A stretch of 64,000 nucleotides of DNA, taken from the NCBI GenBank assembly GCA_010094025.1, contig ML991788.1, forward strand, positions 310,001-374,000, written 5' to 3'. This DNA is from Viridothelium virens (lineage: Eukaryota; Ascomycota; Dothideomycetes; Trypetheliales; Trypetheliaceae). Below are positions 1 through 64,000 of the stretch, one piece after another. Made by a program: the position numbers and the translations under genes. The notes below the pieces were generated by a model. The model was not told where the DNA came from. It saw nothing but the letters and a program-made list of their open reading frames with translations, and searched no databases. Positions within the stretch are counted from its first letter, which is position 1. Every line of letters starts with the position of its first letter.

Positions 1-1491
1 AAATGGGGATTCGCGTAATCCGAATGCTTGATATTATCCTTGGCATAGAACTTGTGTCCTACGTGTAAAAAGTGGGGGGGCTTTTTTTGGTCGATTTCAC
101 AAGGTAATTTTGGGTATTCGGGGGGCACAGGTGGGTGGTGAACCAGAGACTTCTCTGCACTAGGGTGGCGTAGCGAGGCGTCAATGCTTCATACAAGGAA
201 TATGAAATTTCGCCCAGAACTTGTCACTAAAGGACAATCGGAGTAGAGATCTACTGGAGAAGCCAACCCCTAAAGGTCAACATACGCCTTGCAAGCAACC
301 TTCTAGCACGAGCAATCTGATCTATGATTTGTGCTTCTGTCGGTCCATAGACTCAATCTGAGACACGAATACTCTTCGCAATTACTCAGCCCTAAGTGAT
401 CCCTGAAAGGACGGCACGACACGCTGAGCATCCGCAATCTGCATCTCATGAGTAGACAGGATCGTGAGCAATGTTCCACATGTAATATCCCGAGCTTGGC
501 ATCGAGCTATGAGCGGAAAACGTTTTAGATCGGCGGTTCATTCCTCAGGAAAGATCTATGTTCGCTTCGTGCGATGTCGTATTCGTTATCTAACACATTC
601 ATTCACAGTAGTCGAAGGCCTGGACCTCACGCCAATATTCTCCCCACGAGCGGCAAGCAGCTCACACCCATTTACTCCAAGCGGTCTCAGCTGTGCCGCA
701 AGACTAGCCATATCTAATCCGGGTCCTAGATTGAATTGAGAAAGAGCCTGGAACACGTTTGCACACAACTCTTCTTGATACTCTCTCAACCGACTTGAGA
801 CAAGGTCACAGGCTCAGAAGATCGAGCCATCTGGCTGTTGCACAATCAGTCGTGAGGCCAGATCCAGTTTAATCGGCTTCGGACCTGGAGCCTACGATTC
901 CTATGCAACAGGGTTGGTGCAAGGTTTGCTATTGACTTTCAGCGAGCTGAGAAGGCAAAGCCGTTGAGGTCCAGGCATTAGAACATGAAAGAATCTCTAA
1001 GAGATGCACTGCACGAGCCCTCATCGCTACCAGCATCTTACCCATGTCGAGACGAAGGCGCTCCAACCGTGGACAATTCAGCTAGCAGGCAATATCCTGC
1101 GAGATTCCTTTTGCTCGCTGTCTCGAGCTTATCCCCGGTGTTGGTTAATCTGGGGCTGCCGCTCTCTATTGGTCTGTTGAGAACTTGCTATGCCTCCATG
1201 GCAAATGGTAGGCGTTATTGCGAGGCTGAATTCTGCTTCTGCACCGAATTGTTAGTTTGCAGGCTAGCTACCAGACTTTCAGACGTCACAAGTAATGCCT
1301 GTCCCGAGAGCTCTTAACACTGCGGTCCAACTTCCACTTCAGGCGTTCACGTCAATCTAATGACGTTCATCTCTACCCTAAGTACTTAATCAGCAGTATG
1401 ACTGGCCGAGATCCATCTTTGCTGCTCTTTCAGTCCCACTGTCGTCAATATTCTGCCAAGGTTCAACTACATTGCTCGTGTCTCCAATATA
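1..1491. other. No recognisable gene in the left edge
   Basis: This stretch holds only small open frames: 110 codons on + at 985-1317 and 67 codons on - at 586-789. None shows a motif I recognise. The 985 frame starts with a true ATG and ends 175 bases before the NRPS-like gene, so it could be an upstream ORF or an unknown small gene, but nothing supports a function. Confidence 0.4.
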
Positions 1492-3840
1492 ATGGCTTCA
1501 AATCTTAAGGCACTCTTGTCTAGTCATGGAAGACGTCTCATCCCAGCCTTGATAGACGAGATAGCGCAAAAAGACGGAAACAGACCATTCATTTCGATCC
1601 CAGTCTCGTCAAAACTGCAAGATGGCTATGCAGATGTTACATTTGCCATTTTCGCTGCTGCTGTAGACCGCACCTGTTGGTGGCTAGAGGAGACCTTGGA
1701 CCGAAGTCGAGCATCGAACGTGCTTTTCTACATCGGCCCACTTGACGTTCGCTACCTTATCTTAATGGTAGCCGCAAACAAGACTGGATATGTTGTAAGT
1801 TTTATTTCCTTAATATTGTCATCCCTTTTGGCTAATCAAAATGACGTCCAGGCTTTCTTCAGCTCGCATCGGAATAGTTTGGAGGCACATTTGTCCTTGC
1901 TTGATGCTACAAATTGTAGCAATGCAATCCTAGCTGAAGGGGCACCAGCCGTGGTGAAGCAGATATTAGCTAAGCGCGCCATGGACGTTAGCTATATCCC
2001 CAATGCGGAATTTCTTCTCAGGAAGGACGAGCTACCGGCGAACTATCCATTCCAAAGGGCATTTGATGACGCGAAGGACGACACATTCGTGGTACTACAT
2101 ACCTCTGGCTCTACAGGTATACCCAAGCCAGTGTTCGTTACACACGGTACCTTTGCCAGCAACGATGCCTACCAGCTCATTCCTAGTCGGGGTGGTAAAC
2201 CTACATTCATAGACTTCCTTCGGGGAAAAAGACTGTTCGTCTCGATGCCTATATTCCATGCAGCCAATCTTGGGATGGTAATGATATCGATATTTGCTGG
2301 ATTCACCTGTGTCCTGCCCCCTGCTGGACCCATGAACGCTGATCAAGTTGACCTCATACATACCTATGGTAATGTTGATGGTTCTTTGTGTCCCCCTTCG
2401 CTTCTTGTAGATATCTACAACGAGCCAAAGTATCTCCAAAACATGGTTAGAAGACTTGACTTTGCTGCTTATGTGGGTGGGACGTTAGCCACGGAAGTGG
2501 GGGGGTTCTTCTCTCACAAATTGAAGCTAATCACTCTCTTTGGGACTACTGAGAACATGTACTTCCCTCTTGAGGTCCACGATAAGCCTGTCAATTGGCA
2601 GTACATGCAGTTCAGCTCATTCCTTGGACATAGCTTTCGGGACTCAACCCAAGACCTAGGAGAACTTGTTATAGTTCGTGATTCGGAGAAAAGCCTCTGG
2701 CAAGGCATCTTTTCAACGTTCCCTGGTATCAATGAGTATGGGACGAAGGATCTGTATGAGCAGCATCCCGACAACAAGAGCCTTCGGCGCTTTTCCCGCA
2801 GAAGCGACGACATCATATGCTTTAACAATGCCGAGAAATTGAACCCAATCACCATGGAGACCATCATCTCCACCCACCAGGCTATCGAATCCGCCATCAT
2901 TGGAGGCAACGGTCAATTCCAAGCATGTCTTCTGATCGAGCCAAAGTCGTATCCTGCAAATCCTGCAGAAGCTCGACATCTGATCGAACAAATCTGGCCT
3001 ACTATCCTCGAAGCAAATAAAGACTGTCCGGCCCACGGTAGGATCGTGAAAGATTTTATCGTGCTCACAACCCGAGATAAGCCTTTGCCAAAGGCTGGGA
3101 AGACAACAGTACAACGCTCCGCAGCCCTGCAACTTTACGCGAAAGAGCTTGAGGCTCTTTATACAAAATTTTCGTCCTCGATGCAAACAAAAACAACGAC
3201 ACAAGCGAGATCAAGCTCTCAACAACGAGGCCTGAACATCCCTCATACGCAAGATGAACAAATTATAAAGCTTGAGGAAGATGACGACTTTCTGTTGCCT
3301 GATTCTACGGATGGGCGAATTGAAAGGGTACTGAAACGGGTTTTGCCCAGCATTCTTGCTCACGCTCTTCGTGTCGTGGCAGATCAGATGTTTGATAATG
3401 GGGCGTCGCCTTTCTTCTATGATAGCACAGTCCCATCTGGAACTCTTGGATCACGTGGTTCTGGATCCCAGTCTCATCAAACTCTTCCAGACGCTCAGCT
3501 TGACAAGCTTGGTGACCCCAGGACAACTATATCCGATCCTATCAAAAACGCGCCACTTACACCGCCATCGAAAGGGTCGCATAACACAGACACGAGGAAT
3601 GAGATGCTTCGAGAAGGGTTATACAGTGCTCTTGCCAATTCGACTTTCCTGCCAAATGTCGCTGACGATGAAAACTTGTTCAATTACGGACTAGACTCTA
3701 TCCAAATGGTGAGCTTCATTCGTAATATCAACGAGTTTTTTGAACGTTCCACCGGGCTAAAGAACGCGGTGCACTCAAAGATCGTTTATGAGAATCCAAG
3801 TATCAAGCAATTGGTTGGCGCTCTCCAGACTGCCACCTAG
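1492..3840 (+). CDS. NRPS-like adenylation-thiolation (A-T) protein without a release domain
   Basis: The 782-codon frame encodes an AMP-binding adenylation domain followed by a phosphopantetheine carrier domain. The P-loop motif HTSGSTGIPKP lies near residue 202 and GTTEN near 350. The carrier motif YGLDSIQMV has its attachment serine near residue 736. The A domain resembles those of fungal NRPS-like A-T-R carboxylic acid reductases, but the protein stops about 45 residues after the serine, with no reductase or thioesterase. A probable intron at 1795-1851 (GTAAGT donor, CTAAT branch, CAG) is 57 nt long and free of stops, so the frame stays open spliced or not; the spliced protein would be 763 aa. 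About 130 residues of low-complexity linker separate the two domains, longer than usual. It may activate and load an aryl or keto acid for a partner enzyme, but no partner lies nearby. The start has ATG in a reasonable context. Domain call firm, function inferred. Confidence 0.85.
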   Translation: MASNLKALLSSHGRRLIPALIDEIAQKDGNRPFISIPVSSKLQDGYADVTFAIFAAAVDRTCWWLEETLDRSRASNVLFYIGPLDVRYLILMVAANKTGYVVSFISLILSSLLANQNDVQAFFSSHRNSLEAHLSLLDATNCSNAILAEGAPAVVKQILAKRAMDVSYIPNAEFLLRKDELPANYPFQRAFDDAKDDTFVVLHTSGSTGIPKPVFVTHGTFASNDAYQLIPSRGGKPTFIDFLRGKRLFVSMPIFHAANLGMVMISIFAGFTCVLPPAGPMNADQVDLIHTYGNVDGSLCPPSLLVDIYNEPKYLQNMVRRLDFAAYVGGTLATEVGGFFSHKLKLITLFGTTENMYFPLEVHDKPVNWQYMQFSSFLGHSFRDSTQDLGELVIVRDSEKSLWQGIFSTFPGINEYGTKDLYEQHPDNKSLRRFSRRSDDIICFNNAEKLNPITMETIISTHQAIESAIIGGNGQFQACLLIEPKSYPANPAEARHLIEQIWPTILEANKDCPAHGRIVKDFIVLTTRDKPLPKAGKTTVQRSAALQLYAKELEALYTKFSSSMQTKTTTQARSSSQQRGLNIPHTQDEQIIKLEEDDDFLLPDSTDGRIERVLKRVLPSILAHALRVVADQMFDNGASPFFYDSTVPSGTLGSRGSGSQSHQTLPDAQLDKLGDPRTTISDPIKNAPLTPPSKGSHNTDTRNEMLREGLYSALANSTFLPNVADDENLFNYGLDSIQMVSFIRNINEFFERSTGLKNAVHSKIVYENPSIKQLVGALQTAT

Positions 3841-5562
3841 AATGTAGTCGGCTCTTTGAATCGAGAATGTAATTTGATTGAGAATAGTAGAACCCACAAG
3901 TGGTCAAATACCTAGGACAACCCAGATACGTTGGAGCTATTGTCGAGATCTACCTCGCTTCTTCGGCTTCTTATTAGCTCTTCATATTGGCATCTCAAAT
4001 GATCATTCTTTTTCCTTCGCTCTTTATTTCATCCAGAACACCATTTGTTTGTATGTAATCTACTATGATAGACTTGGCGATCAGCTCTAAACAAATCTCC
4101 AAGCCGCCATCATCACTTGATAAGTATCTGACATCTTTACATCAGTTTCAAACTTTCAAAATTACTGACGAGTTGACTGATAATGCCATCTCCTCACTGT
4201 GATTATTCTAATCAGCCGTGTCAAAAGTGATATTGTTCATGAAGTAGATCCAATCAACATAGCCTCGGAGGTGGTGTTTACCACATCTCACGCGCGCTCG
4301 GATCCCTTCATGTAGATCCTTACGCCCTGTAGTTATTAGTTCATTTCCCTTCGCCCTCACCTAGAGGGAGGTCTATATAGCAGCCTGCACCTCGGGCGAC
4401 CTAGATAGGTCAATTGAGTTCTTTCCTCCGATTCAGTTGTTTGTTACAACATCAAAAAGCAAAGCCATCAGAGAACCACTAATGGAACGAACTAAAATGC
4501 CTCGCATTCAAATGATAGTACGACGAATGGCTAGAAATCACAGTCCCAGAGCGGTACTAAGCCATGAGAAAGATTGAAGGGGGTCTTGGAAATGGTATTT
4601 TAGTACTATGAAAAAGCAGGATTCGGAAGCATTGGTGTGTAGAATGATGAATGAACAAAGCTGGATATGAATGCATAAGCATAATTATTCGACTGTATAA
4701 TATCTTTAATCGGATATTAGGCCTAATCTCTACTGAATTATGTCTCTTATCCTTTCGTAGATCCCTAGTCTGAGTCCAATCCCTGTGAAAAGGTCAGATT
4801 TAGAGTAGTATGATGCCAATGAGACAGGCCCTAGCGTCATGGTGCTTGTCAACAAGGAATTAGGCAGTCTGCTTCTCGTTCTATCTGCTGCAGGTGCATA
4901 TGTTGAACACAGGACGATAAAGGTCCTGAGATATCTTAAGCTCTGTAAAGGTTAGTAATTGAGGCAGCAGATAAGAGTCCTATACGAGGTTTGGATTTTG
5001 TCTTTCTATCATGATAAAACTGTAAGAAAATTATGAGGGTCACATCATTAGGTCTATAATGGGTGTTTGATAAGCCCAACCTGGGAGTAGTATGTGCAGA
5101 GTCATTCAATTCGTAGGACTGAACGTGGCAGCAACAGGCTGCTCCAGCCCGAGAAGACGGTCCAGCGTGGACGTTGGCTGGGTCCAAGGCCAAGCCCAAT
5201 CCCAATTAAAAATGCTGACCAGTCACTCAAAAGGATATACGTATACGCCAGAAAGGCTACATTAAAGTGGTATCTATGCAGATCCTATATGGCGCCAGTG
5301 CGAGAACCCGCGAACCTTACCGATACTCCTCCCTGGCGATAAAATAGAAGGGCTTTGGGATCCTCCGAGATGAGCCAAAGCGATAATGGAGATTTTCGAA
5401 ACAGGAAGACAGATTGGGAAGAAGAGCGCAATTTTCGAGATCCAGGCCTAAGGTGGCGGGTCCAGGAAAATACGAGATTCGTGACTTCATGAGCACCAAA
5501 ATGAGCGCTTGGAACCATGTTGAGTAAGGCTCTTCTGGATCCGGCTACGCAAGTTGCATGAA
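3841..5562. other. Intergenic, no gene seen
   Basis: I see no frame with a family motif on either strand. There is no trace of a lost reductase domain after the stop of the NRPS-like gene. Confidence 0.5.
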
Positions 5563-6856
5563 CTACCACTTTGGGAGATTCTTTTCCTCGATATGGCGTT
5601 CGCTCTCCGGCTTCCACGATCCTACGACAGAGACGTAGTTAGCGTGGTTCTAGAAGAGTCGTACTGACAAGGCGAAGAAGGAGAAGCGTGCCACTAGTCA
5701 CGCAAGATAATGAGAGAGGTAACACACCTTCAAACGCGTGTTTCACAAACGCCATCGGATCGTCGTCTTCGCCCGCACCCATGGTTTGTATCCCCGGGCT
5801 AAAGCTTGTAATCGGCAGCACGACCACATCCCCCACCTTCTTTGCCGCCTTGATACCCGTGAAATGCTCCCACGTAATATTGCCCTGACTCGTGCTCATA
5901 TCGAAGTACTCTTCGTCATTGAAATAATCAAACACCGTATCCGTCCAGACCCCCGGTCCCGTGAATTCCATGACCGACCTCTTCGAATCCTTTGTCAATG
6001 TCCCCTCTCGTTTCATCTGCAGCGTGTCCTCCGTAATCTTCGCAACAATCTCCCGTAGCACGGGATGCCCCGGCTTCGCTTGAATTGTCCACTGACAAAA
6101 TTGGATTCGTCGCGAGTACCACTCGTGCCAGTCCGGCCGGTCTGGATCGGCTTCGATGCCAATGATGAGCCCGTATGACGAGCGCGGCACCTCCTGCGGC
6201 ACCCAGTTCACAGCGGACTGCAGCGCCGCAGTGTCGATGTCAGAGTAGATGCCGCCACGCGCGAGGAGGATCAAGTAGCGGAAGAAGTCGGCTTTGAGCA
6301 CCGGGAGAGGGAGGGAGTTGTAGGCATCGAGGACGGTGGGAACGGAGGCATAGAGGTGTCGCATCAGGTGCACAGCGACGTTGTCGGTGATGACTTCGTG
6401 GACGAAGTTCGGATGGAGTTCCGACCAGCTGGCTTCGGAGGGGCGCAGGCTCTCGCCAAAGTCGCCGGAGGCAGGCGCGTATTTCCAAGTCTGCCATATG
6501 TAGGCAGGGAATTTACCCTCGGGGTCGTAGGGGAATTGGTAGGCAAGTTGCTCTCGTAACGGCTTGGCCTTGACGTTGCCCATTATAACTTGTGTCTTTG
6601 GCTTCTTATGCGTGTATCTTTCTCCGGAGTCTGTTGGGGTCCGCGAGGGAGCAGACTTGGCTGCCACATCGGCTGGTGAAGGTGGATTTGATTCATCTTG
6701 TAGGGCATTGGGTTGATTATCGCTAAATGAGCCGGTGGGCTTGGGGGAATTTAGTGGTCTCAGAACGGGGTCATTGCTTTTGTGTCTGCTGCGCAGGAAG
6801 AGGAAGAACGTGAGAAGGGTGCCAGCAATTAGGAGAGCTCTCTTGAAAGAGATCAT
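5563..6856 (-). CDS. OCH1-type alpha-1,6-mannosyltransferase family protein (GT32)
   Basis: Two exons, 6856-5728 and 5621-5563, give 395 aa. The 106-nt intron has donor GTGTGT, a GCTAAC branch site and a TAG acceptor. The protein starts with a type II signal anchor (hydrophobic residues about 6-22), then a Ser/Pro/Lys-rich stem, then a GT32 catalytic domain. The metal- and sugar-binding motif SDIDTA places DxD at residues 206-208, preceded by ADFFRYLIL and GGIY. After splicing the C-terminus reads GSWK followed by ERHIEE, the conserved ending of OCH1 proteins, which confirms the second exon. The family adds the first alpha-1,6-mannose of outer N-glycan chains in the Golgi, or does related reactions (HOC1). 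Which paralogue this is cannot be told. The chosen ATG at 6856 has A at -3 and starts the signal anchor. The open frame runs 50 codons further upstream but adds nothing recognisable. Confidence 0.88.
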
Positions 6857-8586
6857 AATCTTAGAGGAAGGGGCTTGGAATGCCGCAAAGGTAGATGGGA
6901 CAATAGGGCTGCGGCAAAGGTGGTAGGGAGAGGAAGCGCACAAAAGTGCAACTATTTGCCAATTTAGCGGGTTATGGAAAAGCTGTCGAGGGAGAAGTGG
7001 TAACAATTACATTCTCAACCCTTGAGACCTCGCCCGAAGGAGGTGGAAGGAGGGCGAGGGCAGAAATTCGGAAATTGAATGTTACGCAAGAATTAAAGTC
7101 GCAAGGTGGAGCAAGAGCTGCGTCACGCCTTCCCATCCACACAGGCCGCTTTTCCTTTTTGGGATGGGTGTGGCTCGCACAGTCCCACCGTCATACAGGC
7201 AGAAAACAAATAGGCTCGGAAAGTTTCATCTTATCTAAACCACTTTCCGCGGGTGCCTGCTGTATCTATACCTACCTTATCTATAGGGAACACATACATC
7301 AGGGTAGTTTTGCCGAGAGCCCCACCGTGATTGCCAGATACACCATTCAGAGACGAGAGCAAAAGTAGGGAAGCATGTGAAATTATCCGATGCTTTGGCT
7401 CCACATGCTGGGGGAGCCAAGTAGGTAGTGGTGTCTTGAAAACCACAAAAGCTCAGAAAGACCTCTAATACCAAGTCATAGCAGGACCTCAATGCCTTAC
7501 ATGTGGCATTCAGCTTTTGTTCCCATCGTTCGCCGACATGAACCATTTGTATCCTACAATCTGTTCTCATCCCTTAAAATACCTCGAGTGACTTGATGTC
7601 TGAAATAATTCTTCTGTAATATTTTTCTTTCATCCTTTTTATGCTGTCTCCCTGGAACTCAACATTGTACTGCTACTGAGTGGATGGATCAGCTAGTTGC
7701 TTGCACCCAAGGAAAGAAACTGCCATTTTGCAGAAAGGCCCAGGTGCTCTAGGAGGCTCTCTCCTTCCCAACCCGACCTATGCTGGTAAAGTAATCATTT
7801 CACTGCGCTGCCTTCCTGCATACGGCCGAAAACATCTATTCTCTGCAACTCCCTAAAAATGACGGAGGCTGGGTTTGACGAGTGCATTTTCGCGTGAATA
7901 ATTAAAGGACAGACGATAATGACTATGAGGGTTCTAAACGCAATTTCATGTGCAGAACGGGACTCGTGTATGGCATGGCCAGTTCGGAACGAGCTCCCTT
8001 GAGTCCCTTTTCAGGAGTCACCGGGCTATGTAGGGGCGTTCGATGAGCCTTACGCAAGGAAAGTCTTGCAGACCAAAAGTTGTCAGTGTGCAGCATGCTG
8101 GAAGTCGGAATTGCCAGGGTCGCCGTCAAGCAGCTTAGCAAATCACACGAGTTACTATGTGCAAGGACTGATCGAGAGACTGAATTGTGAGTCCGCCCGA
8201 ATGCACCAGGGTTTTAGTGATAGCGAGCGTGAAAATTGGGGAATGACGGCCTCGACAACCAGCGCACTACACTTTTCATTAGCTTACAAACGCTAAAATT
8301 GAGACTTTGTATGGAGCAAAGAACGAGCGATATTCTGTGCTTTGAGGAACCGAGGATTTTCGAAATCTTAGTCTGGGCATCAAGCCGAGACAGATGCCTT
8401 TGCCGTAGCAAACAGTACAGAAGTAAATAACAGTTAAATCTGTCGCATATTATTTTGGCTGAGCTCATTGGATATAGAATATCCCTGGCTCGGAGATAAG
8501 TGACTATGAGAAGAACATAAGGCTTCACACGCAGGACAAGGGTGTATATTGCTTCAAAGGGTCCAAAGAGTCGCGTTAAACGTCTA
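6857..8586. other. Intergenic between two minus-strand genes
   Basis: It holds the promoter of the GT32 gene and the 3' flank of the ROM2-type gene. Short frames on both strands show no motif and I see no RNA gene. Confidence 0.5.
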
Positions 8587-11500
8587 TTAGCCTCTAGCCC
8601 AGAAGTCCAGACTGGCGATAACATCCTCTCCCAAATCATCCTCATAAGCGTACAAAATCTAGCGAAATTCGTCAGTACAATCATCGAAGCTATTATCATG
8701 TCCCCGTTAGATACTTACCTCTCGCGTACTTGAGTGCAGCATCCTGATATTCTTCCCCACCACGACCGCCACCAGCCCCGCAGTCTCCATATTCCGTATC
8801 TCAATGAAGCTTGGCTCGAACGCCAAAATGTAGGGTGTGAAAATCGCAAACGCTGTCGGATTTCCCTCCCAGTTAATGACCCACTCCTGGCGTGCTCGCC
8901 ATCCGTTGCGGTTGACGAAAAAGCTGAAGTCAGTGTAACAGAGAAGGAACTCCGATGCAAGCCGCTCAATGTGAACGGGTTTGATGGACTCGCGGCGAGC
9001 GACGAAATCTAACGAGGTGTCGGCTTGGTCAAGGAGGGACTGCGTTTCAAGGGTTTCAAGGGAGACGACTTCGAAGCCGCGGGCGCAGCCGACGCAGAGC
9101 TTAGATTTGAGGAAGTGGATGCTGTTGGAGTCGGATGGGATGTAGAATTCCTGGATCGTCACTAAGCCACTTTCTTTTGATCTTGAAATCGTGGGGATAC
9201 TCACCTTGTAAGGTTTCAATACATCTTGACCGCCAGCGAGCATCTTGGCCAGTCCGGATTTCTTCTTGCCTTTTGTCATCGAATCCATTGGCTCATAAAC
9301 CTTGATTGTGCTACTTAAGGCACTCGTCTTGACGCAGCAAACCAGATGTTGTCCGTTACAAATACCAACCTTGAAGAAGTTGGCATGACATATTCGTCGA
9401 CCGCGCTTTGTACCGACATTTTGAGTATCCTCGTTTTCAAGTGCTTCTATCGGGAATGAATAGATTGTCTTGTCAGATAGGACGAGGAAAATTGCGTGTT
9501 GTTCCAGGACGTCGATTTGCGTGACGGATCGATTCTCTAGGACGCGCTTGGGCCGCGAAGCAGGTTCTTTGCCTTTGCGTTCGGAGACGTAGACGCCGAC
9601 ATCTGTACCATATACAAGTTTGCGACCACCGTCTAGATCTTCTTGTCAGTATGATCATTGATCTCGTTGAAAGGATACGCTTACCTAATGGAACGCAGCA
9701 ATTGACCTTCATAGTCGCGGAGAAGAATCCTTCGTTTAATATCGTCTGCGAATAGACTTTGCTTCGCTCTTTCAGACTTCGTTGCTGTGCTTCAATATGC
9801 TCAATCCATTTCCTTCGTTGCACCTGTGTAGTCGCCCAGAGCGTTGTCTCGTAGCCGCCCTTGCCGATATGCTTGAAGGTGATGGGATGTCCCTGCTGCT
9901 TCGGATCTGCTTTTGGGGTTGTGCTAGTCATTGATCTCGTTCCCGGTATCAGACTTGAAGAAGGTCTCTTGCTAATTCCAGCTTTTGGTAGTACCTCGTC
10001 CATTTGCGCGATAACAAGAAGCTCTAATGGGATGGGCTTCTTGTAAACTTTTAATTCTGGCTTCTTGTTGACCGACTTTTCTCGAACGAGGAGAACAGCA
10101 TGATCGAAGAGGTAAGCTTGGATGTCACCTGTAGTGTCTGTTGGTCCTTTCTTGAGAGAACCCTTGAAGACGATCTGTCGATTTTCTTCTGTGAGTTTCA
10201 GATCTATATACTCTCCTGGACGGAATCGAAGCTGCTGGTTTAGCTGCATGAGATTGAAATGGTTCTCCGCCCTTCCGGTTGCGGCATTGACCCGGCTGAG
10301 CCATTGTCGGACTCCTTCAACAGCCTTGGGGATATCTCTCTTATCAGGGTTGTCGTCTTTGGTAGACTTCGCCACTTGTTCTAGCAAGAGTGGATATCTT
10401 GCTAGGCGCGTCGTTGGCTTGGTCAGGTAGCCGTTTAACTCCAATTTTCGAGACTCCTTAAGCCGCTCAGTTTCGTCAACAAAACGTGAAAAGGCAGGAT
10501 TGGCGGTTTTTTCCCTCTCGAATTCGAATTTTCCAAAGAGCTGACTAGCACCGTACCGAATGAATGGTTCGCAGTGGGGCACCCAGTCCAAGAATATGTC
10601 GCCAACGGAGTACACCACGGGGCTCTGATTCTGTCGCCTAGTTAATGCATCCGCGAGCTTTGCGTTCACGTTAAGAACGTCTCGGACATTGGAGAATACT
10701 GTTCGGATGAACTTCTCCCGTCGAACTTCAGGTATTGGCGAAGGATGTTGCGGATCATTGGAGCGTAAAGGCTTGATCCAGAAATCGTCAAGGTACTCCA
10801 GGTCTTTGACGAAGTCTCTTTCTGTATACATGATCTCAGAAATGACTTCCTGTCGTTTCTTTTCCTTCTCGTCGACACTATCGGCGACTTCCTTTGAGAC
10901 AGTGTTGATCCAGAGCTTCTGCTCATCACCTGGCTCATCATGTAAACTTGACCTTGACTCCTCTCGTTTAAGACCTGGTCCTGCTTTGATGTTGAGCCGA
11001 GCCTGTTGCTCCAGTCTGCGAGGACAAGCGATCGAGTAGCACAGTCTATCCCGGGTGCATGTTGGCGAATAGCAATCTGTCAGTAATGTGAAAACGCCAT
11101 TGACTTCAGAAGTCTCTTCCAACATTGTTTCTCGAAATCGGTATAGCTCGCCGCTGGAATCCCTCAGTCTGTGATTGTATGTCACATCATGGAAGAACTT
11201 TTGCGCGTCCAAGGACCTGCCTAATAGCAATGCAAGATTCCGATCCGTAGTCTTGATAATGTATGCTATCAGGTCAACGGCTTCTGCACCTGTGAAGACT
11301 GCAGTATACAGCAAGCCATCCTTTTCCTTGTCTGTCGTTCCGATATTTCCCCTGAATGTGTCTGCAACTCTTGAGAGCATGGCAGGGTAGACCAGCGGGG
11401 CTTTTTTCTGAACCACCATATTTTGCTGAGTTGATAAACTGTTTGATTTCGACATGGACGGGCGGAGAGTAGTATCTGAGGCTTCTGAGGGTGCTAAAGT

Positions 11501-12394
11501 GGAGGCTATTGACATGGTACGAGACGGATCGAGACTGCCGTTGCTTTCTTTACTGTCGCTCCTTGTTTTGGCACCAGGGCTATACGAATTTGGAGAGAAC
11601 GATCCATTCGTTCCAGGTCCTTCTACCGGAAAGTCGTGCGAGCTGCCTGAGCCAGAATCCCGCTTCCGATTCGGAATGACTCTTCCGCTCATTGTCTGCG
11701 AAAAATCATTTTCTCTTGAGTAGGAGCTCATAGACATTGTACGTTCATCCGGCCTCTCCGGTACTACCCTGCCCTGAGCGGTTGTTCTCGAATGATGATT
11801 CATATATGGCTGCTGCCGGAAAGTATGCGCCGGAGCGATGTTGTGGGTAGGCCCACTTCCAGATGGTTGAAATGCTGGACGTGACAATGTTGCGAGAGAT
11901 TGGGTTCGATAAGAATCCGAATTCATACTACCCCCACTGGGTGGTCCTCGATTCGGCAGGTTGCGGTTGGGGTATTGTTGAGAGGGCTGAAATCGAGGGT
12001 CGAGCCGCTGGGGTACTCCATACGGTCTGCGATCAGATCGATTTGGCTGTGGCATGGCTTGGTATGGAGGCTGACGCAGCTGCGAATTTGACTGTGAGTA
12101 CTCCTGCGCTCCACCACCTTGGACATAGCCATTCCCTTGAGGTGGACCGTTTCCGTTCGGCTGTAGCCTCATTGGTGGCGCTCTCTGCATCATATCCGAT
12201 GTTTGGGATGACATGGTTTGCGATCGCTCAGGCGAACTTTGCATTGTTTGGATGCCCATAGTCTGTGTTCGCCCCGGCGGAGGTCGAGCCCCAAAGATGG
12301 ACGAGAAGGCAGCATCCCGTTGCGTATTTGTGGAGGAGCCATATTGTGCTTGACGACTATATTCTCGTCCTCCCGGAGCACCGAAGTCCGCCAT
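8587..12394 (-). CDS. Rho1 guanine-nucleotide exchange factor, ROM1/ROM2 type
   Basis: Four exons, 12394-9685, 9632-9205, 9150-8719 and 8658-8587, encode 1213 aa, the usual size for the family. The introns are 52, 54 and 60 nt; the 54-nt one is a stopless multiple of three. Order of parts: a Ser/Pro/Gln-rich disordered N-terminus (about 1-330), a DEP domain (about 335-425, LIAYIIKTTDRNLALLLG), a DH/RhoGEF domain (about 515-705, starting ISEIMYTERDFVKDLEYL), a PH domain (about 735-880) and a citron-homology CNH domain (about 900-1190, ending LHSSTREILYAYED). ROM2 proteins load GTP on Rho1 at the plasma membrane and drive cell-wall integrity signalling and glucan synthesis. The ATG at 12394 begins MADFGAPGG. 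The last exon is only 72 nt; it is supported by its in-phase join and its fit to the CNH ending. The gene is divergent from VMA11. Confidence 0.93.
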
Positions 12395-12933
12395 GTAGGC
12401 CTATCTACCGATAGAGATAACGTCGCGAGAGTAGAGCATTCGTTGATGCCTGGTATTTGCTGTGGCTAGGTGTGTAACTATGTTGGAGGCCTGGTGAAGA
12501 AGCTTAAATGCTAGGTGGAAGAAGACGGTCGTGAAATTCGAATCGGCTATGTCATTCGTTGAAATGACAGCCGATGAAGAATGTCGCTCACATGCGATGA
12601 ACGGGTGATTTTCATTCGTGGGTAATACGGTGGTTTGCTCGGCGGGTGAGAACAACAGGAAACATCCGCAAACAGTGTATTGACAACTGCTTCGCCAGCG
12701 TCGTTTGAATGGGAAAAGCAGAAAGTTGTTTCGCCCTTTGAAGGGTCACTGGTGCCATGGAACCTTCAAGTGTAACTGGAAATCTGGGTAACACGTGACT
12801 TTTACGCCGGACCCTCCGCCGGGACTTGGAACAGATCTAGAGATGCCTCCACTTAAGCTCTAACACCACTGACCAGGCTGCTGTCCTCATTCTACAAGTC
12901 AACATCCAAAAGAACTCTGCCCAAACCTACGAG
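12395..12933. promoter_or_regulatory. Shared divergent promoter, ROM2-type gene / VMA11
   Basis: These 539 bases separate the two start codons, so both promoters must lie here. A CACGTGAC E-box sits at 12792-12799, about 140 bases before the VMA11 ATG. This is the core of bHLH (Cbf1-type) sites. The motif is seen; its use is inferred. Confidence 0.4.
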
Positions 12934-13749
12934 ATGGCTGAGAATGATCTCACGCCCCGAAGTGCTCCATTCTTCGGCATGGTGTGTTCTCCTCCGTCTC
13001 CAGGGATCTATTTGAGCTAACTGTTTTATGTAGGCTGGCATCGCTTTCGCCGTGAGTCTACCTATTTTACTACATCGGGCTAACAAAGCACTGACGAGTC
13101 TTTTGTCTAGATGATCTTCGGATGTAAGTCACAAAGGCACCCAGATGTGTGGAGGTTCAGGTGCTGAAAATCAGTCCGCAGGTGTGGGAGCAGCATACGG
13201 GACGGCTAAAGCTGGGATTGGTATCTCTGGTGTGGGCACCTTCAGATCTGATCTCATTATGAAGGTGCGCATCGTCGTTGACTACTGCGTCGGAAGCTCG
13301 AACTGACATCTGCAAAGTCACTCATCCCCGTCGTAATGTCCGGTATCATTGCTGTCTATGCGCTCGTAATAGCAGTTTTAATAGCAGGAGATATGGCACC
13401 TCCACCGGGGGAGAACTATAGTCTGTTCAGGGGGTTCATGCATCTTGCAAGTGGCCTTTCAGTAGGTGCGACAGGTCTAGCAGCAGGCTACGCCATCGGT
13501 ATCGTTGGAGACTCGGTATGCTTTTGTGATATGTGGTTGAAAGCACAAGATAGGACTGACTGAGAAACAGGGTGTGAGAGCGTACATGCAACAATCAAGA
13601 ATATTTGTAGGCATGGTGCTCATTCTCATTTTTGGTGAGGTGTTGGGTCTATATGGGCAAGTCCGCTTATTCTTCTATTCCTCATTTCACACTAACAGAT
13701 GCGCAGACTTATCGTCGCATTAATTTTGAATACCAAGAGCAGAGGTTGA
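12934..13749 (+). CDS. vma11: V-type proton ATPase proteolipid subunit c' (VMA11)
   Basis: Seven exons (12934-12981, 13034-13051, 13111-13123, 13182-13264, 13318-13515, 13571-13656, 13707-13749) sum to 489 nt, 162 aa. The joined protein has four membrane helices and the repeats [16 protein letters not shown] and [13 protein letters not shown] typical of c-ring proteolipids. The proton-carrying glutamate lies in [10 protein letters not shown] (about E143). N-terminus, length and the sequence [17 protein letters not shown] fit the fungal c' subunit rather than c (VMA3) or c'' (VMA16). It forms part of the rotating membrane ring of the vacuolar proton pump. The gene is intron-dense: exons of 18 and 13 nt are among the smallest in the window. 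The last intron has a GC donor (GG|GCAAGT...GCGCAG|AC), the only reading that keeps the conserved LYGLIVALIL. Identity is firm. Confidence 0.95.
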
Positions 13750-14545
13750 GTCTTGTTCACCGAAAAATCGCTTCCCTGTACCATGTATGATAATGTATCG
13801 ACACAAATAGAGTCAGATCCTTTTTTCGGTCGGAGCTTGTGTACTTTAATGTACCTAGTTTAAATTCTTTAATGTAAGAATAGCCGGCGGAATGTGTGTG
13901 TATTGGCAATCAAGCAGGGGATCTTCACCAGTCTCCAAGGGTCTTCCAGGACGCATAAGTCAGGCGTTTGAAATGAAGACAGCCCAAGGTGTAGCACTAG
14001 AAATCCAAGCAGTCAAGTCTACTCAAAAGGGCGTGTGATCACTCAATCACGTCGGCATGTGGTGAAGTAGGGCAGAACGTAGGCCGTATGACCCCAGTGG
14101 CAAGGCATAGAGTAACTTCACGGAGCTGAAATTGCCTAGACACGCGGTGATTGCCCGACACCATACCACCGTATCAGCCGGACCATGAGGGAGCGATATG
14201 ATACAAAAAGTAAGCCAGGGAGGCCCCAAACCGGCTTTTGCTCGTTTGCGAACACATGTTGCTGCACGGAGCATTAATGAGCGAGAACCAGCCACAATCG
14301 TCACCAGTCTAGATCCGCTCATCAAGCCAGCAGCCGCACCAACCCTAACAACTTGCCTCTGCCAACAGACTGCATGCCCGACTTCCTCATGACTTGACCT
14401 CTAGAGATCCAATTCTGCTCCAGAATTCCATTCGCCTTAATCTTATTCTCCATCCTACCTCGACGACCCTTTCTTTTCTTCTCAGAATTATGTGGTAGCC
14501 CCTAGGATATCCGATACCAACCCCAACCCCGTGTCAGCTGCCAAC
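13750..14545. other. Intergenic: VMA11 3' flank and kinase promoter
   Basis: No gene motif seen. A pyrimidine-rich tract (TTTCTTTTCTTCTCAG) at about 14470-14485 precedes the kinase start. It resembles a leader-intron acceptor or a fungal core-promoter CT-block. Confidence 0.4.
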
Positions 14546-16029
14546 ATGGCCGCTACCGCAATCAGTCACCTCCTTCCTCACATCCACCGCAATGGCAGCC
14601 TCAAGTCGTCGAGTTCACCCAAGGACGAGAAGCCTCGAAAGGGCGAAGACGAAGAACACTTTTGCACACGTAGACGGGAGGAGGAGAAGCGCATGCTGGC
14701 TGATTGGGAGGCTGGGAGGCGGCCTTTGGAGCCGGCCGAGATAGCTGTCGATCCGAGTCGGAAGATCGTGGGGCATTCATCGAAACATTTAAGATGTGAA
14801 GACTTTCAGTTATTGAAGACGCTGGGAACTGGTTAGTAGAAGAGGGGCAACGGATGGTAGTCCTATGTCCAAAGCGACACGCAACGCTGACAACTGCGAA
14901 TCTAGGGACGTTTGCAAGAGTCTGGCTGGCCCGACTGGCGAACCCCAAGCAAGAAGATGATTCCAAAGTATTCGCGCTCAAGATACTACGGAAGGTGGAT
15001 GGTATGGCAGATTTTCTATACGCTACCAAGTTGACTTAAAGTTTCTTGAGCGGAGGCTAATTAAACTTTCTACAGTCATCCGACTCAAGCAAGTCGAACA
15101 TGTTCGTAATGAGCGCAACGTTCTGGCTGCTGTTGCCGGACATCCTTTCATCACAACCATGGTCGCAAGTTTCCAAGACCGCGACTCGCTGTATATGCTT
15201 GTAAGTCTACCTCCCCCCCAAAACATGGTGCTGGAACGGTTCACTGATTCCGTTCCAGCTCGATTACTGCCCCGGTGGCGAAGTATTTAGTTATCTTCGA
15301 CGAGCGAGACGATTTAACGAAGAAACCTCACAATTTTATGCTGCTGAGATCGTGTTAATACTGGAGTTCCTACACGAATCGCAAGGCGTCGCATATCGCG
15401 ACTTGAAGCCGGAAAACATCCTCATCGATGGAGATGGACACTTGAAATTGGTGGACTTTGGTTTTGCCAAGAAAGTTGACAATCAGGAGACGTACACTCT
15501 TTGTGGTACACCAGAATACCTCGCGCCCGAAGTCATCCGTAACACCGGACACGGACGAGCGGTAGATTGGTGGGCGTTTGGTATTCTAGTCTATGAGTTT
15601 CTCGTGGGACAACCTCCTTTCTGGGATCAAAATCCTATGAAAATCTACGAACAGTAGGATACCCTCCAAGACGAATCGAAAAACACACTTTACTAACCTA
15701 ATTCCAGGATCGTAGAGGGCAGAATCAGATACCCGTCAGCGATGTCCCAAAATGCTCGTGACATCATTGGCAGGCTCTGCACGGTCGATGTCTCCAAACG
15801 GCTTGGTCAGATTCAGGGCGGCTCGAAAACCGTGAAAGCCCACCCATGGTTCTCCAGGATCAATTGGGATGATCTCTATCATCGCCGCATGAAGGGACCG
15901 ATTATCCCGCATCTGCGTGGCCCCGCAGATACGAGGAATTTCGATGATTACGATCCAGAGCCTGAGGGGCGCGAACCATACACGGGGCAGATGTTTAATA
16001 AGTATGATCGATCATTTGAGGATTTTTAG
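14546..16029 (+). CDS. cAMP-dependent protein kinase catalytic subunit (AGC kinase)
   Basis: Five exons (14546-14831, 14906-15001, 15076-15200, 15259-15653, 15708-16029) encode 407 aa. Seen motifs: glycine loop LGTGTFARVW (about 93-102), VAIK-type lysine in FALKILRK, catalytic loop YRDLKPEN (aspartate about 217), DFGFAK, and the activation segment TYTLCGTPEYLAPEVI with the Thr phosphorylated in PKA. The C-terminal AGC tail ends FNKYDRSFEDF, the PKA-type hydrophobic ending at the C-terminus. The enzyme phosphorylates RRxS/T substrates once cAMP frees it from the regulatory subunit. The short N-terminus and this tail suggest the second fungal isoform (PkaC2) rather than PkaC1; that is inference. 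The ATG at 14546 has a strong context (ACATGG); the frame is open further upstream but without an ATG. Confidence 0.92.
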
Positions 16030-16596
16030 ATCCTCATTCAGGGGCGTGGGGTGGGATGGAGTGGGGTGTGCCCCATGTATAGATGCCCAGGAACGGCTTT
16101 GATTGCATGTCATTTCTAGCGATAGCGTGCTTTATTGCTTTTTTTATTTTGAAGACCCCCAGGTGAGCATCTGATAAGCTTTTGGTTGGACGAGACTTCT
16201 GAAGCTTGGCCCCTCCATAGGAAGGAGGCTATGGTAACGCTGTTTCACTTGGATGATGGCCACGAGTCTCTAAGTAATTTTTGCAAACAACAAGAGGAAC
16301 ATACGGAACTCCTGTGATTATTATCTACAGCCTTCAGTGCTTCGATCTTGACTTCTGAACAATCATCAATTATTTTCTACCCGAAAGAGGAAAAAGCAAG
16401 AGCAAGTCAGCCGAGCCCCACATCTCCACCTGCGGCTGGTGTACCGGCGTACCTGTCGCCCCACATCACTCCGTTTGGAAACCCGATGCCACCATCCTAA
16501 GCAGTATCCCGGCGCTAATCAATTATCACCGTAAGGTACAGGTAGCCTTTGTACAACTTTAGATTCGTCAAATTGTCGTTGTGTGTCACACCTCAG
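16030..16596. other. Intergenic
   Basis: It separates the kinase from the first acyl-CoA ligase gene, both on +. No gene motif seen. Confidence 0.4.
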
Positions 16597-18857
16597 ATGT
16601 CCGGCCAGCTGGTCCAGAATGCTCCGAAGTCTTTCACCGACGTCAGCATGTCGAGTATTATCAAAGAAATCTTTGACTCGATTTCTCTCAACCCAGGCTT
16701 ATAGCAGAGGGCCTTTAGAGGTTCGGAATGTCTTGTGCATTATTGCATGCAATAGATAGAGTTGCAGCATTAGTAACCAATGATGTAGCCACCACTCCTT
16801 GAGCAAACTATTGGGCAGCATTTTGCATCTATCGTCTCTGAATATGGAGACCGTTTAGCGTAAGAGTGCCCACGGGCCACACTCGATCGTACTTCTAATT
16901 AATTACGGCTAAAGGGTCATATCGAGTGCTCAAAAGAGCCGACTTACGTATGATGCCCTCGATACAGCTAGCAATGCACTTGCTCGGGGACTGAAAGCAA
17001 GGGGAATCAAAAAGGGAGATCGTGTTGCGGTCTCCCTGGGAAATAATGTCGAATATGCTACGGTCAGTACTCATCTTGAAGCCAAGATTCAAGAGAACGA
17101 AATATTCAAGCTTATCAGACAACTTATGCGTTATTCAAACTTGGAGCTATTCTTGTACGTAACATCCTTTTGATCTGTGGTCCCGTATTACTCTAATGTC
17201 GAAGACCTAGGTTCCCCTAAATCCCGCATTCAATGGTCCACAGGTCATTTCTGCATTGAATCACCTCTCCTCATCCCATCTCATAATCGGCGCCGAGACC
17301 AATCTCCCCTACAAAGACCCCCGCTCCAACATCCCCCTACTCACCCAACTCGTCCCCAACCTCCACAGCCCCAAACTCGAATCCGAGACCGTCCCCTCCC
17401 TCCAAACCATCATCCTCGTCAACAACTCCTCCAGCCGCCTCGACCGCCACCCCCTCAAAGCCACCACCCCCTACGAGCACCTCCTCGAAGACGGCCAGCC
17501 CGGCAGCGGTGCCCTCCCCGACCAGCAGCACCTCTCCCCCACCGACACCATCAACATCCAATTCACCTCCGGCACCACCTCCCTCCCCAAAGCCGCCTGC
17601 CTCACCCACCGCAGCATCCTCAACAACGGCCGCGCCATCGGCGACCGCATGCTCCTGACCCCGAACGACATCGTCTGCTGCCCGCCTCCGCTCTTCCACT
17701 GCTTCGGCTGCATCCTCGGCTACATGGCGACTGCGACCCATGGCGCTGCCATCGTCTTCCCCGCTGAAGCCTTCGACCCCGCTGCGACGCTGCGCGCGGT
17801 GCGCGACGAGCGTGCGACTGCACTGTATGGCGTGCCTACGATGTTTGTCGCTGAGCTTGAGCTCATTGGTGGTGGTGGGAAGGAGGAGGTGGGGAGGGGG
17901 CCTGGGGTGGGCGAGACTGCGTTTCACCCGGAGGAAGATTTTCGCAGTCTGAGGACGGGGATTGCGGCGGGGAGTAGTATCCCTGCGGAGCTGATGCGTA
18001 AGCTGCATCGGGTGCTGAATTTGACGGAGTTGACGATTTGTTATGGGATGACGGAGACGAGTCCTGTGAGTGCGATGACGACGACGGATGATCCCATGGA
18101 GAAGAGGGTGGATAGTGTGGGGAGGTTACTGCCGCATGTGGAGGCGAAGGTGGTGGATGTGGGGGATCGGGGACGGGTGTTGAGGTGTGGCGAAAGGGGG
18201 GAGTTGGTGGTGAGTGGGTATTGCGTTATGGAAGGCTATTGGGGGGACGAGGAGAAGACGAGGGAGGTGAGGGTTGTGGACAAGGAGGGTAAGGTGTGGA
18301 TGCATGTGAGTTCTCTAACATTTTTTTCGCCAGACGGTTAGGCTCGGAGAAGGACGAACCTACTGACGGAGCTCGAGTATAGACTGGAGATGAAGCCTCG
18401 ATGGACGACGAGGGGTATATTCGCATTACGGGTCGCATCAAAGACCTTATCATTCGCGGTGGAGAGAATATCCATCCCCTTGAAATTGAAAACTGCCTCT
18501 TCGCCCACCCGGCCATTGCCGAAGCCTCCGTCGTAGGTCTTCCTGACAAAAGATATGGTGAAGTTGTCGCAGCTTTCATTGTGAGGCATAGCGATAGTCG
18601 GGAAGAGGCTCTACTCGATGCCGTTGAGGTAAGAGAATGGGTAAAAAAGCGACTGAGTAATCATCTTGGTGAGTTTCACGGTTGAGGGTGCCTCCACCAT
18701 TGTGCCAATGTGCTAAGATTTCTGGGTCATAGTACCGCAATGTGTATTCTGGATCGATTCAGCAGCATTTCCGAAGACAGCAAGTGGTAAGATTCAGAAA
18801 TTTAAGCTACGTGATATGGGTCAGGAAATGCAACAGAAAGGACTCGGATTGGATTGA
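16597..18857 (+). CDS. Acyl-CoA synthetase, medium-chain/ACSF2-like AMP-forming ligase
   Basis: I read eight exons (16597-16641, 16697-16720, 16789-16859, 16915-17062, 17119-17154, 17211-18305, 18383-18668, 18733-18857), 1830 nt, 609 aa, in phase throughout. Motifs: SYSRGP-type start region read as AYSRGPLEPPLLEQTIG, GDRVAVSLGNNVEYA, the AMP-binding loop FTSGTTSLPKAACLTHRS (about 225-242), YGMTETSP, GRIKDLIIRGGENIHP and the catalytic-lysine ending SGKIQKFKLRD. The family makes acyl-CoA thioesters from fatty or aryl acids with ATP. In TSGTTSLPK the usual glycine after TT is serine. The first three exons are small; the donor GTTCGG after exon 2 and GTCAGC after exon 1 are weak, so the N-terminus is the least certain part. 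No C-terminal peroxisomal tripeptide is seen (ends GLGLD). Confidence 0.87.
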
Positions 18858-19816
18858 TTGGTTTGAGTTAAGGAGACCCCAAAGCCGTGGCTCTGAGGCC
18901 GCCTCTCAAGATTGTAGGCACCACTTGGAAAAAGCACCATCTTGACGAAGCTCAACATGGCCCATCATACAACACGACTGCGAAATTCTCAAAAATTTCG
19001 GGTACTCCCGTCACGATATCAGATATATGGCTGACATCTTTGATCCGGGCGCTTCCCAAATCATAGATTTTTGTGTATAAGATCTATCGTATACGAAAAC
19101 CCAATGGCTTATGATCCTTGGGGGATCCTTGTGAAAACCCTAGCTATAGAACTCTCTCACCTTGATTTGCCCGCGTCTCTAATCGTATATTGGATTTGGA
19201 GGACGGAACAGCACAAAATCGTTAGCAGTTGTAAAAGATCCCACCCAAGGCAGGCTTACGAGCCGGACTTGGCAGACCTCGATGATAGAGCGCTGGACGT
19301 TGCAGCAACTCATCTCTTTTCCGAGCAGGCTGAAGCTTGGAAGATAAACAACGAATAAAGAATACTTGTGGGTTGCCAGAGCAGATAGGGAAATGATTGC
19401 GATGGAATTGGCCGGTGTAATCATGCTCAGCCGGCCAGCCCCAAGACTATTCCAATTCTAATACAAACATGGGTACCTTGCAGGACGAGGTTGTCAGTGC
19501 AAAAGTCATGTAATCAACCCCTGGTGCCCTGTTGCGATGACATTGCGGTGTTACCTTGTCTTCCTGCCTCGCTGCCTCGGTAGAGGACGCGGATGGCAGC
19601 AGCAAGACGCCCTCTTTCTCTCCCCGCAATTTTGCCCCAACTGGGCTAACACTGTGGAAGCAAACAACGGCCCAATGGCGTGCCCAGCTTCCCAAGATCT
19701 CGCCCGCTGCTTACCGGCGATACAGGCATCGCAACCAGTGTGTACAGCTCTGGCTTCATCCAGGATAACTGGTCAGAGTGTGCACCATTCCACGATTGTG
19801 AAGAGCCGCGACGAGG
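18858..19816. other. Intergenic between the two ligase genes
   Basis: A 95-codon frame on + at 19071-19358 has no motif I recognise. Nothing else is seen. The ATG of the next gene is at 19817. Confidence 0.4.
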
Positions 19817-21681
19817 ATGCCATTCTTTCCACCATCATGGATGCCGCCGCTACCTCACGATCCTCCGGATTCGATTACTATTCATGATTTTATGTTGGAC
19901 GAGATATGGGGTCGACATCCTCTGGGTTACTCGCGAAATCCTTTCACATGCGGTCTCTCCGGCAGAACCTACTCCGCTCTCGAAGTAAAAGAGCGTACAG
20001 ATTATCTTGCTCGGGGCTTAGCAAAGGAGCTGGGCTGGCAGCCAAATAAGGGAGCTGAGTGGGACAAAGTCATTGGAGTCTTTTCCGTAAATACGGTCAG
20101 TCAAAACGTCGAATTGAGCTTCCAGATCACGTCTCATGGGCAGCTAGATCGACACAATCACATTGGCATGGGCAACACATAGATTGGGCGGCATTCAAAC
20201 ACCAGCCAATGCTGCATATTCCACTCTCGAGCTTGTCCATCAACTTAAAGATTCCGGTGCGAAATGTCTCTTCACATGCGGGCCCCTTCTCAACACAGCC
20301 CTAGAAGCTGCATCTCAAGTCGGCATGCCAAAAAACCGCATCTACATGTTGGAATTGCCAAAGGAGGCAACTGGTGGCCAACCTACACCAAATGGATACA
20401 AAACTCTTGATGATTTGATCAAAGAAGGCTCGCAGCAACCACGGTTGGAGCACTTGAATTTGCAGAAGGGGGACGGCGCGAAAAGGACGGCTTTTCTCTG
20501 CTATTCAAGCGGCACTTCCGGACTGCCGGTGTGTAGTTGTTGGCATCTTTCATAAACTCGTAGAGCTGACAAGATTTCAGAAAGGCGTTATGATCTCGCA
20601 CCGAAACGTGATTGCCAACACAATACAGATGACAACATTTGACCGACCCACGCGAGATCCCAAGAAAGCACCCGGTACCGTCTCCGACTACACAGAAACC
20701 TGCCTCGGCCTCCTCCCAATGTCACACATCTACGGCCTCGTCGTTATCTGCCACGTCAGCCTGTACCGCGGCGACCAAGTCATCGTGCTCCCACGCTTCG
20801 AATTCCGACCCTTCCTCTCCGCCATCCAAACCCACCACATCAACCTGCTGTACCTCGTCCCGCCCATCATCATCAACATGGTCAACAACCAGTCGCTGCT
20901 CGCGGAGTACGACCTCAGCAGCATCGACGCCATCTTCACCGGCGCGGCGCCCCTCGGCAAAGAGACCGCCGAAGACCTCCTCCGCATCTTCCCCTCCTGG
21001 ACCGTCCGCCAGGGCTACGGCCTCACCGAGACCTGCACCGTCGTGTGCACCACTTCGCCCGCCGACGTCTGGCTCGGCAGCTGCGGCAGCCTGCTCCCGG
21101 GCTACGAAGCCCGCATCGTGACGATCGAGGGCACGGAAGTCACGGGCTACGACCAGCCGGGGGAGCTCGTGGTTAGGAGCCCCTCGATCGTGCTGGGGTA
21201 TCTGAATAATGATCAGGCGAATCGCGAGACGTTTCAGGATGGCTGGATGCGTACGGGGGACGAGGCGGTGGTGAGGCGCAATCCGGAGTCGGGGCATGAG
21301 CATGTCTTTATTGTGGATCGCATCAAGGAGTTGATTAAGGTGAAGGGGCTGCAGGTGGCGCCGGCGGAGTTGGAGGCGCATCTCCTAACCCATTCGGCAG
21401 TGGGAGATTGCGCGGTGATTCCTGTGCCGGATGATGCGGCGGGGGAGGTGCCCATGGCGTTTGTGGTGAAGAGCTCGAAGGTAGGGATTGAGGATAGTGA
21501 GGCGGGACTGAGGAGGGAGATTGTCAAGCATGTGGAGAAGCACAAGGCGAGGCATAAGTGGTTGAAGGGTGGGGTGAAGTTCATTGACGCGGTTCCCAAG
21601 AGTCCGAGTGGGAAGATTCTGAGAAGGCTACTGAGGGACAAGGAGAGGGAGGCTCGGCGGCAGGAGGGCCCTAAGTTGTGA
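19817..21681 (+). CDS. 4-coumarate-CoA ligase-like acyl-CoA synthetase
   Basis: Three exons (19817-20095, 20148-20528, 20581-21681) encode 586 aa; introns are 52 nt each. Motifs: GLSGRTYSALEVKERTDYLA near the N-terminus, HRLGGIQTPANAAYS, the AMP-binding loop SSGTSGLPKGVMISHRN (about 214-230), GYGLTETC (about 366), DRIKELIKVKGLQVAP and the lysine motif KSPSGKILRRLL. The layout is that of fungal 4CL-like ligases, many of which are peroxisomal. The C-terminus is PKL, which resembles but does not match the canonical PTS1 (S/A/C-K/R/H-L). The substrate is not readable. It lies in tandem with a ligase of another subfamily, so it is not a recent duplicate. An antisense frame over 20722-21381 is a shadow caused by C-ending codons. 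Confidence 0.9.
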
Positions 21682-22360
21682 GGATCGTTGTCATGATAGA
21701 CTCACTTGTATTGGAATAGAGGGGCGGAAAGATGGAAGCGTATTTTGGTTTCTTGCATGTAGATGTCTGGCTAGATGTCTGGTCGATTCTTGAATGTTAC
21801 AGTATGCACTTGTGAAACATGCGAGGTACGTTCTGCTTAAGAGTAGTACTGCGTCTATTCATTCTCGCATTCGAAGTCAGCCTCCGATATCTTTGGGATC
21901 AGCTAGACTACCTTTTTATGATGTACTCGCCTAACCTGCCCCAGCAGTAGACCGTTTGGTGGTTTCGTCATGAAGTCGCGTTGAGTTTCCTTATCAGCGA
22001 CGGTAAGGACCTTCTTATCCTGGCCCGTGCCATCTATCTAACCTGGCTACACTACAGATCCCCGTAGCATATCAGTGAGAGAGCGCGGGAGAGGAGGTCG
22101 GGACGAGAGAGCTATCTACGTCTCCACTCAATAGGAGCGATAAGCTAATTGCCTCTTCTAATATCTTTGTTACGCAGATGACCTCACATCTCTTGTATTC
22201 GAGGAAATGACCCTGGGTAGGTTCTTCCCATGATTTTTAGCAAGGTTTCCATCCAGGTATGTATGCGGTATTCTACATACCTATCTCTTCGTACACTCGA
22301 GTCTTCGAATAGCCATTTGTATCTTCTATTTCGTTTCTCTTCCTGCTTCATCTTCCCATC
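21682..22360 (+). promoter_or_regulatory. DUR3-type gene promoter with GATA (AreA/NIT2) sites
   Basis: GATAAG cores occur at 21990-21995 (as CTTATC), 22014-22019 (as CTTATC) and 22139-22144, all within 370 bases of the transporter ATG. Two of the three fit HGATAR. AreA-type factors activate urea uptake genes under nitrogen limitation in fungi. The sites are seen; the regulation is inferred. Confidence 0.5.
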
Positions 22361-24767
22361 ATGGCGGAGGGCAATAGTCTGCAAGTCTTACCTCCTGGTG
22401 CTGGATATGGCATTGTCATTGGCATCGGTGGTTTCTTTGCTGCTCTCATGTTGAGCATTACCTGGATGCAGAACCGATATACTGCCTTTTCTACTCATCA
22501 GGCCGAAGAGTTCAACACTGCGTCAAGAAGTATCAAGCCGGGGCTGATTGCTGCTGGCATAGTCAGGTTCGTACCAAATTTACATTCCTGCAATTGTTCC
22601 GGGGCCTGATATGTGACGCCAATGTCACTTCTGGTTGAGATGAGTATATTTGCTGACACATTTTGAAAGTTCATGGACATGGTCAGCCACGGTATGTCAA
22701 ACGTAGTAATATGTCTCCTTTGCTCTTCAGTTGACTCGATAAACAAGCTCTTGACCTCATCAACATTTGCTTACAGCTATGGCATCTGCGGGCCAATGTG
22801 GTACGGTGCCACGGGCTCATTTCAAATTCTTTTGTTCGCCATCATTGCCATCAAGATCAAAGCCCACGCACCAGGCGCACATACATTCCCAGAGATTGTC
22901 TTAGCACGACATGGTAAGATCGCTCACATCACCTATCTTTTCAATGGTCTAGCGACAAATATGCTCGTCGGCGCCTGTCTCGTCCTAGGGGGGTCCCAGG
23001 TATGTTCCATCGACCACGATTCGTCCCAGATTGCCCACACTTCCAGGTCGTCGCCGCCCTCACCGACATGAACGTCTACGCCGCCTGCTTTCTCATCCCC
23101 CTTGTCGTCGCCGTCTATGTCATCGTTGGCGGCCTCCGCAGCACCTTCCTCTGCGACTACACTCACACCGTGATTCTCTTCCTCGCCATCTTCATCTTCG
23201 GTTTCCTCATGTACTGCACCAGCCCCATAATCGGTAGCCCCTCAGCCTTCTACGACCTCCTCGTCTCGGCCTCCCAGCAGATGCCTATTGCTCGCAACAC
23301 CGAGGGTTCTTATCTGACCTTCCGCTCCGTTGACGGTCTCATCTTCGCTGTCGATCTCCTCGTTGCGGGATTCAGCACCGTCTGGCTTGACCAGGCTTAC
23401 TGGCAGCGCGCCATTGCGTCCCGGCCTGAAACGAGCGTAAGGGCGTACCTTCTTGGTGGCATCGCCTGGTATGGCATTCCTTATGGGTTTGCGACCGCCA
23501 TGGGTCTCGGTTGTGCGGCGCTCACGAGTAGCCCGTCATTTCCGACGTATCCGCAAGCATTGACGAGTGCACAGAATAATGCTGGATTGTCATCGCCTGC
23601 GACTGCGATTGCACTATTGGGTAAGGGCGGCGCGGTGTTGATGCTACTGCTCCTGTTTATGGCGGTGACGAGTAGCACCTCGGCGGAGCTGATTGCGGTG
23701 TCATCGTTGCTAACGTTCGATGTGTATAAGACGTATATTCACCCAGCTAGCTCCTCGCAGCGGCTCGTGCAGGTCTCGCATGCCGGCATCGTCATCTATG
23801 CACTGGTGCTTGCAACGTTCTGTTGTATCCTGAATGCCGCGGGTGTGAATCTCACATGGTTGCTCACGGTACTGGGGGTAATTGTTGGAGCCGCCGGTCT
23901 ACCTGTAGGACTTGTGCTCTTGTGGCCAAGAATGTCAACTGCAGCGACGATAGCATCTCCCTGGATCGGGCTTGCGATGGGACTGATTGCGTGGTTCGTC
24001 ACAACGGTAAAGCGGTCTGGGAGTATTACTGTCGACACCACGGGCGATGTGACGAATGCGGTGGCGGGGAATCTTGCATCGTGTGGTGGAGGCGCCGTTG
24101 TTGCTTTCGTGCTCACCTTCATTTTTCCAAAGCAGCATATTTCAACCCAGGCGCGAGATATCGAACGCGCAAATAAGATAAAAGGTGTAAGGGCTCCTAC
24201 TGTAGAGTCGACGAGTCCAGACCCACAGCATTCGCCGGAAGGAGAAGTTGGGGATGCCGAGAAAGCAGCAGAGATATCTACAGCGAAGGAAGGCCCAATC
24301 AACAAGCATGAGAAGCCGCCAAAGAGCTCACCAGAAGCTGAAGCAGTTGTGCCAACTGGCAACGAGCTAGTGGACTACCTTGAGGCGAAGCAAATGGAAC
24401 CTATGGATCCTGAATTGGTGAAAAAGGGCGAGAAACTAGCTGTCGCCTTCAACTGGATATACCTTCTCATTGCACTCATTTTGGTGCCGTTTACCTTGTT
24501 CGGAACAGGTTACGTTTGTGAGGAACATTCCAAGATAGTAAGACTGTCCAGCATGCTGACCATGACTTAGATAATAAGGCTTTCTTTACCGGGTGGGTTG
24601 TGGTGTCGTTCATCTGGGTGTGGGTGAGCATGTTGATATGTGTGATTTATCCGGTTGTTGAATCTGCTGGAGCCTTGAAGCACATAAGCAGGGGATTATG
24701 GATGGATGCCATGAGCTTGTTCGGAAAAAGCAAGCCTCGAGCCCGCGAGGCCTATGGAACGGCTTAG
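22361..24767 (+). CDS. dur3: Urea active transporter, DUR3 type (sodium:solute symporter family)
   Basis: Five exons (22361-22566, 22670-22691, 22748-22999, 23047-24517, 24571-24767) encode 715 aa, the usual DUR3 size. The protein is a multi-spanning membrane carrier. DUR3/SSS marks include SSWTWSATLLTSSTFAYSYG, GGLRSTFLCDYTHTVILF, DQAYWQRAIASRP and MAVTSSTSAELIAVSSLLTFDVY. A charged cytoplasmic loop rich in Glu/Pro (about 555-625) precedes the last helices, and the tail after splicing reads FFTGWVVVSFIWVW. It imports urea, driven by a proton gradient in fungi, into cells short of nitrogen. Exon 2 is only 22 nt and its acceptor AAACAAG is non-pyrimidine, but only that join restores the conserved segment. 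The symbol is given by family; orthology was not tested. Confidence 0.9.
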
Positions 24768-25325
24768 AGTATTTCCACAAAGACTAGAGATCATTGTTGA
24801 AGGCTTTGCATGCCTAGACTCCAACGGTTGCTGTTCGAGTTGGCCGATGGTTTGACCTGAACAAGTTCGAGAGTCCCCAGGGCAAAATTTCTACAATGGC
24901 AGAGAAATTAGACATAGGTTCCGAAGGGAGAGCGAAAGAGAATAAAGGAGAGAGAGGATCGAAAAAATAACTGGCTGAGGGGTACGGTTGACCATTTCAG
25001 ATGCTCTCGAGCCGGAAAGCCCCCAACCAAGATTTCGGTCATGCCAAATGTTGGCGACCCTCGTGCATTCGATGAATGTAGCACATGAGTAATGTGCTAG
25101 AATTTCGAGGCGGTTGCTGTCTGCGGTAAGCCAGACCTGCTGAGGGTTTGATAGATGTAACCCTCGGCAGCCCCGTCGGCGGTCCACGCGCAAGGTCGAT
25201 ATCTAGATTATAGTACAATGGGATTACATACCTCATCCCTTGTTCTTCTCTATACAAAACATTCCATCCCTAATGAATTTTCCTCTCTATCCACCCTCCA
25301 ACAATCTTCCCCAAATGCATCCCAC
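24768..25325. other. Intergenic, convergent gene ends
   Basis: It lies between the stops of the urea transporter (+) and the mitoribosomal gene (-). No gene motif seen. Confidence 0.4.
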
Positions 25326-26779
25326 TCACCCCACCCTCGTCGGAATCTTGACCTTCCCCCTCTTCCGATCATCATGCGGCGCGCCATACCTCCACCCCAC
25401 CCCCCTCTCACTCAAGCCATCCCGCCCCACATCCTCCACCCTCACATCCTCAAACCGAAAATCCCACCTCCGTCCCTGCACCACCCTCATGCGCCTCGCC
25501 TCGTCCTCTCTCCTCCTCACCTCCCTCTCCCTCTCCCTCTCCTCCCTCTCCCTCTCGTCCTCCTCCACCCTCTCCCGCACCTCCCGATCCGTCATGCCGC
25601 TCGCCCGATACCGCTCGGCGTGCACAAGCTGCGGATGCGGGATGCGGGCGTGCGCGGGGAGCAAGGAGGCGCTGAAGGCGGCGGCGGCGTCGGTTCGTGT
25701 GAAGACCCGCGATTCGGAGACCGGCACGAAGAGCTGCGGCCGCGTGGCTGGGTGCACGGGGAGGTCGTTGATGGGTTCGTGCGCGAGGGTTGGGGCGCGC
25801 GAGCGGGTGGAGGAGGTGGAGATCGGGGAGGTGGCGTCGAAGGGGGTGGTGGGCAGCATGGAGAGGATGGCGGTTTGGTAGGGGGTTGCGCGCTTTTTGC
25901 CCTGCGTTGGTGCGGAAGAGTGGGTGGTTAGTTGGGTGTGGTGCGGGAGGGGGCGGAATTTGGGGGGTCTGTGGGAGAGGGAGGCTTGGGGGGATTTGGG
26001 ATTTTCAGAGTAGAGGTTCTGATGAATTTTTTTGTAACCAGGGAGAGGTCTTCAAGACTAATCGAATTTTCGGTATCTCATCATGTGGAGTGGGCCAATG
26101 GTCCTCGGCAGGGGGGACATAGTTGAGAAGCACATACCTGCTTGATCCATTCTTCCTCAATTGTTTTTAATCTTACAACTGCGCCGACTCTTTCGATGGC
26201 TACCCCCAATTGTGCGCTCACCGTCCTCACGTCCAAACCCCCATCCTTGACTCGTCGAAAGATTTCGTCTCGAAGCTCCACACTCAGAACCGGTTGACTC
26301 ATAAACTGGGTGTTCTGCGGGAATGGCCTTAGATCCTCCATGCTCTCTGAAGATACCTTGTTCCCGTCGCCTTTACTTTCCTGTTCTTGTCGTCTTGCCT
26401 CTCTCCGTAACCGCGCTGCGTCAGCCTCCTCACTTGAAGCTTCTTGGGCATCAGGATCCTCCTCATTCTCAGCCTCTTCCTTGTCTTGCTCTGCCTTGGA
26501 TCTCGACTTCTCATTGGCATCTTGAGCTCGGATCAAGCGTCCGGCTTTGTCGTAGGCACTGAGATAGTTTGTCGAATTCGGTAGAGGGTCATGAAATACT
26601 TGACCAGGTCCGTTGAGCCAAGCATACATTTGGCGTCGCAAGCGTGTCATTCGCTTGCCACGCGAGCTTGAGGAGGAAAAAGGGCGGCTGGAAGTGGAGC
26701 ATCCTGGACAAGACCGGGCGAGAAATTGCAGCGGCAGTGATTGGCTTGCTGAACTGGGGAGAGGAATCCGTGGAGGCAT
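25326..26779 (-). CDS. Mitochondrial small-subunit ribosomal protein, Bot1/MRPS35 type
   Basis: Two exons, 26779-26138 and 25901-25326, joined over a 236-nt intron, give 405 aa. The start MPPRIPLPSS begins a Ser/Arg-rich, acid-free mitochondrial targeting region. The mature part has QMYAWLNGPGQVF, STNYLSAYD, RPFPQNTQFMSQPVLS and VSAQLGVAIERVGAVVRLK, then LAHEPINDLPVHPATRPQLF and IPHPQLVHAERYR. These are the conserved blocks of the fungal Bot1p/mitochondrial regulator family, a component of the mitoribosomal small subunit. An acidic coiled-coil segment lies about 95-150, and a strongly charged Glu/Arg repeat tract lies in the last third. The open frame extends upstream of 26779 without an ATG. 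The intron is the longest in the left half. Confidence 0.85.
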
Positions 26780-28028
26780 GAGAAGTTCTACTGAAGCAGA
26801 GCTGTGAACAAGACAAAGAAAGGGGTTGGAGCCGCAATAGCTCACTCAATCGACTGGAAAGGCACGTCGTGGCGGTGGCGTTGATTGTCTGAAGATGGCA
26901 AGGTGGTGGTGGAATAATTTTAAGGCAAAGCAGCTCGAAACAGGGATTCCAGGGACGGGGAAAATCAACGTCACGTGCACTTTCGAGACGCATCCAATAA
27001 CAACCTGCAGACGATACAGTCGTAATTGCGCTTGGCTGCGGACCTCACGGTGCATACCTAATATGCTACATTATACCACTTTCGTTTTCTTATTAGTCCT
27101 TGTTTTCGCTTTTGAAATACCGAAAGCGTTGCGACTAGCTGATTTATTTTGGAGAAGCGGTTGCGCACATATATTGACAAAACCTCCAGAGACCTTGCCA
27201 AATTTGAAATTCGCTATCATGTATCTCGTCCTTTCATGCTCCAGAACCTTGCTGTCAAAGATATCATGCACAAATGCCGAGCCTAACATCAACACCATGC
27301 TATCCGTGTAGAAAAGCTTCAGATGCCTAGCAAGAACCATAGTGAAACAGTAGCCAGTACTGCCAATACTGTAAGGACTGAGTGTGAAATGCGCCTTGCA
27401 ATGTAGAAGAAAACTTTCAGGTGAATGGCCCCGGATGTGCAGTTCAAGGAAAATTTCGATAGCGACAGCCTTTTCCCCTTTGCCCCCCCACCATCCAAAC
27501 AAAGAAGAGTAGGAGTGATCCTGTAATCCAGTGTATCCGCTTTCGACTTCTGGTACAAACCGCCCATAGCCCATTAAAACACAAAGAAAAGACCCAAGGG
27601 AATCAGCAGGAAGGAGTGCGCCGTTGCTCCCAGCAATGTATGATTCGTAAGGACAGTGAATCCGAATCAGAATGGTCCGTCCATGTGAAAATGAAGCAAT
27701 CCCCAACCAGCCTAGGAATCAACGCGTCCGAAGTGTAGGAAAAACGCAATAGGGGGAATCTCGCGCAAATACTGTGCCTGAAACCTGCGTCCATGCATGA
27801 AGTCCATAACAAATGCATCCCTCCCAGATGAAGTCCTTGTAAAGTAGTAAATGGGCAAGACTAGCCCAACGCTCAACCGAGACGATTAAGCGCAGTAGAA
27901 GAAAAGTTCATCACGAGTCGACGTAGAGACCGTAGGTCCTCTCGTCTTCTTCGAAATTACGGTAAGGAGAAAGAGCTAGATGTTCGAATTGAGTCGGGGA
28001 GTCCACTAGATGTGCGGACGATAATAGA
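26780..28028. other. Intergenic with E-box upstream of the mitoribosomal gene
   Basis: A 211-codon open frame on - at 27071-27706 has no ATG start and no motif, and I treat it as chance. The WHI3-like gene ends at 28029, so its 3' UTR lies here. Confidence 0.4.
26971..26977. promoter_or_regulatory. TCACGTG E-box
   Basis: The motif lies about 190 bases upstream of the mitoribosomal protein ATG. CACGTG is the bHLH/Cbf1-type core, often found before respiratory and mitochondrial genes in ascomycetes. One short match, so weak. Confidence 0.3.
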
Positions 28029-29804
28029 TCAGCGACCCATCATATAGTCGTTATGGCCAGCACCCATGGCGTTGAAGCCAGGGCCACCAGCCACGGTAGT
28101 GGCAATGCCGCCTACTGGCTGAGCACGCATAGGACCGCCCATATTGCTGCCAAATCCAGGGTTGCCAAAAATACCGCCCATTCCAGTACCAAAGCTTGGA
28201 GCATCGCCGTTCATGTAAGTCCCTGCTCCTAGCCCAGGAGGTGCGGCAAGGCCAGGCGGAGGGCCAGCTGCAGTTGAGAAGCCGGGGGGGCCGCCCATAG
28301 CATTGCCCATTCCATTCACGCCTCCACGCGGTGACATAGGAGTAATGGGGTTCATACTATTCGCTTGACCCGTACGGACGCCGAGAGGATTCTTCGAGAA
28401 GCTCAGTCGGATGCCGCCCTTGACGCTGTTGTGGAGCGGATGGCCGTAGAGTTCGTTCAGGGCCTTGGTGGCGAAAGAGACATCTTCGAACTCGACAAAA
28501 CACATGGGTCCGTTCTGCTTGGTTCGGAAGCAAAGACGCTTGTACCCGCGCTGTTTGGAAAACATGGCCTTGAGCTCGTCCTCAGATGTATCTATCGGAA
28601 GATTACCAACGTAAAGGGTATTGCAGGGGGGATTCTGATCTGCTGGATTGATGGGAGGATAATTATGTCGCTGGTAGTGTTGTGGCGTCAGTTGGTAGTT
28701 GGAATTTGGACCGATCGCTGACATAGGGCCTGGCGAGAGAGCGGAATTAGGAGACTGAATAGGAGGCATTACACGAGGCGAAGTAAACGTAGACAAAGGA
28801 GGTGATGTGGTCGGAGTTCCATTGGTCTCAGTGTTTAACGATAAAGAAGAAAACCGGGAAATGGGAATTTGAGGGTTGGTGAAACGGCGCTGATTCATAT
28901 TGTTGTTGGATTGGCCGCTTTTCGCGTAAGCAACAGGATCTTTAAGCAACTCATCCGTTTCGTCGTTGACCAAATCATCGTTGATGACTGACTTGCCAGT
29001 GATGCGCGGTTGATCGCGGAACGTGTTCGACAACGGTGATTGGGGTGAGAAGAGACTCTGAAAATGCGAGTTTGCGTCAGGAACGGGAAATTCCCCGTTA
29101 TTCAAACCAGGGGTGCTGTTGGGAGGAGAGAGTTTCTCCATAGATTGGAATGTGCCATTGAATCGAGAAGATTGGCGAGTGCCTTGGCCTGAGGAGGATG
29201 CGCTGGGTGAAGTTGAGTTGCTGGGTTGTCTCGTTGAAGTTCCATCCACGGTGCCTCGCCTTCCGATTTGTCCACTCATGCCATTAGGATATACCTCGAC
29301 AACCATGTTCGCATCATTTGCAGCATTAGGTTTCCCATTGAGTCTTTCTTTCGCCTCATTAGCACCCGCGGTAGTCTTAAATCGTGCAACTGCGGACAGA
29401 AAGTCCTTATCTTCAGGAAGGCTATGCTCGACAAATTGAGTGTCGATAAGGTCCTTGGCGAACAGCAGCATACTCCGGAGAGCCTCCTGACCGGTGCTGC
29501 GGGGCAGCTTGCGCAAGAATATGGTGGGTACATTGTTCATGTCCGTCGAGCTGAATGCCGGATCTATCTCATTTGTCGTCCACAGCGAAGGTCCGGCCCG
29601 ATCAATTGTGCCTCGATCGCCAATAGGTGAGATGTGGAAGGGTTTGGAGGCTGGACCGGCGTTATGCGCGAAGACGTCAGAGAACTGCGAATTCGAAGGT
29701 TGTTTCGGCGGCGAAGAGGAAGAATTGAAAGGAGCATGTGTGAATGAAGCGTTGCCTAATCCCGTGCCAGGACTGGTGTCCTTCGGACTTGGCCCTCCGG
29801 CCAT
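28029..29804 (-). CDS. whi3: WHI3-like RNA-binding protein
   Basis: A single exon encodes 591 aa. A C-terminal RRM spans about 394-475, with RNP2 NTLYVGNLP and RNP1-like PMCFVEFED, followed by the WHI3-type [11 protein letters not shown] first, degenerate RRM-like segment lies about 92-172 (TIFLRKLP). The rest is Ser/Pro/Asn-rich, and the tail is Gly/Met/Pro-rich, as in proteins that form condensates. WHI3 binds cyclin (CLN3) and other mRNAs carrying UGCAU and limits cell-cycle entry; fungal homologues affect growth and development. No long poly-Q run is present, unlike in yeast and Ashbya WHI3. The ATG at 29804 begins MAGGPSPKD. Symbol by family resemblance. Confidence 0.85.
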
Positions 29805-30717
29805 TGCGCTCGTGTTGCGACAGACTTCTTGTTGCCGGCGAGGTTGGTCGAGGAGGACTCGAGGACTTGGAGGGGGTAGCGGACGGTGTTTTGGGGCCAG
29901 CCGATCTGTGCCTGGTAGCCCAAGTAAGGCGGCAAGCAGTGTGAAGGCTATGCGACGAGGGTATTGCGTGCGCTGGAACTAGCGATCGTGTTTCAGTAGG
30001 AGGTGCAGCAGGACAGGGCTGATGGAGGTTGAGACGACGAAACGTATGCAATAAGCGTGCGGCGGAGGGTTGGGGACGGGCCAGGCTAGACAAGGCGCGG
30101 GCCGGGGGGAACAAAGGTAAGGGTAAGATTGGGGAAACAGGTGGATCGGTTGGGTTGTGTGGATGAGTGAACAATCAAACAGCAATCATGGCAACGGTCG
30201 AAGTAGTGTTGGTCGCGCGGTTCTCAGTTCTGGAGAGTGGTCGCGAGGCCTCGGCCAGGGACCGACAGCAGCGGATAACGTTAAGCACAAACCAGCGACC
30301 AGAGACACCAGAGCAGCAGCAGCAGAGCACCGAGAGGGTTGAGCGTCAACGGGACGCGAGTGAAGGCTCGGGCGCTATGGCGTAGCCTTGCTGCCTTGGA
30401 ATGGGCGTACCAGCTTCTCGCCTTGATTGGCCGATGTCGCGATTGGGACCACCGCGTCGGCGTAGTGGGGGGGCACTGCTGCGCTGACTTCCGTTCTCGC
30501 CTGCGCTTGCTCGCTCGCCCGCGTTTTGCAACGGGCGATGCCACGGACAGTGCCGTTGATCGTGTTCGAGCTGCTCCGGTTGGCGTGTTGAAACGGCGGG
30601 AGATGAGCAGAAACGGCGATGGTGGGCAGTGCTGCTCGTCGCCCGGTCTGCGCAGCAAGTCGTGCGCGATGGGCGAAAAGAAGATCCGACTCGAGGGCGG
30701 CGATGGTGAAGGAAGCG

Positions 30718-30752
30718 TGGAAAGTGGAAAGTGGAAAGTGGAAAGTGGAAAG
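30718..30752. repeat. GGAAAGT heptamer tandem repeat
   Basis: About five direct copies of GGAAAGT, uninterrupted, in the region upstream of the WHI3-like gene. Confidence 0.85.
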
Positions 30753-30876
30753 CTTTGCCTGGCGGGCTGCGAGGAGGTTAGCGCAAAGCGCGTGTGGGGC
30801 AGCAAGTGTTGCCTCCAAGTGAAGTTGGCATGGCACCTTGGATTATTGATGAGATGATGGGGAGAGACTTGGCGAT

Positions 30877-30904
30877 GGGGCCTTGGGGCCTTGGGGCCTT
30901 GGGG
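30877..30904. repeat. GGGGCCTT octamer tandem repeat
   Basis: Three and a half copies of GGGGCCTT in a row, about 120 bases from the heptamer array. Confidence 0.8.
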
Positions 30905-31315
30905 TCGATGGCACTAACGACGGCCCTCCGTATGGCTCAGAGTAGAGAGTGGTGACGGCTCAGGGCTAGCTGAAGTCAGAAACGCGCGACTTTGCGTGCT
31001 TGGGTCCATCCCAGCGCGCCGCGAGCCTGCGCATACAGACTACAGACACGTTCACGTCCTGGAGGTTTTTAGGACCCCGGGCGTTTATCCCACCGCATTG
31101 CATTTCTCAGCTGCACGCCGCGGCACCGGCTCCTGCTCCCCTAGCAGGGGCCCTCCTGGCCGTTTGGGCGCCGAGAACAGGTACCTGAGCCCTATTACCA
31201 CGCGCCCCCGCTGCTCGACTTGTACCGTTGTCTCCAAGCTTGGCCGCTCCTTCCCTCCCACGAGTGAGTCAACAGAACGCTAAGACGGCAGGTGTCCGAG
31301 GGTGCGAGGGCCAAA

Positions 31316-31342
31316 GTCTCACCACCTCACCACCTCACCACC
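31316..31342. repeat. CTCACCAC octamer tandem repeat
   Basis: Three direct copies of CTCACCAC. Confidence 0.75.
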
Positions 31343-32743
31343 TTTTGGTGTTTTGCTTATCTCTCCTCTGCCACGCGGGACGGCAGAGGCCCACCTGCGC
31401 CTGCCTAAACACTGGAGGTACTCGAAACTACCCGTGTTGGACCCTCCTCACTCCCGTATGCAACCTTTTCCTTCATGTTTCAGGCGACCTTGCGCTCCAC
31501 TCGCTCGTGGAGAGGCCGACCACTTTGTACCGCTTGCCGTTGCCGGTTTAGGTAAAAGGAGCTATCGAAAGACCGCGTTCGTGTTCATGGTCCAGCAGAG
31601 GTCCGAAGCATCTACGGAATAGTCTCAACTCTATGTCATGCTTTGCTCCATTAAAGTACCTATATAAGCTCACAGTATTCTTGGGCCTGCCCCTCTTTTA
31701 ACTACCCCTCCTGCGATGAAGGCCAAGCTCTGGCATCTTCCACCATTATCATTACTCAACCCTCGTCGCGACTCATGTCGTCCCGTCGAATCATCGGCTA
31801 CCTCGCGTCCTTGCAGTAGCGACGCACCGTAAGCTCTCGCGTTGCCGACGATCGCTGCATCCAGGCTGTTCCATCGACCAGCAACTCGGACCCGAGCGGC
31901 TGTGATAACATGACCTGACCTGATCGCCAGATAAACCCTCCCCTCTTGTCAGCCACTGAACTGTCCCTGTTCCGGTGTCCGCCTACGTGGGGTGCAGGAT
32001 CGGAAACCCCAGCCAATTGCAAGCTTCGACAGCACTCTATCGGGCGTGGCCTCAACCACTGACATGGGTCTGGGTCTAGAGTATGATGTGAATGAAATCG
32101 GCCATGCGTATGCTGTATGCGTTGCATGAAAAAACATTGTTACGTCAGTCTACGCCAAGAGGAGCGTTGCGGAGGGTTTTGCAGCATCTTTTTCATAAGG
32201 TAAGGTATCAATCATGCAGCGCCCGTCCAAAAATAGGACACGGCAGCAGCGACCAAGAACCGTTCCAGGTGGCTAGTCTGGACTACTGTGCCTTACAGGG
32301 CATAAGCCTCGCTCATCAAGATCTCGCTAGGGGGCCTCTCGAATTGTAAACAGCTAACAAAGGACGCTGGATAGACAATCTACATGTCCTTATCTTATTT
32401 CCTACTGAGCTCTTCTGTGCTTTAGCCTTCGTATCACTGGTGGCCTCCCGAAATACACGGTGGAGGAAGGTCGATACGGGGTACATCAGCCACCTCTGAT
32501 AGCGCCGCTGTTTCTTACTTCACCGCTCGGGCTACGAAAACTTATGTCACCGCGATAATTCTTTCATTTTGCTTGAACCCCTTCGTTGCATCCTGCGTTA
32601 AGCACATAACCGGGGGATTAAAATAATGAGAGATGCTCTCTGGCTGGAGCCCTCTCCCTATCGTCGCAAAGGCGGATATCTCTTTCTTAGTGCTAGACAT
32701 TGTTGACCTTGGGATTATGCAACCAGGAGTACTCCGTATCTCA

Positions 32744-34315
32744 TTAATCTTTGGGAGGTAAGTGACAATGCTCCTTCTTCACCTCGTAGAGTCCTTTCAG
32801 ACTCTTTTCCGGATCGACCTGTCTTAGCCGTGGAACGCCCTCCTCAACACAGCAATCAATATGCCTCACAAAACCCGTCTTGACCACGTTTTCAATCGTA
32901 ATCCTCTTCTCTGGATCTGGATGCATCATTTTCAATAATAACCTTTTCAGCGCCGGCTTTTGTAGCGCCTGAAACAGGGGCCCACAAGGAGGTAGATCCT
33001 CCGCATTCACAGCTGACGGATCCGGAATCTTCCCATCTGGATGCGACCATGACCACTCATCCCAGCCCTTCTTGAATCGCGCATAGGTTGCATGCTCCGC
33101 ATTCGCCGCATGCCATGGCGATCCATAAAACCGCAATGCAAAGAAGACAATCGCGCAGGACCACACGTCAAGGGGCCGCGGATCGTACTCCCGATCTCTC
33201 GCCAGCACCTCCGGCGCCATATACGGCACGCTGCCACAGATGCCTGGCTTACACTTTCGTACCTTGCCACTGCGACCATCACCGTCAGTATCGCCACCGA
33301 TACCACCTTCCCACCCGCCATCAAAGACATCCGCGACGCCAAAGTCCGCAATCTTGAGACATCCCGACGCCGCCAGCAGCAGATTCTCAGGCTTGATATC
33401 GCGATGCGCGACTCCCTTTGTGTGCAGATAATAGACCCCGTGCAGCAGCTGCTTCCACAGGCAACTGGCGTCGAGCGGAGTGAAGTAGCGCTTGTTGATG
33501 AGGGCGAAGAGCTCTCCGCCAGCACAATACTCCATGACGTGGTTCCAGCGGCAGCCACCGCCGCGAGAAGAGGAGGTACAGAGTGCGACAGTGGTGACGA
33601 CATTGGGGTGGTGCAGAGAGGCGGCGATACGGTATTCCGAGTGGACTTTGCGTGTGTAGTCGCCTTTCGATTCATTTGTTCCTCGGCTGCGGAATTCTTT
33701 GACCGCGAAGAGTTGGTTCGATGGCCCTTGGCGACGGACCATCAGGTGGACATGTGCGCTGGCTCCTTTGCCGAGGAGCTTGCCTTTGGTGCCATGCAGG
33801 AAGCCTGCAGGCTTGAACTCCGTCTTCAGTGGGAAGATTTCGATCTCGTGATCTTCTGGGGGAATGATACTGAGGTTTCGCGACTTTAGCCCAATGCCAG
33901 TGGGCGCATTGACGTGGAGAGATGGAAGAAGGCTCGCACTCGTCGCTGATAGTTCTGTACTGTGATCTGCAGACAGCGTCGGTCCAAGGTCCAAGGTTCG
34001 AGACCGGTTCCGTCCTGGATTTGGTCGTGCTTGTTCGTCGCTGAATTCTTCTTCGTGAGATCTTGTACTTGATGTGTTGTACTTAAGATCATGCCCCGAC
34101 ATTGGCCACGACTGTGAGTGTTGAGACTTTTCTTCCACCCTTTTGGGCTTTTCCTTGCGGGTACAGGCTCCATCCAAAGGTAAACGGGCATTTTTCTTTG
34201 CAGAAGAACTGACTAGGAAAGAAGTGAGTTTTTGGAATGTATTGGAGCTTTGTGATCGAAGACGACGCGTGTATTTGATCTTGTCCGTAGTCGTGCTTGT
34301 TGATACGGTAGGCAT
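32744..34315 (-). CDS. Serine/threonine protein kinase, HAL4/SAT4 (NPR/HAL5) type
   Basis: A single exon gives 523 aa from the ATG at 34315 (MPTVSTSTTT). A basic, Ser/Thr-rich N-terminus of about 180 residues leads to a full kinase domain: LLGKGASAHVHL (glycine loop), FAVKEFRSRG (ATP lysine), HRDIKPENLLL (catalytic aspartate about 306), DFGVADVF and SVPYMAPEV. The spacing and the stretch between the lysine and the catalytic loop (HPNVVTTVAL, WNHVMEYCAGGELF) match the fungal NPR1/HAL5 subfamily. SAT4/HAL4 and HAL5 in yeast stabilise the TRK potassium transporters and give salt tolerance, and others in the group control nutrient permeases. The exact member cannot be named. The frame is open four codons upstream but without an ATG. 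Confidence 0.88.
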   Translation of the reverse strand: MPTVSTSTTTDKIKYTRRLRSQSSNTFQKLTSFLVSSSAKKNARLPLDGACTRKEKPKRVEEKSQHSQSWPMSGHDLKYNTSSTRSHEEEFSDEQARPNPGRNRSRTLDLGPTLSADHSTELSATSASLLPSLHVNAPTGIGLKSRNLSIIPPEDHEIEIFPLKTEFKPAGFLHGTKGKLLGKGASAHVHLMVRRQGPSNQLFAVKEFRSRGTNESKGDYTRKVHSEYRIAASLHHPNVVTTVALCTSSSRGGGCRWNHVMEYCAGGELFALINKRYFTPLDASCLWKQLLHGVYYLHTKGVAHRDIKPENLLLAASGCLKIADFGVADVFDGGWEGGIGGDTDGDGRSGKVRKCKPGICGSVPYMAPEVLARDREYDPRPLDVWSCAIVFFALRFYGSPWHAANAEHATYARFKKGWDEWSWSHPDGKIPDPSAVNAEDLPPCGPLFQALQKPALKRLLLKMMHPDPEKRITIENVVKTGFVRHIDCCVEEGVPRLRQVDPEKSLKGLYEVKKEHCHLPPKD

Positions 34316-35104
34316 GGTTGAATGCACAAGAGAGTAGTAGAGCGATTTAGAGGCCTAGATGACTGGAAAATAAATGCGAAGGAGGACCGATCGAGGCTGT
34401 AGGACAATTCCTGCGCCGGCAGAGAGACTGTCACACCGCGGCTCAGTGAGTGCAAGTGGGACGTTGAGAATAGGAATAGGCCATTTCAAATTGGAGTGCG
34501 AGGTGCAGAACTAGGTTCGAGATGGGACAGAAGGAAGTCTGAGTTCTAGAGCTCACCAGGCTGTCCTCAGGCAAGAGCCAAATAGGAAGTGTAGCACGAC
34601 TTCCCAGAAGGTCCGCTGGTTCGCAAGCAATTTGACTCTTGTGCGCACAGGAAGCGACCGTTGGAATCGATAATCCAAATGGTCGAGCTGTTTCACCTGG
34701 TTTGCTGCATCCATGGTAGGCTCATCCAGAAGTAACCAGAGAAACGGGCGTCCATTCGTAAAGTACGCGTACATGGGTCGTAGGCGATAGTCTGATGGAA
34801 GGCTTTCACATGTGGACACTGGCTTCCTTTAAAAACTCAACCCACTGGCTCTGGCAGTTCGAACCACTAAGAGAAAAAGAGGTGAGGTATATCAAGAAAT
34901 TCTCGATATTGTCCTTTACCAAAATGAATTAGACTGCAAGGTTGGGTACAACTCCGAGAGCCCACCAGATTTCTGGCCTCACTTCTGCCCTTCTTAACAC
35001 ATCATTGTACGGTATCTACATAAAACATTAATAAAGACCGAGCTTTACGCAGAGAAAACTTCGTGATATGAACTTGACCTCTATCAAGAAGCCCTGGCTT
35101 TGCT
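34316..35104. other. Intergenic
   Basis: Promoter of the kinase gene and 3' flank of the spermidine-synthase-like gene, both on -. No motif seen. Confidence 0.4.
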
Positions 35105-36823
35105 TTACCATTTCTCCCATACTACTGATGGCACCACATCTCGCATTATCCGCCAATGCCGAGCGGCGCTCTCAAACTGGTATTTCTCCAATAGGTTGAT
35201 AGCATCCTTCCTCAACAAAGGACTCGTACTCTCGTCCTGCTCTTCTGAGCCCTTGACGATGGGCGGTGGGAATGGTATCTCATGCTCCGGCTTCGGAGCC
35301 AAATGCTGCCGCCGACCAACGCTTCCAAGGAAGTCGGCGTCCACAGGTTTGCGGAAAACGATCTTGTTTTCCTGATTGGTAGGCTTGATACAAAACAGGA
35401 CCATGTTGATGAAATCCGATGAGGATTCGTTGGGCGATGGTGCCGCATCCCGGAACATGCGGCAGGTCGGAAAGACGTTGTGGATCGTACGGAGGACGAG
35501 CGCAGTCGTTGGTAGATTAAGGTCGCCTGCATAGTTGATCGCAATGACACCGTCGTCTTTGAGAAGATTGCTTAACCCAGAGAGGAACTCCACGGTAAAG
35601 AGCGAGGCGGGTTCTGCTCCGCCAGTGAAGACATCATGGATGATGAAATCGTAGCTGGCTGGGGAGGTTCGAGAAACAGCATCGACCCATGGCACGGCAT
35701 CCTGGAGAACGGCAATGTGATCAGTATTGAGTGAAAAGTACTTGGTCGCGAATTCATGAACGACTGGATCGACTTCGACGATTGTGGTGTTGATGCCGTG
35801 AGCTATTAGGGCGTTTGGCGCAGTCCCGATACCAAGTCCAACCACCAATGCCGATTTGTCCTCGTCATCCCTTTTCGATTTATTCTCCACTAATCTCACC
35901 GCTTCAAGCATGGAGAAAACAGCATAAACTGACTCGCGTTTCGTAATACCTTGTTCTTGAAGCTTAGGCGTAACCAGCCACTCCCCACCAAGCAAGCTGT
36001 GGTCACATCGGAGGAGTTGAAACTGGTTTTCTTCGCTCTTCAAGACTGAAATATACCCCGTCACGGACTCCTTACGGGCAAGAACAGACCAACCGTATGG
36101 CTGTAGGCCTTTGTTGAGTCGTGTGGTATTCCTAATTCCGTTGTAGTGAGGATTTAGTACGAGCGTTCCCAAGAGTAACGGGATAACCAGCAGTTGAACC
36201 TTTGAACGCGACAAAAATGAGAAACCGCAAGCCAGAACAATCCAGAGGGTGCACCGATTTAGCAGATCTGTTGAGCCCATATTCGATGGCAGAAAAGAGC
36301 TCGCACCGATCTCGAAAAGATAAAAAGTGGCCAGAGAGACTACCGCAGGTACCATTGGAGCTGCAAGGACAGAGATACCTCTTTTCGCAAGATTGTCCAT
36401 AGCATCCATGGCCGCTGCTAGGGAGAAGAGCAATAGCGGATAGAATGTCAGCGTCTCCGTACAAAGAGGCCCGTACAGTGGACCTAACTCATTGCTGTAT
36501 GAGAACAGGATCCATTCTGCGAAAGGAGCGAGAGCAGCAAGAACGGTAGGTACCCTTGAAAGGTTTCCAGTAAAAGACTTTATGACTGTCCGGGGTAAAA
36601 CTACCGATACAGCGAGGGTGGCTATCATGGCCTCTCGGTGGAAGCGGGCAGCCGGAATTGATCCATAGACAGGAGACAGGTTCAGTTGGGCAACAGGAGA
36701 TGAAATGGCGGCGAGAGCCAGAATGGCAATAGACCATGAGAAGGATTTCGTGAGAGATAGGATATTTTCCTCATTTTTGACAGTACTAGGGCTTGACTTC
36801 CCGTCATGCACGTCTTTGGTCAT
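35105..36823 (-). CDS. Membrane-anchored spermidine/spermine-synthase-like protein
   Basis: A single exon of 572 aa from the ATG at 36823 (MTKDVHDGKSS). The first about 230 residues hold several hydrophobic helices, with SSPVAQLNLSPVYGSIP near the first. The C-terminal half is a methyltransferase-fold domain like that of polyamine synthases: ALVVGLGIGTAPNALIAHG (about 322-340), the acidic TTIVEVDP that would hold the nucleoside ribose, and YDFIIHDVFTGG. Fungal genomes carry such membrane fusions; their substrate is not established and need not be a polyamine. The canonical aspartate pair is partly replaced, as in other family members of unknown reaction. No intron is needed. The frame is open seven codons further upstream without an ATG. 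Confidence 0.8.
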   Translation of the reverse strand: MTKDVHDGKSSPSTVKNEENILSLTKSFSWSIAILALAAISSPVAQLNLSPVYGSIPAARFHREAMIATLAVSVVLPRTVIKSFTGNLSRVPTVLAALAPFAEWILFSYSNELGPLYGPLCTETLTFYPLLLFSLAAAMDAMDNLAKRGISVLAAPMVPAVVSLATFYLFEIGASSFLPSNMGSTDLLNRCTLWIVLACGFSFLSRSKVQLLVIPLLLGTLVLNPHYNGIRNTTRLNKGLQPYGWSVLARKESVTGYISVLKSEENQFQLLRCDHSLLGGEWLVTPKLQEQGITKRESVYAVFSMLEAVRLVENKSKRDDEDKSALVVGLGIGTAPNALIAHGINTTIVEVDPVVHEFATKYFSLNTDHIAVLQDAVPWVDAVSRTSPASYDFIIHDVFTGGAEPASLFTVEFLSGLSNLLKDDGVIAINYAGDLNLPTTALVLRTIHNVFPTCRMFRDAAPSPNESSSDFINMVLFCIKPTNQENKIVFRKPVDADFLGSVGRRQHLAPKPEHEIPFPPPIVKGSEEQDESTSPLLRKDAINLLEKYQFESAARHWRIMRDVVPSVVWEKW

Positions 36824-37833
36824 TGCACCAACGTTACTATCCAAGGAGTAGTGTCAGCGTGCCTGAACAACGAAAGTAGAGTTTCGAGAGGATGTGGTAT
36901 CAAAGGAAAAGGGCGAAATATCATCAAAATGCGGTTCAATGAATGCGGATGTGAGACTGAAGCATTTGTCTGGCGGGATTAGAAGTTCGATTCAGCTCTT
37001 ATGTCAAGTGGGAAACTTTTTCATTGTGAGATGTTGTTCGTTCCCCATTACGAAACAAAGCTTGCTACAGGGATGCAGTCCGGATGTTTGAAGTTCATCC
37101 GTGCTGAAACAGCCGGCCCCAGCCCGAGCCCTTACTCTATCGTAGACGGTTAGAGTAGACCCGTTTTACCCAGCCCGCCCGCTCGACCCGGGGCGAAATC
37201 CTCAATATCTTACGTCCACACGGGGAATGTGTACGGATTCAAGACAAAGGGCAGGGCTGATGAGAATGGCAGCCGGTAGGACTGCTCTATCGTAATTCCC
37301 TTTGCATTCTGTGTGGGCAGCGAAGCCGCCGGCCCGGGTTCTAGCGACCTCCAGTGTCAACAAGCCTCACGCTATCCAATTTTCGATCATGTGCTTGTTC
37401 ATTGCAGCTTCTTATCTTTGCTTGACGATGTGTTGTCGCAATCGCGCCTCTCCACGAATGCTTCAGTTCTTCGGTCACGCAACCCGATCGAGCTGGCCCT
37501 ACTCTGCATACTCTATTGGTGGGGAAGGTACACAAAAACCGCGTTTGGCTACGAAAAAATGAAAAGAGAAAGACACAACGAGAAAGGGTGGGTTTAAATC
37601 AACGCTAGATTGAATGGAATAAGACAGCTTGGCAAACGACGGAAGACATTGACAGCAACAGAAGAATCTGTGTTCATTCTAGAAGCGTGAACGGGATTGC
37701 TGTAACTTTCATTGTCTTGGTGACGGGACGCTCGCCGTGTTTGCTCGGTTCTACTGTCGAGCTTTGTGCTTGAGTTCTAAACAAACACGCAGGGCGACCG
37801 ATCTACTGAGTCTGACACGTGATATTAAAGAGT
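36824..37833. other. Intergenic
   Basis: No gene motif seen on either strand. A CACGTGAT E-box lies at 37818-37825, just before the foldback elements. Confidence 0.4.
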
Positions 37834-38026
37834 ACCTTACCGCGCACGCCATGGTTGGGGGGTTCCTCAACTGGTAATTAGTACAATGTTACCTCAATTT
37901 TGCTGTTATAACTATGTTGGCCCATATTAAGGCGGTGTTGACATAGGCCAACAAGGCCATAACAGTAAACTTCAAATGACATTGCATTGACTACCAGTTG
38001 GGGAAGCTCTCCTCCGCGGTAAGGTA
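37834..38026. mobile_element. Foldback MITE 1 (TA target, TIR CCTTACCGCG)
   Basis: About 193 bases whose two halves are inverted copies. The ends are TACCTTACCGCG and CGCGGTAAGGTA; further in, AACTGGTA and TACCAGTT pair, and GTTATAACTATGTTGGCCC pairs with GGCCAACAAGGCCATAAC. The whole could fold into one long imperfect hairpin. TA at each outer edge fits a Tc1/mariner-type target duplication. No coding capacity. Confidence 0.8.
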
Positions 38027-38241
38027 CCATGCGGGGGGTTAGGGCGTTTCCTAACGGTAGTCTGCCGAAAACTACGAAAAATTTGCTTTTATGGGCGTAA
38101 TTTTTAGCCTAACCCGTGTCAACACTATCTTAACACAGGCATTAACACAGGGTAGGCTGAGAACTACGCTCATAACAGCAAATTTTTTTGTACTTTTCTG
38201 CAAACTACCGCTTAGAACCCCCCCCCTGCCCCCGTAAGGTA
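38025..38241. mobile_element. Foldback MITE 2, abutting MITE 1
   Basis: About 217 bases, again a near full-length inverted repeat. The left arm contains GGGGGGTTAG, ACGGTAGTCTGCCGAAAACT and AATTTGCTTTTATGGGCGTA; the right arm, read in reverse, gives GGGGGGTTCTA, GCGGTAGTTTGCAGAAAAGT and AATTTGCTGTTATGAGCGTA. Its right end is GTAAGGTA, the same end sequence as MITE 1, so the two are related families that share a TA junction. A run of nine C lies near the right end. Confidence 0.75.
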
Positions 38242-38573
38242 GACAAAAGGTCAATTTGAAAGATTTCCTTGGTCTCCTAACCCTGTCCGTACCACCAAAC
38301 GCAAGCCTGAAATTCAAGCCTAGTACCCGAGTACCGCCGAAAATTAAAGATGATTATAATCTGTGCCACCAAAGAGTAAGAAAAGAATGAGCTAGATGCT
38401 GTGCCTCATCAAGCCCTATCAGCCTTTGCTCACCGCCTGTAGCACTCAAATTCTATGGTAGTCCAATACTCAATTTCCAAAATAGCTCACAAGTCCTATG
38501 CATCATACGCACAAGTAATCTTGAATCCGGGTCAGTAACGTAACAGACCTTGCATAGGTTCTGTAGGTCAGGA
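38242..38573. other. 3' flank of the trypsin-fold gene
   Basis: No gene seen. The 60 bases next to the stop (38513-38573) are shared with the decayed copy at 63.7 kb. Confidence 0.5.
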
Positions 38574-39767
38574 TTACGCAACGCCTGCTTTGTTGACGTG
38601 TCTCAAAACATCACTCGGTATAATAACAGCCTCGTTCTTATCAGAGTCCGGGTCTCTGAAAATTCCGCCTTGGACTGTGATGATTGTTAGCTGGAAAAAT
38701 TGATATAGCCGATGTTGCGGAACTTACAAAGAGCAACAAGGCGGAGATTTCCCTGACCGTCTTTTGTATACATTCCTGCGCCAGAAATGCCGTACCAACC
38801 GGTCACAGTATGACAGACTTTGCGTGAATTCTGATGTGGCATCCATTCACCAACACTGATTACTCGAAGGCCTGGTGCAAGTATGCGTGGGTGTGGAAGC
38901 GCCATATTTTCATTCAGTTTTTGACAGACAAGATTCGCGCTTCCTTGCCAGCAATTGATACAAGAACAATCATGAATACCAGGATCTGGATGATTTTCTA
39001 TTGCTGTGGCGGGTTGTGAATTATAACCAAATGCCATAACTGTGCCGGAAAGAGATGTTCCATTGTCAAGGATAGTCGCTGGAATGATAGCCTGGGCAGG
39101 ACCCCTGGGTTCCTCACCACTGCATGTTATGAAAATCGCGAAATCTTTATTTCCACCAGGGTCGTTGTAGTCGTGGAACAATTCACATTTAATTGGTGAA
39201 CCTGAGCCTAAATCACCAGTCAAAGTTGTAAAAACTTCAGCTGTTGTATTTTTGGCAGTAGCAGTGGTTTTTGTATCCTTGTTGAAATGGGATACTGTTA
39301 GAACAACATCGCGAGTTGGGCCCCTTATCCAGATACCAGAAAGCTCTGTTCTTTCATTGGAACTGGTAATGCTAAGCTTGCACGCTGACAAGCTGTAAGG
39401 GCGAAAACGAGTCATCGCCTGAGAGGAAAGTTTAGTTAGTAAATTGAATAGCTTGAAGTTAGAAAATGGAGTCTACCTGCTGAAGGGACTCCCCGGTATC
39501 CCTAATCAAGTCCAGCTCCGACGTGTTCTTGCTGCTTTGAAGTTGTCCGTCATCTTGAACTTCAAAGCAGCGTGACCAGTATCGTGCAGTTCTGTTCTGA
39601 TGGGCACAAGGACCACCAAAATTAGACGATGAAACCATTGATAGGGGTATAGAAGGCGGCTGATATGGTACTGCCGGGAAAAGGCCGATACCAGAAGAGG
39701 TCTGTCTTGAATGACTATTCTGATCCGAAGAGATATAGTTGGCATCTGGAGTAGAAGAAGGCGACAT
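38574..39767 (-). CDS. Divergent trypsin-fold (chymotrypsin-like) protein
   Basis: Three exons, 39767-39477, 39418-38728 and 38674-38574, encode 360 aa; introns are 58 and 53 nt. The first about 100 residues are Ser/Pro/Asn-rich with no signal peptide. The rest shows the outline of a trypsin-like peptidase: VLTVSHF (histidine about 141), NKDFAIF (aspartate about 189) and WYGISGAGMY (serine about 309, where GxSGG is usual), then LVALF as in LVGI-type strands. Order and spacing suit the His-Asp-Ser triad, so it may be an active protease or a binding relative. The protein lacks a secretion signal, so an intracellular role is likely. Exon 3 is supported by a second, decayed copy at 63.7 kb. The family is not one I can name; intracellular trypsin-like domains occur as partners or effector domains of fungal STAND proteins. 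Confidence 0.7.
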
Positions 39768-40854
39768 GACGGGCTAGATTTAGTATTTGTAGTTCAAACA
39801 CCTATCCCACTCTTATTGTCCTCTCTTTCTTTTGTTTCTAATTAAACGGTTTCTCATACAGCAATCTGTAGAGCATTGGCCTTTGTGATTGTTTGGTGAA
39901 TAAGTGAAAAAGGTGGTGTACGACTAAGTCATGAAGCGCTTTGTCTCGAGTTTCAGTAAATAGGTTGTTTTAGGATTGGAGAAGAGTTCCCTGCCGGATG
40001 CCTTATATTGATCAATGGATACTGAGTTGGAAGAGGAGACCTGCATACGAGTGTCTTGCTTTTATATTATTATGTGATCAGTGGTCACCAGAGTGGATCT
40101 TGTTGAAAGAGTATTGAGACTGAGTTGATTGGTTGATTGGTTGATTGTGTTTATGGTGTGGAATCTAAGTCTCGGAGCCACGGAGGATCGTGAATGAATC
40201 TTGTCCCACCCGCACCTCGTACGGGAGCGGCTTCCTCTAAGAGACCTAGCCTAAGAAACAGAAATACATTGGAGGAATGCAGCTACATCTGACGTCCGAA
40301 GAATGAAGCGAAGTCCGAAGAATGAATAACATCTAAAGAATGGACTGCGACTCGAAGATGGAAAGAAAAGTAGCGTATTTACTGGAAATAGATGTATGAT
40401 ACATTTCGGTTATCTAACGCTTTGTAAGACTGTCGCAATGCACCCATTCAACGTATGCCTTCCTTGACGAGTAAATGACTGTACTGACCGAGCTTGCTGT
40501 GTTTCGACGTTGATGACGGAGTACTTTGCTGTCTTGCAGTGCCTCCCTACAGCGATCCTCCAAAGTGGTGTGAGTTGGCCAAAGCTCACAGCCCTTACTG
40601 CAGCTGCACAGAAGCAGCAAATTTGGTGCATAAATTCTGCACAACTCCATATGCACACATGTGCACATACAGTTCTGCTCCGGACCTCCCCTGTGCTTTA
40701 CACAATGTTTGTACAACTCCTGCACAAAAGGAAGAAGAGGCTGAGGTGAATAAGATAAGAACGGAAAAACCTTTCATCCAGCAGGATAAAAGATAATCTG
40801 ATTGGACCTTTCTTCAAAAGCCATTTTATTCCGGACCTTAGACTTGTCTAGCTT
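39768..40854. other. Intergenic with a GTTGATTG repeat
   Basis: An 8-mer, GTTGATTG, is repeated three times at 40124-40147, and TCCGAAGAATGAA occurs twice near 40297-40325. Bases 40600-40740 are rich in TGCACA words. No gene motif seen. Confidence 0.4.
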
Positions 40855-41112
40855 TCAAGAATCGTCCTTACAGGATTTGATAATCTTTGTGATCGAACGC
40901 AGACAGTCACTGTTGTATGAACCTCTTCCGGTATACAATGTTCTCTCTGATTGCTTACGAGCTTCAGAGAAAAGATCTACCTTACGGGCAAAATCTTTCA
41001 CACGGCTGCGATGACCCTTCAGCTCCTTGGCAGCTTTATCAAGTCTTTTGCCGACACCAAAGAAGATTCCAGAGACTTGCAGTGCAAGCGGCGCAATTTC
41101 TAGTCCAGACAC
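40855..41112 (-). pseudogene. STAND-type N-terminal domain remnant
   Basis: An open frame of about 85 codons reads SGLEIAPLALQVSGIFFGVG, then DKAAKELKG, RVKDFARKVDLFSEARK and a final ITKIIKSCKDD. This is the pattern of the alpha-helical N-terminal domain that fungal STAND and HET-related proteins carry. No ATG precedes it in frame (the position is GTG), and no NACHT, kinase or other domain follows within 1 kb. I therefore take it as a leftover 5' piece of a larger gene. It could instead be a first exon whose start lies behind an unseen intron. Confidence 0.5.
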
Positions 41113-42353
41113 AGTGATTGCGCAACCAGGAAAATTAGAGAAGTAACGTGAGTCAGCTAGGATAAAGAGAAAAACAGAACTAGGCTGAAAACTGGGTGCC
41201 TAGAAGATGGTCATCTCTGAAAACTGTAAGTAAGAACCCTTCTGAATGCTCCTAGTCACGCTTGGATCATGTAGCTTGATATTACTGCAGCTCATCTATC
41301 GGAACGCGGGAGACAGTTGTTGGCTTCGAAGGAATTCGCTGAGGCTTCTCCTCTCTTAGGCGCAATCAGCCCTGGCTGCACGGTATCGTAGGGTGACGTA
41401 CGACATGTACAAGAGCTGTAATCGGTGAAAAGGTCTTTTTCTCCGACCACGAGAGCTGACACTCTACCAATTAGATACTTACACTGTCCCCGTTCGTATC
41501 GCGCATTCTCCTGCAGATTTTTGAGACGGCAAGTGTAATCTGAGGCTGCGCAGCGTGACTAGCTGGGTGACTTCCCAGCAGTTTTTGCTTCGAATTGATG
41601 TTCCAACCTTAACCCAGACATGCATTTTGAAACCACAATTGAAGCAAAGACAACTGCATTACTGCAATAGGTATGACGAAAAACCCTTTCTATGCTGAGA
41701 TCTTTTGCCAAAGTGAGCAGCTTGTTGTTACCCATTTGAGCATGAATGGATTTTTCCCTTAGCCACGCTCAAAACTTTTTTGTAGGACGGGGCGGTGGCC
41801 TCACATACGATGAAGCCTTGCCAAATGTTTTGAGCGAGGCTAGAGTACGTACCTTGCCTCACCTCAACTTCCTCCTGCTCAACATCTTTCGCTTTGCAGG
41901 TCTCATCCCTGCAGCTGAACATGTAATTACCCAAACATCCAGTGCGGCCGAACGAGTTACCATCTGAGCTGAAGAAAGCCTTATCAAGAAGTTAGTTCGT
42001 GTCTATGATCATTTTTTTCGCCGTTTTCGATGTCTAGCTATCCTCAGCCACTTGTAGGAAGCGCATTGTTGTCTTCTAAACCATGCGAGCATAGTGATTT
42101 CAAAGCTTCTCAGATGGTATCATGGGCTAGCTCGTCCGACGATGTGCCACAATCTCTCAAGAACAGAGCCATTTGACTCAAGATAAAAGCATTGGCTCAG
42201 ATCCAACGTTGTCTATTGTTCTCGACACTAAATCTTCCCGAGCATGTGCACGCAGACACAAACAGGATACTGGCTAAGACATCTTCAAAAAACCCCACTC
42301 ATTTTCTACGACACCTGAAGTTCCTCCGCTTTTAACATTCAGTAGCTCATCGC
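41113..42353. other. Intergenic
   Basis: No gene motif found on either strand in this 1.2-kb stretch between the STAND remnant and the dehydrogenase. Confidence 0.4.
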
Positions 42354-43401
42354 TCATAGCCACCTTTGATCCCCCTTATGACTCACGAACCTCCCTCCAT
42401 CCCCTTTTTCCACACTCTTCTCCTCCAGTACCCGCATAACCATCTCCACGCTCGTCTGGGGACTGATTGGGCCTGAGAAGTCTGGCGCGTACTCCTTGAA
42501 CTGCGCTGCCATCGCCTTCCCACCCTCGATCTGCTCCGGCGTCGGCGGCACTCCGCTCTCGTCAGTGGCGACCACCCCAGGGGAGATGGAGAGAAATAGG
42601 ATGCGGGAGGAGAGCGGAAGGGAAGGCGCAGCGTAGAGGGCGTTGTATTTAGCGGTCAGGGCGTTGAGAGCGGCTTTGGAGATGGAGTAGGGGGCTCCAA
42701 TGGGGATGTGGAAGTCGTTTATCAAGTCTATTGCAGTGCAAGTCATCTCTGTTAGCTGAGGAAAACAAGGGAGAAAAAAGGAGATGAGGAAGAAGTGGGA
42801 ATTGGAAGGCGATTGTACTCACCAATGTCAGCCATGCCGGTAGAAATGTTGGCGACTTTCTTGGCAGTGCCGGACTGAAGGAGGGGGATAAACGCGTTGA
42901 TGGTGTGCGTTACACCGACGACGTTGCTGCGGAAAGAGTCGAGCAAATCGGCCTCGAGGGTCTCAGGGTCGTCGTTGCTAGAGATATTTTGATGAGTCTT
43001 AGTCTCTGAACAGCAATGCAAAGGGTAGTGTCTCACAAATCTCCCAAGGTCTTGAAGGCGCTGATGTGACTGAGAAAAGCAGCATTATTAATCAAGTAAT
43101 CCAGCTTTCCCCCCGTTATCTTCGTCGTCTCGTCTGCAGCTTTCTTCAAGGCTGTCCTATCCGTGATGTCCGCCTGAAGAATGGTGATGTTATTGACACC
43201 ATCAGCGACGAGGCGGGAACGAGTTGATTCAGCATTTCGTACAAGACCGATGACGGTATTACCGGGGATGGAAGCGAGGTGAACGATGAAAGCGTACTGT
43301 TATCGTTCTATCGTAAGTACTTAGGAATTCTTGCACAAAGGTGGATAGAAAGTACTGACACCTAGTCCACGGCTTGCACCTGTGACCACATAAGAAGACA
43401 T
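42354..43401 (-). CDS. Short-chain dehydrogenase/reductase (SDR)
   Basis: Four exons, 43401-43360, 43296-43037, 42977-42823 and 42748-42354, encode 283 aa. The N-terminal cofactor loop is VVTGASRGLG, an NAD(P)-binding TGxxxGxG motif. LQADITD gives the cofactor aspartate, LDYLINNAA the NNA motif, VANISTGMA the catalytic serine region and APYSISKAALN the active-site YxxxK. It is a classical SDR, cytosolic, oxidising an alcohol or reducing a carbonyl. It is the leftmost gene near the sesquiterpene cyclase and could act on the hydroxylated terpene, but SDRs are common and membership in the cluster is a guess. Intron 1 interrupts just after the cofactor loop, leaving a 42-nt first exon. Confidence 0.88.
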
Positions 43402-45548
43402 GGTGCTTATAGTCAACCAATTAAGCTAATCAGGAGAAGAAGATGATCGTTGTGTGAGTTTGGCGAAGATGTTGCTTTCTCGTAATGCCCGAAAAATCTA
43501 GACTGCTTGTAATTGACGCAGCTACGACAGAGAGACAATGGGCCTTAAATACTTCCTCCACATCCCGCTCATCGGAATAAAATTCAGAGATCCAGCTGAA
43601 CAGATCTTTGGAATGTTACGAGATGCGATAACGGTTTCTAAGCTCCGCGATAAAGCGGCGGCACATGGCGGATACATCCGAAGTAGAAAAATGGTGTAAA
43701 CTAATCATTGCTTCCTTCAACTCAATATTTGTAAGCTCTATAACCAAAAACGTAATTCTCGGATGGAAGTCCAGCGACTGAGTGACTTGTACTTACGTAA
43801 GTACTTCTAAGATTTCCCCTTTTCTCTTCTCTCACCTTACCCCTATCTCAGCCTCTTGTCTCAGCCCTCATCATAACTGTCTTGAATTTGGCCTTTCATA
43901 TTCAATCGTACTATCCAAGAAATTAATTAGCTGGTAATTGAATGTTGTAGTAATATCTGCCTTCAATTTTGATAGAAAAGTGATTAAAATATAGTAAGAG
44001 GCAGAGAGAAGGAAAAGATGAGATGGCTAGTGCCCACTATTTTTGGCTTCCGGGGTAAAGCAGCACCAAAATCTTAAAGCAGCGATACTATCGGATCGCA
44101 AAGCTCCCCCGCTCCGAAGCACCTAGTCAATACCCCAACAAAATCAGGAGAGCGACCACGAACCCAATCTCCACGAGAGATCGTATTTTCTCTTCTGCTC
44201 GACTTGCAGTGATTGCATTACATATGCGCGTACTCCCTAACCCGTGAATGGGGCGATTCCAGTAAGAATACCAGTCATGGGACTGTCAGCTTATACTGCC
44301 CTTAAAGATTTTTTGAGAAGGTTGTTCTTCTAGTCCACAATTTTGACCATGACACCCAGTCCAAGCGCGGGCTAGAGTAAGTAAAGACCAAGTGGAACTC
44401 ACGCCACTGGAATTTCGTAGTCCAGTGATGATTCGAAGGCATTCTGCACATCACTCGACTGAACTCGTACGATTTTGGCTATATTTGGAAGTTCACGGTG
44501 CCTGTGCTCCTTTGTTCACTACTCTAATGACGTAGTATTTATTGGATTTTCGTATCTAGTCTCAGGCAATTGTCTTCACTGCCGCAGGTCTGAGCTTATG
44601 CTATAAAAGGATGCCAGAGAAGAGAGGGGACGATCAAGGAAGGTCGGTTTAAGCAAGGAAAGATACAGGAGAGAGTTGGGCGGAGGTGAATCGAAGAGTT
44701 CATAGATATACTTCATTGTGCGAGCAGAGATATTATACCAGCTACTCCGCCAATGCAAGACTTCAGACACGGTCGTTATGCTTGCGCACAAACAATCACG
44801 CTATTCTTTGAGCAAAGCTTCACCGGCTCTCTACCAAACCTCCACTCAAATTCCAGAGCTTATCTTTGTTTGTGGAGCTGGTAGCGTATTCCTTAGCAGG
44901 AGCAGCTTCACATGCCACCATGAGTGCCGGAGCCTCATCTGTCAGATGTCGGTCTCGCAACTTGTATTTTGTACGGGGAGATAAAGTATGACCTGTCAAA
45001 AACGGATCTAACGCTGCCAAGAGCACTGTGGTGCAACCTTGCAGTAAAGTTCGCGGCGTCCGTGGCGGTAAATTGTTTCCTATTGAAGCGAAGAATGAGC
45101 ATCCTTCTATGCAATGATTTTGGCTGAGCAGAACTTGCCTCTTTTACGAGAGACCACGAGCTTGTAACGCTCCATGGAGAGCGGCACACCCACGTCACAG
45201 TCATCCAGGAGTTCGCCCCCAGAGATGAACTCAGGATGTACAGCAGAAGCCGTTGTTCCCCGAGGTTTGTACTCGCTGAAACACTGCCAGGACGCCACCA
45301 AGGGCAGGCACAGAAAGTAAGCAGCACTCATATTTTCATTGCAGATAACAGTATCAAAGCGGCTACTATGTACTGCGAGTCATTACATCGAATCTTTCCA
45401 ATTCATTAGCAATTCTTACGAGAACTTGCGTGACTTTGTGATTGGACTCGGACTAATTGTGGTTCTTTACAACGAAGGGATCTCATGAGCCAATTTCTAT
45501 CGTCTGATGAAGGAGATAGCTCAAGTCTAGGAACGGAACCCTCGTAGT
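43402..45548. other. Intergenic, 2.1 kb
   Basis: It holds the SDR promoter. A 74-codon frame on - at 45107-45331 starts with a hydrophobic stretch (MSAAYFLCLPLVASWQC) that could be a signal peptide, but no stop-to-stop gene structure follows. Nothing else seen. Confidence 0.4.
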
Positions 45549-46666
45549 TCATTCAATATTCTTGTATCGCTTGGTAGTCCTACTCCAGAGCTCGTTGCCG
45601 CTCATTTGATATTCGAGACCTCGAATGTAAAGCTCTAGCGCCGTGCTATATTGCCCATTTTCCTCCGCCAAAGATCTTGCCAATTTCTCATGCGTCGCCT
45701 CATATTCTCGACACAAGGTCCAGAGTACATGCTTTGCTGCGTCGTAAGATATTCGGGCTTCCGATGATAGTATGTTCACGGCAGGACATAGCGTACTTCC
45801 TTCATGTGCTGCCATTGAAGTCTTCAGTTCCTTTTCGAAGCTAAGTATGTCATTGACGATCGAGATATGACGTCCGACATTCAGTTCGATTTCCCTTACT
45901 GCCTCCAAGTCCGAGGACTTCAATTCAAGAGACATAGTGTAGCGCATAAGCGAAGCCAGTAGTCTACTCAAAGCGCTATATTAGCAAGAAAACGGAAGGT
46001 ACCTCGATTTTGACGAGACTCGCGCTTGTCCCACGTCTTTCTGGCGATAATCAAGATACTGGCCTAGCTGATGCATGTTGAGCCTGGCCCTCGATGTTTG
46101 AGCCCGCATGAAAAGGAAGACTGGTTCCTGTAGCTCATCTGCGCGATTTTTGTCACACTTGCGCATCTTCTGCCATAAAGCGAACATCATCCACTCTGCT
46201 GGGAGAGCGGAGTCTGGTGCGGAGTCGCCTCGACACATTTCCATCAGGCGTTGATTGTAAAGCGCACCTTCGGAAAGTGATAAGCCTTCGAGCTGGTCTA
46301 AGCCTCATAAGCCTAGTGTAGCATTTTGATAAGCATTGAGACCTCACCATCAATAAGAAACAATATGGTCAAGAGTTCGCACGCGTGAGAGATTCTTTCG
46401 TCTTTCGCGAGTGGGAAGTACAGGCACGTAACTTTCGGAAACTCGGCGCCGACAAATTTTGTCCGAGCCTTGTCATCTGGAAATGGCCAGAACTTAAGGA
46501 AATACTCATTAACTTCTTCGGAAACTTTTTCGACCAGTGGATGACAGTGAGCAGACCAGTTACTGGACGGAAATGACCATTGGTTTAATCGCTGTTGGTC
46601 TATGCCCCGTAAATCTGGAAATTTTTCCGGCAATCCTCCTGGCTGCAGTTGTACTGTAGCTGCCAT
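45549..46666 (-). CDS. Sesquiterpene cyclase, aristolochene-synthase type
   Basis: Three exons, 46666-46348, 46297-46003 and 45963-45549, encode 342 aa, close to known fungal aristolochene synthases (about 320-345 aa). The first metal site, completed by splicing, is LFLIDDQLE (106-110). The second is NDILSFEKE with N242, S246 and E250. Strongly family-like blocks are CHPLVEKVSEEVNEYFL, KVTCLYFPLA, EPVFLFMRAQT and the C-terminal LEYQMSGNELWSRTTKRY. The enzyme would cyclise farnesyl diphosphate with Mg2+, in the cytosol, to an eremophilane-type hydrocarbon such as aristolochene; the exact product cannot be read. The DDQLE site has Q where the well-studied enzyme has L. The second intron uses a GTACCT donor, and its join inserts a short VSSKSR segment compared with the family. 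It lies between an SDR and an AflR-type regulator. Confidence 0.9.
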
Positions 46667-48944
46667 GAAGATGGAACTTCTCGTCGAGCAAAGGTTATCA
46701 AGTCCAGTATTTTGATGTGTTGACCTTATAGATCAATAAGTAAATCCCCTTGATTGAGTTGTTGATTGGGCGACGAGCTTGAATTGTTATTTCTGCCTGG
46801 AAAAATCCTTAGTGGTTACTGCTTTTCAATCTTCTAATGATGTAGATATGTGCAGAGATATTCACTTATGGGGAACAAGAAAAAGTAAGCAACACACCTC
46901 TAACGTATTTTCGCATTCACTGCGCTCACAAGAATGAGATACAGTGCTGACTTTTCAATTGAGATTACCGGTGCCCTTGGAGCTACATACGGTGACAAAC
47001 TTCATTTGGCAACACAGCAGTCGATGCTCAGCTTTCTCGACAAGTCAACATTCGTTGCTATACCCAAAATAGTAAATTCCGAGAATGCAGAATGAGCTTA
47101 CAAGCAAGCCATTCTCTGTCACAGAATTTCCAGATTTGCACCAGAGGAAATCATAGACGAAGTGATATAGAGGTAACGTGACTCCCATAGGTCTTTACTT
47201 GATCAGTACTAGAGACGTCACGACCGATATGTTGCTCACCTACTGAGTCTGCAATACCTATACCAAACAAGATTTCACATTGTTCTGTAGTTCTCAACCA
47301 CGTAAGGCAATGCTATAATCCATGTGACCAACAAGTTCAAGTAGATGGTCTGATAGGCAGAGTGGATGAAGAAGAGGAGGCCGATCAAAAACAATACAAA
47401 AATGCAGCTCTTGGCAATCCCGGAGTTCTGCACCCAGCGAAGCACTGACACCGAACAAGCTACAAGATTGATGAGACCATGGTACCCCAGAAAATCTAGC
47501 GGGTAGCAAAGCTTCACCGGAGGTAGACACTGGGGATTCCCAGAGAAATTCCTCAAGCCGAGAGAGTTGGAAAGTTCTTAGAAACACAATCTGTCTTGGT
47601 TGAGGGTTGGCGGACAGAGATCAGCGCTCTTCTTCCTGCTTGCATCGGCTTTGCGCTGTCTCTGCGGCGCTCGTAGTCTCGGATTTCAGTCGTTGACGAC
47701 CCCATTAGTTGGAGATCTGATGGTGTGTACCGTATTCAGGTAGCACAAATCCAATATGCGAGCAGCTAAGGTCCAATCGCCATTGAACACCGATCTACAT
47801 TCGAGAAATCGGATTTGAATTATTGCTGCCCGTCTGCTGTACATCCTTTTGACACAATTAGAGGAAACGTGTCTGCTTCTCGGCAAACACCAGATATAGA
47901 GAAACTCCGCGCGTTCCGTGCCGTCCACTTAGATGGCGTGAGGATGGTACAAATCAGCAGCTGACGGGCTGAATCTGTTGGTCGGAGAGTGGTACCTGCT
48001 CATTGGTTTAGAGCAGGAATCTTACATATATCTCTATTCGCGAACCGCACCGAAAGCAGAAGGCGCTATAAGCTCATTAGAATATCTTGTCAGATACTTG
48101 CTCTCATTGCTGCGGGAGACGATGGAATTGAGACGTTATTAGCAGTCTCCGCATTACTCCGGATTCTACCGTAGCGACAATATCCCTGCCTGCTTGTTGC
48201 CCTGCATAAGTCTTGGAAAATCTCTCTTTCCCTTCCTTATCTCTGTTCTTTGTTTTTCTATCAAATATGCGAGCAACTCGCTACAACGACACGGTTCGCT
48301 GGCTGGTAGACGCGCCTAGATGACGATATCGTGGTTGCTCTGGAAAGGCTTGTGATCTCCAGCTCGCGTTCCTCAACGCCAGAGTCTGTTCTGGCCCTGC
48401 GGGTCCAGCTAATAAGCCGGAAGCACTGACGAAAGCACCCGAATTTCTACCGTACGGCACCCCATGCGTTCGTTCCCGCAGCTCTGCGAAAATCTCTGGC
48501 TCCCTCCGAGCCCAGCAATGCATGAATCGCTTCCTCGAATAGTCTGATGCATCCATTCAAGCGCCATGGCTGCTTATCTTCACGACGGATGCATATTGCG
48601 AATCAGCCTTGATATGACTCGAGCACGACGTTGCGAATACGCCGCTTGCTTTCCCGGATTAACACGGGACATAGGTCTCACGCAGCAATGCATCGGTGAT
48701 GAAGCTTATTCAACGTATCTGCGGGATGGCCAACCAGCATTTATCGATGTTAGAAGGTATCGGCGTGCTAAAAATCGAGCACCATTAGCGGAGCAATTGG
48801 TCTGTGTAAACACTTGAGTGGTGTAGATCGGTCGATTGACTCTTCATACTCCGATTTATTTTCATTCTGGGAATACGTGCTACTTGCAAACCCAGGAGAT
48901 CTAACCTGCAGGTTCGGGATCAGGATCCAGTGCCTGCTGTTACC
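46667..48944. other. Intergenic, 2.3 kb, with an unidentified hydrophobic frame
   Basis: Cyclase promoter and regulator promoter lie here. A frame on - at 47275-47556 (93 codons) is strongly hydrophobic, with two or three likely helices (CIFVLFLIGLLFFIHSAY). A second on - at 47686-47928 is unremarkable. They may be pieces of a lost membrane protein gene of the cluster, but I cannot place the family. Confidence 0.35.
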
Positions 48945-50453
48945 ATGTTTGCAACGTTGAGGTGTACAAAAGACAACTTCTTCGTCAAAAATTCTCAATA
49001 CCAGACACCTGGGACTGCATTCAGACCTCGGAACTTAGCTTGCAAGAACTGTCGGGAGAAGAAGGTGAGTCCGTTCTTGGGCACTATACTAGAAGCTAGA
49101 ATTTACTGCTCACCAGCCTCCGTCAGCTTCGATGCTCAAGACAGAAGGATGGCTGTAATGCTTGCAAAGAAAACAACATACAATGCATCTACAATAAGCA
49201 AGCTAGCAGAAGAAGATCGAAGCGACGTGCTCAGTCTCCGAAAGCTCTCACGGACACAGCTAGATCCCAGTCCCCTGCAGGGGCACGCAATCTCTCGAAC
49301 GAAACCCAGCAATTGCTTGGAGCTAGCATGGACACCGCAAGCTCTATGATCGAAGACGACGCTCGTAATGATGACGCGATCATATCAATATCGCTATCGA
49401 CGACTAGTGAACATGTAGATCCACTGGAGGACCCTCATTCTGTCTTTCCGGAGAGTGATCCATTCCCCGAAGAACAGACGCGACCTATAAGACCTAGGCT
49501 AGACTTCGAATCGATATCCACGGACACGGCCGATCAAATCTTGTGCGACTCGCATGATATTCTCAACGGCGCCTCAGATGATACAGGTATTGGGAGGACT
49601 GAAATATCCATGCAGATGTTTTACTGATTTAATGTACATAGCCCTGCATTGGTCGCACTCCGCTGAGTCCATCCTTCCCTCCTTGTCTGACTTCTGTTAC
49701 CCAGGCAGTCACAAGGAAACTATCATACCGACATTGAGATCTCCAATCACATTTTTAGAGCAGGCCGTGTTCAGATCAAGTCCAGTACAAACGAACGGCG
49801 AACAGAATGTTACCAATTCTTCAGACTCCAGGGCTTCTTCGCACAACGGAACCGACAAGTCTTCGCTCGTGGATTGTCGGTCATCCCCCTTCGGGCGAGA
49901 CTGTATGGCAAACGCTCTTAACACCTTCGAAGCGGTGGAGGTTAAAAAAAGCCGACAAAATAAACTTCCTCTGGACCAACTACTCTCTTTCAACAAGAAC
50001 GCCATCACAAAGTGCAAGATCATGCTCAGCTGTCAATCATGCAATTATCCGCCTGGGTTCAACATGTTATTAATCACCATTCTTCGAGGTCTCACCTCAC
50101 TGCTCCAACGGGTCTCTGATACCCTTAAGGAGAACTCTTGCAGCCGGAGTCTCTCCCATGCTACGTCACTAGATGGGTGCTCCCCGCGCCAGGGTCTGGT
50201 CGATGGATCGCTTCCGAATGTCGGCCCGAATGCGCTCGGTGGATACATCATCGATAGCCACGAAGAGCGAGACCATGTATTGTGTACCCTGGCCTCTCTA
50301 CAAGTCAATGCATTTGCACTTTTGGCGCATCGAGTAAAAGCAGAGGCAATTGCATGGAATCGTGCAGTCCATCATGAGATGATCAGTTCTATGGAGGACT
50401 GCTTCGCGGACATTCGCTCGACATTGAGACAAATACAGCAGACCCTATCGTGA
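48945..50453 (+). CDS. Zn2Cys6 transcription factor, AflR type (probable pathway regulator)
   Basis: Three exons, 48945-49064, 49127-49586 and 49642-50453, encode 463 aa. Splicing intron 1 builds a perfect binuclear cluster: C33-x2-C36-x6-C43-x6-C50-x2-C53-x6-C60, read across NLACKNCREKK and LRCSRQ. A basic linker (SRRRSKRRA) follows, then a long acidic Ser/Asp-rich middle, and a C-terminal helical region with LLSFNKNAITKC, CQSCNYPPGFNMLLITILRG and IRSTLRQIQQTL. That region resembles the AflR regulatory domain. Such factors bind TCG-N5-CGA and switch on the genes of their own cluster. It is divergent in strand from the cyclase and both P450s. The ATG at 48945 starts MFATLRC. Confidence 0.85.
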
Positions 50454-50766
50454 ACTACTCAACGCGATGCATCAGGGAGTGACATTATACATTGGTTACC
50501 GTCATACAGCTGAGCACCCATTTCTTCACCAGTCTACATATACAGGCATGAGACTTCTCCAGCGACAGCTTTACAGGACTTGAGCTTTCACTAAGTATAA
50601 TATTTTAAAAATAGTCAGGAAAGAAGTATAGATCCAAGAGCTACCTGTAGAGTAGTATCTCCTATTCATACTCTGTAGAACCCGGGAGTCCTCAAGGACT
50701 TCTTAAGCCTTGGATGTCGGTGGCCCATACGTTCTGCCGTCTTCCGATGATAGAATTGCCAGATTA
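50454..50766. other. Convergent 3' flanks
   Basis: Short stretch between the stops of the regulator (+) and the decayed P450 (-). Nothing seen. Confidence 0.4.
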
Positions 50767-52360
50767 TCATCCCGCCTTCCCTCCTTGCAGCACTGAATTT
50801 TCGAAGCGCACCGTTTTTGGTGTTCTTTTCTTCATCATCACAACGGTTTTTTGATCTGGCAAGTATTGTGTTTCGAAAGGAAGGCTTTGAGGCCGACCCT
50901 TCGAGCGCTGATTTTCAGTGAAGTGAAAGTCGTAATTGATCAACAAATATGCCATGAACATCTTAATCTCAGCAGCAGTCAAAATCCTGCCTGGACAGGT
51001 GTGGCGGCTGTGACCAAATGCCATGCTTTCCTTATTACGAGCGGTATACGAGGTGCGCGCTGCTGATACATTCTCATAGTGTTGGAGTTCCGCAAATCGA
51101 TATCCGTCAAAGTCCAGAGGATCAGGGTGCAGCACCGGATCCATGGCGATCGCATGAGAAGGAACGCCAAATTAGTTCCTTGACGTATGACAAATCCATC
51201 AGCCAGACGGATCTCGCGGTTAACGATTGGCTCAAAGGTAGATACAGCACATTAGTAAGGTTCCAAAGTCCACTACCATAGCGATGATCACACCTGGAAG
51301 CAAAGGATTGAACATCTGACTCTCTTCCATAATACTATTCAGCTTGGTGAGATCTGATGAGGCCGAATTTGTTTGGCCTCCGTATTCTTTGAATACTTCC
51401 TGAAGCTCCCGTCGGAGGGGGTCCACATACTCTGGCATTTGACAAAGATTGTACAGTAGCTGCATCGAGCCGCTGCACTTGCGTCTATGGCAGCGAAGCT
51501 GACCTTGAGTTGAATCATGGAGATAATGCTATGCTCTTTCTCTTCATCCTCTGCATTTTCGAGAATCCACTGGAGGAAATCATCCGGCCTCTTCCTGCGG
51601 CTCTTTCGCTCTTTCGAGATAGGCGTGATAACTCGTCGAGCACTTTTATAATAGTCGCCAATTCTGCGGATAGCAGGTATGAAGATCGAACATAGTCTCC
51701 TTAGAGCTGGTGGAATGCTTTTGATCGTCTGATCATCAACGGATCCATCTTCTGGGAGATGAATAGTTGCATTTATCCACACGTCGTCTTTGATCAGCGA
51801 TGTTCCGCCGGTCATTCTACTGGTTGTTTGTGCTACGATTCGAACGAAACGCTGGGCCATCTTCACTTCCGTCTACTCTAGGATATTCTCGTCAGTCGTA
51901 AAGTTAGGGTTTTCTATTCAGTTCGTTTGGAAGCATAGCTTACCCTTACATCATGGCATGTCAAATGCTTCGAATGCTTCAGCAATCTCCTTCATTACTT
52001 TGGGCAGATGAGACTCCAGATCACGATTTAATGGATGCCTTCCCACTCGAGCGTGGAGCATTGAGCGGTCACTCCTTGTCATGTATTGGGCTTCAAACAT
52101 CTCAAAAAAGGTTCCGACGAAGTCGAACTCGTTGGATGGAATATTCCGACTTCTTCAACTTGCTCCGGAGGAATCATCAGACGCTTTCTGGCGGGGCTGG
52201 GTACGTAATACAGTCTGCCTTTGTATCTCTGCTATCCCTCGAGGAGCACCTCTTTTGCGTGACCTCGAAAATGCTTCCTGGCATGTATCAGATCTTCATT
52301 CGGACTGAGTCCAACAATCTGCACGTTTGCAACATATTTTTGCTGTCTTCTCTTAGATTT
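50767..52360 (-). pseudogene. Decayed cytochrome P450 of the terpene locus
   Basis: The minus strand carries P450 pieces in the right order. They are an N-terminal part with FEAQYMTRSDRSMLHARVG, a middle part with RRPDDFLQWILENAED and VSFAAIDASAA (the I-helix region), LYNLCQMPEYVDPLRRELQ, FEPIVNREIRLADGFVI, and the haem-binding loop FGHSRHTCPGR. The order matches fungal P450s of the kind found in many metabolite clusters. The coding frame is broken at about three or more places that short introns do not explain, so I read it as a fossil of a once working cluster enzyme. The upstream limit is approximate, and no start codon could be fixed. Not every break is certain, since unusual splicing could hide some. 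Confidence 0.7.
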
Positions 52361-53397
52361 CAAGAGAGAATATATCACAAAGCTGCTAAGTGCAAGAGTA
52401 GAAAGACAAAAAACAAATTGGTTAGGCAGATTGTCCTTCGATCGAAGAGCGTAAAGATCTCCGTTACCGAGTGGTCCATAGTTCTCTCTCTGAATTACGT
52501 TTGAGATCTGCGTTCTTATCCTCCCAAATTAGTGAGGTGCAATATCCTAAGACTCCGAAAGTATCCACAGCTCCTTTCCAGTGGCTGCTGCATTCAAGCA
52601 AGGTCATCGATGATATTACCAGTCCAGCTCTTCCTATTTAGGAAATGTCCGTAGCAGGCAACTTTCATACTTGCTTTCTATTTTAATTGTTTCCAGAATG
52701 GGTTTACCCAATGGAGTCAGCATTTATCGAGCCCGATTACAGCGTTACTGCCTATGTTGTTTGGAATTGATGACACAAACACAATAGAATTTACACCCAC
52801 CTGTACTACTACAGCTGATCCACTGTCATAGCGCACTCAAGACTTTTTCTTCTTGATTATCTTAACGAGATATCTAAGGCCAGGTGCAGTATAATTAGGC
52901 CAGTTAAGAAATGGGCTGTGTCAGTCTTGAACACCTCGCTCGAGATTTACCTAAAGAGGAAATTTCCGATCTCACATGCTATGCTGGGATTGCAATAATC
53001 CCATGGATGCTTTTTGCATAATGGTGAATTTATGGAGCTTATACAAGTACGTTAAGTTTGTTCCAAGAGTGGTCCATATGTGTGATAGAATTACAAAATC
53101 GTCCCAAAAGACAGAGAAAGTCTTGAGAATGATACGAAAACAATATGACCTCAAAATAAGCCGTAGGTTTCGAGCAACTAGCTAAATCCGTCCACCTAAT
53201 CCTTGGTGATTCCAGGGTCTGCTCCATTTGAAATAACGGTGGATGCCTGTCATAGCCAACCAATGACAGGTTGTCTTTGAGCACCAACTTCATAATCTCA
53301 TCCTTGAGGTCCCATTATAGGGCAATCTGCATGGCATCGTATCAAGCGTTGACAGCGGTTACTGGTACATGTCATTGACACCATGTGACCGCCGAAC
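52361..53397. other. Intergenic
   Basis: Between the decayed P450 and the intact one. No further motif seen. Confidence 0.4.
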
Positions 53398-55363
53398 TCA
53401 ATCCTGTCGTGGTTTGATTCTTACTCGAAGCTCCGGTTTCTGCCACAAGGTATGCATACGAGAGTCGCGGTGCCAGTCAAGATTTCGACTGATGAGTTCG
53501 AAATTGCATGTCCAGTGCAGCTTTGCTAATGTGGTGCGTAACTCCATCCAGCCAAGACTATACAGAGTCAGCATCTGATAGAACAGAAGAATTGTCCCGA
53601 TTCCAAAATGACCTTTTGCCAATACAGCCTCGAGGTCCAAGAGAGAAAGGCTGTGAAGCAGCTAAATTATCCTTTTCATTTTCCGAAAGCCATCGGTTAG
53701 GCTCAAAGTTGAACGGGTTTTCAAAATTTGCCGGACTCAGTGACGCTGCGATAGGGTTTGTAGAGACAGTAGTCTGCGTTCAATTAGCCGTTTTGTCACA
53801 AATGGTTTCTAAGTTTTTATATTGGCATATACCCCTGCCGGTATGAAATGCCCATCAACCGTATCTCCGCCTTCAGGTACTAATCTCGGCAAAGCGAACG
53901 GCAGCGGAGGATAGATTCGAAGTCCTTCCAGTATTACTGCATTGAGGTACTCCAGAGAAGTGGTCGATGCAGCGCTTATTTGGGAATAGGATGTAAAGGT
54001 ATTTCTTATTTCTTCCTTCAATTTGGTCGCAATGACTGGTGAAGTGAGGAGGTAGTACGTGATACAGGCCAAGCACGTCGCCGTTGTTTCACTTCCGGCT
54101 ACGACAAAGTCTGACGCATGTGCTGCTACCTGTATATCTGAGACTTTTTCCGGGTCTCTCTCCTTGAGAATCCGAGTGAAAAAGTCTTTACGGCTCGTGT
54201 CTTTGGAAATCCGTCTGTTGGTGCACAATCAATAAAAGCCAGGCAAAGGTATTCAAGGGCTTTCTAACATGTTCACAAGCTCGATGGAGTATTTTTCATT
54301 TATCTTCGTATCCATGACAGCGCTCTCAATCGTACCTGGGATGAGCGTCTTCAGTACTTTAGCGATCGCTGGGAAACGAGCGAAGCAATCCGCAATTGCT
54401 CCTTTGGTCATCGCTCCAGTTATTCGAGCTATCCAAGGATGGGTCTCGCCTGACGAAGTTTTAGCTTGTTCGATCAGTATTCGGATTTGCTTAGCAAAAT
54501 ATACCAGACTCAATTCCATGAAATGTTTCGCCAAACGCAAGATCCCCGATTATATCAAACGTCATCCTTGTAAACCATTGAGCAATATCGATACCCTCTT
54601 CACTACACATTCCGATACGTTTGATAGACTTGTCGATCACATCTGAGATCAGATACTCCTGGTCTGTCAATGAACCCTGTGAGAAAGCCTGCGAGAGATA
54701 TCTGCGCATGCTATTGTGGACGACAGGATCACGTTCACTGACGATCGAGCCACATTTGTCTGCAAAGCTACCCCCTTCGTAAAACGTGCTCTTCAGAAAT
54801 GGTTTGTGACTGGGTCGATATTCGTATATGTCCCTCCAAGACGTTGCGGAATTGAAGGAAAGATCATTTGAAGCGATTCGGACGACAGAACCTGCGTCCA
54901 ATATCCAAGAGATTAGCTGAAGTTGATTGGAGGAGCAAATAGTGATTCTGCAACTAACCGTATTTCTCATGTAGCTGGAGTATCTTACAGGGCTGTTTGC
55001 CACCAAGGAACCAGTGGCAATACTGATACTGGAGAGCATCTGATAAGCTTTGGCGCCCGCCAATGGGGCTGGTGATTTAAGGAAAAGCACCAGAAGTCTC
55101 ATATGCATATAATACCGAAACTTAAAAGTACCTACATTGCTCACGGCAGCGGTCCATGGGCCAGGGAACTTTCTTAACGGATGGAAGAAAAGATTATAGA
55201 GTCCCTTGGATAGACCATTGAGAATAATCTATTTTCGCCATCAGACTGCAGTCGGGATGTTGAATACGGATGACAAATAGAGGGGTCATACCATAAGAAA
55301 GAAGGTAAGAAGGGTTCTTCCGTTTAGAAGATATTGCAACATTTGTACCGAAGGTATCGCCAT
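53398..55363 (-). CDS. Cytochrome P450, CYP65/TRI11-like
   Basis: Eight exons encode 501 aa in phase: 55363-55292, 55228-55136, 55028-54959, 54891-54505, 54449-54269, 54214-53833, 53773-53613 and 53557-53398. The start MAIPSVQM leads to an N-terminal membrane segment that runs into LYNLFFHPLRKFPGPW, a classic fungal P450 beginning. Further marks are LHEKYGSVVRIA, FADKCGSIVSERDP, the oxygen-binding helix AHASDFVVAGSETTA, the ExxR region LEGLRIYPPLP, PNRW and the haem loop FSLGPRGCIGKS (cysteine about 445). The enzyme sits in the ER membrane and would hydroxylate or further oxidise a small molecule; with the cyclase nearby, a sesquiterpene is the obvious candidate. CYP65 members act in trichothecene and other terpenoid pathways. 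All introns are 50-110 nt. A TCG-N5-CGA site lies upstream. Confidence 0.88.
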
Positions 55364-55615
55364 TGTTGGTTATATCAGAATTCGACTAATCACAGCAGAT
55401 AGAATATCAAGGTAAAGATCGATTCTATTGTATAGCACCCGTGTGAAGTATGGTGACTAATAGTGCGAACGTGCTAGGATTATACACGACAGTCGGGCCT
55501 TGGTAACTTGAGTTCTTGTTCTACCCTAGAACTTCTGTGGCTAGGGTTAAGTGTTCAGGTCAGCAGCTCCGGAGATTACGCTATGCAGTAAAGGGGTTTC
55601 CCAAAACGGTATCGC

Positions 55616-55626
55616 TCGAACACCGA
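55616..55626. promoter_or_regulatory. TCG-N5-CGA site before the intact P450
   Basis: TCGAACACCGA lies 253 bases upstream of the P450 ATG. It is the consensus for AflR-type regulators, and such a regulator is 5 kb away. A random match is expected about every 4 kb, so the evidence is modest. Confidence 0.4.
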
Positions 55627-56579
55627 GATAAAATGATCCATGATGTTGACCGGCACACGACCGGGGATTGGTAAGGTATGAACGCTGAGGCGTCGTGGAC
55701 CGGTTTTTTTATCTACAAGGACGTAGAATGAACCGGATTTTCCACATTACCTAACACAGAAGAGACTAATGCGAATTGACAATGGAGCAAGCAATCCAAG
55801 TTGGCGACAGACTAGTTTCACAGCTTTAGTCTCGACTCTCTCGAGATTCATTGGCAATGCACCAGACCATAGATACTCACCACTGTTCTTCAAAAGCCCA
55901 CGGGACCGAATGGATGTTTATTCAGCGAAGAATCGTAATATAAGCAGATAATCTAAACAAGGCTTCATGGTGTAACAGGGCAGAAGTGATCCCTACCTAC
56001 CTCCTAATAGGTGCGACCCAGAATCACGTGATGATGTTTGGAATTACTGCGGACGGTAGGTATCTACCAAGGTAGGTGGAGGATCCGTGCCCACCCAACA
56101 GACTGCGAATATAATCGGTTCACGTTGCAACGTATCGAAGTTTGAACACTTTGCCATTGAGACTTCCGTAACATCGAATTGACACGTAACTCGTAAAGTT
56201 TTCCTAATTAGATGTCGCTCAATCTCAAACATGGAGCTATCTGGGTCTGTTTAGCTTTCGAGATTAAAGTAGCTGTTGCCACAGCAACTGTAGTATTTGG
56301 GCAAATTATACAGTGTTAAACATCAAATTTTAGATTGTCCAACACGTATCTTCACTTTCATCTTCTTGACCAAGTATCTCCTTATAACACAAAATGATAT
56401 CCCTGATCAAGCTCAATAAGCGTGGTTTGGAGTACAAATTCAATCTCCTTTTACTGAGGTAACATTCCCTTTTAAAGAAAGACAAATACGTAGAGTTGAT
56501 ATAAATAAGTGACAGTCAAACCCCGAGTAGAGGTCATACTGGGTTGAATAATACCCACTGGGTGTGGCTGGGTTCAAAT

Positions 56580-56713
56580 CAGTGTTGTAAGAAATAGTAG
56601 ATTAGTAATTACTATTAGTTAAATAGTAGTTTACTATCACTATCATGGGATCTGTGTTACTAAGTTATTTTTACTTGGTAAAATACTAATTATTTAGTAA
56701 ATTGACATCACTG
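56580..56713. mobile_element. hAT-type MITE, 134 bp
   Basis: The ends are CAGTGTTG and CATCACTG, an imperfect terminal inverted repeat of the hAT type (CAGTG start). The flanks are GTTCAAAT (56572-56579) and GTTCAGAT (56714-56721), an 8-base target duplication with one change. The inside is AT-rich with AGTAATTACT and TAGTTTACTA words on both arms. No coding capacity. Confidence 0.75.
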
Positions 56714-57726
56714 GTTCAGATTGCCCCTTGCATGAGGCCAAATATTCGTAAAAATATGGGAATGAATCATGCGAACTTCCCCGTCAGATTTCCGCTTAAA
56801 GAAGGGCCGAATAGTGCGAAACCAAATGACCGCGAGTTAGAAAAAGAGAGAAAGGTATGTAAAACAGTAGGTAGTAGACACTTTGTTCGGGAAGCCACTG
56901 TCGATTTTAAAAACCCCCCATGGCTCGTTGATGTACCTTTAGCCCCCTTATAGCGATTCCAGCCTAGAGCAATCCAAATCAAGATATTGAAAGAAAAGCC
57001 TTGTCGATTGAAATATGCAGTGCGAATGGTTATCGAGAGACTGGAATAGGATCAATGCTTAATCACGAAAGGAAATGTCAGGGCTACATCTCAACAGTTT
57101 TGTCCCAACAAGGACTCTAACCCTCAACTCAGCTATAAGATGTGGATGACCAATGAAACTCAGACTTTTCATTGTGGCTTGCTACCGTTGTTCTGTCCTA
57201 GGAGAAGGTTATACACTGTTATGGGGATCCGTCTTCAGTACTTACGATTGCCACTTGCTAGCAGCATGGATTATTGGGGATGTCCTAGTGGGTGTTCAAT
57301 TCATCCTCTCACCCACGCGCGCGTCCCTGTATTGTTTTGTGGAAGAGATGACTCAACGCCACTTATTCCAGGGACAAGCTAATCTGTATTAATCATCTTT
57401 TGTCTCTTCTGATCTCTTTCCTTATCTTCGAGACGTAGCGCGAGACGCTTAGTGGTGCATGGTATTGATGAGACAGATCGCGTCAGAAGTGCGGGAAGCT
57501 GGAGATCAGGAATAGTGTCACGAGAATACGTCTCTTGAGCTGCCTGGTTTAGTACCAACATTATTGAGTCCTGGTTGAAAGAAGATGTAAGTAGTGTCGA
57601 GTAGCTGTTCTCTAAAGTCGAGGACTCGGGCAGGTCTATGAGACGTTGCTCTTGGTGAATTCCGTCTTCACTAAGACGTTGGAGTATTATGGCTTTTTCC
57701 TGAGGATAATGTCTTAATGCAGAGAC

Positions 57727-60700
57727 CTATGCACGTCCTTGGCTTTTACTAAAGATCACGGTATTCGAGTCAATGGTTTTTGGCAATTTATTAGTGGCCA
57801 GAGTGCTCCAATTTTGTGCTATAGTGGTTGTCCCGGTCTGAGCCAGCTGCATTTCAGGCTGATGTAGATCGTTCGCAGAATTTGTCCGTCCAGCGAAAGA
57901 GATGCTTCTGTTACAAAGTTTTGCGGAAACGTTGATCATAACCCTGTTGCCTGGATGGGTGGTTCCGATTTCTGTGCCGTGAAGGAAAGATCCGCATGTT
58001 GACCATTCAAGGTTATCCAATGGCCGGATAAATACATTCACCATTCGGGGAGCTGCAAAAGATTTATCAGCATGGCTTCGATCTTGGCATATGCCGAATG
58101 GAGGGCTCACGAGACTCAGCAAACGACCGAATAGAAGTAACCCCGAGCCGACTAAGGGCTACGACTGGCTCGCATGGATGAAAAACAACTGGGCGACTCA
58201 GGGCGTGGCCACATATATTAGTGCTGAACTGATCGACCAGCTGGAAGTCCGGAGCATGATCACAAGAGCTTTGGTCTTGATAAATAGCCAATGACCAGTC
58301 GGCATAGAAATTATACTCTACATCTGGTCTACCAGGGCCACACAATAAGATTATATAGCGTGCATTGGGTGAAAACTTAGTTTCATACCAACAATCCGGA
58401 GCTTCTGGCTCCAAAATTGGCTCGAAATGTTCCCGGGGTTTTGAGATGTATTGTGAATTGTCTATGACAAGTTCTGAGGATGGAAATATAAGCTCTTGAG
58501 CAGTAAACTCCTTTGACGGTCGATCAATTATGTCCGCAGGTAATCTGATCCGAATGAGATAGCTGAGAATGGCTACTTGGCGCAGGTCTTCGGAGAACGA
58601 GACTGGAAACGGGAAGCTACGGGGTTCCTTGGAACGAACCGCTCTCTTGAGAAGCGGGACGATTGATTCACTGGGAATCTCAAATGTACTTTTATGGACT
58701 TCTTTGTTTTCCAAAATCCGCTTCACGGTATAGTTGACATGCCAATCGGTAGCCAAGGACTCTAACGCTTGACAGACATTTGGCAACTGAGAATGCGGAT
58801 CGCGCATGAGTTCATCAAATGCCCTAGCATATGTCAGATTCTGATTTGGGGGCGGAATTACGCGGCAAACCTAGAGGGCCAAATCTTGATCATCGCCACT
58901 TCGGACCCATCTACGGAACACTTAGAAGAGATAAGAAGTGCATCGCATCGAGGTACAGCGGGGTCCAAGGAACTCTCAGGCATAGCGCTCGATAAAGGTG
59001 TCACTTTTCCAGCCTTTGTTCCAATCCAAAACCTTGACTTCATGAATATGTGGATACTTGGCTGCCATATCTCAGTCGGATCGTCTCGGAGGAGATGCCC
59101 CCATGTTTTGTTAGGTTGCGACAGGTCGTTCGAGAATGACACTAGTAGATCACTCCAGCGTGAACCATTCAGATCGAATTCTATGTGAGCGCGATTAACC
59201 AAGCGACCAAGAGATGGTTCAACCTTGAAGGTCCAACTGGCTTCAGTCCAAACCGTGACCGAGATCTCATCTAGGAAAAACTGTGTAATCATAGATAGAA
59301 GGTCTGATTGTTGCTTTAGGGATTCTTTTGGGCTGTTTCCATTCTTTTCCAGACCAAGGTACCCATGGTGAGTCCAGAACTGAGTGGAGAACAACAGGAG
59401 AGGATATTTAGATATGAGATCAATCGTATTAAGACGATTCGGTGACAGACCATACAGTGGTCCTCTTGGGACGTCATGCACCAGATATGACAGGCAGTTC
59501 ATTGCAATCGAGCAATGCGTCGATTCTGGACTAATTCGTAGTCGATCCTTTTCGGGTTGGTCGGACGTCAGAGAATCAGACAAAAATTCCGATACCGACA
59601 AATGTATAAAGCGCGCAGTTCTGTCTTGTCCAAATTCTACCAAAGCCCCTGATATCCTGCTGATTATTTTTTGGAAGGTGTTCAGATTTTTCGCGAGAAA
59701 TCGAGAGCTTTTGGTGGGCTTGCCGATGGCTAATGACAACGCCGTACGTAGTTCTGACGCCGTTAGAGGGCGCCCGGCAAAAGCTACCCACTCGAACAAC
59801 TTTTGAACTGTAGCCCACGGCCTCTTGTCTGGCGCACTTTGCCGGATCTTTTGGAATATCTGAAAGTACATTGAATCTAGATCTTCAAAAAGATTCAAGT
59901 GCGAGATGGCGTAGTGACGGTCTTCTGGACTGATGAAGTCGGAATTAAGATATCTGACCATAAGATTGGCCCATAGAAACATCGATTGGGATCTGCGAGC
60001 AATTTCTTTTACAATGTCTTCGGTACACTCTTCGTCGTCTAATTCATTCATCTTATCCATCTCTGCTACATGCGGTCCTAAGTAAGATTCGATATCAGTC
60101 AAGTTAGCAAATTCCTCTAGGTAAATTGGGCTAAATTCCGTATCTGTGAAGCCTTTTATTGTCACGTTTGGTCTTGCGGAAAAAAGTACCTTGCAATGTA
60201 GACCGTGAAGAATACGGCTCAATTCGCAGGAGAACTCCTCGCTACTAGAGCACTCGTCTACGCCATCGAACACCAAAGTCGAACCAGGGAACCTAAGAAG
60301 TAGTATGGCGCACAGGTCACGAACTTCAGCTGCAGATGCTGTGAGCTGACCGCTGCCATGATTGTCTTTCAGCAACAGAGCTAAATCTAAGGCTTCTCGG
60401 TCGTGTTGACTGGAGTGAAGTATCTGTGTCAAAATTGCGCGAAAAGCTGCGTCCGGTACAGTGGCGTGGATGTCTTGTTTATCAAAAAAATAGAATAAGA
60501 TGGACTGTCCAGATCTCGAGAGGAGTCTTTGACGAAGATCTTCAATAATTGTTGCACAAAGAGTTGTCTTCCCATATCCTGGCTTGGCTGCTTCGAATTA
60601 GTCTTTGAAATTCTTTCCTTGTCAAATAGCTATTACCTTGGACGAAAAAAAGGTTGCCAGCTCTCTCGTGAGAAGGTGAAGAAAGCTCACTGCTGTCTCT

Positions 60701-61828
60701 ATCCCTCCATGTTTTATAACTGGGATGGTCAAGCATCCAGGTCCCTGTACCTGGGGTGCGCTTGGACAACGACCTTTCATAAACAGGCTGCCACGGCGGC
60801 GCGTGAATCCATGCTTTGAGTTCGGTCGTCTTTCTCTCTATCTAGCCGTCAGCTGTTGTAGGACACCCTTTTTGTAGGACCATACGAATCACATCCTTGC
60901 CAAGCCCATCGGACCGGTGGTTGGCCGTTGCGATCTCCCTCTCGATTTTATCGTATTCGTCCAAAAGTATCTGCGTGGCTGCTGCATCAATCTCGAGTAT
61001 GAGGAGTCTTTTGTGATACTGAAAACGATCTAGGCATTCCGCGAATTGAATATCGAAAGGTTTCCATGCTAGATTCATGAGAAGTTTAGCTCTTTGCCAC
61101 CCTAAAAATAATTCTTAGAAAGGTCTGAGGTCTGTCATGGTATATTCGAGTGCTTTACCTTTCCCTTTGCTCGAGAACATGCGATACAGACGATGGCAGA
61201 GTCCAACAATATCACTATATAAATGTGACAGTGCATCCTGGAGTCTGTGAGTCGTTGGTCCATTCCCGCGGCGATTCAAGGTGGTCTGCACGTTGACGGT
61301 TCTGAACTCGATAGCTGCCAGCTCTTGTGCCATTCTTTGGAGTACGGTTTTCAGTTTCTCGACGAAGGTGCTATAGTTCTGACACAGCTGATTGAAAGGT
61401 CAGCCTGGTTCTCCAAAACGAAGGAAGCCTCCTACTTTAAAAACCATAAGAATAGATCCCCAAATGAGTCCAGCGATGTGAGGGTCTGACTGTACAAAGC
61501 TACTTATTGCTTCGAAGTACGGAGAGAGTGATGTGGAGAGATTTCGCACAGATTCACAGAATTCCAGAACGGGCCCTTGACGGCTATTGCTCGTCATCTT
61601 GTCGATTGTGTAAATCATTGCTTCGCAATTATGGAAATATTCGAACTGTTGCCGTTCTTCTTCGGTCATAGAATAATAAAACGACGATCTTACGTCGTAG
61701 AACAAATTCCCAGTACTAAAAATCTCAACATCACTAACATATCGAGGGTTAGGGTAGCCATGAATTTGGGTTGAAACAATGCATCCTTACTTGTCGCAAG
61801 TGCGAGCCTCGTCTTGAGATGAGACCAT
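57727..61828 (-). CDS. NACHT-domain STAND NTPase (NLR-like)
   Basis: Eight exons, 61828-61791, 61733-61436, 61387-61159, 61101-60881, 60829-60637, 60587-58871, 58823-58111 and 58052-57727, give 1244 aa. The N-terminal helical region has FYDVRSSFYYSMTEEER and DPHIAGLIWGSILMVFK, the pattern of a helical domain common at the start of fungal STAND proteins. A linker GTGTWMLDHPSYKTWRD leads to the NTPase: Walker A KPGYGKTTL (about 328-336), Walker B TLVFDGVDE (about 431) and FSARPN (sensor). A helical part follows (MFLWANLMVRYL, FEWVAFAGRPLTASELR, FIHLSVSEFLSD). The last 350 residues hold no clear ankyrin, TPR or WD repeats, though a beta-propeller-like segment is possible (FSPNARYIILLCGPG). Such proteins act in self/non-self and invader recognition in fungi. 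The join between exons 4 and 5 (60829/60881) rests on phase and intron length and is the weakest. Confidence 0.82.
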
Positions 61829-62886
61829 CGCGTGTAAAACCGCATCAGTCCAGGTATGAGTCTGGCACGATCGTAACCTCTCCCGCCTACGCCGCTTCCG
61901 GGGGTAACGCTAATGCAGAGGCGCGGTGACTGTCTCACGAGGAACGGACACGGAAGTGGGGTTCGCACCTCAAAGGGCGTGGAAGAGACATCCTTTAAGC
62001 TGTTGTGCAGAATGGCAAGGCTCCCATGAGGCTTTCCCGAGCCTCGTCCAACCGCCACCGACGGGTGTCAATCCAAATGTCCGCCGAGGTAAACCCGGCC
62101 CAAATCCCATCCGCCGATTCAGCTATTTTGAAGCTGCCAATAGCTTTCATCTTTTTAGTTTTTGGTGGTCCAGCTAGTAAAGAGTGCACGTTGGTAACTT
62201 CATAGAATAATGAGACGGAAGCGCTATCTAGGTACTGATTAGCTTCAAATCTAAGGTGCGGGCGCCAGTTGCGCCCGCGCACGTTTTGGTTGACACACCC
62301 TGGTGGCTGAATGGGGCGATGCTGGACCTTGCACGTCCGGGTTTGAACCCATTTTCACTAGGACGACCTAGTCAATCCCCATCCTAGTAGAGACCCTTAA
62401 TTCCGTCCCATTCTCCATCCTATTACTAGGACGGAATGGGATCAGGATGGGAATCCCCGTCCTATTGTGATCACTACGTTTTTCTGTGTATTTTTCCCTA
62501 TATATCTAATAAATTCTGTAAATTATATAAGTTTCGTGATTTTCGCTTTTATAAAGTCTGATTTTGGTTATGTGACTTGATCATGTAATTGATCTCATAA
62601 ATACGGCAGCTTCAGTCGCAATACATATTAGTAAGCCAAGTCTCAAAAGGCATTAACTTTCTAATCAATACATGTTAGGTAATGTAGCTTATATTGAAGT
62701 GTAGCGCGAAAGCTAACTTAAATATTTACGATCCACATGCGAAAATTAAAGGTCTGTGAGATGAGATATTGGACTGCGAAGTCGCGCACTGTAGTAAATT
62801 TTGATGTTCTTCGCCAATTTTTTTATCTAACAGTCTCTGCAAAACAAGGTCATATTATAGATAAGAGTTTTTCCGCCAATCTCGAC
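61829..62886. other. Intergenic: STAND promoter, SINE-like piece, AT-rich tract
   Basis: No protein gene is seen. 62480-62720 is AT-rich. The tRNA gene follows. Confidence 0.4.
62297..62475. repeat. tRNA-derived, SINE-like sequence
   Basis: An A-box-like TGGCTGAATGGG (62303-62314) and a B-box-like GGGTTTGAACCC (62339-62350) lie 25 bases apart, with a short stem GGAC/GTCC between. The tRNA cloverleaf cannot be completed. Downstream, words such as ATCCTA, GGACGGAATGGGAT and CCGTCCCATTC recur in direct and inverted order to about 62475. A tRNA head with an unrelated body fits a SINE; a decayed tRNA gene is the alternative. Confidence 0.45.
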
Positions 62887-63010
62887 AGCTCGATGGCGCA
62901 GCGGAAGCGCGGTAAGTTTAAACATATCCCCTATCTTGAGTAAGATACTAATTTGTGCTGCAGCCGGGCTCATAACCCGGAGGTCGCTGGATCGAAACCA
63001 GCTCGAGCTA
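62887..63010 (+). tRNA. Initiator tRNA-Met (CAT) with a 52-nt insert at position 26/27
   Basis: Without the insert the gene is 72 nt plus discriminator-length fit to fungal initiators. Acceptor stem AGCTCGA/TCGAGCT is perfect, with the initiator pair A1:T72. D stem GCGC/GCGC, then G26. The anticodon stem CCGGG/CCCGG with three G:C pairs holds loop CTCATAA, anticodon CAT. The T stem GCTGG/CCAGC holds ATCGAAA, with A54 and A60 as only initiators have. A-box TGGCGCAGCGG and B-box GGATCGAAACC are intact, and A73 follows. Between G26 (62911) and the anticodon stem (62964) lies a 52-nt insert with GTAAGT start, TACTAAT branch-like word and TGCAG end. Known eukaryotic tRNA introns sit at 37/38 instead. 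It may be a functional gene with an odd intron or an interrupted copy. Confidence 0.88.
62912..62963 (+). other. Spliceosomal-type intron-like insert within the tRNA gene
   Basis: 52 nt, GTAAGT at the 5' end, TACTAAT 16-17 bases before the 3' end, and GCTGCAG at the end. Size and all three signals match the window's protein-gene introns. It has no bulge-helix-bulge-like pairing with the anticodon arm that I can see. Confidence 0.7.
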
Positions 63011-63011
63011 A

Positions 63012-63020
63012 TTTTTTTTT
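63012..63020 (+). terminator. RNA polymerase III T-run terminator
   Basis: Nine T in a row begin two bases after the tRNA discriminator base, a strong Pol III stop. Confidence 0.8.
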
Positions 63021-63720
63021 GGGTCTAGACTAGGCCCGGAATGTAATCACTCTTTTCTTTTGAGAAGCTTCCATCGTGTATCTGAATGCGCGACATGAGA
63101 GGCCTATCCCTTGCGCTGGTGGGCTGCCGCGCACTGATCATGGAGCACTAAATTCGGGCAATTGGTAAACAACAACAAGCTACACCACGGTTTAACACAC
63201 GAAGAACTTCATTAATTCTTGTCCAATATTATTAATTTGTGTATTATGTGAACCGCTCTGATGGGTCACAACCCACTACTTCCGTCTAAAACAAACACGC
63301 GCTCGTCCTTAGTCACCACCTGAATTTTAGCTCTATGCCTTGACACCTTTCTCAGAGAGTACATGCTAGGCTGCCTGCAGAGGTTAATACCTCCTTATCT
63401 CTTGACATATTCATCCTGTTCTTCACAAAGGGTACTCTTGAGCTACTCGCTGCCTATACAAAGAACTACACAAGCTAGGGAACTACGCTAGCTGCAGTGT
63501 AGCTGGTGCGAAGCGTAATAAACGCACACAATTAATAACCCTTATACAGGGGAAGCTGTTATAGGACTTACGGCCGAACTCGATTAAATAAGGTCTCGTC
63601 TAAAAGAGAACTCCGTAGAGCTCCATGGAGTGTTCTCTCTGGGAGCTGCCTCTCTGCGAAGCCGAGCAGTATTGGCAGAAACACCTTCATGCAGCTGCAG
63701 ATAGGCAGGAAACACCTTTA
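63021..63720. other. Unassigned sequence, repeat-like
   Basis: No protein motif. A short hairpin, AGAGAACTCC with GGAGTGTTCTCT, lies at about 63606-63639, and a 16-base unit around GGCAGAAACACCTT/GGCAGGAAACACCTTTA recurs at 63673 and 63703. It may be repetitive DNA, unidentified. Confidence 0.35.
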
Positions 63721-63900
63721 TACAGCTAAAAATTCTCACATTTCAAGGCGGAATTTTCAGAGACCCGAAGTCTGATAAAAATGAGCTGTTGTTATACCGA
63801 GTGACGTTTTGAGACACGTCAGCGAAGCAGACGTTGCGTAATCCTGACCTGCAGAACCCATGCAAGGTCTGTTAAGTTACTGACCCGGCTTCAAGATTAC
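63721..63900 (+). pseudogene. Decayed copy of the trypsin-fold gene tail
   Basis: It aligns over about 180 bases with the end of intron 2, exon 3 and the 3' flank of the gene at 38574-39767 (segment 38513-38695, opposite strand). Shared words include GGCGGAATTTTCAGAGACCC, ATACCGAGTGA, GTTTTGAGACACGTCA, GCAAGGTCTGTTA and the final TCAAGATTAC, where similarity stops. Substitutions and small length changes disrupt the coding frame. The rest of the gene is not recognisable upstream. Differences are mixed, not the pure C-to-T pattern of RIP. Confidence 0.8.
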
Positions 63901-64000
63901 CTAAATATCCCCTAGAAGTAGCATAATAACCAATATGGTTTGACAAAGGTTGGATCGCATGCCCCATTAATATAGCAGAGGTTCTTTAGGTGATAATATC

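Follow-up and report, generated by a model that had tools for sequence, protein, structure and literature searches.

How can an initiator tRNA be made from a nuclear gene that is interrupted, after tRNA position 26, by a sequence resembling an mRNA intron? In textbooks, the removal of tRNA introns is assigned to an enzyme other than the mRNA splicing machine. The gene lies in a window of 64,000 nt (contig positions 310001-374000) from Viridothelium virens, which we take to be a lichen-forming fungus, and the assembly searched comprised 30.72 Mb in 175 contigs. One protein encoded in the window shows 86% identity to a Trypethelium subeluteriae MAG protein; its next named match, from Bathelium mastoideum, stands at 72%, and other named Dothideomycetes lie near 50%. 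A second protein is 96% identical to T. subeluteriae, and a third matches a T. eluteriae MAG protein at 100% identity over 97% of the query. T. eluteriae is a lichen-forming member of the Trypetheliaceae (Dothideomycetes), and the host is very probably close to it. Our analysis indicated that the insert is very probably a spliceosomal intron interrupting a nuclear tRNA gene of the Pol III type, that it belongs to a set of 22 found across 20 recovered genes, and that the spliceosome would remove it. Transcription by Pol III, the splicing itself and the spliceosome as its agent are what we infer from the sequence.

The initiator tRNA-Met locus

The gene was located at positions 62887-63010 of the window, on the plus strand like all its elements described here. 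Exon 1 (62887-62911) supplies tRNA positions 1-26 and contains an unbroken A box (TGGCGCAGCGG, 62894-62904). Exon 2 (62964-63010) supplies positions 27-73, with the anticodon CAT, an initiator-type B box (GGATCGAAACC, 62989-62999) and the discriminator A at 63010. Both exons were assigned from the sequence and from ARAGORN on the spliced form. A TATA-like element, TATAGA, matching TATAWA at five of six bases, is found at 62856-62861, 31 nt before the 5' end of the tRNA, and a run of nine T of the Pol III terminator type is found at 63012-63020. The exons are separated by a 52-nt insert at 26/27 (62912-62963), which excision tests, splice signals and the lack of a bulge-helix-bulge (BHB) motif mark as an intron of the spliceosomal type. 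It begins with the 5' splice site GTAAGT (62912-62917), a full match to the consensus, carries a branch-point-like TACTAAT (62946-62952) with the branch A 12 nt before the intron end, and finishes with the 3' splice site GCAG (62960-62963). The spliced product has A1:T72, A54, A60 and three G:C pairs adjoining the CTCATAA loop. The first-pass annotation, which had described a complete initiator tRNA-Met with a 52-nt insert carrying these three signals, was right in its coordinates and its motifs, and the same kind of insert was found in 19 other tRNA genes.

ARAGORN reported tRNA-Met(cat) for the spliced form. For the unspliced gene, it reported a wrong tRNA-Ile(aat) when introns were allowed and no tRNA when they were not, and at default settings it found no tRNA in the 64-kb window. 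The Rfam tRNA model gave one marginal match in the window (30.9 bits against a cut-off of 29). We then scored 1299 excisions of 30-110 nt from the initiator gene without regard to their boundaries. A single product held the best tRNA score; two one-base slides lead to it, and one of them gives exactly GT...AG. Downstream of the gene, an imperfect 19-nt direct repeat with 31-nt spacing was seen at window positions 63678-63727.

An insert that stayed in place would break the tRNA, and the first-pass annotation had considered that this gene might be a dead copy, recently hit. We searched the whole assembly for each half of the initiator with up to three mismatches, a search blind to more strongly diverged copies and to any that are split within the pattern. 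The 3' half matched the window locus alone, and the 5' half matched this locus and one place with three mismatches (L033), where ARAGORN found no tRNA. Apart from the interrupted gene, the assembly thus yielded no initiator locus. Because only this one was recovered, a dead copy is unlikely, and the same interruption of 19 other genes also disfavours it.

Further copies of the insert were not seen. A 201-bp query spanning it matched only itself in the assembly (in a search that skips very common words), and BLAST of the insert against the window and the other tRNA introns returned no further copy. Among the 22 introns, BLAST at an E-value of 0.01 gave two related Asp introns and one 11-nt match, nothing more. 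Copies of a mobile insert were rejected, because the query matched only itself and the introns gave no matches beyond these. The initiator 3' half had no match in separate collections of genome contigs and viral contigs; a split Asp gene in the genome-contig collection and a split Lys gene in the viral-contig collection had none either.

Interrupted tRNA genes across the assembly

The genome-wide survey started from an intron-agnostic pattern of a B box plus T5, which gave 32 nuclear places, and all of them were examined. A full T stem was present in 27, and all 27 resolved to a tRNA above every shuffled control; five places (L067, L070, L083, L085, L091) had incomplete T stems and yielded no tRNA. 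The best model contained a GT-AG excision outside 37/38 for 17 of the 27 loci and none for 10, with Ser-CGA nearly undecided (31.6 with excision and 31.5 without). Three more interrupted genes (the initiator Met in the window, Val-TAC and elongator Met) and four more uninterrupted ones (Arg-CCG, Gln-CTG, Ala-TGC, Lys-TTT) were recovered. In total, 20 of the 34 recovered nuclear tRNA genes are interrupted, by 22 introns spread over 17 contigs, and Arg-TCT and Asn-GTT carry two introns each. The uninterrupted loci are L065, L066, L076, L078, L082, L084, L089, L090, L095, L096 and L104-L107. The first-pass annotation had proposed a single event in one tRNA gene; the interruption stands, but its isolation does not, since the pattern is genome-wide.

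The recovered set is incomplete: Phe, Tyr, Ile-AAT, Gly-GCC and others are missing, introns in the T arm are invisible to a B-box search, and intact copies of the non-initiator genes could have escaped the survey. With a W52:W62 B-box pattern, 100 of 356 places were listed, and three of those 100 passed the T-stem filter (2/51 and 1/49). Two further lists of places contributed 29 passing among 66 nuclear rows (from a list of 71) and 2 among 71. For 63 of the 927 first-look candidates a score was obtained. Of nine extra places whose T stem is complete (L097-L103, L111 and C32:239733), two proved to be tRNAs, L101 and L102.

We submitted the interrupted genes to ARAGORN in both forms. All 20 spliced forms were called as a tRNA, 17 of them with the intended anticodon (the misses being Asp-GTC-2, Ser-GCT and Val-TAC). 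For the unspliced forms, something was called in 15 of 20 when introns were allowed, and the anticodon was the intended one in 2; with introns off, none of the 20 gave a call. After excision, these genes give the full cloverleaf with a usable anticodon that is expected of a nuclear tRNA gene.

Signals of the Pol III type, as expected of nuclear tRNA genes, were also found. TATAWA at -45 to -25 occurs in 11 of the 20 interrupted genes, the initiator gene not among them, and in 4 of the 14 uninterrupted genes, against 0-1 in each of five control windows. A run of at least five T starting within 20 nt downstream follows 20/20 interrupted genes, a count that is partly built in because 17 were found through the T5 pattern. 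The A box is broken by some introns, for example at 12/13 in Lys-CTT, and several D-arm cases split it. Trp-CCA, whose insert holds a T6 that could stop Pol III, is the weakest case for this polymerase; Pro-CGG has a T5 inside the gene. The U6 snRNA is encoded by three full-length copies without introns, L108-L110 (C116:32817-32916, C51:305-404 and C38:47563-47662), and thus some Pol III genes are spared.

Both Asp genes are interrupted at 24/25, by introns with 87% identity over 30 nt. The exons of the two genes differ at the pairs 4:69, 7:66 and 50:64, where both partners have changed. Because paired stem positions changed on both sides, both genes look maintained as tRNAs. If the interrupted genes in general were dead copies recently hit by insertions, this would apply to 20 of the 34 recovered genes, among them those for Asp, Asn, Trp and elongator Met, of which every recovered copy is interrupted. 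The exons nevertheless still fold as tRNAs, and the diverging Asp paralogues keep both their splice signals and their stem pairing. We therefore regard death of these genes as highly improbable.

Three side observations were made during the survey. The uninterrupted locus L065 (C1:423895-423981) has an anticodon read as GTG and a D arm unlike that of the other His gene. At C32:239733-239759 (minus strand, L082), directly upstream of an intact His gene, there is a T-arm-like half whose stem is paired; the excision pipeline gave no 5' half for it (21.4, below the highest shuffled control), and it is perhaps a relic. Contig C129 (34.6 kb) is dense in tRNA genes and was taken as the mitochondrial genome.

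Splice signals and intron boundaries

The 22 introns were found at 12/13, in the D loop, at 23/24, 24/25, 26/27, 30/31, 31/32, 32/33, 33/34 and 34/35, and in the variable arm. None is at 37/38, and none belongs to the canonical class defined by that site. Their lengths are 46-64 nt, except for one of 99 nt, with a median of 51. Group I and group II introns were rejected on length alone, 46-64 nt being too short. Ordinary 37/38 introns of 7-35 nt exist separately in 14 of the 20 interrupted genes; the genes without one are the initiator Met, Arg-CCT, Ala-AGC, Arg-ACG, Lys-CTT and Thr-CGT.

GT-AG ends are present in 22/22 by construction. Outside the boundary choice, we found G at +5 in 20 of 22 and a purine at +3 in 19, which is the extended 5' splice site of spliceosomal (U2-type) introns, and a pyrimidine at -3 in 20. 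CTRAY at branch distance, the branch point of the same intron type, was found in 18 of 22, compared with 3.95 ± 1.81 in shuffled sequences, and none of 2000 shuffles reached 18; it is missing in Trp, Ala-CGC, Ser-AGA and Thr-CGT. The 14 introns at 37/38 of the same genes have neither GT...AG ends nor CTRAY, a weak control given their length of only 7-35 nt. We also compared the inserts with mRNA introns of the RhoGEF and urea-transporter genes in the window. These five in-frame introns are 52, 60, 103, 56 and 47 nt long and start with GTAAGC, GTAAGT, GTTCGT, GTATGT and GTATGT (GTNNG throughout), and in four of them YTRAY lies 13 nt from the end. In this small sample of five introns from two genes, the tRNA inserts are like the host's mRNA introns in both length and signals.

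The excision pipeline accepted any GT...AG pair 36-160 nt apart and up to two introns per gene, and such freedom might produce GT-AG introns by chance, or the inserts might be assembly artefacts. However, shuffled upstream DNA reached at most 27.4 in 324 runs, against a minimum of 29.6 for the 27 real loci. For those 17 introns that lie outside the anticodon arm, we also scored all excisions of 30-110 nt with a tRNA score blind to splice signals. GT-AG was in the top-scoring tie for 10 of the 17, and the next commonest of the 256 boundary pairs for 3. When all excisions scoring no more than one unit below the best were counted, GT-AG was found for 17/17 and the next pair for 8. With shuffled inserts, the expectation for GT-AG was 0.58 of 17. 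In seven of the 17 (Trp, Leu, Ala-CGC, Gln, Ala-AGC, Ser-GCT and Ser-AGA), between 1 and 22 other excisions scored slightly better. The enriched branch points and +5 G lie outside the boundary choice, and the 20 genes are on 17 contigs. An origin in search freedom or misassembly is thus exceedingly improbable.

Among the five introns of the anticodon arm, that of Arg-ACG and the second of Asn were top scoring. The other three were not favoured, with 6 better excisions for the second Arg-TCT intron, 10 for Ser-CGA and 82 for elongator Met, and for Arg-TCT the one-intron model outscored the model with two (31.6 against 31.0). The rankings of the three are due in part to the parser, which can absorb such inserts as long 37/38 introns. 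The three introns rest on splice signals and on canonical tRNA sequences.

Introns outside 37/38 are known in nuclear tRNA genes of Cyanidioschyzon merolae, where they lie in the D arm, the anticodon arm and elsewhere; in passages of PMC3978253 and PMC9602550, introns are reported for 23 of its 43 nuclear tRNA genes. The present inserts might likewise be ectopic introns cut by the tRNA splicing endonuclease at BHB motifs, as in this alga and in archaea. Since ordinary 37/38 introns coexist with the inserts, the endonuclease should be present. The passages of PMC3978253 and PMC9602550 describe BHB motifs for C. merolae; in contrast, the inserts here have GT-AG ends and branch points, and we found a BHB at 0/22 exact boundaries and at 0/22 within 3 nt (shuffles, 0.14 and 0.88), using a simple geometry of a 4-bp centre and a flanking helix of at least 2 bp. 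Moreover, GT, AG, the branch point and the 5' splice-site consensus are enriched although the enzyme needs none of them. Removal by the endonuclease is therefore very unlikely.

Proposed processing and related systems

For splicing by the spliceosome, we propose the following course. Pol III would transcribe the gene through the intron, directed by the A and B boxes and the upstream TATA and stopped at the T-run terminator. The spliceosome would read the 5' splice site, the branch point and the 3' splice site and excise the intron, and the joined exons would fold into the initiator tRNA. Where an ordinary 37/38 intron is present as well, in 14 of the 20 genes, it would additionally be cut out by the tRNA endonuclease. 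The first-pass annotation had suggested an intron-like element spliced by an unusual route; our results support this, and very probably it is the ordinary spliceosome that processes these tRNA precursors.

mRNA-type introns are found in the U6 snRNA genes of some yeasts (Schizosaccharomyces, Rhodosporidium). Those are also spliceosomal and in a Pol III transcript, but they interrupt an snRNA and not a tRNA, and the three U6 copies of the present host are intronless. Bhattacharya et al. reportedly described, in 2000, spliceosomal introns in the nuclear rDNA of lichen fungi. According to passages of PMC8527467 and PMC6652019, such rDNA introns resemble the present ones in being of mRNA type, in a gene not transcribed by Pol II, dependent on the host splicing machinery and found in lichen-forming ascomycetes, and one of them in Cladonia grayi is 57 bp long. 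Ectopic spliceosomal introns of lichen rDNA are removed, also from Pol I transcripts in yeast (passages of PMC8527467). They differ in residing in rRNA, a Pol I product, and the main text of PMC8527467 contains no mention of tRNA. Canonical eukaryotic tRNA introns, which occur in 14 of the 20 interrupted genes, differ in position, length and signals and are removed by the endonuclease and not by the spliceosome (in a passage of PMC13149111). For another lichen fungus, Endocarpon pusillum, 72 tRNAs by tRNAscan-SE are given in a passage of PMC3897900, and thus not all lichens need share the feature. In the open-access literature of PMC, which excludes subscription journals and preprints, we found no account of nuclear tRNA genes that carry spliceosomal introns.

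If confirmed, these introns would mean that a further major class of RNA has been colonised by spliceosomal introns at large scale, that the spliceosome is able to act on short, fast-folding transcripts of the Pol III type, and that one tRNA can be processed by two unrelated splicing machines. More tentatively, it is conceivable that most nuclear tRNAs of this fungus, including the sole initiator, depend on the spliceosome, that many precursors need the endonuclease too, and that standard scanners undercount its tRNAs. The supply of tRNAs, and with it translation, might then depend on the capacity of the spliceosome, possibly providing a brake that fits the slow, desiccation-prone growth of lichens. 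The genes would offer a natural system for studying spliceosome recruitment without a Pol II tail and intron gain in structural RNAs, and for asking whether intron load tunes lichen growth, as is proposed for rDNA introns in passages of PMC8527467. tRNA finders miss or misname genes interrupted in this way.

The window also contains, within 20 kb, three genes for AMP-binding enzymes (1492-3840, 17256-18341 and 20590-21681). The first has a carrier domain and the third is plain, and the second was judged by eye. A biosynthetic cluster is possible.
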